Source: Aurantimonas endophytica
GTDB lineage: Bacteria > Pseudomonadota > Alphaproteobacteria > Rhizobiales > Rhizobiaceae
Length of the DNA: 64,000 nt
Assembly (NCBI RefSeq): GCF_014196845.1
Contig: NZ_JACIEM010000005.1
Coordinates: 434,001 to 498,000, forward strand
Direction of reading: 5' to 3'
Both the position numbers and the translations under genes were made by a program. Below the pieces are notes generated by a model. It was given only the letters and a program-made list of their open reading frames with translations. It was not told the DNA's origin and searched no databases. Position 1 is the first letter of the stretch. Every line of letters starts with the position of its first letter. This document shows positions 1-64,000 of this stretch, piece by piece.

Positions 1-1
1 G

Positions 2-244
2 AAGGACTGGACGAGCGACGTCGACACGACGCTCCAGACCTCCTCCATCGACATGCAGAAGGCGATCCGGAACATCCAGGCGATCCTGATCAAGCTCGGC
101 TACGACCCCGGCACGCCCGACGGCGTGGCCGGCGCGAAGACGACCGAGGCGATCAAATCGTTCCAGCAGTCGGCGGGGCTCGAGGCCACCGGCAACATCG
201 ACGAAGCGCTCATTCGGGCGCTGCTCGAGCGAAAGGACAGCTGA
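2..244 (+). CDS. peptidoglycan-binding domain protein, C-terminal fragment
   Basis: The reading frame is open from the left edge to the TGA at 242-244, so only the last 80 codons of a longer gene are present. The fragment carries one PG_binding_1-like repeat: an N-terminal helix, the turn around LGYDPGTPDG, and the FQQSAGL segment that ends this fold. Such repeats bind the cell wall and usually sit at the C-terminus of secreted hydrolases or periplasmic proteins. An internal ATG at 53 is in frame but falls inside the domain linker, so I do not take it as the start. The function of the missing N-terminal part is unknown. Confidence 0.75.
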   Translation, partial: KDWTSDVDTTLQTSSIDMQKAIRNIQAILIKLGYDPGTPDGVAGAKTTEAIKSFQQSAGLEATGNIDEALIRALLERKDS

Positions 245-335
245 GGCGCCGACATTCATTTGACAGGCGTCGAAAGTTCGGGCGAAGAGGGTCCGGACCT
301 TTCTCTGGCTCCCTCGCGCAAAGAGCTGCCAGCTC

Positions 336-1262
336 GTGAACCTTTATCTCCCGATCGCGGAAATATCCGTCAACATCCTGGTCATCATGGGGATGGGTGT
401 CGCGGTCGGCTTCCTCTCCGGCATGTTCGGCGTCGGCGGTGGGTTCCTGATCACGCCGCTGCTCATCTTCTACAACATCCCCCCGGCCGTGGCCGTCGCG
501 ACCGGCGCCAACCAGGTCATCGCCGCCTCCTTCTCCGGGGCGCTCGCCCACTACAAGCGCGGGACGATCGACCTCAAGCTCGGGACGATGCTCCTGATCG
601 GCGGTGCCGTCGGCTCGGTCGGCGGCGTCGCGCTGTTCACGCTGCTGCGGCGGCTCGGCCAGCTGGATCTCGTGGTCTCGCTTCTCTACGTCATCTTCCT
701 CGGCGGCGTCGGCGGCCTGATGCTGGTCGAGAGCCTGCAGTCGATGTGGCGCCGCGGCGACGGCAGCGGCGAGGTCAAGCGGTCCGGCAAGCACAACTGG
801 GTGCATGGCCTGCCGTTCAAGATGCGGTTCCACCGCTCCAAGCTCTATGTCTCGATCATTCCGGTAATCGGCCTCGGCGCGATCATCGGCGTCCTGGCGG
901 CGATCATGGGCGTCGGCGGCGGGTTCATCATGGTCCCGGCGATGATCTACCTCCTGCGCGTGCCGACCAACGTCGTTATCGGCACGTCGCTGTTCCAGAT
1001 CATCTTCACGGCCGCGGTCACCACCGTGCTGCAGGCGGCGACGAACTACACGATCGACATCGTGCTGGCGTTCCTGCTGATGCTCGGCGGCGTCATCGGC
1101 GCGCAGTTCGGCGCCGAAGCCGGACGCAAGCTGCGCGGCGACCAGCTGCGGGCGCTGCTGGCGCTGCTGGTACTCGCCGTGGGGCTTCGGCTCGGTTTCG
1201 AACTCGTCGTCACGCCCGAGGAGCCCTACTCGATCAGCCTGCCGAGCGGAGAGACCGGATGA
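336..1262 (+). CDS. TauE/SafE-family sulfite/sulfonate exporter, membrane protein
   Basis: This 308-residue integral membrane protein has the two-fold repeat of the TauE/SafE (DUF81) family: a first half with FGVGGGF near residues 31-37 and a second half with AAIMGVGGGF near residue 190, each followed by hydrophobic helices. Family members export sulfite, sulfoacetate or other small anions; the substrate here is not readable. The start is a GTG at 336; no earlier start fits the N-terminal helix. The stop overlaps the next gene (ATGA at 1259-1262), so the two are probably translationally coupled. The pairing of TauE with a TIGR02186 protein is recurrent in alphaproteobacteria. Confidence 0.9.
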   Translation: MNLYLPIAEISVNILVIMGMGVAVGFLSGMFGVGGGFLITPLLIFYNIPPAVAVATGANQVIAASFSGALAHYKRGTIDLKLGTMLLIGGAVGSVGGVALFTLLRRLGQLDLVVSLLYVIFLGGVGGLMLVESLQSMWRRGDGSGEVKRSGKHNWVHGLPFKMRFHRSKLYVSIIPVIGLGAIIGVLAAIMGVGGGFIMVPAMIYLLRVPTNVVIGTSLFQIIFTAAVTTVLQAATNYTIDIVLAFLLMLGGVIGAQFGAEAGRKLRGDQLRALLALLVLAVGLRLGFELVVTPEEPYSISLPSGETG

Positions 1263-2101
1263 CCGGCCGGGGGTTCACGGCTTTCGCGTATCCTGGGCGC
1301 CTGGTGCAGTCTCTGGCGGCACTGTTTGCTCTTGCGGTCTTCCTTGCCGTGCCTGCGCGCGCGCAGCTGGCCGCCGAGACCTTCGAGATCGGCCTGTCCA
1401 CCGAGCAGATCGGCATCACCTCCGATTTCACCGGCGCCCGACTGGTCGTTTTCGGCGCTCTCGACAACGCCGACGGTCGCATCCTGCGCGAGCAGCGCTA
1501 CGACATCGTCGTGGCGCTGATCGGGCCCCGGCGTCCGGTGGTCGTGCGCGAGAAGGAGCGCATGCTCGGGCTCTGGATCAATCGCGGGTCGGAGAGCTTC
1601 GCAGCGCCGCCGTCGTCCTATGCCCTGGCCTCCACCCGGCCGCTTGCCGACATCATGAGCGAGGCGAACCGCGTCAATCTGTCGATCGGCATCGCCGACC
1701 TGCGGCTTGGTGGCGGCGGCGAGCCGGCGGCCGACGACGACGCCCAGGCGGTCGTGCCGAACCGCGACGAATATGCCACGGCGCTCAGGCGCATCCGCGA
1801 GAACAACGGCCTCTACAACCAGCGCTTCGGCAGCGTGCAATTCGTCAGCCCGACACTGTTCCGCGCCGATCTTCAACTGCCGGCCGGGCTCCCGACCGGC
1901 GAGCACACGGTGCGGGCCTATCTGTTCCGCCAGGGGGTGTTCATCCGCGGCAGCACCGCGACGCTGACGGTCGTGAAGACAGGCTTCGAGAGCTTCATCT
2001 ACGGTTTCGCCACCAATCACGGTATTCTCTACGGGTTTGCCGCGGTCATCCTTGCCATCTTCACCGGCTGGTTCGGTCGCATCCTGTTCAAGCGCGACTA
2101 G
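1259..2101 (+). CDS. TIGR02186 family membrane-anchored periplasmic protein
   Basis: The product is 280 residues with an N-terminal signal peptide ending near ARAQ (about residues 35-38), a periplasmic beta-rich region, and one C-terminal membrane helix followed by a short basic tail (GRILFKRD). This matches the alphaproteobacterial TIGR02186 family, whose function is unproven but which accompanies TauE-type exporters. The reading frame is open far upstream, but the ATG at 1259 is the sensible start because it gives the signal peptide and overlaps the upstream stop by 4 nt. The role is inferred only from the neighbour: an accessory protein for anion export. Confidence 0.85.
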   Translation: MTGRGFTAFAYPGRLVQSLAALFALAVFLAVPARAQLAAETFEIGLSTEQIGITSDFTGARLVVFGALDNADGRILREQRYDIVVALIGPRRPVVVREKERMLGLWINRGSESFAAPPSSYALASTRPLADIMSEANRVNLSIGIADLRLGGGGEPAADDDAQAVVPNRDEYATALRRIRENNGLYNQRFGSVQFVSPTLFRADLQLPAGLPTGEHTVRAYLFRQGVFIRGSTATLTVVKTGFESFIYGFATNHGILYGFAAVILAIFTGWFGRILFKRD

Positions 2102-2111
2102 AGTGCGTCCG

Positions 2112-2609
2112 ATGACCAACGCCGATCCCGCCGACACTCCTCCGTCTGCTCCCCCTGCGCCGGTGCAGCAGCATGACGGCGGTACCCGCGTGGCCTGGAT
2201 CCTCGGCCTGGGCGGGCTCGTGCCGTTCGTCCTGATGACCGCGATGCTCGTCTACGCCGGTAGGGACTTCATCGCCTACCGCCAGCTCATCCTGGCCTAT
2301 GCAGGCTATTCCGCGACGATCCTCGCCTTTCTCGGCGGCATACGCTGGGGGGCTGCGCTTGCCCCGGCTGCGCATCGCCCCTCCATCCTCATCCTGTCGG
2401 TGCTGCCGGCGCTGGCCGCGTGGCTGGTGCTGTTCCTGCCGAGCCCGTGGCTCTTCGCCGGCTTCGCGTTGCTCTTCCTGCTGCAGGGCCTGTGGGACGC
2501 CATGGCGGCGCGAGGTGCGAACCTGCCGGACTGGTTCGGACGCCTGCGGATGGTGCTGACCGCGGTGGTCGTGCTCTGCCAGCTCGCGGCTTTCGCCTCG
2601 ACCTATTGA
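2112..2609 (+). CDS. DUF3429 domain-containing membrane protein
   Basis: A 165-residue protein with a short Pro-rich N-terminus and about five hydrophobic helices. The motif LAYAGYSATILAFLGGIRWG and the pattern of helices match DUF3429, a small inner-membrane family without an assigned function. The ATG at 2112 is chosen over upstream in-frame codons because those lie inside the preceding gene. It starts 10 nt after the TIGR02186 stop and is likely the last gene of the same operon. It converges with pdeM, whose stop is 4 nt away. Confidence 0.8.
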   Translation: MTNADPADTPPSAPPAPVQQHDGGTRVAWILGLGGLVPFVLMTAMLVYAGRDFIAYRQLILAYAGYSATILAFLGGIRWGAALAPAAHRPSILILSVLPALAAWLVLFLPSPWLFAGFALLFLLQGLWDAMAARGANLPDWFGRLRMVLTAVVVLCQLAAFASTY

Positions 2610-2613
2610 GCCC

Positions 2614-3330
2614 CTACCGGCAGAGCGAGCGGAACGGGATCGGATAGATCTGCGCGATGCCGATGACATAGGCCTTGGCCCGGACCGGATCGAACAGGCC
2701 ATGAAAGGCGCGGTCGAGCACGTTCAGCCCGCCTGTCGTCACGCCGAAGGAGGGCATGATCATCCGGTCGCCATCGCTGGCAAAGCAGGCGCTGCGGCTC
2801 GACCGCCCGCCGGCCGACACCTGGGCGACCGGATGGAGATGGCCGGCGACCTCGCCGACGCGCAGCGTCGGGCTCGGCTCGTGCCGGAAGGTCCATGGAC
2901 CGACGCAGATCGTCTCGTGCGTTTCGCCGCCGACATAGGCCGGCGGTTCGGGGTCGTGGTTCCCGGCGATCCAGATCCAGTCGCGGCCGGTCATCAGCCG
3001 GACGAGGACTTCGCGAAACTGGGCGGGCATGAAGGCGGCGCCGTGCCGGTCGTGGAAGGAGTCGCCCAAGCAGATCACCCGGACGGGATCATAGCGTTCG
3101 AGCGCCGCGCCGAGCAGTGAGAGGGTCGCGGCCGTGTCGTAGGGCGGCAGCATCATGCCGCGCCGGGCGAAGGCCGCACCCTTCTCGAGATGCAGGTCGG
3201 AGACGACGAGCAGTCGTTCGGACGGCGCGTAGAGAATGCCGGACGGATCGCAGACGACCGTGGCGCCCGCCAACTGCATCTCGACGCCCGGACAGTCGTT
3301 CCGTCGCAGCCGTCGCGCCAGTGCATTCAT
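2614..3330 (-). CDS. pdeM: ligase-associated DNA damage response endonuclease PdeM
   Basis: A calcineurin-like metallophosphoesterase of 238 residues with all metal-binding blocks: DLHLEKG (45-51), GDSFHD (89-94), GNHD (123-126) and GHLHP (163-167). The LEKG and GHLHP context is that of the PdeM subgroup, which is normally encoded with an exonuclease, an ATP-dependent ligase and an Lhr-like helicase and is thought to act in DNA repair. The ATG at 3330 has GGAA about 8 nt upstream; an in-frame ATG at 3351 would add seven residues. The helicase partner lies 3.5 kb away on the same strand and the exonuclease 9.6 kb away on the other strand, an unusually dispersed layout. Confidence 0.88.
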   Translation of the reverse strand: MNALARRLRRNDCPGVEMQLAGATVVCDPSGILYAPSERLLVVSDLHLEKGAAFARRGMMLPPYDTAATLSLLGAALERYDPVRVICLGDSFHDRHGAAFMPAQFREVLVRLMTGRDWIWIAGNHDPEPPAYVGGETHETICVGPWTFRHEPSPTLRVGEVAGHLHPVAQVSAGGRSSRSACFASDGDRMIMPSFGVTTGGLNVLDRAFHGLFDPVRAKAYVIGIAQIYPIPFRSLCR

Positions 3331-3601
3331 TCGCAGTTTCCGGATTCGCATGGGTGATTCGCGTTTCGTTCCCATCCAAGCCACGACGGATGGCGAAAAC
3401 AAGGGGCACATTGTCCCGCCAGTCGCGGCGGCGCCTATTGCACCTCGCCAACGCCCTTCCGACCGCCTAGGATCGCTGCAGCGCACCCATTGCCCGGGGC
3501 GCCACAGCGTGATGCAGCCCGGGCGGCGTGTCGCGGGACTGCCGCCGTCGCCATGGCCAGGCGCGTGCCGATCGCCGAAGGGCCCGATGGGGAAATGCCG
3601 C

Positions 3602-4423
3602 ATGCGCATCCGACTGGGCTGCGAGCTCGCCTACCAGCTGCCGGCGCCGACGCCGATGATCATCAATCTCAACGTGCATTATTCGCGCGTGGGCTCGCTG
3701 GAACGGCCGGATCACCTCGTGACGAAGCCGGCGGTGCCGATCACCAGCTACCGCGACAGCTTCGGCAACTGGTGCAACCGCCTGGTTGCGCCCGCCGGCG
3801 ATTTCGTCCTCGGCACGGACGGCGTGATCCACGACGAGGGCCTGTCCGATCCGGTCGGGCTGGACGCGATCCAGCACGAGGTCGAGGACCTGCCGTCGGA
3901 GACGCTGCAGTTCCTGCTCGGCAGCCGCTATTGCGAGACCGACCTTCTGTCCAACGAGGCCTGGCGGCTGTTCGGGAACACGGCGCCCGGCTGGGGCCGC
4001 GTCCAGGCGATCTGCGACTTCGTGCACAACCACGTGCGCTTCGGCTACGAGAACTCCCGCGCCACCCGCACCGCGGCGGAGACCTATTCGGAGGGCGTCG
4101 GCGTCTGCCGCGACTTCACCCACCTCGCCGTCACCTTCTGCCGGGCGATGAACATCCCGACCCGCTACTGCACCGGCTATATCAGCGATATCGGCCTGCC
4201 GCCGCCTTACGCGTCGATGGATTTCGCCGCCTGGATGGAGTGCTATCTCGGCGGACGGTGGTGGACCTTCGATCCCCGCAACAACGCCCCCCGTTTCGGC
4301 CGCGTGCTGATCGCCCAGGGGCGTGACGCCGCCGATGTGCCGCTGACCCACACGTTCGGGCAGAACACGCTGACGGGCTTCAAGGTCTGGATCGGCGAAG
4401 AGCCTGCCGGCCAAGGCAAATAG
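3602..4423 (+). CDS. transglutaminase-like family protein
   Basis: A 273-residue cytoplasmic protein: an N-terminal beta domain (bacterial transglutaminase-like N-terminal region, about residues 1-90) and a transglutaminase core whose nucleophile lies in GVGVCRDFTHLA. The core ends with RWWTFDPRNN, which supplies the Asp. At the place where the classical core has a His before AW-x-E, this protein reads DFAAWMECYL, so the usual catalytic His appears to be Ala. The ATG at 3602 has GGGGAA about 7 nt upstream. Members of this group are cysteine peptidases or amidases of unknown substrate. Confidence 0.85.
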   Translation: MRIRLGCELAYQLPAPTPMIINLNVHYSRVGSLERPDHLVTKPAVPITSYRDSFGNWCNRLVAPAGDFVLGTDGVIHDEGLSDPVGLDAIQHEVEDLPSETLQFLLGSRYCETDLLSNEAWRLFGNTAPGWGRVQAICDFVHNHVRFGYENSRATRTAAETYSEGVGVCRDFTHLAVTFCRAMNIPTRYCTGYISDIGLPPPYASMDFAAWMECYLGGRWWTFDPRNNAPRFGRVLIAQGRDAADVPLTHTFGQNTLTGFKVWIGEEPAGQGK

Positions 4424-4451
4424 AGAAGCGAGCGGCGGCCCGGGGAGTCGC

Positions 4452-4835
4452 TCAGGGCTGCGCCCGCTTCTCGGCTGCCGCCAGCATGGCCGCATGGATA
4501 CGCTGCTGCAGCGCGGCGGTTCGCGCCGCCACCGCCTGCTGCGCGTTTCGCAGGGCCGCGGCGTCGAATGGCTCGGCCTGCAGCGCGGCCACCATCGCGC
4601 GCCGTTCCTGACGCAAGGCGGCGACGTCGGCGATGAAGTCGCCGCGGCCTGCGGCAAATTCCGCGCGAATGGCGCGGCGCAATTCCGGCGGATAGTCGGC
4701 CATGGCTTCCTGGACGAGCGCCATGCTAGGTCGCTCGGCTCCCCACTGGCCGAGCACATAGCCGAGGCCGACGAGGTTCCCGATCAGCGACAGGAACAGC
4801 GCGATCGCGAGAACGGGGACGATCCAGCGGCGCAT
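4452..4835 (-). CDS. periplasmic heavy-metal-sensor/resistance family protein
   Basis: A 127-residue protein with an N-terminal membrane anchor (about residues 4-26) and an alpha-helical periplasmic part rich in Arg, Glu and Ala. The helical segment with PPELRRAIRAEF and the Gln/Arg repeats matches the CpxP/Spy-like 'periplasmic heavy-metal sensor' family (PF13801). The ATG at 4835 lies 4 nt after the stop of the anti-sigma gene, so it is the third gene of the ECF sigma operon. In such operons this protein probably senses envelope state and acts through the anti-sigma factor; that role is inference. Confidence 0.8.
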   Translation of the reverse strand: MRRWIVPVLAIALFLSLIGNLVGLGYVLGQWGAERPSMALVQEAMADYPPELRRAIRAEFAAGRGDFIADVAALRQERRAMVAALQAEPFDAAALRNAQQAVAARTAALQQRIHAAMLAAAEKRAQP

Positions 4836-4839
4836 TGTC

Positions 4840-5304
4840 TCACGACCTCCCGGGCCAGAGCGGCGCGTCGCCCATATTGCCCAGGCCCGCGCCGGCGAAA
4901 TTGCCCTCGGCGATGGCGAGGAGCAGTTCGTCCGGGACGCCCACCGAAGCGGTGCCCATGGCATAGCCGAGGCCGATGGCGAGGACGACAGTCGCGAAGG
5001 CGGAGGCGGCCATGGGGGCCGGGCTCAGACAGCGGGCGATGACAGTGTCGAGGCGCGAAACGGGCGATGGCCGGTCGGCTGCCGCGATGCGCTTTCGCAC
5101 CCCCGCCAGGATCGCGGCCTCGTCCGGGGCCGAGCGCACGGCGCGGGCGAGGAGCCCGGCAAGCATCTGATCGTCTTCGAGCCGCGATCGGGCCGCTCCG
5201 TCCACCGCCAGCAGGAGCAGCGCTCCAGCGCGGTCGTCCGGCGGCCAGCTATCGATGTCCGGGCCGTAGCGCAGAAGGTGCTTGTCGAAAGTCTTGCGGT
5301 CCAT
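4840..5304 (-). CDS. putative anti-sigma factor, single membrane span
   Basis: A 154-residue protein with a soluble N-terminal part (DKHLLRYGPDIDSWP) and one strong membrane helix near residues 97-115, followed by a short periplasmic tail. It has no HxxxCxxC zinc motif of the ZAS anti-sigma class. Its position, 17 nt downstream of an ECF sigma gene and 4 nt upstream of a periplasmic sensor gene, and its cytoplasmic-TM-periplasmic layout make it the likely anti-sigma factor. The assignment rests on context and topology, not on a recognised domain. Confidence 0.65.
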   Translation of the reverse strand: MDRKTFDKHLLRYGPDIDSWPPDDRAGALLLLAVDGAARSRLEDDQMLAGLLARAVRSAPDEAAILAGVRKRIAAADRPSPVSRLDTVIARCLSPAPMAASAFATVVLAIGLGYAMGTASVGVPDELLLAIAEGNFAGAGLGNMGDAPLWPGRS

Positions 5305-5321
5305 GTCTTGGCTCCTGCCTG

Positions 5322-5948
5322 TCAGGGGTCGAGCCGCTGCCGCAGCGTGCGACGCGCCCGTACCAGTAATTGTTCGTAGGCGCCGAGGCGGATCCCCATG
5401 GCGTCCGCGGCGCTGGCATTGTCCAGCCCGCCGGCGGCGCTCAGCAGGATCGCCATGCGCTGGCGCTCCGGCAAACGGCCGATGGCTTGGCGGGCCTTGT
5501 CCAGCGCGTCGCGGCTTTCCGTCTGGCGCAGCGGGTCCGGCACTTCGCTCGGCTCGGTTTCCTCGCGGGCGCCGAGGCCGACAAAGGCCCGCAGCGCACG
5601 GCTGCGCTTGCGGTCGACGCAGCGATTGACCGCGATGCGGTAGAGCCATGTCGCGACCTTGGCGGTCTCCGGCCGGTATCGGTCGGCATGGCGCCAGGCG
5701 CGGTGGAAGACGTCCTGGACGACTTCCTCGGCGTCGGCGGCATTGCCGAGAAAGCGCAGGCAAAATCCGTGCAGCCCGCCTCCGTGAAGGGAGACGAGCT
5801 GCGTCAGGGCGCCCTGATCGCCCGCCGCCATACGGCGGACGATTGCGGCGTCGGGCGCCCCGGATCGGTCGGAGCCGGCGGCCGCTTGGACGGGGTGATC
5901 CATCGGTGCGGGCTCCGGCCCGAAGCGGTCGCGTGAAAGGTCCGGCAT
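5322..5948 (-). CDS. RNA polymerase sigma factor, ECF (sigma-70) family
   Basis: A 208-residue sigma factor with region 2 around NAADAEEVVQDVFHRAWRHA and ATWLYRIAVNRCVDRKR, and region 4 at the C-terminus (LPERQRMAILLSAAGG to LVRARRTLRQRLDP). The linker and the absence of regions 1 and 3 define it as extracytoplasmic-function type. The ATG at 5948 has GGAA 8 nt upstream; an ATG at 5903 (MDHPVQ), also with a GGAG, would remove 15 residues. It opens an operon with a membrane anti-sigma candidate and a periplasmic sensor, and probably controls an envelope or metal stress response. It lacks the features of EcfG, so it is a different regulon. Confidence 0.88.
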   Translation of the reverse strand: MPDLSRDRFGPEPAPMDHPVQAAAGSDRSGAPDAAIVRRMAAGDQGALTQLVSLHGGGLHGFCLRFLGNAADAEEVVQDVFHRAWRHADRYRPETAKVATWLYRIAVNRCVDRKRSRALRAFVGLGAREETEPSEVPDPLRQTESRDALDKARQAIGRLPERQRMAILLSAAGGLDNASAADAMGIRLGAYEQLLVRARRTLRQRLDP

Positions 5949-5995
5949 CGAAGCGTTCCGGGCGTCTGCGGCCGGTTGGCGGCTGGAGCGGAAGC

Positions 5996-6298
5996 CTAGC
6001 GGATCCAGCGACCGGTGCGAACGACCGTGTAGCCCCGAGGACCGACGACGCGGGTGACGCCGCGGGCGCGATAGGGGCCGACGGCGATCCCGCGGTCCGC
6101 CACATAGGCGCGACCGTGCGGACCAACTGCGGTCACCGAGCGGTAGCAGCGGTCGACGAAGCCCGCGACGCAGCCCTGGGAAACGGCATAGCTGCCGCCG
6201 CGCGGTCCGTAATGGATACGCTCGCCGGCCTGGGAGGGCAGGGCGAAGATGGTGCCGGCGCCGAGTGCGGCGAAGGCGGCGAGGGTCTTGAGGTTCAT
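5996..6298 (-). CDS. small secreted protein of unknown function
   Basis: A 100-residue protein with a clear signal peptide (MNLKTLAAFAALGAG to PSQAG, about residues 1-25). The mature part is basic and rich in Gly, Arg and Tyr, with repeated GPRG/GPHG/GPYR turns and two Cys residues in QGCVAGFVDRCYRS that could form a disulfide. A strong AAGGAG precedes the ATG at 6298. It lies between the ECF sigma gene and an EF-hand gene on the same strand and may be a target or partner of that operon. I do not recognise a family. Confidence 0.7.
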   Translation of the reverse strand: MNLKTLAAFAALGAGTIFALPSQAGERIHYGPRGGSYAVSQGCVAGFVDRCYRSVTAVGPHGRAYVADRGIAVGPYRARGVTRVVGPRGYTVVRTGRWIR

Positions 6299-6345
6299 GG
6301 GTTCTCTCCTTGGTCACATGGGTCAAGCGAAACGAAAGAGCGTCT

Positions 6346-6777
6346 TCAGCGGCCGGCCAGCGCGTTGACCGCAGCGGCGAGCTCGTCCTTATCCAGACGG
6401 CCGTCGCGGTTCCTGTCGGCGAGGTCGAACAGCGCGGGCACGTGCATGAATTCGGCGCGCGATACCCGGCCGTCGCCGTTGCGGTCACGGGCCTCGATAC
6501 GGCCTTCCGCGACGGTGCGGGCGGCACTGATGCGGCGGGCCACCCGCTCGCGGGCGGCTTCGATCTCGCCGCGATCGAGATGACCGTCACCATTGGTGTC
6601 GAGACGTGCGAAGCGCTTCGCCATGGCGGCCTCGAATTCGCCGCGGTCGATGGCGCCGTCGCGGTTGATGTCGACGCGGTCGAACACGCGGGACATGACC
6701 AGCGACTGGGCGCTGGCGGCATTGACGGTGAGCGGCAACGCCAGGGCGGCGATCAGGATCAAGGAGGGCTTGGCCAT
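6346..6777 (-). CDS. EF-hand calcium-binding periplasmic protein
   Basis: A 143-residue protein with a signal peptide (cleavage after about residue 23, ASAQ) and four EF-hand loops: DINRDGAIDRGEF, DTNGDGHLDRGEI, DRNGDGRVSRAEF and DRNRDGRLDKDEL. All four loops keep the Asp-x-Asn-x-Asp-Gly pattern and the final acidic residue, so all should bind Ca2+. It is encoded just upstream of the small secreted protein and the ECF operon, an arrangement that suggests a metal-linked envelope response. The ATG at 6777 directly precedes the signal peptide. Confidence 0.88.
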   Translation of the reverse strand: MAKPSLILIAALALPLTVNAASAQSLVMSRVFDRVDINRDGAIDRGEFEAAMAKRFARLDTNGDGHLDRGEIEAARERVARRISAARTVAEGRIEARDRNGDGRVSRAEFMHVPALFDLADRNRDGRLDKDELAAAVNALAGR

Positions 6778-6871
6778 CGTGGCGGCTCCGTTGCGAAGGA
6801 TCGGGTGCCGTCTTCGGCATCCGGTCCCTGATACGCAGCCCGTGGCGCCGCCCTACGCGGCGGCCCGGAAT

Positions 6872-9391
6872 TTATTCGAGCGCTGCCGCGATCATCGCGT
6901 CCTCGGCGGCCTGCGCCAGCAATTCGTCCCGCGCTTCGCCGACGACCCGCTCGCGGCCGATCTCCAGCATGACCGGCACGGCGAGCGGCGAGACCTGCTT
7001 CAAATCCTTGTGGACGATGTGATGCTTGATGCGGCCGAGGAGATCGGCCACCCGCGCGACGTCGAGCAGGCCCGTCGCGGCGTCCGCCCATGTCGCGCGC
7101 ATCAATAGGTGATCCGGCTCGTGGCTGCGCAGCACGTCGTAGATGAGGTCGGCGGAGACCGTCACCTGCCTGCCGGTCTTCTCCTGGCCCGGATGGCGCT
7201 TCTCGATCAGGCCGGAGATCACCGCGCATTGCCGGAAGGTGCGCTTGAGCAGCCAGGAGTCCGCCATCCACTCTTCGAGGTCGTCACCCAGCATGTCCTC
7301 GTCGAACAGATCGTCGAGGGACAGGCGGCCGTCGGCGATCATCGCGCCCATCGGGCCGCGTCCCCAGATCGAGATGGCGTAGTCGGTGGCGACGAAGCCG
7401 AGCGGCTTGGCGCGGGCCTTCTCCAGCCGGCGGGTGAGCAGCATGCCGAGCGTCTGGTGCGCCAGCCGGCCTTCGAACGGATAGAGCACCATGTGATGCA
7501 TGCGACCGTTCGGGAAGGTCTCGACCAGGAGTTCGCCGGGGCCGGGGATCAGCGACTTGCGCTGCTGGATCTCCAGCCAGTCGGACACCTGCTCGGGCAG
7601 CGCCTGCCAGCGGTCGGGATCGGCCAGCATGGCCCGCACCTGCTCGGCGAGATAGGTGGTCAGCGGGAACTTGCCGCCCGCATAGGCGGGGATCTTCGGG
7701 TCCTCGTCCACCGCCTTGGAGACGAGGCACTGGTTTTCGTGCAGCGTCTCGAAGCGCAGTACCCGCCCGGCGAAAGTGAAGGTGTCGCCCGGTGACAGCG
7801 CCTCGACGAAGCCCTCCTCGATCTTGCCGAGGATCGGCCCGCGGCGCGCGATGGCGCCCTTGGAGCGGCCGCGGATCAGCCGGACCTGCAGCATCGGCGC
7901 TTCGAGGATCGTGCCGGCATTCATCCGGTATTGCTGGGCGATGCGCGGATGGGCGATCCGCCAGGTGCCGTCCTCGGTCAGCTTGATCTTGGCGTAGCGC
8001 TCGTAGACCCGCAGCGCGTAGCCGCCGGTGGCGACGAAATCGATCACCCGGTCGAAGGTCTCGCGGTCGAGGTCGCGATAGGGGGCGGCCGAGGTCACCT
8101 CGGCGAAAAGATCGTCGGCGCGGAACGGCTCGGCGACTGCCATGCCGAGGACATGCTGGGCGAGGACGTCCAGCGCCCCGTCGCGCAAGGGCGGCGTGTC
8201 CTGCGCGCCGAGATAGTTGGCATCGAGCGCCGCCTGGCACTCCATCACCTCGAAGCGGTTGGCGGGAACGAGGATCGCCTTCGACGGCTCGTCCATGCGG
8301 TGGTTCGAGCGCCCGATGCGCTGGGCGAGGCGCGAGGCACCCTTCGGCGCGCCGACATGCACGACGAGATCGACGTCGCCCCAGTCGATGCCGAGATCGA
8401 GCGTCGAGGTGGCGACGACGGCGCGCAGCCGGTTGTCGGCCATCGCCGCCTCCACCTTGCGCCGCTGGCCGACGTCGAGCGAGCCATGATGGAGCGCGAT
8501 CGGCAGCGTATCCTCGTTGATCCGCCACAGCTCCTGGAACAGGAGTTCCGCCTGCCAGCGGGTGTTGACGAAGAGCAGCGTCGTCTTGTGCGCCTGGATC
8601 GCCGCGTAGATCTCTGGCATCGCATAGAGCGCGGTGTGGCCCCGCCACGGCACGCGCTCCTCTGACGTCAGGATGCGGATGTCCGGCCGCGCGCCGCCGG
8701 AGACGGTGATCAGGTCCGACAGCGGCGAGGCATTGCGGCCCTGCAGCACAAGCCACTGCCGCAAATCGTCGGGTTCGGCCACCGTCGCCGACAGGCCGAT
8801 CGTCTGGATTTCCGGCTGCAGCGTGCGCAGCCGTGCGAGGCCCAGCGACAGGAGATGGCCGCGCTTCGACGTCACCAGCGAATGCAGCTCGTCGAAGATC
8901 ACGTATCGCAGGTCGGAGAAGAACTGCCGCGCGTCCTTGCCGGCGATCAGCAGCGCCAGCTGCTCGGGCGTGGTGAGCAGGATGTCCGGGGGTTTCAGCT
9001 TCTGGCGCTGGCGGCGGACCTGGGAGGTGTCGCCGGTGCGCGTCTCCATGGTGAGCTTCAGACCGATTTCGGCGACCAGCTTTTCGAGGTTGCGGGCGAT
9101 GTCGGTCGCCAGCGCTTTCAGCGGCGAGACATACAGCGTGTGGACGCCGCGCGGCCGTGTGCCGGGCTTCGGCCGACCGCGTCGGTCGAGATCGACCAGC
9201 GAAGGCAGGAAGCCGGCCAGCGTCTTGCCGGCGCCGGTGGGCGCAATCAGCAGTACCGAGGCGCCGGCCTCAGCCCGCTGCAGCAGATCCAGCTGGTGCG
9301 GGCGCGGCGCCCAGCCATGGCCGGCGAACCAGGCGTGGAAGCGTTCGGGTAGGGGGCCTGACGGCGTAAGGGGGGCGGGGCGAGCGGTCAC
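6872..9391 (-). CDS. ligase-associated DNA damage response DEXH-box helicase (Lhr-like)
   Basis: An 839-residue superfamily 2 helicase: motif I PTGAGKT (51-57), motif II DELH (167-170), motif III SAT (201-203) and motif VI in LAQRIGRSNHR, then a long C-terminal winged-helix and DUF4145-like Lhr region. The length and the DELH box fit the Lhr-core subfamily that accompanies an ATP-dependent ligase, exonuclease and PdeM in bacteria. The start is a GTG at 9391. It unwinds or anneals nucleic acid in repair; the precise substrate is not shown by sequence. It is the central member of a repair set whose other members are scattered in this window. Confidence 0.92.
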   Translation of the reverse strand: MTARPAPLTPSGPLPERFHAWFAGHGWAPRPHQLDLLQRAEAGASVLLIAPTGAGKTLAGFLPSLVDLDRRGRPKPGTRPRGVHTLYVSPLKALATDIARNLEKLVAEIGLKLTMETRTGDTSQVRRQRQKLKPPDILLTTPEQLALLIAGKDARQFFSDLRYVIFDELHSLVTSKRGHLLSLGLARLRTLQPEIQTIGLSATVAEPDDLRQWLVLQGRNASPLSDLITVSGGARPDIRILTSEERVPWRGHTALYAMPEIYAAIQAHKTTLLFVNTRWQAELLFQELWRINEDTLPIALHHGSLDVGQRRKVEAAMADNRLRAVVATSTLDLGIDWGDVDLVVHVGAPKGASRLAQRIGRSNHRMDEPSKAILVPANRFEVMECQAALDANYLGAQDTPPLRDGALDVLAQHVLGMAVAEPFRADDLFAEVTSAAPYRDLDRETFDRVIDFVATGGYALRVYERYAKIKLTEDGTWRIAHPRIAQQYRMNAGTILEAPMLQVRLIRGRSKGAIARRGPILGKIEEGFVEALSPGDTFTFAGRVLRFETLHENQCLVSKAVDEDPKIPAYAGGKFPLTTYLAEQVRAMLADPDRWQALPEQVSDWLEIQQRKSLIPGPGELLVETFPNGRMHHMVLYPFEGRLAHQTLGMLLTRRLEKARAKPLGFVATDYAISIWGRGPMGAMIADGRLSLDDLFDEDMLGDDLEEWMADSWLLKRTFRQCAVISGLIEKRHPGQEKTGRQVTVSADLIYDVLRSHEPDHLLMRATWADAATGLLDVARVADLLGRIKHHIVHKDLKQVSPLAVPVMLEIGRERVVGEARDELLAQAAEDAMIAAALE

Positions 9392-9430
9392 GGCGCAGAG
9401 ATAGGGTCGGCGCGGCGATTTTGCCCGCCG

Positions 9431-10276
9431 CTATCGTTGCCGGGCGAAAAGCGCGAAGCCGATGCCGCCGAGAACGAAGGCGGCGGCGACGACGAAGCCG
9501 AGGCTCAGCGTCTCGGACAGGAACAGCACCGCTCCGAGCGCGGCGATCACCGGCACCGAGAGCTGGACGATGGCGGCGGCGAGCGCAGTCAGTCCGGCCA
9601 GGGCGCGATACCAGACGATGTAGCCCAGCGCGGAGGCGACGCAGCCGGATGCGAGCGCCAGGATCAGTCCCTCGGCGGTGACGCCGTCCTGCCATAGCGA
9701 GACGATCACGAGTGGTACGGCGAGCGGCAGGGTGCGGATGAAATTGCCGGCGGTGGCCCGCATCGGATCGCCGGCCGCCTTGCCGCGCAACGAATAGACG
9801 CCCCAAGCGGCGCCTGCAGCGATCATCAGCACCGTGCCAAGCGGGTCGGGCCGCGTCACGGCGGGCGCAAGCCAGAGCACGAAGGCGGCAAAGGCGACGG
9901 TAAGCCCCGCCGTCTCGCGGCGACTGGGACGTTCGCCCTGCAGCAACCCCCAGCCGATCATCGTCGCCTGCACCGCGGTGAAGAGGACGAGCGCGCCGAC
10001 CGCCGCGCCGAGCTTCACATAGGCCAGCGAAAACGCGATCGCATAGACGAAGAGGGCGAGGGCGGAGGCCCAGCTGCCGCCGATAGTGGGTTCGGTTCCA
10101 CCCACGGGGCGGGCCCGCATGGCGATGAGCGCGAGGACGGCCGCGCCGGAGGCCAGCCGGATGCCGGTGAACCCTGCCGCATCGATCGCGCCGTCGACGA
10201 GCGCGAGGCGCGCCAGCAGCGAATTGCCGGCGAAGGCGACCATGGCCACGGCCGTCAGCCAGAGCGTTGAGGACAT
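9431..10276 (-). CDS. EamA/DMT-family transporter
   Basis: A 281-residue membrane protein with ten hydrophobic helices arranged as two EamA repeats; the second repeat ends with SVPVIAALGAVLFLSETLSLGF, the usual P-x-x-A-x-x-G-x-x-x-L-x-E signature of the drug/metabolite transporter superfamily. Members export amino acids or other small metabolites; the substrate cannot be read. The ATG at 10276 opens directly into helix 1. It ends 40 nt upstream of the helicase start on the same strand, but nothing shows that the two share a function. Confidence 0.88.
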   Translation of the reverse strand: MSSTLWLTAVAMVAFAGNSLLARLALVDGAIDAAGFTGIRLASGAAVLALIAMRARPVGGTEPTIGGSWASALALFVYAIAFSLAYVKLGAAVGALVLFTAVQATMIGWGLLQGERPSRRETAGLTVAFAAFVLWLAPAVTRPDPLGTVLMIAAGAAWGVYSLRGKAAGDPMRATAGNFIRTLPLAVPLVIVSLWQDGVTAEGLILALASGCVASALGYIVWYRALAGLTALAAAIVQLSVPVIAALGAVLFLSETLSLGFVVAAAFVLGGIGFALFARQR

Positions 10277-10445
10277 TTCCGGATCCGTCTGTTGGCCATG
10301 CAGCGGCCATTTGCCCAGTCGGCCTCGGTCCCGTCAACGGATGTCGTCTGGCCCGAAATCCGGTCAATCGCCGTGGCGGGGGTGGGTTATCTGCCGGACT
10401 CTCTTAGCTAACGGCACCCGAAGCGATGGACCACGAGGCCCACCC

Positions 10446-12128
10446 TTGACGCGCTGGCTTGCCGCCTTCCTCATCCTCCTTGCGACGCTGTCCGGAGCCA
10501 ACGCCCAGGATTCAGGGGGAGGGTCACCGCGCTTCCTCGAGATCGAAACGCTGAATTCGGGCCTGCCGCCGGCCGACCGCTACATCGATCGCGACACGCC
10601 GCAGGGGATGATGGAGACCTTCATCCTCGCCGCCGAGCGGGAGGATTGGGACACGGCCGCGCATATGCTCGACCTGTCGGGCGTCGATCCGGCGATCCAG
10701 CCGGAGATGGGGCCGGCTTTGGCCGCCCGCCTGAACGAGATTATCGAAGGCGCCATGTGGCTGGACTGGGGCGATCTGCCAGACCGGCCGGATGCGCTGG
10801 CGGACAATGTCGCCAGCGAGAACCCTTTGGCAGGAGAGCCACGCCGCAACATAAGGCTTGCCATATTGGAACTGCCGGATCGGCCGGTGTCGATCCGCAT
10901 CGCCCGCGTCAAGCCGGCAGACGGGGATCCGGTCTGGGTGTTCTCGGAGCAGACGGTTGGCAACATCCTCGCCCTGCACGAGGTATTCGGCCCCACCCGC
11001 TTCGAGGAAGCGCTGCCGCAGTTCCTGCAGGAACGCGCCTTCTGGACGCTCGCCTGGTGGGAGGTGATCGCGCTGCCGCTGGTCCTGCTGCTCGCGGTCG
11101 GCGCCGCGGCCCTCGCCTATGCCGGGATGGGACGTGCCAAGCGCAACCAGCCGTCTCAGATCGCCGAGAATATAGTCGACACGATCCAGATGCCGGTGGC
11201 GCTGATGGTCTGCGTCGGGACGTTCTCGCTGGTGAAAAGCTGGCTGTTCACCTTCTCCGGTGCCGTGAACATCTTCCTCGCGCCGCTGCAGTCGGCGTTG
11301 TTCATCATCGCGCTGGCGCTCATCGCGGTGCGGATCGTCGACGCCGTCCTCGACCGCGTCGTGCGTCGGAACATGGAAGAGCTGAGCGAGTCGGAGGCGG
11401 CCGACCAGCGCAACCTCTACACCAACATCTCCGCCGCGCGGCGCGTGGCGATTGTCCTCGCCTTCCTCGTCGGCACGTCGCTCGTCCTGATCCAGACGAA
11501 CGCGTTCGAAACCCTCGGCTTCTCCATGTTGGCGTCAGCCGGCGCCATCGGCCTGATCCTGGCGTTCGCGGCGCGGTCGGTGCTTGCCGACATCATGGCG
11601 AGCCTGCAGATCGCGCTTGCCAAGACGGCCCGCATCGGCGACGCGGTGCTGTACAAGGGGCAGTGGTGCTACGTGGAGAAGATCAACTTCACCTACGTCC
11701 AGCTGAAGAGCTGGGACAACCGGCGGATCATCGTGCCGGTCTCGGAACTCGTCTCTAACAGTTTCGAGAACTGGACCAAGCAGGATCCCAGCCTGATCAA
11801 GAGCGTCGAGTTGCGCCTCGACCACCGCGCCGACGTCGATCGGCTGCGCGAGGCGTTCCAGAAATTCATCGACGAATCCGACGACGTCATCGACAAGGAT
11901 TCCGCCAAGGTCCAGGTCATCGGCCAGGATGCGACCGGCATCCTGGTCTGGTTCCTGGCCTCGGCCGAGGATCCGAGCACCGGCTGGGCGATGGAATGCC
12001 GGCTGCGCGAGACGATGCTGAAGGAGGTCGCGCGGCTGGACGCGGAGACGGGCAATGGCCCTGTCGAGGGCACGCCCTTCCTGCCACGCGAGCGCGAGAT
12101 GATCGTCGGTGGAATCGATCCTGCCTGA
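10446..12128 (+). CDS. mechanosensitive ion channel, MscS family
   Basis: A 560-residue protein with a signal peptide, a periplasmic domain of about 180 residues, several membrane helices (about 200-370), and the MscS core: the pore helix segment with SMLASAGAIGLILAFAARSV, the beta domain (GDAVLYKGQWCYVEKINFTY) and a C-terminal alpha/beta domain. It protects against osmotic downshift. The frame is open upstream, but the first codon that yields the signal peptide (TRWLAAFLILLATLSGANAQ) is a TTG at 10446; no ATG in frame fits. A tiny out-of-frame ATG at 10426 ends at the TGA that overlaps the TTG. It converges with the YitT gene. Confidence 0.85.
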   Translation: MTRWLAAFLILLATLSGANAQDSGGGSPRFLEIETLNSGLPPADRYIDRDTPQGMMETFILAAEREDWDTAAHMLDLSGVDPAIQPEMGPALAARLNEIIEGAMWLDWGDLPDRPDALADNVASENPLAGEPRRNIRLAILELPDRPVSIRIARVKPADGDPVWVFSEQTVGNILALHEVFGPTRFEEALPQFLQERAFWTLAWWEVIALPLVLLLAVGAAALAYAGMGRAKRNQPSQIAENIVDTIQMPVALMVCVGTFSLVKSWLFTFSGAVNIFLAPLQSALFIIALALIAVRIVDAVLDRVVRRNMEELSESEAADQRNLYTNISAARRVAIVLAFLVGTSLVLIQTNAFETLGFSMLASAGAIGLILAFAARSVLADIMASLQIALAKTARIGDAVLYKGQWCYVEKINFTYVQLKSWDNRRIIVPVSELVSNSFENWTKQDPSLIKSVELRLDHRADVDRLREAFQKFIDESDDVIDKDSAKVQVIGQDATGILVWFLASAEDPSTGWAMECRLRETMLKEVARLDAETGNGPVEGTPFLPREREMIVGGIDPA

Positions 12129-12136
12129 TGGCTGGC

Positions 12137-12763
12137 TCAGGCGGCGATGTAGCGGTCGGGGCGGTGATTGACCGCGAGGAAAAGATTGAGCACCACCGCG
12201 CCGAGCACCGAATAGGCGATGGCGCTGGGCTCGGCCACGGTGAATGACAGCGCGAGGATCGCCAGGTCGATCACCAGTTGCGTGTAACCCGCCTTCCAGC
12301 CGAGCCGGTCCTGAAGATAGATCGCCAGTATGCCGACCCCGCCGAGACTGGCGCGGTGGCGGAACATCGCCAGCAGCCCGAAGCCGATCAGCAGGCCGCC
12401 AAGCACCGCGCCGACCAGCGGGTTGACCGTGCCAAGCGTGAAATAGTCCGGCTGGAGTGCCGTCATGGCCGAGAGCACGGCGACGGCGAGGAAGGTCTTG
12501 ATCGTGAAGGCCCAGCCCATCCGGCCGATGGCGAGGCCGTAGAACGGCAGATTGACCAGAAAGAACACCAGACCGACATTCCAGCCCGTGGCGTAGGAGA
12601 CGATCAGGGCCAGCCCGGCCGTGCCGCCGGTCAGGAAACCGAGATGCGCCAAGATCGACAGGCCCATCGCGGTAAGGATCGCACCGGTGAGAATGCCCTG
12701 GGCATCCTCCAGCGGCGAATGATGTGTCGCCGTCGCCGACCACGCGCCGAAGCTTCTCGCCAT
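12137..12763 (-). CDS. YitT family membrane protein
   Basis: A 208-residue protein with five or six helices and the YitT signature: GFLTGGTAGLALIVSYATG in the first half and LGGVGILAIYLQDRLG in the second. The C-terminal DUF2179 domain of the longer Bacillus proteins is missing, as is usual for the short proteobacterial form. The function is unproven. The ATG at 12763 precedes a short polar N-terminus. Its stop is 9 nt from the end of the convergent MscS gene. Confidence 0.85.
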   Translation of the reverse strand: MARSFGAWSATATHHSPLEDAQGILTGAILTAMGLSILAHLGFLTGGTAGLALIVSYATGWNVGLVFFLVNLPFYGLAIGRMGWAFTIKTFLAVAVLSAMTALQPDYFTLGTVNPLVGAVLGGLLIGFGLLAMFRHRASLGGVGILAIYLQDRLGWKAGYTQLVIDLAILALSFTVAEPSAIAYSVLGAVVLNLFLAVNHRPDRYIAA

Positions 12764-12942
12764 GGCTCAGTATGCCCCGGTCGATCCAGGGAGGAAGTGC
12801 GGCATGGGAGGATCCTGAGGGACAGCGGCGATTCGAATGCGATCATAGTCTGTTGCAGTGCGAAAGAAATCCGGTGCGGTCGCCGCGAGGCTATTTAGGC
12901 TTAACTAAGCCCGGCAGATCACCTGCGACCCGCAAGGACCTC

Positions 12943-13968
12943 ATGCGACCCGACGATTTGCTGCGCCCGACCGAGGCCGGCCTCTACTGCCCGCCCGGTG
13001 ACTTCTACATCGATCCGGTGCGTCCGGTGCCGCGGGCGCTGGTCACCCACGGCCATGCCGATCATGCCCGGCCGGGCAGCGAGAAGGTGCTGGCGACGCG
13101 CCAGACGCTGGCGATCATGGCGCTGCGTTACGGCGAGGATTTCTGCGTCGAGCGCCAAGAGGCGCCGCTCGGCCAGACCATCACGATCAACGGTGTCGAC
13201 GTCAGCTTCCATCCGGCGGGCCACGTTCTCGGCTCGGCCCAGATCGCCGTCAGCCACAAGGGCCTGACGATCGTCGCCTCGGGCGACTACAAGCGCCGGG
13301 CCGACCCGACCTGCCTGCCCTTCGAGCCGGTGCGCTGCGACGTCTTCATCACCGAGGCGACCTTCGCGCTGCCGGTGTTCCGCCATCCCGAGACGGCGGA
13401 CGAGGTCGCCAAGCTGCTCGCCTCGCTGCGGCAGTTTCCCGAACGCGCGCATCTGGTCGGGGCCTATGCGCTAGGCAAGGCGCAGCGGGTGATCCGGCAT
13501 CTGCGCGATGCGGGCTACGACAAGCCGATCTACATCCACGGCGCGCTGAAGAAGCTTTGCGACTTCTACCAGGCCGAGGGCATCGACCTCGGCGAACTGC
13601 GCCCGGCGACGATCGAGGCGAAAAGCGGCGACGGGACGGTCAAGGCCGATTTCGCCGGCGCCGTGGTCGTCGGCCCGCCATCGGCCTTCGCCGACCGGTG
13701 GGCGCGGCGCTTCCCGGATCCGGTGTCGTGCTTCGCCTCCGGCTGGATGCGGGTGCGCCAGAGGGCTCGCCAGCGAGGCGTCGAGCTGCCGCTAATCATC
13801 TCGGACCATTGCGACTGGGACGAGCTCACCGAGACGATCGACGAGATCGCGCCGCAGGAAGTCTGGGTGACCCACGGGCGGGAGGAGGCGCTGGTGCGCT
13901 GGTGCGAACTGCGGCAGCTGCGCGCCCGCCCGCTTCATCTCGTCGGCTACGAGGACGAGGCCGAATAG
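12943..13968 (+). CDS. ligase-associated DNA damage response exonuclease (metallo-beta-lactamase fold)
   Basis: A 341-residue metallo-beta-lactamase/beta-CASP-type nuclease with the zinc motif THGHADH (35-41), AGHVLGSAQ around residue 85, and the later Asp and His ligands (SGDYK, SDHCDWDE, WVTHGREE). This architecture and length match the TIGR04122 exonuclease that normally precedes an ATP-dependent ligase gene. Here no ligase follows; the next gene is a small membrane protein on the other strand. Start at ATG 12943; upstream in-frame codons lie in the YitT promoter region. DNA repair role from family knowledge. Confidence 0.88.
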   Translation: MRPDDLLRPTEAGLYCPPGDFYIDPVRPVPRALVTHGHADHARPGSEKVLATRQTLAIMALRYGEDFCVERQEAPLGQTITINGVDVSFHPAGHVLGSAQIAVSHKGLTIVASGDYKRRADPTCLPFEPVRCDVFITEATFALPVFRHPETADEVAKLLASLRQFPERAHLVGAYALGKAQRVIRHLRDAGYDKPIYIHGALKKLCDFYQAEGIDLGELRPATIEAKSGDGTVKADFAGAVVVGPPSAFADRWARRFPDPVSCFASGWMRVRQRARQRGVELPLIISDHCDWDELTETIDEIAPQEVWVTHGREEALVRWCELRQLRARPLHLVGYEDEAE

Positions 13969-14001
13969 CCGGCGCTGCAGGACGGGCGGCGGGCGTTCGC
14001 C

Positions 14002-14166
14002 TTACCTTTGGCGGTGCCGGCCGAACGCATTGCCGAGGCCGGCACCCAAGGCAAGGCCGATGGCAATACCCATCGGGATGTCGTCGAAGACCAGCGCCCC
14101 CAGCATGGCGCCCAGGCCGAGGCCGAGCGCCATGCCCAGCCCGATAAATGCATAATCGTCGCTCAT
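14002..14166 (-). CDS. small glycine-zipper membrane protein
   Basis: A 54-residue protein with two hydrophobic helices full of Gly (GLGMALGLGLGAMLGALVF and GIAIGLALGAGLGNAFG), separated by a short polar turn (DDIPM) and ending with a basic tail. The spacing of Gly residues is that of glycine-zipper proteins that pack or oligomerise in membranes. The ATG at 14166 is chosen because an AGGGAG lies 5 nt upstream. It is convergent with the exonuclease gene. No function is known. Confidence 0.65.
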   Translation of the reverse strand: MSDDYAFIGLGMALGLGLGAMLGALVFDDIPMGIAIGLALGAGLGNAFGRHRQR

Positions 14167-14227
14167 CGCAATCTCCCTTCGACCCGGAGACTGCAATCCT
14201 AGTCTGACGATGATGTGGCAGTCCGAT

Positions 14228-14253
14228 CCGGACCGGGCGAGCGCCCGATCCGG
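14228..14253 (-). terminator. hairpin downstream of the Arg-rich lipoprotein gene
   Basis: Two 12-nt arms with one mismatch and a two-base loop form a very stable stem just after the lipoprotein stop at 14269. No clear T-run follows on the minus strand, so it may stop transcription weakly or protect the mRNA end. Confidence 0.45.
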
Positions 14254-14268
14254 CCGGAAGCGGGGCGC

Positions 14269-14763
14269 CTACTGCAGCCGTTCGATGTCGTCGCAATTCG
14301 TCGAACCACGGGCGCACTCTGCGGTGGAGCCGCGGCGACGGCCGGTCCCAAACTGCTGGATGGCCACTGCCCGCGGGGCCGCCCGCTCGCTCCGAGGCGG
14401 CCTCTCTTCGGCGCGCTGCTCCTCGACCCGTTCGGGGCGATCCGGTCGCCGGTCGGATCGGTCCTCGCGACGTTCGCGCCGGTCCGCCTCGCGGCGGTCA
14501 CGTTCCCATTCCCGTCGCTCCCGCCGTTCCCAGTCCCGGTGCGGGCGACGCCGGTCGCGGTAATAATCGCGGGGCAACCGTGGTCTCGCCCGGTCGACGA
14601 CGATGGGGCCGCGGTAGCCGTCATCATAGATCGGCCCGCGATATCCGTCATAGTAGACGGGACCGCTATAGCCGTCGTCGTAGTAGCCGCCGCCGCCTTC
14701 GACGCAGCCGGAGAGCGAGGTGGCGGCGATCAAGGCCGCGAACAGAGTGACTCTAGCCGACAT
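14269..14763 (-). CDS. Arg-rich repeat lipoprotein of unknown function
   Basis: A 164-residue protein with a lipoprotein signal (lipobox LSGC, Cys at about residue 20), then Gly and a triplet of tyrosine repeats (YDDGYSGPV, YYDGYRGPI, YDDGYRGPI), and a long stretch of Arg, Asp and Glu (residues 60-125) that looks disordered or helical. The C-terminus has two Cys in TAECARGSTNC. The ATG at 14763 has GGGGA 5 nt upstream; an ATG at 14775 is also in frame. It should sit in a membrane facing the periplasm. I know no family. Confidence 0.7.
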   Translation of the reverse strand: MSARVTLFAALIAATSLSGCVEGGGGYYDDGYSGPVYYDGYRGPIYDDGYRGPIVVDRARPRLPRDYYRDRRRPHRDWERRERREWERDRREADRRERREDRSDRRPDRPERVEEQRAEERPPRSERAAPRAVAIQQFGTGRRRGSTAECARGSTNCDDIERLQ

Positions 14764-14883
14764 CTCGGTCCCCATGGTTCATGTGCCGGCGAAGAAGTGT
14801 GTCGCGGGGCGCGCTCCGGCGACCGATACCCCGGCTGGCCGAAGCGGGCGAGGCCGCTCGGTCGCCGTGGAAGATAAGCACGA

Positions 14884-15051
14884 TCAGTCGCGCGGGGAGT
14901 CTGCCCCGCCGTCCGGCTCGGAAGATGTTTCCGCATCCGGCTGCTCGGAGGCCTTGGCGGCCTTCTTGGCATCGAGCTTGGCAGCCTTCTTGGCGGCCTT
15001 CGCCTTGTCGCGTTCCTGCCGCTCGAAATTGAAGTTCGGTTGTCTGGCCAT
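14884..15051 (-). CDS. small Lys/Ala-rich protein, 55 residues
   Basis: A short gene with a strong Shine-Dalgarno (AGGAGA, 6 nt before the ATG at 15051). The product starts MARQPNFNFERQERD, continues with a lysine/alanine helix (KAKAAKKAAKLDAKKAAKAS) and ends in an acidic tail (SSEPDGGADSPRD). The helix is strongly charged and could bind nucleic acid or simply be coiled. Small proteins that begin in this way are frequent in Hyphomicrobiales genomes, but no function is assigned. It is on the same strand as, and upstream of, the Arg-rich lipoprotein. Confidence 0.7.
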   Translation of the reverse strand: MARQPNFNFERQERDKAKAAKKAAKLDAKKAAKASEQPDAETSSEPDGGADSPRD

Positions 15052-15179
15052 GGGCTCTCCTTTCGGTTCAGGCCCCGCTTTGGACTACGCAGACCGTTCT
15101 GTGAAGACACCAACGGCTCGCTCGGGGGCTTTGGCACAGAACGCTACGGGCTTGCGGGCGAGCGCCCCGGCGCCAGCGA

Positions 15180-15347
15180 TCAGTCGCGATGCTTCTCCTC
15201 CTGCTCGCGGATGACGGCGTCGGCATGGGCCTCATCGCGGCAGAAGATCGGCGGCTGCAGCTGACCGCTGCGATTGATCTTCACCATCCATTCGCCGCGA
15301 GAGTCCTTGTGCTTCGTGAAGCTGTCCTGTGCGGTGGTCTCGAACAT
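15180..15347 (-). CDS. small hypothetical protein, 55 residues
   Basis: The ATG at 15347 is preceded by GGAGAG at 6 nt, and 55 codons run to a TGA at 15180-15182. The protein reads MFETTAQDSFTKHKDSRG, WMVKINRSGQLQ, IFCRDEAHADAVI and REQEEKHRD: polar, soluble, with one Cys and no signal peptide. The WMVKI...GQLQPPIF segment looks like a small beta sheet followed by a helix. I do not recognise it. It is divergent from the HWE kinase gene. Confidence 0.65.
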   Translation of the reverse strand: MFETTAQDSFTKHKDSRGEWMVKINRSGQLQPPIFCRDEAHADAVIREQEEKHRD

Positions 15348-15539
15348 CGGTGCTCTCCGGTTTCACTATTGGCAGCCTATCGCAAGCAACGAGAACTCGC
15401 CATGCGGATCGTTCGACGCGGCGGATCGCCCATCAGCGACAGCCCGGTTTCGGTGCTGCTCACTGCTCAGGTTGTACAATTTCGGCCGCTTGGGCAAAGT
15501 CGATCGGGCCTCTTCCGCTGAGGCAAGGGATGGTCGGGG

Positions 15540-17582
15540 ATGTGGTCGTTTCGGACGGTGCTGACGACGGCGCTGGTCGGCCTGCAGGTGGCGGCGCTGC
15601 TTGCAGTCCTGACGTTGACCTACTTCGCCTCGCAGAACGTGCTGCTCGCTTACGCCGAGAAACTGACCGAGCGGGTGGCCCGCGACACCACGACCTTCAC
15701 CGAGAATTTCCTCGACCCTGCTGACGATGCCGCAGCCCTGTCGCAGCGGCTTGCCGAGAGTGCCGTCCTTGGCACGGCGGATCGCGCGGCGCTGGAACGG
15801 TACTTCTACGAGGTGCTGCGGTCGCGCACCGATTTTGCCGGGATCTTCTATGGCGCAGCGGACGGCGCCTTCACCTTCGTCAGCCGCGACGACAGCGTCG
15901 AAGGAGCGGCTTACCGCATCAAGCGCATCGAGATGGCCCCGGTGCGTTCGGTGGAGCTGCGCTACATGGACAGCGAGTTCCGCCCGGTGTCCAGCCGGAC
16001 CGACAATGCCGATCCCTACGATCCGCGCACACGGCCCTGGTATGTCGAGGCCAGGGCCAGCGACGAGGTTGTCTGGACCGATCCCTACATCTTCTTCTCC
16101 TCCCAGCGGCCCGGGATCACCGTCGCCAAGGCGGTGCGCGACGACGAACGGCTCGGCATACGGGGCGCGGTGGGCATCGATATCGAGATCGACGCGCTGT
16201 CGGCCTTCCTGGGAGGCCTGGAAGTCGGCGAGCGCGGGTCGGCTGCGATCGTCGCGCAGTCCGGCGACGTGATCGCCCATCCGCGGCCGAGCCTCGTCAG
16301 CGCCGGCGGGGACCAGCCGACGCGGCGTTTCGCGAAGGTGACGGAAGTGAACGATCCGGCGCTGGCGGAAGCCGTGGCGAGCCTGCCGGGCGGGCTGGAA
16401 AGCCTGCAGCCGGGCGAGACGCGGCTGACACGCTTCAGTGCCGGCGGCGAGAGCTGGCGCGGCGCGGTTCGGCGGCTCGCCGCCTCCCGCACGCCCTGGG
16501 TGGTGGTCACGACACTGCCGGAAAGCGACATCCTCGGGCCGATCCACCGCGTCCGGAACATCGCGCTCGCGGTGCTGGTGGCCGTCGCCGCAGCGACGGC
16601 GGGAATCGGCGTGCTGCTGGCGCGGGCGGTGACCAAGCCGATCAAGGCGCTGGCGACCCAGGCGGGACGGATCTCGGAAGGCAATTTCGAGGATGTGCCG
16701 CTGCCGCCGATGCGGATCAGGGAACTGGACGACACGCGCCGGGCGATGCGCCGCGCGACCAGCTGGCTGCGTGAACGACGCCGCGAGAACGAGGCGCTCA
16801 CCGGCGAGTTGCGGGAAGCCGGCCGCGTGCTGGAGCGGCGCGTCGACGAGCGGACGAAGGAACTGGCGGCCGCCAATCGCGAGCTGGAAGTCGCCAACGG
16901 CAACAGCAACATGCTGGCGCACGAGCTCGACCACCGGGTCAAGAACCTCTTCGCCATCACCTCATCCCTGGTGGCGCTGGCTGCACGAACCGCAACCACG
17001 CCGGAGGAGGTTGCCACTGCAGCGCGCGGGCGGATCAATGCGCTGGCGCGCGCCCATGCCAGCACAAAGGAGGCGAAGGAAGGCACGCTCGCGGCCATCG
17101 TGCGGAGCGTCCTCGAACCCTATGTCGGTCTTGACGGTTTCCGGCTGAGCGTCGAGGGCGAGCCGGTGACGATCTGCGGCGCGAACGTCACGCCGATCGG
17201 GCTGATCCTCTACGAACTGGCGACAAACGCGGCGAAATACGGCGCGCTGCGGGCGTCGGGCGGCACGTTGTCGGTGGTGTGGCGCCGTATCGGTGGCGGT
17301 GCGGTCGAGCTGGTATGGGCCGAGAGCCCCACCGAGCCGATCGGAAAAGAGCTCCTCGCCGGGTCCGCTCCCAAGGGGTTCGGCTCGATGGTCGTCGACG
17401 CGATGGCGACGCGCCTGGAGGCGACGGTGCAGCGACATCTCACACCGGAAGGGCTGCGCGTGATCCTGACCATGCAGCAGCTCGAAGAGGCCGGGGATGC
17501 GCACCGACCCGGATCGGGCGTAGATCCGATGGCGGAGCCATCGCGAGGCGACGCATCGCGCCGCGCCGCATGGACAGCCTGA
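15540..17582 (+). CDS. HWE-family sensor histidine kinase with periplasmic Cache domain
   Basis: A 680-residue membrane kinase. Helix 1 is at about residues 7-30, a double-Cache sensor fills the periplasm to about residue 335 (NADPYDPRTRPWYVEA is typical), helix 2 lies near 337-360, then a HAMP region (SEGNFEDVPLP) and a coiled coil. The kinase core has HELDHRVKN with the acceptor His at residue 465 and the N-box LYELATNAAKYGAL. That motif pair marks the HWE/HisKA_2 class, common in general-stress signalling in alphaproteobacteria. No response regulator is adjacent, so it is an orphan. The Cache domain suggests a small organic ligand. Confidence 0.88.
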   Translation: MWSFRTVLTTALVGLQVAALLAVLTLTYFASQNVLLAYAEKLTERVARDTTTFTENFLDPADDAAALSQRLAESAVLGTADRAALERYFYEVLRSRTDFAGIFYGAADGAFTFVSRDDSVEGAAYRIKRIEMAPVRSVELRYMDSEFRPVSSRTDNADPYDPRTRPWYVEARASDEVVWTDPYIFFSSQRPGITVAKAVRDDERLGIRGAVGIDIEIDALSAFLGGLEVGERGSAAIVAQSGDVIAHPRPSLVSAGGDQPTRRFAKVTEVNDPALAEAVASLPGGLESLQPGETRLTRFSAGGESWRGAVRRLAASRTPWVVVTTLPESDILGPIHRVRNIALAVLVAVAAATAGIGVLLARAVTKPIKALATQAGRISEGNFEDVPLPPMRIRELDDTRRAMRRATSWLRERRRENEALTGELREAGRVLERRVDERTKELAAANRELEVANGNSNMLAHELDHRVKNLFAITSSLVALAARTATTPEEVATAARGRINALARAHASTKEAKEGTLAAIVRSVLEPYVGLDGFRLSVEGEPVTICGANVTPIGLILYELATNAAKYGALRASGGTLSVVWRRIGGGAVELVWAESPTEPIGKELLAGSAPKGFGSMVVDAMATRLEATVQRHLTPEGLRVILTMQQLEEAGDAHRPGSGVDPMAEPSRGDASRRAAWTA

Positions 17583-17589
17583 CAAAGCG

Positions 17590-18423
17590 TCAGCTGTCGC
17601 TCATCATCGACTCCGGTGCGTGAAAACGCGTGCGATCGCCAAGAACGTAGTTCACGAGATGCCCGGCATAATAGGCATAGCCCGCCACCGAGGCGTGGAA
17701 GCCATCGGGGCCGAAGCCGGCAGGCTCGACGCGCGGCAGGGTGGTGGAGACGACGATGCCGCGCTCGGCGCAGAGCCGGGCTCCCCGCTGCCGGATGATC
17801 CGGGCGCGCAGCTCCAGCACGTAGGCGAGGGCGGGCGGCAAGGCCGGCACGCGCTTCAGATCCACCGGCGGCGACCAGACGATCCGGGCCTCCGGCCACT
17901 TGGCGCGGAGCGCGTAGAGCAGGCCGCCGAAGCTCTTCTTGAACTTGCGGGCCCCATGCCAGTTCTTGGCATCGTTGGTGCCCATCATCAGGACGATGTG
18001 GCTGTAAGCATCGGGCGCGAGATTGGGCACGACATGGTCGCGTACTTCTGCCGACACGGCCGAGTTGGCACCGGCGGTGCGCCAGAACACCGACAGGCCG
18101 GTCAGTGCGTAGAGCCGCTCGGCAAGCTTCGGCGCGAGGCTGTCCTCCATCCGGTCGACGCCGATCCCGGCAGCCGAGGAATCGCCGAGAACCAGCAGCC
18201 GGATCTCGGCATCGTCGGGAGCATGAGTACCGATGCAGCCGCTGCGTGCGCCGACGGGCGGCAGCAGCCGGTTGATCCGGCGCCGCGTCGCAATGCCTTG
18301 CCAGACATAGACCGGCAGGAGCAGCCAGGAGATCAGGCCGGTCTTGAAGGAAGCGGCCAGTCCGCCGGGGTCAAGCTCGTCCCAGCTCGCCGGTCCGCCC
18401 GAGAAGGAGGTTTCGGGCGGCAT
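17590..18423 (-). CDS. SGNH/GDSL hydrolase family protein
   Basis: A 277-residue protein with a hydrophobic segment near residues 28-46 and an SGNH hydrolase domain: block I LVLGDSSAAGIG (Ser nucleophile), block III MMGTNDAKN, and block V GFGPDGFHAS with the Asp-x-x-His pair. It is likely a membrane-anchored esterase or lipase; the substrate is unknown. Its ATG shares its A with the last base of the pgk stop (TGATG at 18421-18425), so translation is probably coupled to pgk, although no functional link to glycolysis is obvious. Confidence 0.85.
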   Translation of the reverse strand: MPPETSFSGGPASWDELDPGGLAASFKTGLISWLLLPVYVWQGIATRRRINRLLPPVGARSGCIGTHAPDDAEIRLLVLGDSSAAGIGVDRMEDSLAPKLAERLYALTGLSVFWRTAGANSAVSAEVRDHVVPNLAPDAYSHIVLMMGTNDAKNWHGARKFKKSFGGLLYALRAKWPEARIVWSPPVDLKRVPALPPALAYVLELRARIIRQRGARLCAERGIVVSTTLPRVEPAGFGPDGFHASVAGYAYYAGHLVNYVLGDRTRFHAPESMMSDS

Positions 18424-19616
18424 CAGGCCTTCAGAACCTCCACGCCGGGCAGCGGCTTGCCCTCCATCCATTCCAGGAATGCCCCGCCTGCCGTTGACAC
18501 ATAGGTGAAGTCGTCCGCTACGCCCGCCTGGTTCAAAGCCGCCACCGTGTCGCCGCCGCCGGCGACGGAGACCAGCTTGCCGGCCCGCGTGAGTTCCGCC
18601 GCGTGCCGTGCCGCCGCCATGGTCGCCTTGTCGAAAGGCTGGATCTCGAAGGCTCCGAGCGGCCCGTTCCAGACCAGCGTCTTCGCCTTGTCGAGCCATG
18701 CGGTCACTGCCGCGACCGTGTCAGGTCCCGCGTCGAGGATCATCGCATCTTCCGGGACGTTGTCCACGGCCACGATGTCGCTGGCCGCGCCGGCCTTGAA
18801 CTCGCGGGCGACCACGGCATCAACCGGCAGCACGATGGCGCATCCCGATTCCTTCGCTGCCGCGAGAATCCGGTGGGCGGTGTCGGCGAGATCGTGCTCG
18901 CAGAGCGACTTTCCGACATGCTTGCCCTGCGCGGCGAGGAACGTGTTCGCCATGCCGCCGCCGATCACCAGCGCGTCGACGCGGCCGACGAGATTCTGAA
19001 GGAGGTCGATCTTCGTCGATACCTTGGCGCCGCCGACGACCGCCACGACCGGGCGCTCGGGATCGCCGAGACCCTTTTCCAGCGCCTCGAGTTCCGCCTG
19101 CATGGTGCGACCGGCATAAGACGGCAGATGCCGCGCCAGGCCTTCGGTCGATGCATGGGCGCGATGCGCCGCCGAGAAGGCGTCGTTGACATAGATGTCG
19201 CCGAGGGCTGCCAGCCGTGTGACGAAGTCCTCGTCATTGGCCTCTTCGCCGGCATGGAAGCGGGTGTTCTCCATCAGGACGACATTCCCGTCCTCCAGGG
19301 CTCCCACGATGCCTTCCGCGACCGGGCCGACGCAGTCGTCGGAAAACCCCACCGGCTGGCCGAGCATGTCGGACAGGATCGGCGCCAGCGGTTCCAGCGA
19401 CATGTCCGGGTTGGGCTTGCCCTTCGGGCGTCCGAAATGCGCCAGCAGGATGACCCGGCCGCCCTTGTCGACGAGTTCTTTGATGGTGGGCAGGATGCGC
19501 TCGATCCGCGTCGTGTCGCCGACCTTGCCGTCCTGCATCGGAACGTTCAGGTCGACCCGCAACAGGACGCGCTTGCCGGCGATCTCCACGTCGTCGAGCG
19601 TCTTGAACTGTGTCAT
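18423..19616 (-). CDS. pgk: phosphoglycerate kinase
   Basis: A 397-residue enzyme that interconverts 1,3-bisphosphoglycerate and 3-phosphoglycerate with ADP/ATP. The N-terminal substrate domain shows [24 protein letters not shown] and [11 protein letters not shown]; the C-terminal nucleotide domain shows [19 protein letters not shown] and [11 protein letters not shown]. The ATG at 19616 has GGAGG 9 nt upstream. In many alphaproteobacteria pgk follows gap directly; here it is separated by about 5 kb holding an antiporter and copper genes. Confidence 0.97.
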
Positions 19617-19788
19617 GCCTTTTCCTCCCCAGGTCGCCGCGTCCGCGGACGGCCGGCCAGTGGTCGCATCCCCGGCGCCGCCGTCCCGCTGCCCTCGGAC
19701 CGTCGCCTCGCCGTGCCCAGCGGCGATGTAGCGCGAGAGATCGGAGCAGAGCAATCGTCTTCGAGGGCAATCCGCTTCCGACCGGGCG

Positions 19789-21600
19789 TTACCGCTTGTC
19801 GCGTGCCTCTTGCGATATCAGCCGGCGGCCGAGGCTCAGGATCTCCCGCAAGTTCAGGAACAGCGGTATCTTGCTGCCGCGACCGGCCTCCGGTTCCAGC
19901 GAAAGGCCAGCCGCCACCACGGCGCCGTCGAGGCCGGTCTCGCGGACGATCAGCTCAATCGGGCGCACCGAAACCCGGTCGCCATATTCGGCGCGGCCGC
20001 CGAGCCTGGCGATCATCATTTCGGAGATGGTGACGTTCATGTCCTCGGGGCCGAGCTTGACGCCGTAGGCCGTGGCGAGGCCAGTCGCGGGGGTCGACGG
20101 ATCGATCGAAAACTCGCCGAAGAACTCCGCGTCGTCGGGACCGACCGGGGCCGGGCTGGCGAATAGCCGGTCGAGGAGCCGCGGATAGCGCGGCGAGATG
20201 AACAGATAGACGTAGTCGCCGGCGCGCAGCCGCCCGGCATACTGATAACGCATCGAGATGCCGTCGCGCACCACCAGCGACGGGCGCGCCCAGCGCGGCA
20301 CCCGTTCGCCGCGGGCGACCGGGCTGTCGGCAACCACCCGGTATGACAGGAGCTCGTGGTTGGCGGTGCCGGGCAGCTCCAGCTCGACCTTCTCGACGGG
20401 GCCGATCCGGGGCGGCACGACCAGGCCCAGCCGCCTGGCCAGCATGCCGATCGTCCAGCCCTGCACGAGCAGCGACGCGAGGACGATGATGAAGGCCGTG
20501 TTGAAGAACAGTCGCGCGTCGTCGAGGCCACCGAGCAACGGGACGATGGCGAGCAGGATCGAAACGGCGCCGCGCAGGCCGACCCAGGAGATGAAGGCGG
20601 TCTCGCGGCGCTGGAAGTCGAAGGGCAGGAGGCACAGCCAGACGGCCAGCGGGCGCGCGACGAAGATCAGGAAGGCCGCGAGCGCCACGGCCGGTAGCAG
20701 GATCACGCCGAACTGCGACGGCGTTGCCAGCAGGCCGAGGATCAGGAACATGACGATCTGCGAGAGCCAGGTCAGCCCATCCTGGAAGCGCTTGAGGCTG
20801 GCGGCATGGCGCAGCCCGCTATTGGCCGCGTAGAGGCCGGCGATATAGACGGCGAGGAAGCCGGAACCGCCGAGTGCGCCTGCGACGCCGAAGACCAGCA
20901 ATGCCAGCGCCAGCGTGAAGACCGGGAGGAGCCCCCTGTCGATCGCCAGCTTCTCAACCAGCGTGCGGATCAGCCAGCCGCCGGCGAAGCCGAAAATGAT
21001 GCCGAGGCCCATCTGCTGGAGGAAGCCGAACACGACATCGACGCCCAGCTCTTCCAGCCCGCCGCCGTTCGCCAGAAGCTCCACCAGGGCAATGGTGAGG
21101 AAGATCGCCATCGGATCGTTGGTTCCGGATTCGATCTCGAGCAGCGAACGGACGCGTTCGCGAATGGCGATGCCGCCGACGCGCAGCAGGAAGAACACGG
21201 CTGCGGCGTCGGTCGAGCCGACGATCGCGCCAAGCAGCATGCCTTCCACCAACGAGAGGCCGAGCAGCCAGGACGCGGCAACGCCGAACAGTGCGGCAGT
21301 GAGCAGAACGCCGACCGTTGCCAATGCGATGGCGGGTACTGCTGCCTGCCGGAACGATTGCAGCGACGTGCCGAAGCCCGAGTCGAAGAGGATGATCGCC
21401 AGCGCCAGTGAACCGACGAAGTAGGCAAGGCCCGCATTGTCGAAGGCAATGCCGATCCCGTCGACGCCGGCAAACAGGCCGATCGACAGGAACAGGAGGA
21501 GCAGGGGGGCGCCGAAGCGAAAGGCGAGGAGGCTCGAAAAGGCCGCCAGCAGGATGAGGAGTGCTGCGACAAGGACGATGACGTAAAGCGATTCGAGCAT
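19789..21600 (-). CDS. K+/H+ antiporter, CvrA/NhaP2 type (CPA1)
   Basis: A 603-residue protein. Residues 1-390 hold 12 or more membrane helices with CPA1 motifs: [24 protein letters not shown] and the [16 protein letters not shown] segment. A TrkA_C/RCK-C domain follows ([16 protein letters not shown]) and a C-terminal CorC/HlyC-like domain. This order is that of NhaP2/CvrA antiporters, which expel K+ (or other cations) and matter at low osmolarity. It lies alone between pgk and the copper group, on the pgk strand, with a 172-nt gap before pgk. Confidence 0.9.
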
Positions 21601-21875
21601 CGGCGCGGGGCTTGGCCTTTCGACGGTGGGAGGACGCGGCCATCGGCCGCCCGGACAGAGACCGCAGCCCCTGGGGCGGCGCTCGCACTATGTCTTTCGA
21701 TATAGCCGGAACCGCCTGAAAAACCACCGACCTATCGGTTGAAAACCGCCTGAGGCAAAGTCGTTGGCGGTCGCTGGCGACGATCCTTTCGGCGGCTCAT
21801 CCATCGGCGATCGGCAGAGGGCGGCCTGCTTGTGTCCCCGGATGACAGCTTCGCGGTTTCACGCTAGATCAGGCG

Positions 21876-22289
21876 ATGCGGATATTCAGGCTCATACTGG
21901 GAGACAGGGTGGCGGGCGCGGGAGCGCTCGTGCTAGCCATTCAGCTCCTGGTATTGCAGGCCTTCTTCTCCAGCATGACCTGCGGCATGACGGTCGCGGC
22001 GGCGTCGCCGGTGATCTGTCACGGCCTGCAGGTCGAAGCCGTCGCCGACGCGCCGGCCTCGCATCGCGACCGCTCCGGCGGCATCTGTCTCGATTGTCCC
22101 TGCGGCATCGCCTGTTCGGCGACCGCCGCCGTGCTCGCCGAATTCGCCCCGGAAGAGGGGCTTGGTGCGGCGTTCTCGCTGGTAGCGGGCGCCGGGCCGG
22201 ATCTCGCCGACGGTGGCGATGCGGACAGGGTCTCGCCGAGCCTCGCACTTGCCCCCGATCCGACCGGACCGCCAGCCATCTCCACCTGA
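21876..22289 (+). CDS. DUF2946-like membrane protein, probable copper-related
   Basis: A 137-residue protein with one hydrophobic N-terminal helix (residues 13-34) and two Cys clusters: SSMTCGMTV, PVICHG and the compact CLDCPCGIAC. DUF2946 proteins have such an N-terminal helix and conserved Cys and His residues and are found beside copper chaperones and TonB receptors. Here the next gene is a PCuAC chaperone, 67 nt downstream, so a role in copper handling at the inner membrane is a fair inference. The family match is from layout, not certain. Confidence 0.65.
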   Translation: MRIFRLILGDRVAGAGALVLAIQLLVLQAFFSSMTCGMTVAAASPVICHGLQVEAVADAPASHRDRSGGICLDCPCGIACSATAAVLAEFAPEEGLGAAFSLVAGAGPDLADGGDADRVSPSLALAPDPTGPPAIST

Positions 22290-22356
22290 CAGCGCATCCA
22301 TCGGCCGGCCGCCTATTGCGGCAGGGCCGCGATCCACGTTCATCTGGAGAATTCCC

Positions 22357-22908
22357 ATGTCGTTTCTCAAGTCGCTGCTCGTCGGCGCTGCCCTGACGGC
22401 TCTGGCCACCACCACAGTCACCGCCCACGACTACACGGTCGCTGACATCCACATCGGCCATCCCTGGGCCCGCGCGACACCGCCGCAGGCGAAGGTCGCC
22501 GGCGCCTATCTGTCCATCGAAAACAACGGCGCGGCCCCTGACCGTCTGGTCGGCGGTTCGACCTCTGCGGCGCGGGCGGTGGAGATCCATTCGACCGAGG
22601 TCACCGACGGGGTCATGCGCATGCGGCAGGTGACGGATGGGCTGGACATTCCGGCCGGCGAAACCGTCGCGCTCGCCCCGGGCGGGTACCACCTGATGCT
22701 GATCGACCCCGTCGAGCCGTTGAAGGCCGGGGCCCGCGTGCCGCTGACGCTCGAGTTCGAAACGGCCGGGCCGGTCGAGGTCGAGCTTGCGGTGGAAGCC
22801 ATGGGCGCGCCCGAGCCGGATCATGCAACGATGGACCACTCGAGCATCCCTGCCGATGACGTCTCCGTGGATGTCGAGCCGCAGGATGACGGCCACGCCG
22901 GCCACTAG
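22357..22908 (+). CDS. PCu(A)C family periplasmic copper chaperone
   Basis: A 183-residue secreted protein with a signal peptide ending near VTAHD (residue 24). The PCuAC domain keeps the copper ligands in order: EIH, VMRM and GGYHLML, equivalent to the HM-x10-M-x21-HxM motif, and the conserved GHPWARATPP start. A His/Met-rich tail (HATMDHSS, DDGHAGH) offers extra copper sites. It carries Cu(I) to periplasmic targets such as cytochrome oxidase. RBS GGAG at 8 nt before ATG 22357. It lies between a DUF2946-like gene and a PepSY membrane protein. Confidence 0.92.
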   Translation: MSFLKSLLVGAALTALATTTVTAHDYTVADIHIGHPWARATPPQAKVAGAYLSIENNGAAPDRLVGGSTSAARAVEIHSTEVTDGVMRMRQVTDGLDIPAGETVALAPGGYHLMLIDPVEPLKAGARVPLTLEFETAGPVEVELAVEAMGAPEPDHATMDHSSIPADDVSVDVEPQDDGHAGH

Positions 22909-23047
22909 GCCGGACTGACCCGGCCGCCGCGGCTACCCCCGGCGGCTCCGCCTGAAATGCATTCACGCAGTCCGCGATGTCGGCGGCGGCTTTCGGCTGC
23001 CGTCACGCCGGCCCTGCTCGTGTCACCTTGTCCAAAGGATTGGAACC

Positions 23048-24415
23048 ATGTCCCGTCTCGTTGCCGGGCAGGCCGAGGACGCCGCGCGTTCTTCCGCCTC
23101 GCCCGATCTCTACCGCGCCGTCTGGCGCTGGCATTTCTATGCAGGCCTTTTCGTCCTGCCTTTTCTCGTCACCCTGTCGATCACCGGGGCTCTGTACCTG
23201 TTCCGGGACGAGATCGACGCCTTCGTCCACGCCGACCTCAAGACCGTCGAGATCCGCCAGGACGCCGCGCTCGCATCCCCGTCGGCAGTGGTCGCGGCGG
23301 CGACGGCCGCCTATCCAGGCACAGCCGTCAAGTATACCGACCCGGCGACGCCGGACAGCTCGGCCGAGATCACGGTCAATGCCGACAGCGGCGAGCGGCT
23401 GGCGGTCTATGTCGATCCGTATGACGGTGCGGTGCTCGGCGCGCTGGCCGATCGCGGCACGGTGATGTGGACGGTGCGCTATTTGCACAGCCTGCGCTAT
23501 TTCGGGCCGGTGGCACGCGGCATCATCGAGATCGCCGGCGGCTGGGCGATCCTTCTCGTCGGGACGGGGATATTCCTCTGGTGGCCGCGCGGCCAGAAGG
23601 GCGGCGTCGTCTCGGTGCGGGGCCGGCCGCGCAACCGGCTGTTCTGGCGTGACGTCCACGCGGTGACCGGCAGCATCGTCGGCTGCTTCATCGTCTTCCT
23701 CGCGGTGACCGGCATGCCCTGGTCGCAGGTCTGGGGAGGCAAGGTCAACGAATGGGCCAACGGCGCCAATTTCGGCTACCCGCCCGGCGTGCGCACCGAC
23801 GTGCCGATGTCGGGCAGCAAGCTGTCCGACGAGGGGCTGACGGCGTGGTCGATGGAGCAGGCGCAGGTGCCGACCTCGCCGGGCGCTTCCGCGGCGACGC
23901 AGCCGATCGGCCTCGACCGGGCGGCGGCGATCTTCGACGATCTCGGCCTCAATCGCGGCTATGCCGTCAACATTCCGGGCAGGCCGGACGGGGTCTACAC
24001 CGGCTCGGTCTACCCGGATGACCTCTCCCGGCAGCGCGTCGTGCATCTGGACCAGTATACCGGCGAGCCCCTGGTCGACATGAGCTACGCCGATTACGGA
24101 CCGGGCGGGCGCTGGCTGGAATGGGGGATCAATGTCCACATGGGCCAGCAATACGGGCTGCTCAACCAGCTCCTGCTGCTGGCGGTCTGCGTCGGCAACG
24201 TCCTGCTCGCGGTGTCGGCCGGCGTGATGTGGTGGAAGCGGCGGCCGAGCGGCTCGATGGGCGTGCCGCCGATGCCGCAGGACCGCGGCGTGTTTCGCGG
24301 GCTCCTCGCCATCCTCGTCGTCGGCGGGATCGTCTTCCCGCTCGTCGGCGCCTCGCTGCTGGTGATGCTGGCGCTCGACTGGGCCATGACCCGCAGGCGC
24401 CCGGCGCTCGCCTGA
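23048..24415 (+). CDS. PepSY-associated TM domain protein
   Basis: A 455-residue inner-membrane protein of the PepSY_TM family: helix 1 (YAGLFVLPFLVTLSITGALY) at about residue 35, a PepSY-type periplasmic region, the LRYFGPV and RDVHAVTGSIVGCFIVF segments, and helices near 385 and 425. The conserved RWHFYAG at the N-terminus is typical. Relatives are ferric or copper reductases or accessory proteins next to TonB systems. The position directly after the PCuAC gene supports a metal role, probably in copper homeostasis. The ATG at 23048 has a GGAACC upstream. Confidence 0.85.
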   Translation: MSRLVAGQAEDAARSSASPDLYRAVWRWHFYAGLFVLPFLVTLSITGALYLFRDEIDAFVHADLKTVEIRQDAALASPSAVVAAATAAYPGTAVKYTDPATPDSSAEITVNADSGERLAVYVDPYDGAVLGALADRGTVMWTVRYLHSLRYFGPVARGIIEIAGGWAILLVGTGIFLWWPRGQKGGVVSVRGRPRNRLFWRDVHAVTGSIVGCFIVFLAVTGMPWSQVWGGKVNEWANGANFGYPPGVRTDVPMSGSKLSDEGLTAWSMEQAQVPTSPGASAATQPIGLDRAAAIFDDLGLNRGYAVNIPGRPDGVYTGSVYPDDLSRQRVVHLDQYTGEPLVDMSYADYGPGGRWLEWGINVHMGQQYGLLNQLLLLAVCVGNVLLAVSAGVMWWKRRPSGSMGVPPMPQDRGVFRGLLAILVVGGIVFPLVGASLLVMLALDWAMTRRRPALA

Positions 24416-24432
24416 TCATCGAGGCCAAATGC

Positions 24433-24462
24433 AAAAGGGGCGCCTCGACCAGGCGCCCCTTC
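24433..24462. terminator. bidirectional terminator between PepSY gene and gap
   Basis: Perfect 8-bp arms (GGGGCGCC/GGCGCCCC) with a 7-nt loop lie between two convergent genes. Read on the minus strand the stem is followed by four T, so it is a good intrinsic terminator for gap; on the plus strand only two T follow. Confidence 0.75.
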
Positions 24463-24486
24463 AAGCAATCGTCCTGTTCGACGAGA

Positions 24487-25506
24487 TCAGCCGGCGTTGG
24501 CCATCGCGATGGCGGTGTCCGACATCCGGTTCGAGAAGCCCCACTCGTTGTCGTACCAGGACAGGATGCGCACGAAATTGCCGTCCATCACCTTGGTCTG
24601 GTCCATGTGGAAGACCGAGGAATGCGGGTCGTGGTTGAAGTCATGGCTGACGTTCGGCGCGTCGGTGAGGCCGAGGATTCCCTTGAGCGGGCCGGATTCG
24701 ACCGCCGCGCGGATCGCCGCCTGGACTTCCTCGACCGTCGTGTCGCGCTTGGCGACGAACTTGAAGTCGACCACCGAGACGTTCGGCGTCGGGACGCGGA
24801 TGGCGACGCCGTCGAGGCGGCCCTTCAGTTCCGGCAGCACGAGGGCGACCGCCTTGGCGGCACCGGTCGAGGTCGGGATCATCGACAGGGCGGCGGCGCG
24901 GCCGCGATAGAGATCCTTGTGCATCGTGTCGAGCGTCGGCTGGTCGCCGGTGTAGGAATGGATCGTCGTCATGAAGCCCTTGTCGATGCCGATGGCGTCG
25001 TTGAGGACCTTGGCGACGGGGGCGAGGCAGTTGGTGGTGCAGGACGCGTTCGAGACGATCCTGTCGTCGGCCGTCAGGCTCTGGTGGTTGACGCCGTAGA
25101 CGATGGTCTTCTCCGCGCCGGCCGTGCCCGACAGGGGGCCCGAGATCAGCACCTTCTTGGCGCCGGCGTCGAGATGCGCCGAGGCCTTGGCCGGATCGGT
25201 GAAGATGCCGGTGCATTCCATCGCCACGTCGACGCCGAGTTCGGCCCAGGGCAGGTTCTTCGGATCGCGCTCGGCAGTGACGCGGATCGGGCCGCGGCCG
25301 ACGTCGATCGTCTCGCCGGAGACCGTCACGGTGCCGGGGAAGCGGCCATGCACGGAATCGAAGCGGATCAGATGGGCGTTGGTCTCCACCGGGCCGAGAT
25401 CGTTGATGCCGACGACTTCGATGTCGGTGCGCCCGGACTCGATGATCGCCCGCAGGACATTGCGCCCGATTCGGCCAAAGCCGTTGATGGCAACGCGAAC
25501 TGTCAT
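24487..25506 (-). CDS. gap: glyceraldehyde-3-phosphate dehydrogenase, type I
   Basis: A 339-residue enzyme of glycolysis/gluconeogenesis. It has the Rossmann start [19 protein letters not shown] near residue 35 (Asp favours NAD+), the active site SCTTNC with catalytic Cys156, and the C-terminal [13 protein letters not shown]. It lies 194 nt downstream of tkt on the same strand, the usual tkt-gap order of Hyphomicrobiales. ATG at 25506. A terminator follows at 24433-24462, so pgk, usually next, is transcribed separately. Confidence 0.97.
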
Positions 25507-25700
25507 TGATCCGTCTCCTGTGATGGGTGCCCGGTGGGTGAAAACGCCGGAAATCTCGGTCGCAATGGGCTGTACAGTCCCCGGCGGCGCGGATCAATAT
25601 TGGCGACGGTCAGCTTTTCTGATGACCGGGATGATTTCCGCTGATGCCGCCGCACCGGTCCGGGCCAGCTCATCGGCGCAACGGTCTCGCGGGGTTGCAG

Positions 25701-27698
25701 TCAGAGCGCGACCTCGCGCCTGGCCCTCACCGCCTCGATCACCGCATCGGCCGTGATGCCGAAATGTTCGTAGAGCGCGGGGGCAGGGCCGGAGGCGCCG
25801 AAGCCGGCCATGCCGACGAAGATGCCATCGCGTCCGATGAATCGGTCCCAGCCCTGGCGAATGCCGGCCTCGATGGCGACGTTGACCGTGCTGCCGTCGC
25901 CAAGGATGGCATGCCGGTATTCGGGGCTCTGCGCCTCGAACAACTCGAAGCACGGGACGGAGACGACGCGGGTCAGGACGCCGTCGCTTTCCAGCTGTGC
26001 CTGGGCGGCGAAGGCGATCTCGACCTCCGATCCTGTCGCGTAGATCGTCACCTCCGCTTCGCCCGAGGCCGGGCCGATCTCGTAGGCGCCGCGCGCGCTG
26101 CGGTTCTCGTCGTGCTGGTCGAGGCGCAGGGTGGGCAGGTCCTGCCGACTGAGGGCGAGAACCGAGGGGGCGTCACGCGACTGCAGCGCCAGCTCCCAGC
26201 ACTCGACCGCTTCCACCGCATCGGCCGGTCGAAAAACCTGCATCCGGGGGATCGCCCGCAGAGCCGCGAGGTGCTCGACCGGCTGGTGGGTCGGGCCATC
26301 TTCGCCAAGGCCGATCGAATCATGCGTCATCACGTAGATCACGCGCTGCCCCATCAGGGCCGAAAGCCGCATGGCTGCACGGCAGTAGTCTGAGAAGACC
26401 AGGAACGTGCCGGAATAGGGGATGAAGCCGCCGTGCAGAGCGATGCCGTTCATCACCGCCGCCATGCCGTGTTCGCGGATGCCGTAGTGGATGAAGCGTC
26501 CCGCGTAGTCGCCCGGTGCGATCGCCTGCATCTGGCTGGTGCGGGTGTTGTTCGAGCCGGTGAGGTCGGCCGATCCGCCGAGGGTTTCGGGCACGAGCTC
26601 GTTGATGACTTCCAGCGCCAGCTCAGATGCCCTGCGTGTCGCGATCTTCGGTCGGTCCGCGTTGAGCCGGCGTTTCCAGCGGTGAACCGCCTGGCCGATG
26701 CCACTCGGCAGGTCGCCACGGACGCGGCGCAGGAACTCGCCCCGCGTCTCGCCGTCGACCATGGCGAAGCGCTTCTCCCACTCCTTGCGGCTGGCGCTGG
26801 AGCGCAGCCCGACGATCCGCCATTTGTCGAGGATCGCCGCCGGCACCTCGAAGGGAGCGTGATCCCAGCCCAGCGCCTTGCGGGCCGTCGCCAGTTCTTC
26901 GGCTCCGAGCGGCGAGCCGTGCACCTTCGACGTGCCGGCCTTGCCCGGCGCGCCGTAGCCGATCGTCGTCTTGCAGGCGATCAGCGTCGGCCGGTCGCTG
27001 GTGCGCGCCGTCTCGATCGAAGCGGCGATCGCCTCCTGATCGTGGCCGTCGCAGGAAAGCGTGTTCCAGCCGCTCGCCGCGAAGCGAGCGGCCTGATTTG
27101 TGGAGTCGGAGAGCGAGACCTTGCCGTCGATGGTGATGCCGTTGTCGTCCCATAGAACGATCAGCTTGTTCAGCTTCAGGTGCCCGGCGAGCGACAGCGC
27201 CTCCTGGCTGAGACCCTCCATCAGGCAGCCGTCGCCGACCAAGGCATAGGTCGTGTGGTCGACGATGTCGTCGCCGAACCGGGCGTTCATGGCGCGTTCG
27301 GCCAGCGCCATCCCGACGGCGTTGGCAAATCCCTGGCCGAGCGGCCCGGTGGTGGTCTCGATGCCGGCGGCATGCCCATATTCCGGATGGCCGGCGGTGC
27401 GGGCGCCGAGCTGGCGGAACCGGCGGATTTCCTCGAGGTCGATGTCCTCGTAGCCGAGCAGATAGAGCGCGCTGTAGAGCAGCATCGATCCGTGGCCGGC
27501 CGAGAGGACGAAGCGGTCGCGATCGGGCCATGCCGGCTGCTTGGGATCGAAGGTCAGGAAGCGCGTGAACAGCACGGTCGCGATGTCCGCCGCGCCCATC
27601 GGCAGGCCGGGATGTCCGGACCCGGCCGCCTCCACCGCGTCGGCCGAAAGGAAGCGGATCGCGTTCGCCATCGAACGCTGCATCTCGGGTGTGGTCAT
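25701..27698 (-). CDS. tkt: transketolase
   Basis: A 665-residue enzyme that transfers two-carbon units between sugar phosphates in the pentose phosphate pathway. It shows the thiamine diphosphate site ([21 protein letters not shown]...[10 protein letters not shown]), the transketolase signature ([20 protein letters not shown]) and a C-terminal domain. The ATG at 27698 ([14 protein letters not shown]) has GGAG upstream and fits family N-termini; longer starts upstream do not. It is followed on the same strand by gap. Confidence 0.97.
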
Positions 27699-27903
27699 CG
27701 GTCCGCTCCATTGGCGGCCACGCTGGCCGGAACGCGCGGCAGACATCACATGCCCTCTGGGGTGTCAACAAACCGGCCGGGGGCGCGACCCCACGCTTTT
27801 CATCCCCGCCACGAGCCGCTAGAGCTTGAGGAAACACCGGAACGGCCCCGCCGGCGATGACGCCGGACCGACCAGGGACCGAAACCTAAGGGGGGACGAA
27901 GCC

Positions 27904-28182
27904 ATGCCGCTGGATGATCCGTTCGAAGCGGCGCGCCTGCGCCTTCGAACTGCGATCGAGCGGCTGGAGCATGCCGTCGAAGCCCGGCTCGAACGCGAGA
28001 CGGTGGTGCACGGCGCCGAGGTCGAAATCCAGCGGATGACCGCCGACCGGGGCCGGCTGGCACGGGAGCTGGACGCGGCGCTGGCCCGCAACGAGCGGCT
28101 GACCCAGGCCAATCGCGAGGTGTCACAGCGGCTGGTCGACGCGATGGAGCGCGTTCGCGGCGTCCTGGAACAGCATCGGTGA
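27904..28182 (+). CDS. DUF4164 coiled-coil protein
   Basis: A 92-residue, nearly all-helical protein with heptad-like spacing of Leu and many Arg and Glu (AARLRLRTAIERLEHAVEAR, LTQANREVSQRLVDAMERV). It matches the DUF4164 family, always next to zapA in Hyphomicrobiales. ATG at 27904 with GGGGAC upstream. The stop is 16 nt before zapA. A role in the division ring together with ZapA is inferred from this linkage. Confidence 0.85.
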   Translation: MPLDDPFEAARLRLRTAIERLEHAVEARLERETVVHGAEVEIQRMTADRGRLARELDAALARNERLTQANREVSQRLVDAMERVRGVLEQHR

Positions 28183-28198
28183 GAGTTTAGGAGTCGGG

Positions 28199-28558
28199 AT
28201 GCCGCAAGTCGTGGTCAACATCGACGGGAAGACCTACCGCATGGCCTGCGGCGAGGGCGAGGAGCCGCATCTGACGGCGCTTGCCGCCGAGGTCGACCGC
28301 AAGATCGCGGAACTGCGCGAGGGGTTCGGGCAGATCGGCGATCTCCGGCTGACGGTCATGGCGGCGATCACCGCGACGGACGAGTTGTTCGAGGCGCGCC
28401 GGCGGATCGCCGAACTCGAAGGCGGCATCGAGAGAAAATCGGCCGATACTGGCGAGCTGGAGCATGTTCGCCAGCGCGACCGGCAGGCTTTCGTCGAAAG
28501 CCTCAATGAAACCGCCGCGGCACTGGAGCGCATCGGCACGCGGCTCGGCTCGACCTGA
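28199..28558 (+). CDS. zapA: cell division protein ZapA
   Basis: A 119-residue protein that bundles FtsZ. The N-terminal ZapA domain (VNIDGKTYRMACGEGEEPHL, LAAEVDRKIAELRE) is followed by a helix for coiled-coil dimerisation (ELFEARRRIAELEGG). The C-terminal tail after residue 85 is longer than in E. coli ZapA, as in other alphaproteobacteria. It is the second gene after DUF4164, with AGGAG in front of the ATG at 28199. No 6S RNA gene is visible in the 60 nt after it. Confidence 0.93.
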   Translation: MPQVVVNIDGKTYRMACGEGEEPHLTALAAEVDRKIAELREGFGQIGDLRLTVMAAITATDELFEARRRIAELEGGIERKSADTGELEHVRQRDRQAFVESLNETAAALERIGTRLGST

Positions 28559-28618
28559 CGTCCCGTCTTCACAGGCTGCAAACGCGCTGGTCGGATTGCT
28601 GCGCTGCGCCGCACCGCT

Positions 28619-29527
28619 ATGTCTGTGCCGATGAGATCATCCCAATCCTTTCCGATCCATCGCCTGCGAACCCTGCTCGCCCCGATCATCGTCTCGCTGG
28701 TCGGCTTGTGGTTCGCCGGCTGCGCGGCGGCGCTGAACGCCGCCACGAGCGGTGACGGCTACGAACGCGTCAGCGATCTGCGCTACCGGGACGGTGAGCG
28801 GGGCACGTACGACCTCTACGTTCCGGACGGAGCGGACGGCGACACGCCCCTCGTCGTGTTCATCCACGGCGGCAGCTGGGCGGACGGGTCGAAGGACATC
28901 TACCCGTTCCTCGGCCAGGCGCTGGCCAGCGAAGGCATCATCGTTGCCATCCCGAACTATCGCCTCTATCCGGACGTGCGGTTTCCCGGGTTCGTCGAGG
29001 ATGCGGCGGCAGCGACGGCGGTCATCGCCGGGGAGCTACGACGCGGCGACCATGGCGTCCCGGCCGGGCAGCGGAAGGTCTTCCTGATGGGGCATTCCGC
29101 CGGGGCCCAGATTGCCGGGCTGTTGGCCACCGACGAACGCTGGCTGGCGCGGCAATCCTTTCCGGCGGAGGGACTAGCCGGCTTCATCGGCCTTGCAGGA
29201 CCCTACGACTTCCTGCCGCTGACCGAAGACCGCTACCGGCGGGTGTTTCCCGCCGACACGCTTGGCGACACGCAGCCGGTCGCATTCGTCGATGGCGGCG
29301 AGCCGCCTATGCTGCTGATCGCAGGTGAGGCGGATACGGTCGTCGATCCGAAGAACACGCGATCCCTCGCTGCAAAGGCCCGGGCGCAAGGCGTCGAGGT
29401 GGAGGAAATCATGTATCCCGGCGTAACGCATACCGGCGCGATCACCGCCTTCGCGACCGCCATTCCCTTCCAGGATGGCGCGATTCCGTCGGCAACGCTT
29501 TCGTTCATCCGGCGGTATGCCCGATGA
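28619..29527 (+). CDS. alpha/beta hydrolase, probable lipoprotein-like carboxylesterase
   Basis: A 302-residue protein with a hydrophobic N-terminus (IVSLVGLWFAGC, a lipobox-like AGC near residue 35) and an esterase fold: oxyanion HGGSW, nucleophile elbow GHSAGAQ, Asp in GEADTVVDP and His in GVTHTG. It resembles the HSL/BD-FAE esterases. The substrate is unknown. Start at ATG 28619; an ATG at 28631 is equally possible. It overlaps the next gene by 4 nt (ATGA), so an operon with the GNAT gene is likely. Confidence 0.85.
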   Translation: MSVPMRSSQSFPIHRLRTLLAPIIVSLVGLWFAGCAAALNAATSGDGYERVSDLRYRDGERGTYDLYVPDGADGDTPLVVFIHGGSWADGSKDIYPFLGQALASEGIIVAIPNYRLYPDVRFPGFVEDAAAATAVIAGELRRGDHGVPAGQRKVFLMGHSAGAQIAGLLATDERWLARQSFPAEGLAGFIGLAGPYDFLPLTEDRYRRVFPADTLGDTQPVAFVDGGEPPMLLIAGEADTVVDPKNTRSLAAKARAQGVEVEEIMYPGVTHTGAITAFATAIPFQDGAIPSATLSFIRRYAR

Positions 29528-30225
29528 GCCATGCTGTGACTGACCTCGCGCATTTCGAGCCGCGCGCTCTCCCAGGGGCAGAGCCGATAGAGGGCCGCCA
29601 TGTCCGGGTGGAGCCGATCGTCGACGAACGGCGGTTCGACGAGCTGTACGATGCGTTCGCCGCAGACCGGAGCGGGCGGATCTTCGATTACCTGGCCTAT
29701 GGGCCGTTTGGCGACCGTGCAGCGTTTCTCGAATTTGCCCGGGAGATCTATCTTGGCGGCGCGATGCGGTTCCACGCAATGGTGCCGGCATCGACGGGCC
29801 GGGCCACCGGCGTCGCGGCGCTGATGCGCGCCGATCCGGCGAACGGCGTCATCGAGATCGGCCATATCTGCCTGGCGCCTTCGCTGCAGCAGACGGTCGC
29901 TTCGACGGAAGCGCTGTTCCTGATCGTGCGCCGGGCTATCGACGAGCTCGGTTATCGACGGCTCGAATGGAAATGCGACGACCGCAACCTGCCGTCGCGC
30001 CGCGCGGCCGAAAGGCTCGGCTTCCGCTACGAGGGCACGTTCCGCCAGCACATGATCGTCAAGAACCGCAACCGCGACACGGCGTGGTTCTCAATTCTCG
30101 ACAGCGAATGGCCCGCACTGCGGGGCGGCTTCGAGGAATGGCTTGAACCGGAAAACTTCGAACCGAGCGGCCGGCAGATCCGGCGGCTGGAGGATGTGAG
30201 GGCGGCGCTGGGTGACCGTACCTGA
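29524..30225 (+). CDS. GNAT family N-acetyltransferase
   Basis: A 233-residue protein of the RimJ/RimL-like GNAT fold (about residues 20-190): GHICLAPSLQQT with the acceptor side, and the acetyl-CoA strand RRLEWKCDDRNLPSRRAAERLGF. The motif EWKCDDRN-x-x-SRRAA-x-RLGF is characteristic of the family that acetylates protein N-termini or small molecules. The ATG overlaps the esterase stop. The target is unknown. Confidence 0.88.
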   Translation: MSHAVTDLAHFEPRALPGAEPIEGRHVRVEPIVDERRFDELYDAFAADRSGRIFDYLAYGPFGDRAAFLEFAREIYLGGAMRFHAMVPASTGRATGVAALMRADPANGVIEIGHICLAPSLQQTVASTEALFLIVRRAIDELGYRRLEWKCDDRNLPSRRAAERLGFRYEGTFRQHMIVKNRNRDTAWFSILDSEWPALRGGFEEWLEPENFEPSGRQIRRLEDVRAALGDRT

Positions 30226-30259
30226 CCCGTGTTGCAGGGCTGCTGTCAGCCGGCTCCGC

Positions 30260-30709
30260 CTAGCCCCTCGCGGGAACGATCGTCATCATCGTGTCGGTCG
30301 GATAGATCGACTCGAAGAGCACGCCGTCGCCCGGCATGAAGCGCAGCACCATGCGGCCGTCAGTGTCGGCCATCTCCAGCGCGCCGTCGTCGCCCGAACG
30401 CCACTGCGATACCTGCCGTAGCTCCGGCGAACTGACGCAATCGGGGCCGAGCGGGGCAGGGGTGTAATAGGATGGCAGCGCATCGGGCCGTGCCATCTTG
30501 CAATTCGCCCCGCTGCGCAGGTCGATCAGCCGGATCGCGCTCGAGCGCTGGTCGCGCGGCGAAGCCGGGCCAATGCTCGCCGTATGGATCCGGTCGACCT
30601 TGGACTCCTCGGTGCCGATTTCCGCGACGACCGCGTGCGTGCTTTCGATATAGAAGATGAGCGCTGCACCTGCGATTCCAGCGCCAACTACCGTTGCGGC
30701 GAAATTCAT
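30260..30709 (-). CDS. small secreted protein, AprI/Inh-like
   Basis: A 149-residue protein with an N-terminal hydrophobic anchor (NFAATVVGAGIAGAALIFYI) and a C-terminal part with two Cys (GANCKM...GPDCVSS) and SQWRSGDDGALEMADTDG followed by a beta strand. The Cys pair and W-x-x-GDDGALEMAD-x-DG pattern resemble the Inh/Omp19 protease-inhibitor fold, but the match is weak. The ATG at 30709 has GGAG 8 nt upstream; an ATG at 30727 is also in frame. It is convergent with the GNAT gene. Confidence 0.6.
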   Translation of the reverse strand: MNFAATVVGAGIAGAALIFYIESTHAVVAEIGTEESKVDRIHTASIGPASPRDQRSSAIRLIDLRSGANCKMARPDALPSYYTPAPLGPDCVSSPELRQVSQWRSGDDGALEMADTDGRMVLRFMPGDGVLFESIYPTDTMMTIVPARG

Positions 30710-30969
30710 GACGAACACTCCAAACATCGTTCGCCCGCATTAGCCGCCAATAGGCTTAACCGAAGGTTGACGCGCAGAAGAAATTTTAGGAATTTACCAA
30801 TATCGCCAAGCTCTTGCTGGATTGCTGCGGCGCACTAGAGCGCGGCTGCTAGCGTTGCGTTGCCAGGCCGTCGGCTGCAGCCGCGAGTGGATGACAAGCG
30901 CTCGGGTCGCGCCTAAGGTCCGGCTCGCCCGGTCATCCCGATCGTGGCCTGTCGCGACGAGGTCCATCC

Positions 30970-31233
30970 ATGACGAGGCTCCTGCTCGCTACCCTCCTAT
31001 CTGCTTCCGTCCTCTCCGGCGCCGCCCACGCGCAGGCGCCAGCCTGCGCCGCTGCGCTGCCGGCAGAAGCAAAACTGATCTACGACGCTGTCGCTGCCGC
31101 GCCGGCCACCGGCTCGCTGCGCGACCGAGTCACGGCCGAGACCAAAGCGCTGGTGGAGGCTGGCCAAGTAAAGCGCATGTCGGCCCGCTCCTCCGCCACG
31201 GCGGCGGGCGAATGCCTCAAGGACGCCGGATAA
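30970..31233 (+). CDS. small secreted protein of unknown function, 87 residues
   Basis: A clear signal peptide (residues 1-22, ending AHAQ) precedes a short helical mature part with Cys at ACAAALP and GECLKDAG, suited to one disulfide linking the ends. Such short secreted helical proteins are common in Hyphomicrobiales; none has a known role. The ATG at 30970 is preceded by GAGG. A strong hairpin follows the stop. Confidence 0.7.
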   Translation: MTRLLLATLLSASVLSGAAHAQAPACAAALPAEAKLIYDAVAAAPATGSLRDRVTAETKALVEAGQVKRMSARSSATAAGECLKDAG

Positions 31234-31247
31234 GTTCGGAAAAGAAT

Positions 31248-31281
31248 GCCGAGCCGGCCGGGATGACCCGGCCGGCTCGGC
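31248..31281. terminator. hairpin between convergent genes
   Basis: Perfect 15-bp arms with a 4-nt loop (ATGA) lie between the 87-residue secreted protein gene and the dehydrogenase gene. There is no long T-run on either side, but the symmetry and position fit a shared terminator or mRNA end protector. Confidence 0.6.
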
Positions 31282-31287
31282 GATGCC

Positions 31288-32268
31288 TCAGGCGCTGCGC
31301 GCCAGGCCTGCCTCGACCGATTCCGCCACCGGCGTCAGCGGCTTCTCGCCCTGGAACCACGCCTTGAGATTGTTGATGACGAGGTCTCCCATGGCGCGCC
31401 GCGTGTGGCGCGAGGCGGAGGCGACATGCGGCAGCAGCACTGCGTTGGGCAGCGCGATCAGCGCTGCCGGCACATGCGGCTCCTTGTCGAACACGTCGAG
31501 TCCTGCCGCACGGATCGTGCCGTCCTTGAGCGCTTCGATCAGCGCCGGCTCATCGACCGTCGAGCCGCGCCCGATATTGATGAAGATGCCGTCGGGCCCG
31601 AGTGCCTTGAGCACGGCGGCATTGACCGCCTTTTCCGTCGACGCGCCGCCAGGCGCGGCGATGATCAGCGTGTCGACCGCGCCGGCAAGGCTCTCCAGCG
31701 TCGGGTGATAAGGATAGGGGACGTCGCTCCGCTCCGAGCGGTTGTGATAGGCGATCTTCACGCCGAAGCCCTCGAGACGACGCGCTATGGCAAGGCCGAT
31801 GCGGCCGAGGCCCATGATGCCGACGGTGCGACCCTGCAGCGTCGCCCCGGTCAGCGGGTAATTACCCTTGGTCTCCCACAGGCCGGCGCGCAAATGCTGC
31901 TCGGCTGCGCCGAGTTCGCGGACGGTCATCAGCAGCAGCCCGAGCGCGGTATCCGCGACCTCCTCGGTGAGGACATCCGGCGTGTTGGTGACGACCACCT
32001 TGCGCTCGGTCGCCGCCTTGGTGTCGACCGCGTCATAGCCGACGCCGAAATTCGCGATGATCTCGAGCTTCGGCAGCATGTCCATGGTGGCGCCGTCGAT
32101 CGGGCCCATCTGGGCAATGCCGCGAATGCTGGCCCGCCGCTCCGCCGAGAGCCGGGAGAGATCACGGTCCTCGACATGTTCGACGTCGAAGGTCTCTTTC
32201 AGCGTCTCGAGCGTGTCCGGGTTCAGCCGGCCGGGGACCAGAATGGTCACGGATGCGAAGTCGGTCAT
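31288..32268 (-). CDS. D-2-hydroxyacid dehydrogenase (glyoxylate/hydroxypyruvate reductase type)
   Basis: A 326-residue NAD(P)H-dependent reductase. NAD-binding GLGRIG near residue 155, Arg in the INIGRGSTVDEPAL strand, Glu in DKEPHVP and catalytic His in LPHVASASRHTRR. The product fits the GhrB/GyaR-type clade. It is 36 nt downstream of a LacI-family gene on the same strand and is probably regulated by it. Substrate (glyoxylate, hydroxypyruvate or a sugar-derived 2-oxo acid) is not fixed. Confidence 0.88.
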   Translation of the reverse strand: MTDFASVTILVPGRLNPDTLETLKETFDVEHVEDRDLSRLSAERRASIRGIAQMGPIDGATMDMLPKLEIIANFGVGYDAVDTKAATERKVVVTNTPDVLTEEVADTALGLLLMTVRELGAAEQHLRAGLWETKGNYPLTGATLQGRTVGIMGLGRIGLAIARRLEGFGVKIAYHNRSERSDVPYPYHPTLESLAGAVDTLIIAAPGGASTEKAVNAAVLKALGPDGIFINIGRGSTVDEPALIEALKDGTIRAAGLDVFDKEPHVPAALIALPNAVLLPHVASASRHTRRAMGDLVINNLKAWFQGEKPLTPVAESVEAGLARSA

Positions 32269-32304
32269 GGGTTTCCTTCCCTTATGAAAATGTCTGTCCG
32301 GCCG

Positions 32305-33324
32305 TCATGACGGCCAGGCATATTCGCTGGATTGCCGGATCTTGAGTTCCGGGCGGATGAGGACCGTCTCGTCGATGGCGGGTTCTCCCCGGAGGCGATC
32401 GAGCAGGGCGCCGGCGGCGCGGCGGCCGACCTCGCGCTGGCCGTTCGACACGGTGGAGAGCGACGGCATGGCGATCGCCGCCTCGTCGATGTCGTCATAG
32501 CCGATGACGGCGATGTCGACCCCTGGCCGCAGTCCGGCGCGCGACAGGCCGTACATCAGGCCGAGCGCCACCAAGTCGGAAAAGCACACGATGGCCGTCG
32601 GGCGCGGCTCGATCGCCAGCACGGTCGCCGTCGCGTCGAAGCCCGAATGACGGTTGCGCGGCCCCTCGATCCGCCATTCCGGCCGGAAGGCGATGCCGGC
32701 GCGCTTCAAGGCGGCGAGGTAGCCGGCCTCGCGGTCGCGGCCGGTGGAGGTCATCCCGGTGCCGCCGACCATGGCGATCTGCCGGTGGCGGCGCTCGACG
32801 AGATGATCGACCGCGAGGCCCATCCCATAGGCATCGTCGCCTCTGAAACCGCGAACGCCGGATCCCTGGACGGTTCGGGCGATCAGCGTCACCGGCAGGT
32901 CGTTGTCCTCGGCGAGGCGTATGTCGGCCGCCGGCGTCCCGAGGGCCGGCGAGAGGATCAGCCCGTCGGCGCCGAGCTGCAGCAGCGTGTCGACGAAGGA
33001 GCGCTGCTTGGACAGGTCGTCGTGGTGGTTGCAGAGGATGAAGGTCTGGCGCTGGCGATCGAGCTCTTCCTCGACCGCCATCAGGATTTCCCCGAAGAAC
33101 GGGTTCATGATGTCGTGGACGCAGACGCCGACGATGCCGGACTTGGAGGTCCGAAGCGAGGCGGCGCGGCGGTTGTAGATGTAGCCGAAGTCGCGCGCCG
33201 CTTCCTTGATGCGCTCGCGCGTCACCTCGGCCACGAGCGGGCTGTCGCGCAATGCCAGGGAGACCGTCGCCGTCGACACGCCCAGCGCATCCGCGATCGT
33301 CGAGAGTTTGACCTTCTGCGCCAC
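32305..33324 (-). CDS. LacI family transcriptional regulator
   Basis: A 339-residue repressor: N-terminal LacI helix-turn-helix and hinge (STIADALGVSTATVSLALRD, then FGYIYNRRAASLR) and a periplasmic-binding-protein-like effector domain. The start codon is GTG at 33324, just after a TAG. It lies immediately upstream of the dehydrogenase gene and probably controls it together with itself. The effector is likely a sugar or sugar acid but cannot be read. Confidence 0.92.
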   Translation of the reverse strand: MAQKVKLSTIADALGVSTATVSLALRDSPLVAEVTRERIKEAARDFGYIYNRRAASLRTSKSGIVGVCVHDIMNPFFGEILMAVEEELDRQRQTFILCNHHDDLSKQRSFVDTLLQLGADGLILSPALGTPAADIRLAEDNDLPVTLIARTVQGSGVRGFRGDDAYGMGLAVDHLVERRHRQIAMVGGTGMTSTGRDREAGYLAALKRAGIAFRPEWRIEGPRNRHSGFDATATVLAIEPRPTAIVCFSDLVALGLMYGLSRAGLRPGVDIAVIGYDDIDEAAIAMPSLSTVSNGQREVGRRAAGALLDRLRGEPAIDETVLIRPELKIRQSSEYAWPS

Positions 33325-33425
33325 CTAGACTCGTTCGGTTCTTTTCATGCGGGTGCCCGGCCGATCTATGGCAAAGACGGCCCGGCGGGGAAAGGCCGCC
33401 GGTTCGCAAGGCAGGGTTTGATGGC

Positions 33426-33890
33426 CTATTCCTCGTCGGGAACCAATGCGGGGAGGGGCGTGCCGTCGAGATTGGCGGTGACGCGCTGCAGCAGCTTGCG
33501 CATCAGCTTGCGCTCCTTGTTGGAAAACCCCTTGAGGGCGCGTCGCTCGACGGCCTTCTGCGTGCTGCGCACCGCGTCGACGATGGCGAGGCCCTTTTCG
33601 GTGAGGTGGGCATGGCTCTGGCGGGCGTCGCTGTCGGAATTGCGCTTCTCGACCAGTCCCTGGCTGCCCAGCCGGGCGACGGTCTTGGTGATCGTCGGCG
33701 GCCGCACCGCGAGGCGCTCGGCAAGATCGCGTAGCGCGATCCCGTCCTCCTCCCCGATCGCCAAGAGCACCGCATCCTGACCGGGATAGAGCTCCAGCGA
33801 CGTCAGCCGCTGCGAGAGGGCCGTGCGGGCTGCCCGGCCGGCAAGGCTCAGATGGGCGGTGACGAACTGCTTCTTCTTCTTGACAGCCAT
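33426..33890 (-). CDS. MarR family transcriptional regulator
   Basis: A 154-residue winged-helix regulator: LTSLELYPGQDAVLLAIGEE, the recognition helix region LAERLAVRPPTITKTVARLG, and the wing NSDSDARQSHAHLTEKGLAI. The long N-terminal Lys-rich segment (MAVKKKKQF) is present. It is divergent from the creatininase-family gene, with a perfect palindrome at 33933-33951 between the two starts, which is a good candidate for its operator. Ligand unknown. Confidence 0.92.
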   Translation of the reverse strand: MAVKKKKQFVTAHLSLAGRAARTALSQRLTSLELYPGQDAVLLAIGEEDGIALRDLAERLAVRPPTITKTVARLGSQGLVEKRNSDSDARQSHAHLTEKGLAIVDAVRSTQKAVERRALKGFSNKERKLMRKLLQRVTANLDGTPLPALVPDEE

Positions 33891-33932
33891 CGACGTCCCA
33901 CCCGATTGCGCGGGGACCGTTCAGGTCACCGC

Positions 33933-33951
33933 CATTTTGCAAGGCAAAATG
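33933..33951. promoter_or_regulatory. 19-bp palindrome, candidate MarR operator
   Basis: Two identical 8-nt inverted arms, CATTTTGC and GCAAAATG, separated by AAG, lie in the divergent 152-nt region between the MarR gene and the creatininase gene. The TTGC-N3-GCAA core is typical of MarR-family sites. Its position near the start of marR allows repression of both genes. Confidence 0.7.
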
Positions 33952-34042
33952 ACGTGAGGCGCCTATGTTGTCCACCTTGCCGGTGCCGTAAGCCTTCGCC
34001 GCGCCGGGCGGGGCATCAGAGCAGACAGAAGGAGGCGCGCGC

Positions 34043-34849
34043 ATGCGGCCGATCTACGAGGAGATGACCAGCGCCGAGCTTGCCGCCGAGTGGGGATCGC
34101 TGGCCGACGCGGTCGCTGTCATCCCCATCGCCGCCGTGGAGCAGCATGGCGCGCATCTACCGCTCGGCACCGACGCGATCCTTTCCGACGCGATGGTGGC
34201 GATGCTCCTCTCGATGCTGCCGCAGGATCGCCCGGTGACCTTCCTGTCGACCTCGCGGATCGGCAAGTCGACCGAGCATGCCGACTGCGCCGGCACGCTG
34301 AGCCATGGCTGGCAGACGGCGACATCGGCCTTGATCGAGATCGGCGCCGGGCTCGCCGCCACCGGCTTTCGCCGCCTCGTCATCGTCAACGCGCATGGCG
34401 GCAACACGCCGGTGATGGATACGGCGGCGCTGGAGTTGCGGCGGGCGCACGGGGTGCTGGTGGCCACCTGCTCCTGGCTGCGCTTCGGCTATCCGGATGG
34501 GCTGCTGCCGCCGGCGGAGATCGCTTCCGGCATCCATGGCGGGGCGGTGGAGACGTCGCTGATGCTGCATTTCCGGCCGGATCTGGTCCGCAGCGAAGCG
34601 ATCGCGGCTTTCCCGTCGCTGCAGGACACACTGTCAACGGAGGCGGCGCATCTGCGGGCGCATGGCAGGCTCGGCTTCGGCTGGATGGCGCGCGACCTCA
34701 ATACGGCCGGCGTCGTCGGCGATGCGCGCCTGGCGACGGCGGAGATCGGGGCGGCGATCGCCGAGCATCAGGCGTCGGCGTTCCTGGCGTTTCTCGACGA
34801 TGTGCTGGAATTCGACCTCGACCGGCTGGCGCCCGACGACCGAAACTGA
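34043..34849 (+). CDS. creatininase family amidohydrolase
   Basis: A 268-residue metal-dependent amidohydrolase: [13 protein letters not shown] (Glu and His ligands), the Asp-rich [11 protein letters not shown], and [18 protein letters not shown]. This family includes creatininase and the enzymes that open formamide rings in coenzyme or riboflavin-type pathways. The substrate here is unknown. The divergent MarR gene and the palindrome between suggest substrate-responsive control. Start ATG 34043. Confidence 0.9.
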
Positions 34850-34926
34850 CGATCGGGAGCGACGGCCCCCGTGCATTCGCTTCAGCGCGGGCCTATATGC
34901 TGCCCGTCCCAAGACGGAGCTTCCTT

Positions 34927-36057
34927 ATGTCCGACACTGCCAGCCAGAATCTCGACCAGATCCCCGTCACCGTGCTGACCGGCTATCTCGGGTCCGGCAA
35001 GACGACGCTGCTCAACCGCATCCTGTCCGAGGACCACGGCAAGCGCTACGCCGTCATCGTCAACGAGTTCGGAGAGATCGGCATCGACAACGATCTGATC
35101 GTGGAGTCCGACGAGGAAATCTACGAGATGAACAATGGCTGCGTCTGCTGCACGGTACGCGGCGACCTGGTCCGTGTCGTCGAAGGCCTGACGCGACGCA
35201 AGGGCCGGTTCGACGCGATCATCGTCGAGACGACGGGTCTCGCCGACCCGGTGCCGGTGGCGCAGACCTTCTTCATGGACGAGGACGTGCGAGCCAAGAC
35301 CCGTCTCGACGCGGTGGTCGCGCTGGTCGACGCCAAGCATTTGCCGCTGCGGCTCAAGGATTCCCGCGAAGCCGAAGACCAGATCGCCTTCGCCGACGTC
35401 GTCCTCCTGAACAAGACCGACCTCGTGACGCCCGCGGAACTCGCCAAGATCGAGGCGACGGTGCGCGCGATCAACCCCTACGCCGTGATTCACCGCACCG
35501 AGCGCGCGGCCATCGACCTGAAGCGGGTTCTCGGCCAGCGGGCCTTCGACCTGAAGCGGGTGCTCGACGCCGATCCGGAGTTTCTCGAGGAAGCCGAAAA
35601 GGCGCATGACGATCATGTCTGCGGTCCGGATTGCGATCATGATCATGGTCACGACCACCACGGGCACGCGCATGACCACCATGGCCACGATCATCATGGC
35701 CATGACCATCACGGGCACGATCACGGTCCGGCGGCCATCCACGACGTTACCGTGACTTCCGTTTCGCTGCGCGGCGGCGAGGTCGACCCGAAGAAGTTCT
35801 TCCCGTGGATCCAGGCCCTCACCCAGGAGCAGGGCCCGAACATCCTGCGGCTGAAGGGGATCATCGCGATCGCCGACGATCCGGACCGCTACGTCGTGCA
35901 GGGCGTCCACATGATCGTCGAGGGCGACCACCAGCGTCCCTGGCGTGCCGACGAGAAGCGGGAGAGCCGGCTGGTCTTCATCGGCCGCGAGCTTGATGCC
36001 GAGGCGCTGTCGGCGGAGTTCGAGGCCTGCGCGGCGCGGCAGCGGGCCGACGCCTGA
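34927..36057 (+). CDS. CobW/COG0523 family metallochaperone GTPase
   Basis: A 376-residue G3E GTPase: P-loop GYLGSGKT (19-26), the CxCC metal motif NNGCVCCT (71-74), and NKTD (161-164). Between about residues 232 and 271 lies a His/Asp-rich insertion with HDHHGH repeats, typical of zinc-linked members. It probably delivers Zn2+ or another metal in a GTP-dependent way. No Zur box is visible upstream. The ATG at 34927 is chosen from family N-termini. The stop overlaps the next gene by 1 nt (TGATG). Confidence 0.9.
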
Positions 36058-37034
36058 TGCCGTCCATCGCGGCTTACGAATTCGCCGATTTCGTCCAGAC
36101 CGCGACCTTCCTGAAAGACGAGCCGGTCTTCGCCCTCGCGGACGGCACCGTGCGCTTTCCGGCCGGCGGGGAGCGCTCCGTCGTCGCGCATGAAGGCGGG
36201 CTGCTCTCGGCCCGCCTCGACATGGACGGCGCGCGGCTCCTTTCCGGCGGCGAGGATGGCCGGGTCGTCGCCATCTCGCCCGGCGGGCAAGCCGAGGAAC
36301 TGGCATCGATCGGCTCGAAGTGGATTGGTGCGGTCGCCGGCGGGCCGAAGGGCGCCATCGGCTTTGCTTCGGGCCGCACCGCGTATGTGCGGCTGCCGGA
36401 CGGGTCGCTGAAGACTGTTCCCCATGCCCGCACGGTTGAGGACATCGCCTTTGCACCGAAGGGGCTGCGGGCGGCGACGGCGCATTACGACGGCGCCTCG
36501 ATGTTCTTCCCGGCCACAGGGGCCGTACCGGTCTCGCTCGAGTGGAAGGGCGCCCATCTCGGCGTCCTCTTCTCGCCGGACGGGCGCTTCCTGGTCACGC
36601 TGATGCAGGAGAACGCGCTGCATGGCTGGCGGGTCGAGGACGGCAAGCACATGAAGATGACCGGCTATCCGGCCAAGGTGAAGGACTGGTCGTTCTCGGC
36701 CAAGGGGAAGTTCCTGGCGACCAGCGGCGCACCGGCGGCGATCCTCTGGCCGTTCTCGGGCCGCGACGGCCCGATGGGCAAGGCGCCGCTGGAGCTCGGC
36801 ACGCGCGGCGACACGATGGTCACCGCCGTCTCCTGCCATCCGACCGAGGACATGGTGGCCATCGGCTACCAGGACGGGATGATCCTCGCCGTCCGCTTCG
36901 CCGACGCCAAGGAAGCGCTGCTGCGCCGTGGCGGCACCGGTCCTGTGCGGACCATGGGGTGGGACGCCAAGGGCCGGCTCCTCGCCTTCGGCAGCGAATC
37001 CGGCGAGGCCGGCGTCGTCGACATTACCGGCTGA
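36057..37034 (+). CDS. WD40-repeat beta-propeller protein
   Basis: A 325-residue protein of repeated four-strand blades, e.g. GARLLSGGEDGRVVAISPGG, KGAHLGVLFSPDGRFLVTLM, VKDWSFSAKGKFLATSG, and GYQDGMILAVRFADAKE. No signal peptide, so cytoplasmic. The ATG shares a base with the CobW stop, so the two are translationally coupled. Such WD40 proteins pair with CobW genes in alphaproteobacteria, which suggests a scaffold for metal transfer; the role is inferred. Confidence 0.88.
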   Translation: MPSIAAYEFADFVQTATFLKDEPVFALADGTVRFPAGGERSVVAHEGGLLSARLDMDGARLLSGGEDGRVVAISPGGQAEELASIGSKWIGAVAGGPKGAIGFASGRTAYVRLPDGSLKTVPHARTVEDIAFAPKGLRAATAHYDGASMFFPATGAVPVSLEWKGAHLGVLFSPDGRFLVTLMQENALHGWRVEDGKHMKMTGYPAKVKDWSFSAKGKFLATSGAPAAILWPFSGRDGPMGKAPLELGTRGDTMVTAVSCHPTEDMVAIGYQDGMILAVRFADAKEALLRRGGTGPVRTMGWDAKGRLLAFGSESGEAGVVDITG

Positions 37035-37040
37035 GAGAGG

Positions 37041-37063
37041 AGGCCGGGCTGTCAGCCCGGCCT
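37041..37063. terminator. hairpin between convergent WD40 and GNAT genes
   Basis: Perfect 10-bp arms (AGGCCGGGCT/AGCCCGGCCT) with a 3-nt loop fill the 43-nt gap between two convergent genes. No T-run is present; still a likely end for both transcripts. Confidence 0.65.
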
Positions 37064-37077
37064 ACAGGTGTCGGCCT

Positions 37078-37668
37078 TCAGGCCGCCGCTTCGAGCAGGG
37101 CGCCGTTGCCCTGCAGCCGACCGGTGGCAGTGATGCGCCCGGTCGCGCCGGCAAGCGCGCCAACCTGCAGTTCCAGCGCCAGCAGGCGCCGCTGCTCGAA
37201 CGGGCCGGGCATGGCAAGCGCGCCGGTCGCCGCGGCCGAGAAGCCAAAGCGGCCGTAATATTCCGGATCACCGACGAGCAGGATAGCGCCGTGGCCGAGC
37301 CGCGCGGCTTCGGCGATGGCGTGGCGCATCAGCGCGCCGCCGATGCCTGCGCCATGCTGGCCGGGATCGACCGCAAGCGGGCCGAGCAGCAGGGCCGGGA
37401 CTGGCGCGCCGCCGCGCGTCCCGGCGGCGATCTCCCACAGCCGGACCGTGCCGACGAGGGCGCTATCGGCGGCGATCGCTGCCAGGCTGAGGCCGTGCGC
37501 GGGCAGGCGGCCGCGGCGCAGGGCCTCGGACGATTTGCGGGTGCGGCCCGGACCCATGGCGGCGTCGAGCAGCGCTTCGCGCGCAGCGACGTCGCCCGGC
37601 AGTTCCGGCCGGATGGCGAAGAAGGGTGCGGCCACTTCGAAGCAGCCGGCATGCTGGAATGCGGACAT
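37078..37668 (-). CDS. GNAT family N-acetyltransferase (YhbS-like)
   Basis: A 196-residue enzyme with the acetyl-CoA-binding segment GPLAVDPGQHGAGIGGALMRHAI (Q/R-x-x-G-x-G/A) and the YhbS-type continuation LVGDPEYYGRFGFS. It lies downstream of ornithine decarboxylase on the same strand, separated by a strong hairpin, an arrangement seen in other Hyphomicrobiales. A link to polyamine acetylation is possible but not shown. ATG at 37668. Confidence 0.88.
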   Translation of the reverse strand: MSAFQHAGCFEVAAPFFAIRPELPGDVAAREALLDAAMGPGRTRKSSEALRRGRLPAHGLSLAAIAADSALVGTVRLWEIAAGTRGGAPVPALLLGPLAVDPGQHGAGIGGALMRHAIAEAARLGHGAILLVGDPEYYGRFGFSAAATGALAMPGPFEQRRLLALELQVGALAGATGRITATGRLQGNGALLEAAA

Positions 37669-37727
37669 GAAGACCCCCAGGGATGCGGAGGCGAGAGGAA
37701 CGAGCCGGGCAATACGGCGCGGGCGAA

Positions 37728-37751
37728 GACCCGGCGCCGCAGCGCCGGGTC
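37728..37751 (-). terminator. hairpin between ornithine decarboxylase and GNAT genes
   Basis: Perfect 10-bp arms (GACCCGGCGC/GCGCCGGGTC) with a 4-nt loop lie in the 134-nt spacer. There is no T-run, so it may be a partial terminator or an mRNA-stability element in an operon. Confidence 0.55.
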
Positions 37752-37802
37752 AGCGTCGGAGCATGTCGCTCCGTCGTCGTTCGAGGCGGGTCGTCATGCC
37801 GC

Positions 37803-38936
37803 TCAGATCACGTATGCGCGCAGCGGCTCGAAGCCGTTGAACGCCACCGACGCGTAGGTCGTGGTGTAGGCGCCGGTGCCCTCGATCAGAACCTCGTCTC
37901 CCACCGTCAGGGTGATCGGCAGCGGATAGGGCTTCTTCTCGTAGAGGACGTCCGCCGAGTCGCAGGTTGGGCCGGCGAGGACGCAGGGCTCCATGAGGTC
38001 CGCGTCCCGGGCGGTCACGATCGGGTAGCGGATCGCCTCGTCCATCGTCTCGGCGAGGCCGCCGAACTTGCCGATGTCGAGATACACCCAGCGGTTCTCG
38101 TCGGTCGCCGACTTGCGCGACACGAGCACGACCTCGGCCTTGATGACGCCGGCGTCGCCGACCATGCCGCGGCCGGGCTCGATGATCGTCTCCGGCAGCC
38201 GGTTGCCGAAATGCCGGCGCAGGCTCTCGAAGATCGCCCTTCCATAGGCTTCGGCGGCCGGCACGTCCTTGAGATAGCGGGTCGGAAAGCCGCCGCCCAT
38301 GTTGACCAGCGTCAGCACGATGCCCTTCTCGGCCAGCGCCTCGAAGACGAACTTGGCGTCGCCGATCGCCGCATCCCAGGCGTTGGTGTCGGTCTGCTGC
38401 GAGCCGACATGGAAGGAGATGCCGGTGGCGACGAGGCCGAGGCGGGCGGCTGCAAGCAGCACGTCGATCGCCATTGCCGGCACGCAGCCGAACTTGCGCG
38501 ACAGCGGCCATTCGGCGCCTTCGCCGTTGGTCAGGACGCGGCAGAACACGCGGGCGCCGGGCGCCGCACGGGCGACCTTCTCGACTTCCTCGACGCAGTC
38601 GACGGCGAACAGCGACACGCCGAGAGCGGCCGCGCGCTCGATGTCGCGCTCCTTCTTGATCGTGTTGCCGTAGGAGATGCGCCGCGCCGTCGCGCCCGCC
38701 TCGAGCGCCATCTCGATCTCGGCGACGGAGGCGCAGTCGAAGTTCGAGCCGAGCGAGGCGAGGAGACGCAGCACCTCGGGAGCAGGATTGGCCTTCACCG
38801 CGTAGAAGATCGCCGAATCCGGCAAGGCCTTGCGGAAGGCGTGGAAATTGTTCTCGACGATGTCGAGATCGACGACGAGGCACGGGCCTTCCGGACGTCG
38901 GGTGGCGAGGAAGTCGAGGATGCGCTGCGTGGCCAT
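37803..38936 (-). CDS. type III PLP-dependent ornithine/lysine decarboxylase
   Basis: A 377-residue enzyme of the alanine-racemase-fold decarboxylases. PLP lysine K48 in FYAVKANP, HVGSQ, the glycine loop NMGGGFPTRY, EPGRGMVG, and the active-site Cys in LAGPTCDSAD. The length and Cys context fit eukaryotic-type ornithine decarboxylase (putrescine synthesis) rather than diaminopimelate decarboxylase. The 5' leader contains a perfect inverted repeat. GGGAGA is 6 nt before the ATG at 38936. Confidence 0.9.
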   Translation of the reverse strand: MATQRILDFLATRRPEGPCLVVDLDIVENNFHAFRKALPDSAIFYAVKANPAPEVLRLLASLGSNFDCASVAEIEMALEAGATARRISYGNTIKKERDIERAAALGVSLFAVDCVEEVEKVARAAPGARVFCRVLTNGEGAEWPLSRKFGCVPAMAIDVLLAAARLGLVATGISFHVGSQQTDTNAWDAAIGDAKFVFEALAEKGIVLTLVNMGGGFPTRYLKDVPAAEAYGRAIFESLRRHFGNRLPETIIEPGRGMVGDAGVIKAEVVLVSRKSATDENRWVYLDIGKFGGLAETMDEAIRYPIVTARDADLMEPCVLAGPTCDSADVLYEKKPYPLPITLTVGDEVLIEGTGAYTTTYASVAFNGFEPLRAYVI

Positions 38937-39461
38937 GGGGCTCTCCCGAGAACCGAAAGGTCGACAAGAAGCGACCGCTCGGATTCCCCCCGTGCCAGCC
39001 GAAACGGCATGACAGGGCGGTCTCTCCGCGAGACGCGACGATGGCCGGTTTCGAACGCGTCGCGTCCGTCGCCGGAGTCAATCTGCCATGGCATGGTGGG
39101 CTTGGACCCGCCGCACTTCAGGCAATGATGGTGTGCCTCTTCAGTATTCCTGGCGATGGAGACCAGGAGAGACCAGAAAGGCCCGGACCGTCGTTGCTTA
39201 AAGGCGTCCTCGATTCCGCGATGCGGCGAAACCGACTGGGTGTGTTACGTCCAGGTACCGTCCCGGTGACCTCGCATTTGAGGGCCGGGGGACGCCCACG
39301 GGCACGTGCGACATGGGGCAAGGCGCGATGTATGCGGGCGCCCTGTCATACACAAGTGGGAAATTCCGTTGCCGGTTGATTTTTCGTCCCTTCCGGCGGA
39401 GGAAGGGCCGCTGCCGTGGACCGGCGGCAACACCACGCAAGCCTGGAGCAAGGTGCATTCG
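38937..39461. promoter_or_regulatory. divergent 525-nt regulatory region with structured decarboxylase leader
   Basis: No gene is visible between the decarboxylase (minus) and the LysR gene (plus). On the decarboxylase side, perfect 9-nt arms GACGCGACG (39032-39040) and CGTCGCGTC (39058-39066) enclose a 17-nt loop about 100 nt upstream of its start. A second inverted repeat, TCCTGG/CCAGGA, lies at 39148-39168. Alphaproteobacterial ornithine decarboxylase genes often have RNA-based control; whether this leader is of that kind is undetermined. The LysR promoter must lie within the right half. Confidence 0.5.
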
Positions 39462-40379
39462 ATGGACACGCTGACGCGGATGCGCGCCTTCATCTCGGTC
39501 GTGGAGAACGAGGGCTTCTCGGCAGCCGCCCGCAAGACCGGCCGTTCCAAGGCGCTGTTGTCGAAATATGTGCGCGAACTGGAGGACGAACTCGGCGTCC
39601 TCTTGATCAACCGCACGACTCGGCAGATCGCCCTGACGGCGGCGGGCGAGGTCTATCTGTCGCGCGCTTCGGCGATCCTTTCGGACCTCGAGAGCCTCAA
39701 CGAGGAGGCGCGCGAGGCGACCGGCGAGGCGAAGGGTACGATCCGCGTTTCCGCCGCCCGCACCTTCGGTGACGCAGAACTGGGGCTCAGCCTCGTCGAT
39801 TTCGCCAAGGACCATCCGGACATCAGCCTCGACGTCCATCTCGACGACAATTTCATCAATCTCGTCGAGGAAGGCTTCGACGTTGCGATCCGCATGACCC
39901 GCCTCGCCGATTCGGCGATGATCGCCCGCCGCCTGGCCTCGCTCGACTTCGCCATCGTCGGCAGTCCGGATCTCCTGAAGCGGCTCGGCCGCCCGACTCA
40001 CCCGTCGCAGATCGCCGGCTTCCCGGCGGTGATCGATTCCAACTCCCGCATGTTCTCGAACTGGATCTTCCGCGACCCCGAGACCAAGGAGACGATCCCG
40101 GTCACGGTCTCCGGGCAGTTCACCGCCAACAGCCCGGTCACCGTGCGGGCGGCGGCGATCGCCGGGCTCGGCCTTGCGCTGAGCCCAACCTTCGTCGTGC
40201 GCAAGGATCTGGAAGCCGGCCGGCTGGTCACCGTGCTCGATGACTACATGCCGAGCGAGGCCGGCATCTATGCCGTCTTCCCGCATCGCCGGCACCTGCC
40301 GGCGCGGGTGCGCCTCTTCGTCGACTATCTGGCGAGCTGGTTCCGCAAATGCGACGGGCGGTCCAGGGACGAGCACTAA
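39462..40379 (+). CDS. LysR family transcriptional regulator
   Basis: A 305-residue regulator with the N-terminal LysR helix-turn-helix (DTLTRMRAFISVVENEGFSA, KALLSKYVRELEDELGVLLI) and an effector domain (residues 90-300) of the CrgA/DsdC-like type. The ATG at 39462 is preferred; codons upstream add a non-conserved N-terminus. It is divergent from the ornithine decarboxylase gene and may regulate it, although the 525-nt gap is long. Ligand unknown. Confidence 0.9.
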   Translation: MDTLTRMRAFISVVENEGFSAAARKTGRSKALLSKYVRELEDELGVLLINRTTRQIALTAAGEVYLSRASAILSDLESLNEEAREATGEAKGTIRVSAARTFGDAELGLSLVDFAKDHPDISLDVHLDDNFINLVEEGFDVAIRMTRLADSAMIARRLASLDFAIVGSPDLLKRLGRPTHPSQIAGFPAVIDSNSRMFSNWIFRDPETKETIPVTVSGQFTANSPVTVRAAAIAGLGLALSPTFVVRKDLEAGRLVTVLDDYMPSEAGIYAVFPHRRHLPARVRLFVDYLASWFRKCDGRSRDEH

Positions 40380-40436
40380 GCCGAAGGCTTCCGGCTTTTA
40401 CGCAAAGTTCAGCGCTCTGACCGTAGCTTGCCGGTC

Positions 40437-40949
40437 ATGCGTCACCTGATCCTCGCCACCCTGATTCTTCCCATCCTCGCCGTCTCTGGCGCAGCGTTCG
40501 CCGCGACCGGGGAGGGGCCCGCCGAAATCGCCTTCGCCGTCGAGGGCGAGCCGGGGACGATCGTGATCCGGACGTCCGAGCGCAAGCTCTACCTCGTCAC
40601 CGGCAACGGCCGGGCGCTCGCCTACGACATCGCCGTCGGCAAGCCGAGCGAGCAATGGTTCGGCAAGAGCTGGGTGTCGAAGAAGCGGCCGAATCCGACC
40701 TGGACCCCGACCCCGTCGATGCGCCAGAAGAACCCGCGCCTGCCGCAATCGGTCGGGCCTGGCCCGAAGAACCCGCTCGGCGAACGCGCCATCAATCTCG
40801 GCTGGGGCGCCTACCGGATCCACGGTACCAACAACCCCCGCTCGATCGGCAGCGCCGCCTCGGCCGGCTGCTTCCGGATGCGCAACGAGGACGTCCGCGA
40901 CCTCTACGAGCGGGTCAATGTCGGCGCGCAGGTCGTCGTGCTGCGCTGA
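40437..40949 (+). CDS. L,D-transpeptidase (YkuD family)
   Basis: A 170-residue secreted enzyme with a signal peptide (residues 1-23) and one YkuD domain whose catalytic motif is intact: HGTNNPRSIGSAASAGCFRM with the Cys nucleophile. It cross-links peptidoglycan (3-3 links) or anchors lipoproteins to it. The ATG at 40437 is chosen; a TTG at 40428 is in frame. It starts 57 nt after the LysR gene. Confidence 0.92.
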   Translation: MRHLILATLILPILAVSGAAFAATGEGPAEIAFAVEGEPGTIVIRTSERKLYLVTGNGRALAYDIAVGKPSEQWFGKSWVSKKRPNPTWTPTPSMRQKNPRLPQSVGPGPKNPLGERAINLGWGAYRIHGTNNPRSIGSAASAGCFRMRNEDVRDLYERVNVGAQVVVLR

Positions 40950-41031
40950 CAGCCACGGCCCGCTCGATTCTTCAAACTTCGGCCATTCTTGTCGTGTCTT
41001 GGAAAAGGTGACTCTGGAGGGGATTCGGCCT

Positions 41032-41703
41032 TTGAACCAGTGCAGTATGCTCGGCGCCGTGGCGCTGATGGCGATCGTGGGGACGGCGGCTCCGGCCCTT
41101 GCCCATCCGCACGTCTTCGCCGAGGCGAAGGTCGAGATCGTCGGCACGCCCGATTCGCGCCTCGCGGCAGTGCGCAATGTGTGGCGGATGGACGAGTTGT
41201 TCTCCTCCTCCGTGCTGGTCGACTTCGACAAGAACGCCAACGGCACGCTCGACCAGGACGAGCTTCTTGAGATCGGCACGACGGTGAAGGAGTCCATCGC
41301 GGAGTGGGATTTCTACACTTTCGTCGAAACCGCCGGCCGCTCGGTAAAGCTGACGCCGCCGGACGTGATCCACACGCTGTATGAAGACGGCCAGCTGCTG
41401 ATGTTCTTCGAGATGCGGGCGGCCGAGCCGGTGGGTCTCGCCGCGGGCAAGCTGACGGTGGCGAATTTCGACGACACCTTCTTCGTCGCCTTCGACGTCG
41501 CCAGCGAAGCCGACTTCCAGCTCATCGACATGCCGAAGCAATGCACCAAGCAATATGTCGTCCCGGATGCGGACGCAGCGGCGCAGCAATGGATGGAGTC
41601 CGTCGCCAGTCTCGGCCCGGACGAATCGATCCCCGAGGACGGCATCAACTATTCCCAGGTTCTGGCGACGCGCATCGAGGTCTCATGCGGCCCCGCCAGC
41701 TGA
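41032..41703 (+). CDS. DUF1007 family periplasmic protein, nickel/cobalt export partner
   Basis: A 223-residue protein with a signal peptide ending at ALAHPHVFAEA; HPHVF is the family signature and could bind metal. An EF-hand-like stretch (DFDKNANGTLDQDEL) follows, and then a beta-rich region with Cys residues. DUF1007 proteins work with NicO transporters. The likely start is TTG at 41032 with GGAGGGG 8 nt upstream; a GTG at 41008 is an alternative. It overlaps the NicO gene by 19 nt. Confidence 0.85.
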   Translation: MNQCSMLGAVALMAIVGTAAPALAHPHVFAEAKVEIVGTPDSRLAAVRNVWRMDELFSSSVLVDFDKNANGTLDQDELLEIGTTVKESIAEWDFYTFVETAGRSVKLTPPDVIHTLYEDGQLLMFFEMRAAEPVGLAAGKLTVANFDDTFFVAFDVASEADFQLIDMPKQCTKQYVVPDADAAAQQWMESVASLGPDESIPEDGINYSQVLATRIEVSCGPAS

Positions 41704-42773
41704 TCCTGTTCGCCCTGCTCGCGGTCGCGCTCGTCACGGCCGGGCCGGCGCTGGCGCGCTCGTCGCTCGGCATCGGCAGCGCCGAGGTCACGGCGCAGCC
41801 GTCAGGCGGTCTCCTGGGCGGGCTGTTCACCCAGATCGCGGTCTATCAGCGCGAGTTCTTCACGGCGCTGCGCGGCGCGCTGATCGACTTGAAGGACGAC
41901 GGCCTGGCGCTGCCGTTCCTGGTTGGCCTGTCCTTCGCCTACGGTGTGTTCCACGCCGCCGGGCCCGGCCACGGCAAGGCGGTGATCTCGGCCTATGTTC
42001 TGGCCAACGAGGTCGAGCTGCGCCGCGGCATCATGCTTTCCTTCGTTTCCTCGATGGTCCAGGCCGTCTCGGCACTCGTCATCGTGGGCGCCGGCTGGTT
42101 CATCCTGCGCGGCACGGCGGTCTCGATGACCGATGCGACGGACTTTCTGGAGCTCGTCTCCTACGCCTTGGTCGCCGGCTTCGGAGCCTGGCTGCTGGTC
42201 CGCAAGCTCGCTGCCCTCGCGGGCGACTGGCGCAAGGGGGGCGGCTCCCTAGCTTTCGCTCCCGCCGGCGGATACCGGGAAAGCGGCGCGATGGGCGCTC
42301 TCGCCTTCGCCGCGCCCGAACGGGCCGAAGCATCCGGCGGCACCCGGCTGATGCAGCCTGCTTCGGGCGCGTTAGCCGCCGACATCTGCACCGATTCCGA
42401 GGATGACTGCGGCTGCGGGCGCAGCCACATGCCCGACCCGAAATCGCTTTCGGAAAAGGTCACCTTCGGCTCCGCCGTCTCGGCGGTCTTCGCGGTCGGC
42501 CTCCGGCCATGCTCCGGCGCGATCGTCGTCCTCACCTTCGCGCTGGTGAACGGGCTCTATCTCGGCGGCATCCTTTCGGTGCTTGCCATGGCGCTCGGGA
42601 CGGCGATCACGGTGTCCGCCATCGCCGCCATTGCCGTGTTTGCAAAAGGGTTCGCGCTGCAGCTCGGCGGGTCGCGCTACCGGGCGGTGACGACGGTCGT
42701 GGAGATCGCCGGCGCGCTGCTGCTGCTGCTCGTCGGGCTGCTGCTCCTCGGCGGGGCCCTGCAGACGGTCTGA
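41685..42773 (+). CDS. NicO/RcnA-type nickel/cobalt exporter
   Basis: A 362-residue membrane protein: signal-like N-terminus, six helices in two groups, HAAGPGHGKAVISAYV (first half) and AVGLRPCSGAIVVLTF (second half), the two signatures of the NicO family. A cytoplasmic/periplasmic loop of about 60 residues holds CTDSEDDCGCGRSH, a likely metal site. It probably exports Ni2+/Co2+ with the overlapping DUF1007 protein. ATG at 41685. Confidence 0.92.
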   Translation: MRPRQLILFALLAVALVTAGPALARSSLGIGSAEVTAQPSGGLLGGLFTQIAVYQREFFTALRGALIDLKDDGLALPFLVGLSFAYGVFHAAGPGHGKAVISAYVLANEVELRRGIMLSFVSSMVQAVSALVIVGAGWFILRGTAVSMTDATDFLELVSYALVAGFGAWLLVRKLAALAGDWRKGGGSLAFAPAGGYRESGAMGALAFAAPERAEASGGTRLMQPASGALAADICTDSEDDCGCGRSHMPDPKSLSEKVTFGSAVSAVFAVGLRPCSGAIVVLTFALVNGLYLGGILSVLAMALGTAITVSAIAAIAVFAKGFALQLGGSRYRAVTTVVEIAGALLLLLVGLLLLGGALQTV

Positions 42774-42784
42774 GCCGGGCGCTT

Positions 42785-43141
42785 CTACGGCCCGGGCCGG
42801 GATAGCAGCGCCTGCAGGCGCGGTCGGCCCTTGAGGAACAGCAGGTAAGACCGTTCGAGGAACCGCAGGACCAGCGGGTTCCGGGCCGCAAGCCCCAGCG
42901 GCCGAAGCTTCGGGATCGCCCGCCACATGGCAGCGAATGCCGCGGCGCCCGAGAGCAGCTTGCCATCTTCCGTCGCGTGGAATCGCGCCAGCAATTCACG
43001 CCGGTCGATGGGGCAGGCGACATTGTCATCGGCGACATCGACAAAGGCGATCGCATCTCGGCGATCAAGCCGACGCATGAGCGCGATCTCCCGCCGGCAC
43101 AGCGGACAGGCGCCGTCGAACCAGACGGTGACCTCAGCCAC
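42785..43141 (-). CDS. DCC-family thiol-disulfide oxidoreductase (DUF393)
   Basis: A 118-residue protein with VWFDGACPLCRREIALM at the N-terminus; the DGxCxxC motif (ACPLC) defines the DCC family. A long helical tail follows. The likely start is GTG at 43141, which overlaps the glutamine-amidotransferase stop by 8 nt; ATG 43168 would extend it by nine residues. The thiol pair suggests redox activity; the substrate is unknown. Confidence 0.85.
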   Translation of the reverse strand: MAEVTVWFDGACPLCRREIALMRRLDRRDAIAFVDVADDNVACPIDRRELLARFHATEDGKLLSGAAAFAAMWRAIPKLRPLGLAARNPLVLRFLERSYLLFLKGRPRLQALLSRPGP

Positions 43142-43907
43142 GCGGTGATTCCGCGCGTGCCGACGCATAGGCCCGGCACGCGGCGGCGAAAGCGTGGAAG
43201 ATCGCCGCTGAAGCTGCGTCGCTCTCCGCCCAGTACTCCGGATGCCATTGCACGCCGAGGGCGAAGCCCTTCGCGCCCTCGACGGAAACCGCCTCGATCG
43301 TGCCGTCTTCCGCCTCCGCCTCCACGGCGAGCCCCGGCGCCAGCCGGTCGATCGCCTGGCGGTGCAGCGAGTTCACCCGGATTTCGTCGTCGCCGACGAT
43401 GCCCGCCAGCACGCCGCCGGGCGCGACGGCGACTGGATGGCGCACGGCGAAGCGTTCCCGCTGTTCGTCGTGCTTGATCGCACGGTGATCCATCCGGCCC
43501 TCGCCCTCCTGGATCTCCGTCGCCAGCGTGCCACCCAGCGCAACGTTCAATTCCTGGTGCCCCCGACAGATGCAGAGGAGCGGCAGGCCGATCTCGATGG
43601 CGCCGTGGATCAGCGCCTCGGTCAGCCGGTCACGCGCCGGATCGTACGGCTCGTGTGCCGTCGATGGCTCCATGCCGTAGCGATCCGGATGAATGTTCGA
43701 AGCCGAGCCCGTCATCATCAAGCCGTCCACGCGCGACAGCAGCGCCGCGACGTCGAACTCGTCGGCAAGCGCCGGCACGATGACCGGGATGGCGCCCGCC
43801 ACCCGGGTCAGCGCCTTCAGGTAGGTGTCGGGAGTCGCGTGCCAGCGATAATTCTCGAACTCCCGGACATCGGCGGGCACGGCAACGAGGATCGGATCGA
43901 GCGGCAT
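43134..43907 (-). CDS. class I glutamine amidotransferase, gamma-glutamyl-GABA hydrolase family
   Basis: A 257-residue enzyme of the PuuD/peptidase C26 family: catalytic Cys in PLLCICRGHQELNV, and His-Glu in VQWHPEY. PuuD frees GABA from gamma-glutamyl-GABA in putrescine breakdown. The gene is 4 kb from ornithine decarboxylase, which makes polyamine metabolism a possible theme, but there are unrelated genes between. Start ATG 43907. The DCC gene is coupled to its end. Confidence 0.88.
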   Translation of the reverse strand: MPLDPILVAVPADVREFENYRWHATPDTYLKALTRVAGAIPVIVPALADEFDVAALLSRVDGLMMTGSASNIHPDRYGMEPSTAHEPYDPARDRLTEALIHGAIEIGLPLLCICRGHQELNVALGGTLATEIQEGEGRMDHRAIKHDEQRERFAVRHPVAVAPGGVLAGIVGDDEIRVNSLHRQAIDRLAPGLAVEAEAEDGTIEAVSVEGAKGFALGVQWHPEYWAESDAASAAIFHAFAAACRAYASARAESPRG

Positions 43908-44150
43908 GGCAGTCTTTCGAGTGTTCCGGTAGCCGCCAGATAAGCGTGCCCGCCCGGCTTGTCGACGGTATCGGCAAAGTACTGCGACAGTGATTCTCGG
44001 TGTGCTTCGCTCCGCAATACAGGCCGGTAGTCAACCATCGACCCGGAACCATCTCACTGTTCGGTGATTGGTCCTTAGAGCCGGACGAGCCGGAGCGGCG
44101 AAATTATCGCGTGTCCGTCAGTCCCAGCGCGACACGAGGCAGGAAATATC

Positions 44151-44225
44151 ATGAACAGTATCATCTATCTTATCGGCCTGATCGTCGTGGTCCTCGCCGT
44201 CCTTTCACTCCTGGGACTCAGCTGA
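44151..44225 (+). CDS. 24-residue single-span membrane peptide
   Basis: An ATG with AGGA in front opens a 24-codon frame (MNSIIYLIGLIVVVLAVLSL, then LGLS) that ends at TGA 44223-44225. The whole product is one membrane helix with a short polar N-terminus. It stands 10 nt before the next gene and would be translated from the same mRNA. Such tiny membrane peptides occur in front of stress genes in Hyphomicrobiales; no function is known. I infer that it is real from the RBS, the composition and the spacing. Confidence 0.7.
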   Translation: MNSIIYLIGLIVVVLAVLSLLGLS

Positions 44226-44235
44226 GGAGACCACA

Positions 44236-45042
44236 ATGTCAGATATCAACAAATCAGCGCCCGACCGGGCGCGCGAAGATCTGGACGCGGCGCGCAATCG
44301 CGCCGGTCAGGAAGCGGGCGCTGCCCGTGAGGAAGCCCGCAAGCTGGGCGAAACGGTCCGTCAGCAGGCCGGGGACCTCGCCGGGAAGGCGAAGGAGCGG
44401 GCTTACGAAGGCGCGGAGACGGGCAAGGAGACGGTGGCCGGTGGCCTCGACGACTTCGCCGCCGCAGTGCGCAAGGCGTCCGACGAGTTGGGCGACCGCG
44501 ACCAGTCCATGGCCTCCAAGCTCGTTCGCGAGGTCGCCGGCGGACTGGAGGACGCGTCGCGCAGCATTCACGGGCACAGCATCGAGGACCTGACGCGGTC
44601 GGTTGCAAGCTTCGCCCGCCGTCGGCCGACGACGTTCCTTGTCGGTGCCGCGCTTGCCGGCGTGGCGCTTGGGCGCTTTGCCCGCGCCTCCGGCGAGCAC
44701 ACCTCGCAGGATTATGGCGACAGCACGTCATCGTCGGGCGAACGGCCTGGCTCGGCGGCAGGTGCCAGCGGATATGCGCCGACCTATGGCGACCAGCCGC
44801 GCCCCGTCGAGGGCGCTCATCCCGTAGGCGTCGACCCGGTGACGGGCAAGCAGCGCCATCAGGATCCGGCCGTCGGAGCCGCGACGGTTTCCAGGCCCGG
44901 AACGAGCAATCTCTCGGCCGGCAACGACCCGCTCACCGGCAAGCCTCGCTATGAGGGCTCGACGTCGGGAACCGCTTCCACGTCGTCCACTTCCCCATCG
45001 GGCATCACCCCCAAAGCACCCGGAGGCAGCAATGTCCGTTGA
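44236..45042 (+). CDS. stress-related protein with long helical N-terminus, one membrane segment and Ser/Gly-rich tail
   Basis: A 268-residue protein: residues 1-90 form an Ala/Arg/Glu helix of LEA-like pattern (QEAGAAREEARKLGETVRQQ), a weak hydrophobic segment at about 135-152 (FLVGAALAGVALGRF), and a disordered tail with repeats VDPVTGKQRHQDPAV and NDPLTGKPRYEGS. Similar proteins in rhizobia are called nutrient-deprivation-induced. It precedes two membrane genes with overlapping ends. Function unknown. Confidence 0.75.
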   Translation: MSDINKSAPDRAREDLDAARNRAGQEAGAAREEARKLGETVRQQAGDLAGKAKERAYEGAETGKETVAGGLDDFAAAVRKASDELGDRDQSMASKLVREVAGGLEDASRSIHGHSIEDLTRSVASFARRRPTTFLVGAALAGVALGRFARASGEHTSQDYGDSTSSSGERPGSAAGASGYAPTYGDQPRPVEGAHPVGVDPVTGKQRHQDPAVGAATVSRPGTSNLSAGNDPLTGKPRYEGSTSGTASTSSTSPSGITPKAPGGSNVR

Positions 45043-45423
45043 ACCGCGCGAATCCCGTTCAGTCACCGACCTGATCACGGATCTGATCCGCGAGACCGGT
45101 GAACTCGTCCGGACTGAAAGCCGCCTCGTGCGGGCCGAAATTTCGGACAAGGTGCGGCAGCTCGAGATGGGTGGCGGCTCGCTTGCCGCCGGTGCCATCT
45201 GCCTGCTGGTCGCCCTCTTCGTTCTGGCGCAGGCCCTGATCGTCGCGCTTGGCGACGTCATCGGCGACGCCTGGGCCGCACTTCTCGTCGGGGTCGTGAT
45301 TGCCGCCATCGGCATGGCGCTTCTCGCCAAGGGCCGCCGCGACCTCGCCCCCAGCAATCTCATGCCCGACCGCTCGACCAACCAGTTGAGCAAGGACGGC
45401 CAGCTCGTGAAGGAGCAGATCCG

Positions 45424-45427
<4 letters not shown>
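45032..45427 (+). CDS. DUF1469 (phage-holin-superfamily III-like) membrane protein
   Basis: A 131-residue protein with a helical N-terminus (TDLIRETGELVRTESRLVRA) and two adjacent membrane helices (GGGSLAAGAICLLVALFVLA and AWAALLVGVVIAAIGMALL) joined by a short turn, then a basic tail. This is the DUF1469 layout; the family is called holin-like but is chromosomal and stress-linked. It overlaps the preceding gene by 11 nt and the next by 4 nt (ATGA). Confidence 0.8.
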
Positions 45428-47848
<2,421 letters not shown>

Positions 47849-47855
47849 CATCTGC

Positions 47856-47890
47856 GCGGAAGCCGCTCTCCGCGGCTTCCGCTTCTCCTT
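47856..47890 (+). terminator. intrinsic terminator between the two TRAP binding protein genes
   Basis: Perfect 11-bp arms (GCGGAAGCCGC/GCGGCTTCCGC) with a 5-nt loop are followed by TTCTCCTT. The two paralogous binding-protein genes are therefore probably transcribed separately. Confidence 0.75.
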
Positions 47891-47972
47891 GGGGAACACG
47901 CGACGCGTGCGTTGCAAAATGCGCAGGGATGCCTACGATCAGGCAGGGCTCGCCGGTGAAGCCGGCGGGTAG

Positions 47973-49202
<1,230 letters not shown>

Positions 49203-49228
49203 TCCCGCCCGAAACGTCGAGACCATGG

Positions 49229-49262
49229 AAGGCCCGGGGCGGAAGCGCTCCGGGCCTTTTCC
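49229..49262 (+). terminator. intrinsic terminator after the second TRAP binding protein
   Basis: Arms AAGGCCCGG and CCGGGCCTT (9 bp) enclose a small inner stem and are followed by TTTT (in part shared with the arm). Confidence 0.8.
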
Positions 49263-49291
49263 GTGGCGGCGACATTCGCCGGCACACAACG

Positions 49292-49306
49292 TTAACCCTT
49301 GGTTAA
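49292..49306. promoter_or_regulatory. CtrA-type box, TTAA-N7-TTAA
   Basis: TTAA CCCTTGG TTAA in the 248-nt gap before the ParA-like gene matches the full consensus of the cell-cycle regulator CtrA. It is also an imperfect dyad (GTTAAC on both sides). It lies about 150 nt upstream of the ATG. Confidence 0.55.
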
Positions 49307-49450
49307 CCATAAGGTCGGAGACTTCGACGGATCGGACGATGGACGGGATTCTGCGCCGCATCGGCAGCAGGCCTCTCGGCACCGCCTGATCGGGCGGCAG
49401 AACCGCCCCGCAGAATTCACGCGGCGCGATGCCCTGCGACGAGGCCGATC

Positions 49451-50152
49451 ATGCTCTCTGTCATCTCCGTCGGATCCCTGAAGGCCTCCGGCAGCGCGAC
49501 GGTCGCGCTGACCCTCGCGAGCGTTGCTGCCGCGGCCGAAATCCCGGTGATGCTGGTCGATGCCGCGGCGCATGGGGAACTCGCCGGCTGGGCCGCCAAG
49601 GGCGCGCATCCGCCGCTTCTCCAGTATGAACACGCCGCCGACATCGCTGCCATCGAACGAGCGCTGCGACAGGCGTGGCGGCGCGGCGCGCTCGCCATCA
49701 TCGACGCCGGCGAGGAAGAGCTGACAGTCCGTGCCGCAGCGGGCCTTGCCGAGCGGGCGCTGATCCCCGTGCGCTTCTCGCCGCTCTCGGCCTATTCGGC
49801 CCTCGTCACCGATCAATTGCTGGCGGCCGATGCGCGGCTCGCCCCTCGCGGCGACCGCTGCTTCGTCGCCAGCGCCATCACTGCGATCGGCAACGGTGTT
49901 GCCCGGAGCATCGAGGCGATCATCGGCACCAGCGATACGCTGCGCCTGCCTGTGGGACTGTCGCAATGCGCGGCCCACCTGGCCCCCTTCGTTCACGGGG
50001 GCACAATCTTCACGCTGGATGACACGGTCGTTGCCGGACTCGATCACGCGCGGGCGGAGGCGGCGAGCTTTGCGCACGCCGTCGGCATCCTTGGTGCGGC
50101 AGTCGAATCAAAGCCGGCACCCAGTTTCGACGCGCAGCGCCGGGCCGCCTGA
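49451..50152 (+). CDS. ParA/VirC1-like protein with degenerate P-loop
   Basis: A 233-residue protein with the fold pattern of ParA-family ATPases: VISVGSLKASGSATVALTLA at the Walker A position, PVMLVDAAAHG at the Asp strand, ALAIIDAGEEE at Walker B, and the C-terminal FVHGGTIFTLDDTVVAGLDH that is typical for this group. The Walker A sequence lacks the GKS/T lysine, so ATP hydrolysis is unlikely. Start ATG 49451. Function not known; a CtrA-type box upstream suggests cell-cycle control. Confidence 0.7.
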   Translation: MLSVISVGSLKASGSATVALTLASVAAAAEIPVMLVDAAAHGELAGWAAKGAHPPLLQYEHAADIAAIERALRQAWRRGALAIIDAGEEELTVRAAAGLAERALIPVRFSPLSAYSALVTDQLLAADARLAPRGDRCFVASAITAIGNGVARSIEAIIGTSDTLRLPVGLSQCAAHLAPFVHGGTIFTLDDTVVAGLDHARAEAASFAHAVGILGAAVESKPAPSFDAQRRAA

Positions 50153-50203
50153 ACCCGTTCCTGCGCGTCGAGGCGGCGGGAATGGAGCGGCTGGCTTTTC
50201 GCC

Positions 50204-52177
50204 TTACTGGAAGCTCGGCGGCTGCGACAGGTCGATCGGGGCGCTCTGGCCGGAGGATGCCGGCGGCGCTGGTGACGCCGGTGCCGGCTGCTGAGCCGCT
50301 GGCGGCGCCGCAGGAGCTTGGGCTCCGCTACCCAGAGCATTGTTGAAGTCGAGTGGCGGCAGGCCCATCGATGGGGCAGGGGCGGCTGCCGGCGCGGGCG
50401 CTTGCTGCGTCGCGCCGCCAGGCGCAGGTGCCGCTGCCCCATCAGCCGGCGGTGCGCCGAGGGGCGGCATGCCGAGCGGCGGCAGACCCAGCGGGTTGTT
50501 CTGCTGCCCGCCGTTGCCGACGCCCGATGCGCCGCCCAGCGGCGGCAGCCCGCCTTCGCCGCCGAAATTCGGGATCTGCAGCTGGATCGTCGAGGGATCC
50601 TGCACAGGCGCCTCTGATTTGTAGCGCATGACCATCTGCGGGAAGAGGATCGTCAGGCCCACCATCACCAGCTGGATACACACGAACGGCACGGCACCGC
50701 GGTAGATCTGCCCGGTCGTCACCGGCTCCATCCGCTTGCCGGTGACGCGATCGAGATACGGCACGCGCGCCGCCACCGAGCGCAGGTAGAACAGCGCGAA
50801 GCCGAAGGGCGGATGCATGAACGAGGTCTGCATGTTCAGGCCGAGCAGCACCCCGAAGAAGATCAGGTCGATGCCCAGGCTGTCCGCCGCCGGTGCCAGG
50901 AGCGGCACGATGATGAAGGCGAGCTCGAAGAAGTCGAGGAAGAATGCCAGGAAGAAGACCAGGATGTTGACGACGATGAGGAAGCCGGTCTGGCCGCCCG
51001 GAACGGCGGTCAGCAGTTCCTCGACCCAGATATGGCCGTTGACGCCGTAGAAGGTCAGGGAGAACACCCGGGCGCCGATCAGGATGAACAGCACGAAGGC
51101 CGACAGCTTGGTCGTCGACTCCATCGCCTGGGTCATCAGCGAGAGGTTCAGCTTGCGCTTGCCGAAGGCGAGGACGAGCGCGCCGACGGCGCCCATCGCG
51201 CCACCTTCCGTCGGCGTGGCGATGCCGAGGAAGATCGTGCCGAGGACGAGGAAGATCAGCGCCAGCGGCGGGATCAGGACGATGATCACCTGCTGCGTCA
51301 GGTAGGACAGCAGCGGCAGCTTGAACGCCTTGTTGAGGACGGCGACGAAATACACCGCGAGGATGGCGATCGTGGCGCCCCAGATCGCCGCACCCTGCTC
51401 GACCTGACCCTCCAGGAAGGTCGTTGCCAGATAGGCGAGGACCACGGCTGCCGCCGCGGCGAAGATCAGCGAAGTGACGCCGTGCCCGAGGGTCCGCGCT
51501 TCCTTCGGCAAGGCGGGCGCGGCATTCGGATAGATCATCGTCATGGCGAAGATGTAGAGGACGTAGAGCCCGGTCAGGACCAGCGCCGGGACGAGGGCGC
51601 CCGAATACATGTCGCCGACCGACCGGCCGAGCTGGTCGGCGAGGACGATCAGCACCAGCGAGGGCGGGATGATCTGGGCAAGCGTTCCGGACGCGACGAT
51701 GACGCCGCTGGCCAGCCGGCGGTCGTAGCCGTAGCGCAGCATGATCGGCAGCGAGATCAGGCCCATCGCGATGACCGAGGCGGCGACGACGCCGGTGGTG
51801 GCGGCCAGCAGCGCACCGACGAAGATCACCGCATAGGCGAGGCCGCCGCGCAGCGGGCCGAACAGCTGGCCGATCGTGTCGAGCAGATCCTCGGCCATGC
51901 CGGAACGTTCGAGGATCAGTCCCATGAAGGTGAAGAACGGGATCGCCAGCAGCGTGTCGTTCGACATGACGCCGCCGAAGAAGCGATCGGGCAGGGCGCC
52001 GAGCAGCGGCCAGAACAGGTTGATGTCGTCGGACAGCGGCGCCAGTTCGACGCCGATGATGAAGAACAGGAGGCCGTTGGCGGCCAGAGAGAACGCCACC
52101 GGATAGCCGAGCAGCAGGAAGACGATCAGCGAGCCGAACATGATCGGCGCGAGATTGTGGGCGACGAACTCGATCAT
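50204..52177 (-). CDS. TRAP transporter large permease DctM with Pro-rich C-terminal tail
   Basis: A 657-residue protein. Residues 1-520 hold about 14 membrane helices with the DctM pattern (PFFTFMGLILERSGMAEDLLD, IIPPSLVLIVLADQLG, GIATPTEGGAMGAVGALVLA). The last about 130 residues are an unusual cytoplasmic or periplasmic Pro/Ala-rich tail containing GLPPLG four times. It overlaps the DctQ gene by 4 nt. It is the transport partner for a binding protein such as the TakP-like pair, which is coded on the opposite strand. Confidence 0.92.
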   Translation of the reverse strand: MIEFVAHNLAPIMFGSLIVFLLLGYPVAFSLAANGLLFFIIGVELAPLSDDINLFWPLLGALPDRFFGGVMSNDTLLAIPFFTFMGLILERSGMAEDLLDTIGQLFGPLRGGLAYAVIFVGALLAATTGVVAASVIAMGLISLPIMLRYGYDRRLASGVIVASGTLAQIIPPSLVLIVLADQLGRSVGDMYSGALVPALVLTGLYVLYIFAMTMIYPNAAPALPKEARTLGHGVTSLIFAAAAAVVLAYLATTFLEGQVEQGAAIWGATIAILAVYFVAVLNKAFKLPLLSYLTQQVIIVLIPPLALIFLVLGTIFLGIATPTEGGAMGAVGALVLAFGKRKLNLSLMTQAMESTTKLSAFVLFILIGARVFSLTFYGVNGHIWVEELLTAVPGGQTGFLIVVNILVFFLAFFLDFFELAFIIVPLLAPAADSLGIDLIFFGVLLGLNMQTSFMHPPFGFALFYLRSVAARVPYLDRVTGKRMEPVTTGQIYRGAVPFVCIQLVMVGLTILFPQMVMRYKSEAPVQDPSTIQLQIPNFGGEGGLPPLGGASGVGNGGQQNNPLGLPPLGMPPLGAPPADGAAAPAPGGATQQAPAPAAAPAPSMGLPPLDFNNALGSGAQAPAAPPAAQQPAPASPAPPASSGQSAPIDLSQPPSFQ

Positions 52178-52827
52178 CGGGTCACTCCCGGGCCACCGTC
52201 TCGGGGCTGTTTCGATGGCGGCGGATTGACCGGCGGTTCTGCGCCACCCTCCGGATGGTCGGGTGCCAGGGCGACAAGCTCGGAGACCTCCGCATGCGCC
52301 GATGCCATCGGGGTCGTGTCCTCGACACCGAAGAACATCACGCCGATGCGCTTGATCAGCTCGGATATGGCCTGCAGGAACAACAGCGCGAAGCCGGCGA
52401 GCAGCAGCGCCTTGGCGGGCCAGAGGATCAGGCCGCCGGCATTCGGCGAGGTCTCGCCACGCATGAAGGACTGCAGCACGTAGGGGTAGAGCAGCCAGAG
52501 CATCAGCATCGTGAACGGCAGCAGCATGAAGATGTGGCCGAGCAGGTCGATCCAGTCACGCGTGCGTTTGGAGACGACGTTCGAGACGATGTCGACGCGG
52601 ATGTGCTCGTTCTTCAAGAGCGTCCAGGCCGCCGCCAACATGAAGATCGCCCCGAACAGATACCACTGCAGCTCCAGCCAGGCGTTGGAGGAGATGTCGA
52701 AGGCCTTGCGGATGACCGCGTTGCCGGCGCTGACCAGCACCACGACGAGCACCAGCCAAGACACGCCGCGACCGATGAAGGTCGTCACGCGGTCGATGCC
52801 GCGGGAAAAAGCCATGAGCGCCGACAT
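52174..52827 (-). CDS. TRAP transporter small permease DctQ
   Basis: A 217-residue protein with four membrane helices and the DctQ signature WLELQWYLFGAIFMLAAAWT followed by KNEHIRVDI. A polar C-terminal tail of about 45 residues follows. It starts at ATG 52827 (or 52815). Its stop overlaps the DctM start, so DctQ and DctM are made together. The family anchors the binding protein to the large subunit. Confidence 0.92.
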   Translation of the reverse strand: MSALMAFSRGIDRVTTFIGRGVSWLVLVVVLVSAGNAVIRKAFDISSNAWLELQWYLFGAIFMLAAAWTLLKNEHIRVDIVSNVVSKRTRDWIDLLGHIFMLLPFTMLMLWLLYPYVLQSFMRGETSPNAGGLILWPAKALLLAGFALLFLQAISELIKRIGVMFFGVEDTTPMASAHAEVSELVALAPDHPEGGAEPPVNPPPSKQPRDGGPGVTR

Positions 52828-53179
52828 TGTGCCTCGCCTCCCTCGTGTGCCCCGTCGATGGACCCGTTCGTGCGCGCGAGACGAGTGCGGCTCCGTCCTG
52901 CTCCTCCTGCGCGCCGGCGGCGCGGCCGAAGGTGCAGGGGAATCAGGCGTCGTCGTCGCTATGGTAGACCCGCATCGCCCGGCTGCCCGGGATGCGGTCC
53001 GTTAAGGAAATTCTGTTGCCTATGCAAGGGCACTGAATTTATCCGCTACAAATCGAACTCCGGGCAGGCCGGGGCACCGAAAGGTTTTGACCTCGCCGCG
53101 CAGGCGCCCCAAAACAGTCGGGGAAACAGGATGTTGACGGTGGGTGCCCTACGCGCCGCCGCTCGCGGGAGGTGCCTTC
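52828..53179. promoter_or_regulatory. divergent 352-nt promoter region between dctQ and indolepyruvate oxidoreductase genes
   Basis: No coding frame is convincing here. The right half is AT-richer (around 52998-53060, TTAAGGAAATTCTGTT and TATCCGCTAC), which would suit a promoter for the oxidoreductase gene. A 7-bp inverted repeat (CCGCATC at 52970-52976, GATGCGG at 52991-52997) may be a regulator site. I see no known consensus. Confidence 0.4.
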
Positions 53180-56100
53180 ATGGCCGCGCGCAGCATTTCG
53201 CTGGACGACAAGTACGATCTCTCTGTCCCTGACGTCTTCTTGTCCGGGACGCAGGCCGTGGTGCGGCTGGTGCTGCTGCAGGCCTTCCTCGACCGCCAGG
53301 CCGGCCATGACACGGCCGGCTACGTCACCGGCTATCGCGGCTCGCCGCTGGGTGGACTGGACCAGCAGTTCCTGAAGGCGGCGGCCCGCCTTCGCGAGCA
53401 GAACATCGTCTTCGAGCCCGGCCTCAACGAGGACCTCGCGGCCACGGCCCTTTGGGGCACCCAGCAGGCGGAAGTGCGTGGCGAGGGCCGCCACGACGGC
53501 GTGTTCGGCATCTGGTACGGCAAGGGCCCCGGCGTCGATCGGTCCGGCGACGCGTTCCGTCACGCGAACCTGGCAGGCACGTCGCGGCTGGGTGGCATAC
53601 TGGCGCTGATGGGGGACGATCACACCTGCGAATCCTCCACCACAGCTCACCAGTCCGAGTTCGCGTTCGTCGACGCGATGATGCCGATCTTCAACCCGGC
53701 CGGCGTGCAGGAGATCCTCGAATACGGTCTCGCAGGCTTCGCCCTGTCGCGCTTCTCCGGGCTGTGGACCGGGATGAAATGCGTCAAGGACAACATCGAA
53801 TCCACGGCCACCGTCCATGCGGCGGCCGGCGCATCCTTCGCCCTCCCGGATGTTTCGCCGCCTCCCGGAGGCCTCAACATCAGGCGCGCCGCCCACCCGC
53901 TGGAGCAGGAGGCGATGCTGCACGATTTCCGGCTGCCGGCGGCGCGCGCCTTCATCGCCGCAAACCGCTTCAACCGGATCACCCATTCGGGCGGGCGCAC
54001 GCCGCGCATCGGGATCCTCTCGCTCGGCAAATCGTGGCTCGATGTCGAGCAGGCGCTGGCCGGGCTCGGGATCGACGAACTCGGCGCGGCGAATTTCGGC
54101 GTCAGGCTGGGCAAGGTCGGGGTGCCCTGGCCACTCGACCCGGCCTTCGTGCGCAGCTTTGCCGACGGGCTCGAACTGGTGATCGTCGTCGAGGAGAAGC
54201 GCGGGCTGGTCGAGCCGCAGATGAAGGAGATACTCTACGGATCCGCGAACGCACCGTTGATTGTCGGCAAGACCGACGAGTCCGGCAGCACTCTGTTCAC
54301 GCCGAAGGCCTCGCTGGATGCCAACGACATCGCGGTGGCGATCGGTCGGCGCATCCTCGATCGTCGGCCGAACGAGCGTCTCGGCGCGGCGGTGGCGGAA
54401 ATCGACCGGCTGCAGACAGGCGCGCATAGTGCGTCGGAATACGCCCTGCGGACCCCATATTTCTGCGCCGGCTGCCCCCACAACAGCTCGACCCGCGTGC
54501 CCGAGGGTGCCCGCGCCTATGCCGGCATCGGCTGCCACTACATGGCACAGTGGATGGATCGCGCGACCGAGGGCTTCACCCAGATGGGCGGCGAAGGGGC
54601 CAACTGGATCGGCGAGCGGCATTTCTCCACCCGCGGCCACGTGTTCCAGAATCTGGGCGACGGCACCTACAACCATTCTGGCGCCCTCGCCCTGAGGGCG
54701 GCCTCCGCATCCGGCGCCAACGTCACCTACAAGATCCTCTTCAACGATGCCGTCGCCATGACCGGCGGGCAGCGGCACGAGGGCGGGCTGTCGGTGCCGG
54801 CCATCGCGGCGCAGGTCCTCGCGGAGGGCGCAAAGCGGGTGGTGGTGGTCTCCGACGAACCCGCCAAGCACGAGGGCGATCCGCGTCTGCCCGCAGGGAC
54901 GAAGCTGTTCCACCGCTCGGAACTGGACTCCGTGCAGCGGGATCTGGCGGCCGCCGAAGGCCTGACGGTGCTGATCTACGACCAGACCTGCGCGGCCGAG
55001 AAGCGCCGGCGACGCAAGCGCGGCGCGTTCCCCGATCCCGACCGGCGGGTCGTCATCAACGAGCGGGTCTGCGAAGGCTGCGGCGATTGCGGGGTGCAGT
55101 CGAACTGCGTCGCCGTGACCGCCGTCGAAACCGAGTTCGGCCGCAAGCGCCAGATCGACCAGTCCGCCTGCAACAAGGACCTCTCCTGCCTCGAAGGCTT
55201 CTGCCCGTCCTTCGTCACCGTCCACGGCGCGGTCGCCAGGAAAGCGGAACGCCGCCGCGAGGCCGTCCCGAACGTGCCCGAGCCGGCGAAGGCGCCACTG
55301 GACGAGGCCATGGGCATCGTCATCACCGGCGTCGGCGGCACCGGCGTGGTCACCATCGGCGCGATCATCGGGATGGCGGCGCATCTCGACGGAAAGGGCG
55401 CCGGCATCATCGACATGGCGGGCCTCGCCCAGAAGGGCGGCGCGGTGATGAGCCATGTCCGGATCGCGCCGACGCCGGCGGACGTGAAGTCGATCCGCGT
55501 CGCCGCGGGCGAGGCGCGTCTCGTCATCGGCTGCGACATGGTGACTGCGGCGTCCGCCAAAGTGCGCTCCACCGTTGCGCGGGGCCGTACGACGGTCGTC
55601 CTCAACAGCCATGAGACGCTGTCGGGAGAATTCACCCGCAATGTCGATTTCTCGTTTCCCACGCGGCGTCTGCTCGAGGCGCTGGGTGACGCGGCGGGCA
55701 AGGATCGGCTACGCGTCGTCGATGCGGAACAGATCGCCGTCGCGCTGTTCGGGGACGCGATCTTCGCCAACATGCTGATGTTGGGCCTTGCCTTCCAGAC
55801 GGGGGCGCTGCCGGTCTCGCGTGCAGCCATCCGCCGGGCGCTGACCCTCAATGGCGTCGCTGTCGACGCCAATCTCGCGGCCTTCGAATGGGGGCGGGCG
55901 ATCGCCCATGATCCGGCGTGCATTCCCGCGCCGGAGGCCGCCGGCCGCATTGGCGGCAGCCTCGATCACCGTCGCCTTTCCGAAAGCCTCGACGAAGCGA
56001 TCGAGCGACGGGCGAACGATCTCGCCGCCTATCAGGATGCGGCCTTCGCCGCGCGCTACCGCAAGAGGATTGCCGCGATCAGGAGCGCGGAAGCCGGCGT

Positions 56101-56641
56101 TGCACCGGGACGCCAGGACGTGGCCGACGCTGCAGCCCGGCAACTCTACCGGATGATGGCGCAGAAGGACGAATACGAGGTGGCGCGGTTCTACACCGAC
56201 GGCAGTTTCGCCGCGCAGCTGGGCGAGCGTTTTGCGGACTACGGCCGGCTGGAGTTTCATCTCGCGCCGCCGATCATGGGGGAGGACGGGCCGAACGGCC
56301 GGCCGCGCAAGCGCGCCTTCGGTTCGTGGATGATGCTCGGCTTCCGGGCGCTGGCGGCGATGCGGCGGATCCGCGGCACGGCGCTCGATCCGTTCCGTTA
56401 CTCTGGCGAACGCAAGGCGGAACGCGCCGAGTTGGCAGCCTACGAGGCGACGCTCGACGCGATCCTTGCCGGCCTCTCGCCAGCCAACCATCAGGCGGCG
56501 GCGGCCCTGGCCCGCTGGCCGGAGACGCTAAAAGGGTTCGGGCCCGTTCGGCGCCGGTTCGCCGCCGAAGCCGAGGCGCGACGGGTCGAGGCGGAAGCGG
56601 CTTTCTCCACGGCTGTGCGCGTCGCGGAAGCTGCCGAATAG
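53180..56641 (+). CDS. indolepyruvate ferredoxin oxidoreductase, fused form
   Basis: A 1153-residue enzyme that oxidatively decarboxylates aryl-pyruvates to aryl-acetyl-CoA with ferredoxin. The alpha part (GYRGSPLGGLDQQFL, FEPGLNEDLAATALWGTQQ, GDDHTCESSTTAHQSE) binds thiamine diphosphate; residues near 630-675 carry Cys motifs VCEGCGDCGVQSNC and SCLEGFCPSF for iron-sulfur clusters; the C-terminal third has the gamma domain (GVGGTGVVTIGAI, GLAQKGGAVMSHVR). The ATG at 53180 has GGGAGG 6 nt upstream; an upstream GTG at 53144 is in frame. It serves in degradation of aromatic amino acids. Confidence 0.93.
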   Translation: MAARSISLDDKYDLSVPDVFLSGTQAVVRLVLLQAFLDRQAGHDTAGYVTGYRGSPLGGLDQQFLKAAARLREQNIVFEPGLNEDLAATALWGTQQAEVRGEGRHDGVFGIWYGKGPGVDRSGDAFRHANLAGTSRLGGILALMGDDHTCESSTTAHQSEFAFVDAMMPIFNPAGVQEILEYGLAGFALSRFSGLWTGMKCVKDNIESTATVHAAAGASFALPDVSPPPGGLNIRRAAHPLEQEAMLHDFRLPAARAFIAANRFNRITHSGGRTPRIGILSLGKSWLDVEQALAGLGIDELGAANFGVRLGKVGVPWPLDPAFVRSFADGLELVIVVEEKRGLVEPQMKEILYGSANAPLIVGKTDESGSTLFTPKASLDANDIAVAIGRRILDRRPNERLGAAVAEIDRLQTGAHSASEYALRTPYFCAGCPHNSSTRVPEGARAYAGIGCHYMAQWMDRATEGFTQMGGEGANWIGERHFSTRGHVFQNLGDGTYNHSGALALRAASASGANVTYKILFNDAVAMTGGQRHEGGLSVPAIAAQVLAEGAKRVVVVSDEPAKHEGDPRLPAGTKLFHRSELDSVQRDLAAAEGLTVLIYDQTCAAEKRRRRKRGAFPDPDRRVVINERVCEGCGDCGVQSNCVAVTAVETEFGRKRQIDQSACNKDLSCLEGFCPSFVTVHGAVARKAERRREAVPNVPEPAKAPLDEAMGIVITGVGGTGVVTIGAIIGMAAHLDGKGAGIIDMAGLAQKGGAVMSHVRIAPTPADVKSIRVAAGEARLVIGCDMVTAASAKVRSTVARGRTTVVLNSHETLSGEFTRNVDFSFPTRRLLEALGDAAGKDRLRVVDAEQIAVALFGDAIFANMLMLGLAFQTGALPVSRAAIRRALTLNGVAVDANLAAFEWGRAIAHDPACIPAPEAAGRIGGSLDHRRLSESLDEAIERRANDLAAYQDAAFAARYRKRIAAIRSAEAGVAPGRQDVADAAARQLYRMMAQKDEYEVARFYTDGSFAAQLGERFADYGRLEFHLAPPIMGEDGPNGRPRKRAFGSWMMLGFRALAAMRRIRGTALDPFRYSGERKAERAELAAYEATLDAILAGLSPANHQAAAALARWPETLKGFGPVRRRFAAEAEARRVEAEAAFSTAVRVAEAAE

Positions 56642-57165
56642 TGGAGCGGCCAGTTCCACGGCCGATCACGGCGGAATGGCTGTTCCGGGCGGCCGCGCAT
56701 TATCTCGAGCGCTATGCCTCCACGACAGCTAATCTGCGCCGGGTGCTGGAGCGCAAGGTGATGCGGCGCGCCCACGCGCGCGGCGAGGACGCCGCCGAGC
56801 ACATGGGCCTGGTCGATGCGACCGTGGGGCGCTTCGTCGAGCTCGGCTTGGTGGACGACCGGTCCTTCGCGGAGGGGCGGCTCGCCAGCCTTCGCCGTCG
56901 GGGCACGTCGCGGCGGATGACGACGGCGAAGCTTCTCGAAAAAGGGGTCGAGAAGGCGCTGGTGGAAGAACTTGTCGCCGCCGACGAGACCGACGAGCTC
57001 ACGGCGGCACATGCCTATGCCAAGCGTCGGCGGCTGGGGCCATGGCGCAGCCGGCAACGCGGGGAGCGGCGCGACCGCGACGTCGCGGCGATGATCCGCG
57101 CCGGCTTCACCTTTCCGGACGCGGCCTCTGCCATCGACAGCGAAGCCGACACCGGCGAGGCCTAG
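56641..57165 (+). CDS. recX: regulatory protein RecX
   Basis: A 174-residue, basic, all-helical protein with three RecX-type three-helix repeats: AHYLERYASTTANLRRVLERKV, GLVDDRSFAEGRLASLRRRG and the last repeat with YAKRRRLGPWRSR. RecX inhibits RecA filaments. The start is GTG at 56641, overlapping the TAG of the oxidoreductase by one base. It is odd to find recX coupled to a metabolic gene rather than beside recA. Confidence 0.88.
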   Translation: MERPVPRPITAEWLFRAAAHYLERYASTTANLRRVLERKVMRRAHARGEDAAEHMGLVDATVGRFVELGLVDDRSFAEGRLASLRRRGTSRRMTTAKLLEKGVEKALVEELVAADETDELTAAHAYAKRRRLGPWRSRQRGERRDRDVAAMIRAGFTFPDAASAIDSEADTGEA

Positions 57166-57236
57166 GGAACCCCTACGGAGCGCCGATGCCGCCGGACGGC
57201 TGCTGCCGAGAGGACGGAAGACCGGATCGACGAGTC

Positions 57237-57261
57237 GGAACCCGTTTGAAGTCAGCACGTT
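57237..57261 (+). promoter_or_regulatory. EcfG-type general stress promoter
   Basis: GGAAC (57237-57241), a 16-nt spacer and CGTT (57258-57261) match exactly the alphaproteobacterial EcfG consensus GGAAC-N16-CGTT. The start codon of the DJ-1/PfpI gene is about 95 nt downstream. Confidence 0.75.
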
Positions 57262-57355
57262 AGCCTTACCAACACCGACCAGGAACTGGATGAGGCACCC
57301 CGCGAATTCGCGTGGGGAACGCATCGCTATGGTCGATCAAGAAGGAACGGACATC

Positions 57356-57919
57356 ATGCCGAGTATCAATCAGGCGAAGATCGCGATTCTGGCTACCGAC
57401 GGCTTCGAGCAGTCGGAACTCTTCGAGCCGCTGGAGAAGCTGCGGCAGGCCGGCGCCGAAGTTCACGTCCTTTCGACGAAGTCGGGCTCCATCAAGGGCT
57501 GGGACAAGGACGACTGGGGCAAGGAAGTTCCGGTGGACAAGCTGCTGTCGGAGGTTCGCGTCTCCGAGTATGACGGCCTCGTGCTGCCGGGCGGCCAGAT
57601 CAACCCGGACGTACTGCGCGCCGACCCCAAGGTCGTCAGCTTCGTGCGCGAGTTCTTCAACTCCAAGAAGCCGCTCGCCGCCATCTGCCATGCACCATGG
57701 CTGCTGATCGAGGCCGACGTTGTCCGCGGGCGGAATGTCACCTCCTACAAGTCGATCAGGACCGACATGGTCAACGCTGGCGGCAACTGGGAAGATTCCG
57801 AGGTCGTCGTCGACGAGGCGCTGATCACCTCGCGCAATCCGGGCGATCTCCCGGCCTTCGTCGCCAAGATCATCGAGGAAATCGAAGAGGGACGCCACGA
57901 GGACCGCAAGGTCGCCTGA
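57356..57919 (+). CDS. DJ-1/PfpI family type 1 glutamine-amidotransferase-like protein
   Basis: A 187-residue protein of the YhbO/PfpI class: KIAILATDGFEQSELFEPLE with the acidic residue, KGWDKDDWGKEVPVD, and the nucleophile elbow ICHAPWLLIEADVV with conserved Cys. Members repair glycated proteins or act as chaperones under stress. An EcfG promoter upstream agrees. ATG 57356 is preferred, AAGGA 9 nt upstream; ATG 57329 is in frame. Confidence 0.9.
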   Translation: MPSINQAKIAILATDGFEQSELFEPLEKLRQAGAEVHVLSTKSGSIKGWDKDDWGKEVPVDKLLSEVRVSEYDGLVLPGGQINPDVLRADPKVVSFVREFFNSKKPLAAICHAPWLLIEADVVRGRNVTSYKSIRTDMVNAGGNWEDSEVVVDEALITSRNPGDLPAFVAKIIEEIEEGRHEDRKVA

Positions 57920-57959
57920 CCGCGCTTCGCCTGTTGCGGAAATACCTGGAACGACAATG

Positions 57960-57986
57960 ACGGCCGGCGCTTGATGCGCCGGCCGT
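57960..57986 (+). terminator. hairpin after the DJ-1/PfpI gene
   Basis: Perfect 11-bp arms (ACGGCCGGCGC/GCGCCGGCCGT) with a TTGAT loop lie 40 nt after the stop. Only TT follows, so it is a weak intrinsic terminator. Confidence 0.6.
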
Positions 57987-58086
57987 TCGCGTGCGTCGCT
58001 TCATCTGCCGTGGCTGACGCGGGCGCCGTTGCCAGCGCCGAGCCAGTTCGTGTATGTGCCTGATCAGCTTTTATGGAGACGATTGC

Positions 58087-58311
58087 ATGGCCGGCACGCC
58101 CGAGTTCGACATCAACAACCCCGCCGAGATGGACTATCCCGAGCACGAGCGGACCTATTCGCGGTTCCTGGCGATGACCAAATGGGGCTCTGCCGCCATC
58201 ATCGCGATCCTGGTGGGCATGCTCGTCGGGCTGATCATGGGCGCAGGCGTGATCGCCTCGGTACTCGCCTTCGCCATCGTTCTGGCCGTCGCCTGGTTGG
58301 TCTTTCGCTGA
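58087..58311 (+). CDS. aa3-type cytochrome c oxidase subunit IV
   Basis: A 74-residue protein with a hydrophilic N-terminus (FDINNPAEMDYPEHERTYSR) and one or two membrane helices (IIAILVGMLVGLIMGAGVIA). The N-terminal motif with HERTY-x-x-F is the signature of the bacterial small subunit IV (PF07835) of aa3 oxidase. Chosen start ATG 58087. It is not next to other oxidase genes, which is usual for this subunit. Confidence 0.88.
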   Translation: MAGTPEFDINNPAEMDYPEHERTYSRFLAMTKWGSAAIIAILVGMLVGLIMGAGVIASVLAFAIVLAVAWLVFR

Positions 58312-58393
58312 GCCGCCTGCCGGCACCGGCGGGCAGATTCCTGCCTCGGCGCGGCCCCGGACAGGGCCGCCTCTAGACCAGACTTTTAAATGC

Positions 58394-58426
58394 AAAACGG
58401 CCCGCGGAAGGATCCGCGGGCCGTTT
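58394..58426 (-). terminator. terminator of the DUF992 gene
   Basis: Perfect 13-bp arms (AAACGGCCCGCGG/CCGCGGGCCGTTT) with a 6-nt loop; on the minus strand T residues follow the stem, giving a good intrinsic terminator. Confidence 0.85.
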
Positions 58427-58449
58427 CTGCTCTGTCCGTGATGGACGGC

Positions 58450-58974
58450 TTACTGCTCGATGATCGTCGTGCGCTTCTCGATGACCACCGGCTGGGGAGC
58501 AACTGCCTCCAGCGTGAACTTGGTGACGCCGACCGCGGCGTTGATGCCTTCCTGCGCCTGGATGCTGACCGGCTGCAGCGAATAGCTGTTGTCGGCGCCG
58601 CCGACGAGCACATTGGCGCCGCCGCCGACGATGGCCGACGCATCGGCGCTGGCGCCGACATAGGTGCCTGCCAGGGCGCTCGGCTGATAGCCGCCATCGC
58701 CTGCAGCCACTACGGCCCAGCTCATCACGGTGCGGCCGGTGACGCCGATGTCGAGGCCGAACGTATCGAGGGTCGCGTTGTAGCGCTCGACAGGGCCGCC
58801 GTCGGCCGGCGTGAAGTCGCAGACCAGATCTTCCGACGAGCCGATGATGAAGCCGGTGTTGCCGTCGCTGTTGCAGCCCAGAAGGCCGACTTCGCCGGCC
58901 GACGCAACACCGATGGCGAGCGGAGAGACGGCGAGGGCCGTCGCGAGAGCGACGGAAGAAATGGCGATTTTCAT
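58450..58974 (-). CDS. DUF992 domain periplasmic protein
   Basis: A 174-residue protein with a signal peptide cleaved at about ASAG (residue 27). The mature part starts EVGLLGCNSDGNTGFIIGS and continues as glycine-rich beta structure with LVCDFTP; two Cys are present. This matches DUF992, a secreted family restricted to alphaproteobacteria. An EcfG-type promoter precedes it, so it is probably stress-induced. Function not known. Confidence 0.88.
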   Translation of the reverse strand: MKIAISSVALATALAVSPLAIGVASAGEVGLLGCNSDGNTGFIIGSSEDLVCDFTPADGGPVERYNATLDTFGLDIGVTGRTVMSWAVVAAGDGGYQPSALAGTYVGASADASAIVGGGANVLVGGADNSYSLQPVSIQAQEGINAAVGVTKFTLEAVAPQPVVIEKRTTIIEQ

Positions 58975-59014
58975 GGGATTAGTCCTTTTGACGTATTGCC
59001 CGCTTCGGCGGCAG

Positions 59015-59039
59015 AACCGCTGAAACCACCAGGAGTTCC
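59015..59039 (-). promoter_or_regulatory. EcfG-type promoter of the DUF992 gene
   Basis: On the minus strand: GGAAC (59039-59035), 16 nt, GGTT (59018-59015), one base off the CGTT consensus. The start codon is about 40 nt downstream, with AGGA before it. Confidence 0.65.
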
Positions 59040-59090
59040 CAAAATTGCGTCGACGACCACCGATTGGCCGCGCCGCCCCGGCTGCGGCGA

Positions 59091-59996
59091 TCAGGCGCCG
59101 GCGGGGCCGCTGGTACGGGCCATGCCATCCTTGGCTGGCCGGTAGTTGGGATCCAGCTGGGCTGCCCTTGAGTAGGACCGGAAGGCGCGCGGGCGATCAC
59201 CCCTTCGCTCGAAGATCACCGCCTGGTTGGTCCAGTACTCGGCTTTCTTGTCGTCGAGCTTCAGCGCCGCATTGAAATCGGTGAAGGCGTTCTCCTCGTC
59301 GCCGAGCGCGAGATACGACACGCCGCGGCCGGAATAGGGCTCCGGCGCCGTCGCCTGCAGCGAGATCGAGGTGGAAAAATCCTCGATCGCCTGCTTGTGC
59401 TGGCCGTCGAGCTGATAGAGCAGGCCGCGATTATGATAGGCCCGCGGATCCGTGGTATTGAGGTCGATCGCCCGCTGGAAGTCGGCTAGCGCTTCCTGGT
59501 TGCGGCCGGCGACGCGGTAGACATTGCCTCGGCCGATATAGGCGGAGTCGTAGTTCGGATTGATCTGCAGCGCGCTGTTGTAGTCCGCCAGCGCCAAAGC
59601 CGGCTGGTTGGTCTGGCGGTAGATCAGCGCGCGGTTCGCGTAGGCTTGGTGGAAGCTGGGATCCAGCCGGATCGCCGTGGCGAAGTCGGCGATGGCCGCA
59701 TCGTACTGACCGGCGCGGCCATAGGCAGTGCCGCGCACGTTGTAGACTTCCGGATCGTTCGGATTGGCGTTCACCGTCTGCGTCAGCGACGCGATGTTCT
59801 GGTCGAGGCCCTGGTTCTGGTCGAGCGCGATGGCCTGGACCAGCGGTGCGTTCGAGCCGTCGGACTGGCAGGCGGCGAGAGCACCCAGCATCAGCAGCCC
59901 GGCGATCCGCGCCATTTTGTTCGCCGGAAGGCTTGCTGCGGTTCCAGACAGCGGGCGAGCGGCGAGCGCCCGGACAGTTCTCTGCGACTGCAACAT
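59091..59996 (-). CDS. TPR repeat lipoprotein
   Basis: A 301-residue lipoprotein (lipobox GALAAC) followed by six or more tetratricopeptide repeats, e.g. YNVRGTAYGRAGQYDAAIAD, YIGRGNVYRVAGRNQEALAD and YWTNQAVIFERRGDRPRAF. The start is uncertain: ATG 59996 (GGGAGA at 11 nt) is preferred; GTG 60032 and ATG 59915 (directly at the hydrophobic core) are alternatives. TPR lipoproteins scaffold envelope complexes. Partner unknown. Confidence 0.85.
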   Translation of the reverse strand: MLQSQRTVRALAARPLSGTAASLPANKMARIAGLLMLGALAACQSDGSNAPLVQAIALDQNQGLDQNIASLTQTVNANPNDPEVYNVRGTAYGRAGQYDAAIADFATAIRLDPSFHQAYANRALIYRQTNQPALALADYNSALQINPNYDSAYIGRGNVYRVAGRNQEALADFQRAIDLNTTDPRAYHNRGLLYQLDGQHKQAIEDFSTSISLQATAPEPYSGRGVSYLALGDEENAFTDFNAALKLDDKKAEYWTNQAVIFERRGDRPRAFRSYSRAAQLDPNYRPAKDGMARTSGPAGA

Positions 59997-60185
59997 TGGC
60001 TGATACTTCTCCCAAAGGCGATAGGCGGACACAGGATCAAGCCTGAGCGCGCTCGCCCGGACTTGCCCGCGACCGATCCGGACCCATCCCCTCTGGACCC
60101 TGACTCATGCAACAATCAAGCAGAAAGGCGGCGGGCCATGCCCACCGCCTTTCGCTAAATTCCGATATGGCCGAAAGGATGGCGC

Positions 60186-60410
60186 CTACTGGCTGCGGCC
60201 GCCGCCCACCAGGCCCTCGCGCTGGGCGCGCTTGCGGGCAAGCTTGCGGGCGCGGCGGACGGCTTCCGCCTTCTCGCGGGCACGTTTCTCCGAGGGCTTC
60301 TCGTAGTGATTGCGCATCTTCATCTCGCGGAAGATGCCCTCGCGCTGCATCTTCTTCTTCAGAGCGCGAAGAGCCTGATCGACATTGTTGTCGCGGACGA
60401 GTACCTGCAC
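60186..60410 (-). CDS. rpsU: 30S ribosomal protein S21
   Basis: A 74-residue basic protein, [20 protein letters not shown] at the N-terminus, then [20 protein letters not shown] and a Lys/Arg-rich tail ending in [11 protein letters not shown]. The start is GTG at 60410. Typical alphaproteobacterial S21. Its presence at this location, next to a TPR lipoprotein gene, is common in Hyphomicrobiales. Confidence 0.97.
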
Positions 60411-60575
60411 CTTGCAATCCGTTTCTGGGGTCCTGCGAAGGGTCGGCTCCCACTAGCCTGAGCCTCCGCGAAGACAAGTCTTCGAGAGCGATTTCGCCTT
60501 AACAGACGCGATGCAGCTTGTCGAGATGGCCCGTGTCGCTCCCCGCGGGACCGTTCCGTGCGAATGCGGAGCCGG

Positions 60576-61100
60576 CTATCGCGCACCCTCGGCAGCGGGC
60601 GAAAGGTCGGCTTCCACCACGTTGCGCGCGGAGAATTCGGCAGCGCGGCGGAAGGCCTCGTCGGAATCGCCGCGAAACGACAGCACCCGGCTCATCGAGC
60701 TGCGGCGCTGCGGGACATTCACGAGATCGAGGCGTCCCGTGCCGACGAGGGTGGAGATTTTCTGGATCGCCCCGAGAAGCACGTAGTCCGCATTCACCCG
60801 TTCGGCTGCATTGACTGCATCCTCGACGCTGAGCGAGCCGACACCGCATTCGGGCAATGGGCATTCGAGGGCGACGACCTCGAAACGGCCAGTGGCGGCG
60901 AGCTCCTCGCGCAGCACCGTCTCGAACAGGTCGACCCGCTGTTGGTGTTCGCTTGCGCGGTCGCCCGGCTCGCCGGATGTGTCCAGATAGTAGAAGTCGG
61001 CCAGGGCGATGCGCGGCACGTCGGCCGCGCGCGTCGTGCCGGCCGATGCGAGAGCGGCGAGCGCTCCGAGCAGGGCGACCATAGACCATCGGCTGTGCAT
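60576..61100 (-). CDS. DUF2380 family secreted protein
   Basis: A 174-residue protein with a signal peptide (residues 1-25, ending TRAAD) and a mature alpha/beta domain: VPRIALADFYYLDTSGE, FEVVALECPLPECGVGSLS and NADYVLLGAIQKISTLVG. This is the DUF2380 layout, similar to the curli-type CsgG nucleotide-like fold. Two Cys (ECPLPEC) may form a disulfide. ATG 61100 with GGAGG at 5 nt. Function unknown. Confidence 0.85.
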   Translation of the reverse strand: MHSRWSMVALLGALAALASAGTTRAADVPRIALADFYYLDTSGEPGDRASEHQQRVDLFETVLREELAATGRFEVVALECPLPECGVGSLSVEDAVNAAERVNADYVLLGAIQKISTLVGTGRLDLVNVPQRRSSMSRVLSFRGDSDEAFRRAAEFSARNVVEADLSPAAEGAR

Positions 61101-61350
61101 GGGTTCCTCCCGGTTGCGGACCCGATCCCGGCCCTGCGGTTTACCGCTGTTTTTCCCGACGGTAGCCGCGTGTCTCGAACGTGTCACGCATCTTGCCTCT
61201 CGTCTTGTGAGCGCTGTCTCGATGCGGCGGTACGGCGAGACGGCTGTGAAGTTTGCGTCGCCCATGGCTTCACGCGAGCGGTGAAGTCGTGTTTACGAAA
61301 CGGAAGACCAACGACCGGGCGTCGCGCGCCCGCTGACACGGCAGGGTGGC

Positions 61351-62256
61351 ATGAGCGATATCAGGCGGGACAGGGACCGGGCGGCGGTGCTGGCTTCGAG
61401 CAGCGTCAGGCGCATTTCTTGGGGCGCCATCGCAGCCGGCACGCTGCTCGCGCTCGCCATCCAGTTCATGCTCGGCCTGCTGGGTCTCGGCATCGGCCTG
61501 TCGACCATCGACCCCGTCGGGAGCGGCAATCTCGATGCCAGCGCATTCGCTTCCGCCGGCGGCCTCTGGACCGTCGCGGTGGTGCTGATCGGCCTGTTCG
61601 CCGGCGCATTCGCGGCGGGGCGCTTTGCCGGGCAGCCGGAGAAGACCGACGCCGCCCTGCACGGCGCCGTCACCTGGGCGGCCTCGACCCTCCTCGTGAT
61701 CTATCTGTTGACCAGCAGCGCGTCGGTCGTCCTCGGCGGCGCGTTCGGTGCCATCGGCAATTCCATCCAGGGTCTGGCACAGGCTGCGCAGACGATGGCT
61801 CCGGGAACGGCGGATGAAACGGCCGGGGCGCTCCGCGCCGAAGCCGAGCAGATGCTGCGACGGGCCCGGCAGGTGCCGCCTGCCGCCGCGCCGGAATCAG
61901 AGGGTGAGACGCCCCCGGCGGAAGCACCGCAACAGCCGAGCAGCGCGGAAGAGACCGCCACGGCCATCGCCGCGGTCATTGCCGGTATCGACGAGGCCGC
62001 GACGTCCGAGGAGCGGCAGGCGGCGGTCGACGCGATCGCCCGTGAAGCCGGCATTCCCGAGTCGGAGGCCCGCCAGCGCCTGCAGCGGTTCCAGCAGCGA
62101 TACGACGAGGCGATCCGCACGGCGCGCCAGGCGGCGGATGCCGCGGCCGGCGCCGTCTCCACGGCATCCTTCGGCGCCTTCATCGCGCTCTTGCTGGGCC
62201 TCGTCGTCGGCGCCCTTGGCGGTCTGGCCGGCCGGCCGAGCCGCACGCTGGTCTGA
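61351..62256 (+). CDS. membrane protein of unknown function
   Basis: A 301-residue protein: helices at about residues 24-50, 70-92 and 110-132, a central hydrophilic region with Glu/Ala and Pro (PPAEAPQQPSS, SEERQAAVDAIAREAG) and a last helix near 275-292. The central part resembles a stalk with two helical bundles. I do not recognise a family with certainty (some relatives are called PhnA-like). ATG at 61351. It is followed by the FNR-type box of the peroxidase gene. Confidence 0.75.
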   Translation: MSDIRRDRDRAAVLASSSVRRISWGAIAAGTLLALAIQFMLGLLGLGIGLSTIDPVGSGNLDASAFASAGGLWTVAVVLIGLFAGAFAAGRFAGQPEKTDAALHGAVTWAASTLLVIYLLTSSASVVLGGAFGAIGNSIQGLAQAAQTMAPGTADETAGALRAEAEQMLRRARQVPPAAAPESEGETPPAEAPQQPSSAEETATAIAAVIAGIDEAATSEERQAAVDAIAREAGIPESEARQRLQRFQQRYDEAIRTARQAADAAAGAVSTASFGAFIALLLGLVVGALGGLAGRPSRTLV

Positions 62257-62293
62257 CGCCGCCCGGCCAGCGCGGTGTCCGAGCTGGCGTGGG

Positions 62294-62307
62294 TTGATCG
62301 AGATCAA
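62294..62307 (+). promoter_or_regulatory. FNR/FixK-type box, TTGAT-N4-ATCAA
   Basis: A perfect palindrome TTGAT CGAG ATCAA lies 58 nt upstream of the di-heme peroxidase start. It is the canonical site of FnrN/FixK/Dnr activators, active at low oxygen or with nitric oxide. Confidence 0.85.
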
Positions 62308-62365
62308 TGAACACCGTGATCGCGAATGCTGGTCTCGCAGATGCGAGATCACAAGGAGCGATACG

Positions 62366-63418
62366 ATGTTTTCAAGCAGGAGCGTCTTGTTCGGCGTCGG
62401 CATGGTCGCGTGGGCGACGACCGCCGGCGCCAACGAATTGCGCGAGACGGCTGCCATGCTCTTCGGAGCAGTGCCGACAGCGGTAGCGGAAGTGCGCGGC
62501 GAGGCCGTGACGCAGGAACGGGTCGAACTCGGACGGATGCTGTTCTTCGATCCGCGACTGTCGAGCAGTCACATCATCAGCTGCAATACCTGCCACAATG
62601 TCGGGACCGGCGGCGCCGACAACGTCCCGACCTCGATCGGGCACGGCTGGCAGAAGGGGCCGCGAAACTCCCCGACGGTCCTCAACTCGGTCTTCAACAT
62701 CGCGCAGTTCTGGGACGGGCGCGCACCGGACCTTCGCGAACAGGCCAAGGGTCCCGTGCAGGCCGGGGTCGAGATGGCGAGCACGCCAGAGCGCGTCGTG
62801 GCGACGCTGAAGAGCATGCCCGGCTATGAGAGCGCTTTCCAGGAAGCGTTTCCGGGCGAGAGCGACCCCGTGACCTTCGACAACATGGCGATCGCCATCG
62901 AAGCCTTCGAAACGACACTGATCACGCCGAATTCGCGCTTCGACCAGTTCCTGGCCGGCAGCGACGATGCGCTCGACGACCAGGAGACCCACGGTCTGCA
63001 GGTGTTCATCGACAGCGGCTGCGGCGCCTGCCACAGCGGCTCGAATTTCGGCGGGCAGGACTACTTCCCGTTCGGCGTGGTCGAGAGGCCGGGCGCCAGC
63101 ATGCTGCCGCTCGGCGACAAGGGCCGCTTTGCCGTCACCCAGACCGCCGACGACGAATACGTCTTCCGGGCAGCGCCGCTGCGAAACGTCGAACTGACGG
63201 CGCCGTATTTCCACAGCGGACAGGCCTGGGACCTCGAGCAGGCCGTGGCGATCATGAGCACCAGCCAGCTTGGTACCGAGCTGGCGGAGGACGACATTAC
63301 CGCGGTCGCCGCCTTCCTGCGCACGCTCACCGGCGAGCAGCCGACGATCGAATATCCGATCCTGCCGCCGAGCACGATCGACACGCCGAAGCCGGAATAT
63401 ATGGGAGCGCCACAATGA
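62366..63418 (+). CDS. di-heme cytochrome c peroxidase
   Basis: A 350-residue periplasmic enzyme with a signal peptide (to about ANEL, residue 23) and two heme c motifs: CNTCH (73-77) and CGACH (219-223). Other hallmarks: GRMLFFDPRLSSS, HGWQKGPRNSPTVLNSVFN and the ETHGLQVFIDSG stretch. It reduces H2O2 with electrons from a small copper protein or cytochrome. It overlaps the pseudoazurin gene by 4 nt (ATGA) and follows an FNR-type box. Confidence 0.93.
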   Translation: MFSSRSVLFGVGMVAWATTAGANELRETAAMLFGAVPTAVAEVRGEAVTQERVELGRMLFFDPRLSSSHIISCNTCHNVGTGGADNVPTSIGHGWQKGPRNSPTVLNSVFNIAQFWDGRAPDLREQAKGPVQAGVEMASTPERVVATLKSMPGYESAFQEAFPGESDPVTFDNMAIAIEAFETTLITPNSRFDQFLAGSDDALDDQETHGLQVFIDSGCGACHSGSNFGGQDYFPFGVVERPGASMLPLGDKGRFAVTQTADDEYVFRAAPLRNVELTAPYFHSGQAWDLEQAVAIMSTSQLGTELAEDDITAVAAFLRTLTGEQPTIEYPILPPSTIDTPKPEYMGAPQ

Positions 63419-63903
63419 CCGCGAACAACGCAATCGTCTCCGCCGGGAGACACGTCGTCGCCGCGGGCTTCATCGCGCTCGCCGGCCTCGCGACCAGCGC
63501 GGCGACGGCGTCCGCCGAGGAGCACGTGGTCGAGATGCTCAATCGCGGCGAGAGCGGCATCATGGTGTTCGAGCCCGCACTGGTCCGGGCCATGCCGGGC
63601 GACACGGTACGGTTCGTGCCGGTCGACCCCAGCCACAACGCGGTGAGCGTCGAGGGCATGATGCCGGCGGAAGCCGAGACGCTGGAAGGCGGGATGAACG
63701 AAGAGGTCGTCTACGCCGTCGAACAGCAGGGCGTGTACGGCATCCACTGCACGCCGCATTACGCGATGGGGATGGTAGCGCTGATCCAGGTCGGCGACGA
63801 TCTGTCGAATCTCGACAAGGCGAGGGAAGCTGCGGCCAAGGCGCCCGGCCGAGCGAAGACGGTGTTCGCAAGGCTGTTCGACGAACTCCAGGCCAGCGAA
63901 TGA
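63415..63903 (+). CDS. pseudoazurin
   Basis: A 162-residue secreted cupredoxin. Signal peptide to about ASAE (residue 34); type 1 copper ligands His74 (SHNAV), Cys112, His115 and Met120 in HCTPHYAMGM; length and C-terminal helical extension fit pseudoazurin. Pseudoazurin donates electrons to cytochrome c peroxidase and to nitrite reductases. It is translationally coupled to the peroxidase gene. Confidence 0.93.
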   Translation: MTANNAIVSAGRHVVAAGFIALAGLATSAATASAEEHVVEMLNRGESGIMVFEPALVRAMPGDTVRFVPVDPSHNAVSVEGMMPAEAETLEGGMNEEVVYAVEQQGVYGIHCTPHYAMGMVALIQVGDDLSNLDKAREAAAKAPGRAKTVFARLFDELQASE

Positions 63904-63909
63904 AGGCTC

Positions 63910-63934
63910 GGCGCCCGGTCTTTCGCCGGGCGCC
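63910..63934 (+). terminator. hairpin after pseudoazurin
   Basis: Perfect 9-bp arms (GGCGCCCGG/CCGGGCGCC) with a 7-nt loop. No T-run. On the minus strand a reading frame open from the right edge ends at a TAG at 63950-63952, so this hairpin may separate two convergent genes, the second of which is cut by the window. Confidence 0.6.
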
Positions 63935-64000
63935 CACCCTGCATGGCGCCTATCGCGGCGGCTGCGTCATCGTCGGTCGCATTCTGAGCACGGTCGTGCG

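Follow-up and report, generated by a model that had tools for sequence, protein, structure and literature searches.

A predicted ParA-fold protein with a degenerate nucleotide site, encoded behind a CtrA-type box in Aurantimonas endophytica

Introduction

In the current understanding, positioning systems of the ParA type work as switches driven by ATP. Catalysis by ParA ATPases uses the second Asp of the switch I motif D-x-D-P, and the Arg of the Thr-Arg motif touches adenine. The closest described relative of the protein reported here is ParF, the small ParA of plasmid TP228 (PDB 4e03, 4dzz, 5u1g), whose Walker A motif in full is KGGxGKT and whose gene has a ParG partner gene; VirC1 also has an intact nucleotide site. 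A gene is assigned to the regulon of CtrA by a full TTAA-N7-TTAA(C) site in its promoter region, and the pilus genes of Caulobacter are tied to this regulator.

Other members of the superfamily have departed from the standard site. Table 1 of PMC9178275 lists MipZ with the Walker A motif KGGAGKS and BcsQ with RGGVGTT, in which the catalytic Lys is replaced. According to a passage of PMC10482377, TadZ, which is without both lysines, keeps ATPase activity, and the signature Lys of MinD meets the ATP of the other protomer; passages of PMC13170226 state that the TadZ motif can bind ATP for dimerization and that TadZ/CpaE have a receiver-like N-terminal domain. With regard to CtrA targets, an extract of PMC4433202 states that CtrA of S. 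meliloti acts directly on minCD, which it represses, and that in Caulobacter it directly targets ftsQA. Among the matches listed from open-licence PMC titles and abstract openings, none described a CtrA-controlled ParA without a P-loop Lys or any relative of ParA from the Aurantimonadaceae.

The gene considered here lies in a 64,000-nucleotide window (the whole stretch of A. endophytica DNA that was analyzed) of a 5.04 Mb assembly, and its product belongs to a clade of proteins that is delimited below.

Results

The features of the locus are given in Table 1. The open reading frame begins at an ATG that is the earliest possible start codon in its frame. A preliminary description of this DNA had reported a ParA-like protein with the string SLKASGSAT in the Walker A region, and both the reading frame and the string are present; the span that it gave, 49292-50152, ends where the gene ends, but it opens with the upstream box, and the frame itself starts at 49451. 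No gene on the same strand directly follows, and by rough gene calls the neighboring genes are common to groups of genera and not to the whole family (a dctM cluster is nearby in 7 of 41 loci), so that the gene looks like a single-gene unit. Membership in a TRAP operon was rejected, as the downstream dctM-like gene is convergent and the neighborhood is not kept across the family. In five loci no partner (ParB-like) gene was seen directly beside the clade gene (rough script calls, names given by eye), nor were any tad/cpa pilus genes recognized by eye near it. The products of the dctP-like gene and of the adjacent gene at 46607-47848, also on the + strand, are both TRAP solute-binding proteins by eye and visibly alike. 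An intrinsic terminator appeared likely by eye in the interval that separates the box from the dctP-like gene, and none was found by scan.

Table 1. Features at the locus, in window coordinates.
Feature	Position	Strand	Basis or remark
TRAP solute-binding protein-like (dctP-like) gene	48054-49202	+	upstream neighbor; named by eye
CtrA-type box TTAACC-N4-GTTAACCAT	49292-49310	+	159 bp upstream of ATG
Presumed promoter and 5' UTR	49311-49450	+	conserved among three close genomes
Predicted ParA-fold protein with degenerate nucleotide site, 233 aa	49451-50152	+	ORF, translation, model, alignment
Degenerate Walker A region, residues 11-17, KASGSAT	49481-49501	+	alignment
Degenerate switch I (Walker A'), residues 37-40, DAAA (relatives mostly DADP)	49559-49570	+	alignment
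Altered P-box, residues 107-113, VRFSPLS	49769-49789	+	alignment
dctM-like gene	50204-52177	-	downstream, convergent; named by eye
dctQ-like gene	52174-52827	-	downstream, convergent; named by eye

Structure prediction, which the preliminary description had proposed as a check, returned a ParA fold for the window protein (AF2 model, pLDDT 85, pTM 0.85, with residues 216-233 below 50). The top Foldseek match was TP228 ParA/ParF (E 7.2e-9), and in VIA-align the model matched ParF with a Z of 25.1 (rmsd 2.3 over 202 residues, 18% identity), MipZ with 20.2 and MinD with 20.1. By its predicted fold the protein clearly belongs to the ParA/MinD superfamily. ParF was also the best PDB match by sequence profile (E 2.9e-6). 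Searched against Pfam with a limit of E 10, the window protein had no match; the NCBIfam model NF041546 (ParA_partition) matched it at E 2.5e-11, yet with 43.5 bits against a cut-off of 180; the protein is below every curated cut-off of both collections. Among 41 members of the clade, the VirC1 model (PF07015) matched seven at E <= 0.01 (best 1.5e-4) and the MipZ model (PF09140) eight (best 3.1e-4), both weakly. The ParA/VirC1 pattern noticed earlier is thus upheld as a ParA fold, whereas its profile support is weak and the VirC1 Pfam match is absent for the window protein.

We compared the nucleotide site in an alignment of 42 clade members, many of which are close kin and therefore not 42 independent cases, with that of 38 relatives outside the clade (43 profile matches minus the clade member L019 and the same-protein repeats in overlapping loci); the partial L083 was excluded from the counts of 42. 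The P-loop Lys occurs in none of the 42 (Ser in 25, Thr in 13, Cys in 2, Ala in 2) as against 37 of the 38 relatives, the single exception carrying Arg there, and one P-loop residue is deleted in every clade member. The second Asp of switch I (0/42 vs. 38/38) and the Arg of the Thr-Arg motif (0/42 vs. 31/38) are gone from the clade, and the P-box Asp found in all 38 relatives is Ser in all 42. The signature Lys is retained in 39 of 42, with Arg in the other three, which are paralogs, and Asp37 and Asp85 are each invariant (42/42). Fixed new residues, Arg108, Ser113, Glu155, and Pro179 (each 42/42), replace those that were lost. The site is degenerate, several of its parts having been lost together, beyond the Lys alone. 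In the window protein, KASGSAT keeps the signature Lys while the P-loop is one residue shorter and the catalytic Lys is Ser. All five of the best outside relatives at class level have GK[ST]. The deviant Walker A motif of ParA ATPases, KGGxxK[ST], does not describe the clade (second Lys, 0/42). The lack of a P-loop Lys, first noticed in the window protein, therefore holds clade-wide, and a sequencing error or single-strain quirk is ruled out, the loss being common to the clade.

Two side observations concern other proteins. A separate ParA-type gene in another genome of the family, L022 (G027:C10:49115-49510), encodes KRGSGRTT, an independent change of the P-loop Lys to Arg, and NCBIfam includes a KGGVGR-motif AAA model (NF047398). 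The genome's CpaE-like protein (L129, G000:C2:187002-187493; named by eye) reads KGGVGSST and is by this motif the cell's second ParA/MinD-type protein without a P-loop Lys. Descent of the clade from CpaE, which has the same Lys to Ser change, is unsupported: against the clade profile this protein reaches 0.0 bits (E 0.15), and it keeps Gly-Gly and Asp-x-Asp. Its place in the tree that includes it means little because the branches there are very long.

The clade protein is likely a pseudo-ATPase. The preliminary description had suggested as much, and the degenerate ParA-fold site (no P-loop Lys in 42 members, loss of several parts) agrees with it; the protein is not, however, the first member of the superfamily without this Lys, TadZ and BcsQ being others. 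The P-loop Lys alone decides little, because TadZ, BcsQ, and the CpaE-like protein are all without it. A rebuilt pocket might still bind ATP, as dimer glue and perhaps with slow hydrolysis, an Arg or main-chain cradle replacing the Lys, and the protein would then be an unorthodox ATPase resembling TadZ. We consider this possible but rather unlikely. It has precedents in the passages on TadZ (PMC10482377, PMC13170226), in the BcsQ entry of the table cited above (RGGVGTT, PMC9178275), and in the KGGVGSST of the CpaE-like protein, and Asp37, Asp85, and Arg108 are present in all 42 members. Against it, several parts of the site were lost at once, beyond the Lys, while the CpaE-like protein retains Gly-Gly and Asp-x-Asp. 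Moreover, the clade has no other conserved Lys as a stand-in of the kind reported for TadZ (the window protein has three lysines, 11, 50, and 221, of which only Lys11 is conserved), and the candidate stand-in Arg40, found in 38 of 42 members, is Ala in the window protein.

The TTAA-N7-TTAA box that had been reported upstream of the gene is present at 49292-49306 (TTAACCCTTGGTTAA) and is the sole one in the window (none in 100 shuffles). A census of the 300 bp upstream of 42 genes (those of the window, L002, and L043-L082) found a full box at 16 of them, 62 to 201 bp from the ATG (at -62 in L048, the ortholog from the environmental strain Aurantimonas manganoxydans SI85-9A1). The remaining 559,192 bases of these loci contain no such box, and the reversed pattern, taken as a control, has two occurrences in all. 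In the 16 boxes, which are related to each other (those of L048 and L050 are near-identical), the second half-site is followed by C (15/16), C (16/16), A (13), and T (15) and preceded by G in 15 of 16, so that positions left free by the search pattern are almost invariant as well; the spacer is variable. As aligned, the box is a conserved footprint, with fixed half-sites and spacers that vary. The 26 genes without a full box include five of the six Jiella and 15 of the 19 Aureimonas loci, and with so many genes box-less the clade as a whole cannot be invariably under CtrA. The presence or absence of the box requires at least eight changes on the tree.

Between the box and the ATG, positions 49307-49450 are well conserved in the window, L002, and L043 apart from single-base gaps, and because of these gaps the stretch is probably non-coding; a structured 5' UTR is possible. 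Conservation is lower immediately upstream of the box, except for a GC-rich stem-like stretch. A scan for sigma-70-like promoters found none and was uninformative, as shuffles gave almost none too. A different pattern, [CT]AAG-N7-CAAG, lies upstream of the gene in 14 of 26 box-less loci (L044-L047, L051-L053, L056, L058, L059, L064, L068, L073, and L077; 114-214 bp upstream) and in none of 15 boxed ones (41 loci, L002 being left out), and there are two occurrences elsewhere in these loci (557,430 bases, one strand). A slightly longer form of it is unenriched in genome G027, with 27 sites vs. 86 for the reversed control.

The genome encodes CtrA, identified by 86% identity to a Caulobacter sequence and by 427.4 bits with NCBIfam NF045991 (cut-off 350); the full site at 49292-49306, of the kind that defines the CtrA regulon, lies in a genome that has ctrA. 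Genome-wide, TTAA-N7-TTAA occurs 25 times and the reversed pattern five times. The extended pattern (Table 1) is matched exactly at a single site of the genome, the window box itself, and with up to two mismatches it occurs at 11 distinct places (12 rows, the window box appearing on both strands) against none for the control, a result that is partly circular because the consensus was drawn from the clade's own boxes. We inspected 22 other box places (10 with the extended pattern and 15 with the core, three being shared; seven of the 25 core places were left out) and searched nine neighboring proteins, together with CtrA, against NCBIfam. At five of the 22 the neighboring gene is of a type that CtrA regulons are known to include: minC (148.8 bits against a cut-off of 95.25; minD is next to it, and the core box is 44 bp upstream), fliF (208.7 bits, cut-off 129.75), ddl (400.4 bits, cut-off 243; with an FtsQ-like protein that matches weakly, at 32.4 bits vs. 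a cut-off of 366), a flagellin (286.6 bits, under the cut-off of 311; box only at two mismatches), and mraZ (185.2 bits, cut-off 162; the box is 276 bp upstream). At a sixth box place the neighboring protein, which is motA-like, had no NCBIfam match. The remaining 17 adjoin other or unnamed genes, with no classic target, and one of these is without any called gene.

CtrA likely controls the gene in this genome, be it by activation or by repression. The cell-cycle timing that had been suggested from the box is likely here in view of the conserved box, the presence of ctrA, and the genes that share the box, but does not extend to the clade as a whole, with 26 of 42 genes box-less. It is unlikely, in our judgment, that the box is real but that CtrA mainly represses the gene or another OmpR-type regulator reads the box, in which case the timing would be reversed or unrelated to the CtrA-on phase. 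Such a reading could appeal to the repression of minCD by CtrA in S. meliloti (from the extract of PMC4433202) and to the wide range of box-ATG distances (62 to 201 bp in 16 genes), whereas the position of the box, just ahead of a 5' stretch that is well conserved, is what one would expect of an activator site, if weakly so. Production in the CtrA-active phase seems to us most likely because the gene's own upstream region has the genome's sole exact extended box.

The nearest named relative is from Aurantimonas aggregata (81%). In 60 genomes, the window's included, 10 matches in nine genomes have 46-100% identity and no internal stop codon, and the other 17 matches have 20-32%. A scan of named genomes, which queried two peptide patterns of the clade and is thereby biased to close kin, returned 41 loci, 40 of them in Aurantimonadaceae (Aureimonas 19, Aurantimonas 9, Jiella 6, Fulvimarina 4, Mangrovicella 1, and Antarcticirhabdus 1). 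The outside locus, L083, is partial, being cut by a contig end, comes from a MAG titled Rhizobiaceae, and is also without the P-loop Lys. Six genomes carry two clade copies; five second copies (L078, L079, and L080-L082) have 39-45% identity to the window protein and no full box (0/5), and L080-L082 have Arg in place of the signature Lys as well.

The clade is sharply bounded, because its profile (A2, built from 41 rows) gave 16 matches in 13 of the 151 genomes of the GTDB family at 295-381 bits and at most 97.2 bits for the rest, and exceeded 100 bits only at the window's own locus in two wider sets, one of 297 genomes from the order (E <= 1e-12) and one of 385 from the class (E <= 1e-20), both being even draws from larger groups. 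A quick tree without the P-loop columns placed the clade on one side of a branch (SH-aLRT 100), and a second tree, with five ParA/MinD-type proteins added from the genome of the window and without the long-branch L011_can7, L017, L018, and L091, supported it at 99. Three same-genus genomes (G001, G004, and G006; 98-99% complete) yielded no clade member, either in the genome or beside the dctM homolog, and since they are near-complete the gene seems dispensable there.

The clade is under purifying selection, with dN/dS (NG86) of 0.07-0.36 in 10 pairs of five orthologs (dS up to 0.99) and 27 invariant columns over 41 sequences; the dN/dS contradicts a pseudogene. That the gene is a decaying relic of a plasmid-type ParA is scarcely credible: the further loss, in the window's subclade of three, of the family-conserved Arg149 and Arg173 (39/42 each) and Arg40 (38/42) and the three same-genus genomes without a clade member would suit such decay, but the dN/dS in all 10 pairs contradicts it for the family, and the 10 clade matches without an internal stop, the 27 invariant columns, and the conserved box also stand against it.

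Discussion

Our proposal, in which we place about as much belief as doubt, is that the protein would be a nucleotide-blind ParA-fold adaptor or damper on a CtrA schedule, acting on an active ParA/MinD-type ATPase or on its partner. In the simplest account the nucleotide site would have been lost once, before the Aurantimonadaceae radiated, and the ParA fold then retained for what may be a protein-binding job. If CtrA binds the box and sets the timing accordingly, the protein would be made when CtrA is active, along with flagellar and division genes, and the ATP switch of a normal ParA would be replaced by control over when the protein is made. It would then bind an active ParA/MinD-type ATPase or that ATPase's partner. 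Possible partners encoded by the genome are MinD and, by eye, a ParA, a small ParA, and CpaE; the genome's PF09140 (MipZ) matches (best 41.6 bits) fall at MinD and other relatives. The least certain step is a mixed dimer formed via the signature Lys, which may be possible because this Lys is kept (39/42) and, in ordinary dimers, reportedly contacts the ATP bound by the opposite subunit. A more specific version, in which the CtrA-timed, nucleotide-blind subunit would insert its signature Lys into ParA/MinD and the resulting one-sided sandwich dimer would lock or damp the ATPase during division, we regard as quite improbable.

A fold that was kept across a bacterial family while several parts of its nucleotide site were discarded provides a natural test of the ParA fold without the switch. 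If CtrA times the gene, the locus would also connect ParA proteins to the cell cycle of alphaproteobacteria in a new way.

Proteins of the ParA superfamily without the P-loop Lys are already known, and it is the clade-wide loss of several site parts behind a CtrA box that is absent from the titles and abstract openings listed. ParF resembles the window protein in whole fold and size, but its site is intact in the alignment from position 12 on, where that of the window protein is degenerate, and the two have 18% identity; the ParF gene has a partner gene, whereas none was seen alongside the clade gene in five loci. VirC1 and MipZ have Pfam models that match 7 and 8 of 41 members weakly and the window protein not at all, and MipZ, although similar in structure (Z 20.2), is listed with an intact site, KGGAGKS. 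BcsQ, a cellulose synthesis protein, is listed with Gly-Gly kept and the signature Lys not, unlike the clade. The CpaE-like protein of the same genome likewise differs from the clade, with its 0.0 bits (E 0.15) and retained Gly-Gly and Asp-x-Asp. TadZ, as described in the passage of PMC10482377, is like the clade a superfamily member without the P-loop Lys, but the receiver-like N-terminal domain ascribed to TadZ/CpaE (PMC13170226) contrasts with the bare 233-aa domain found here, in which the first ParA-fold strand begins at residue 4.
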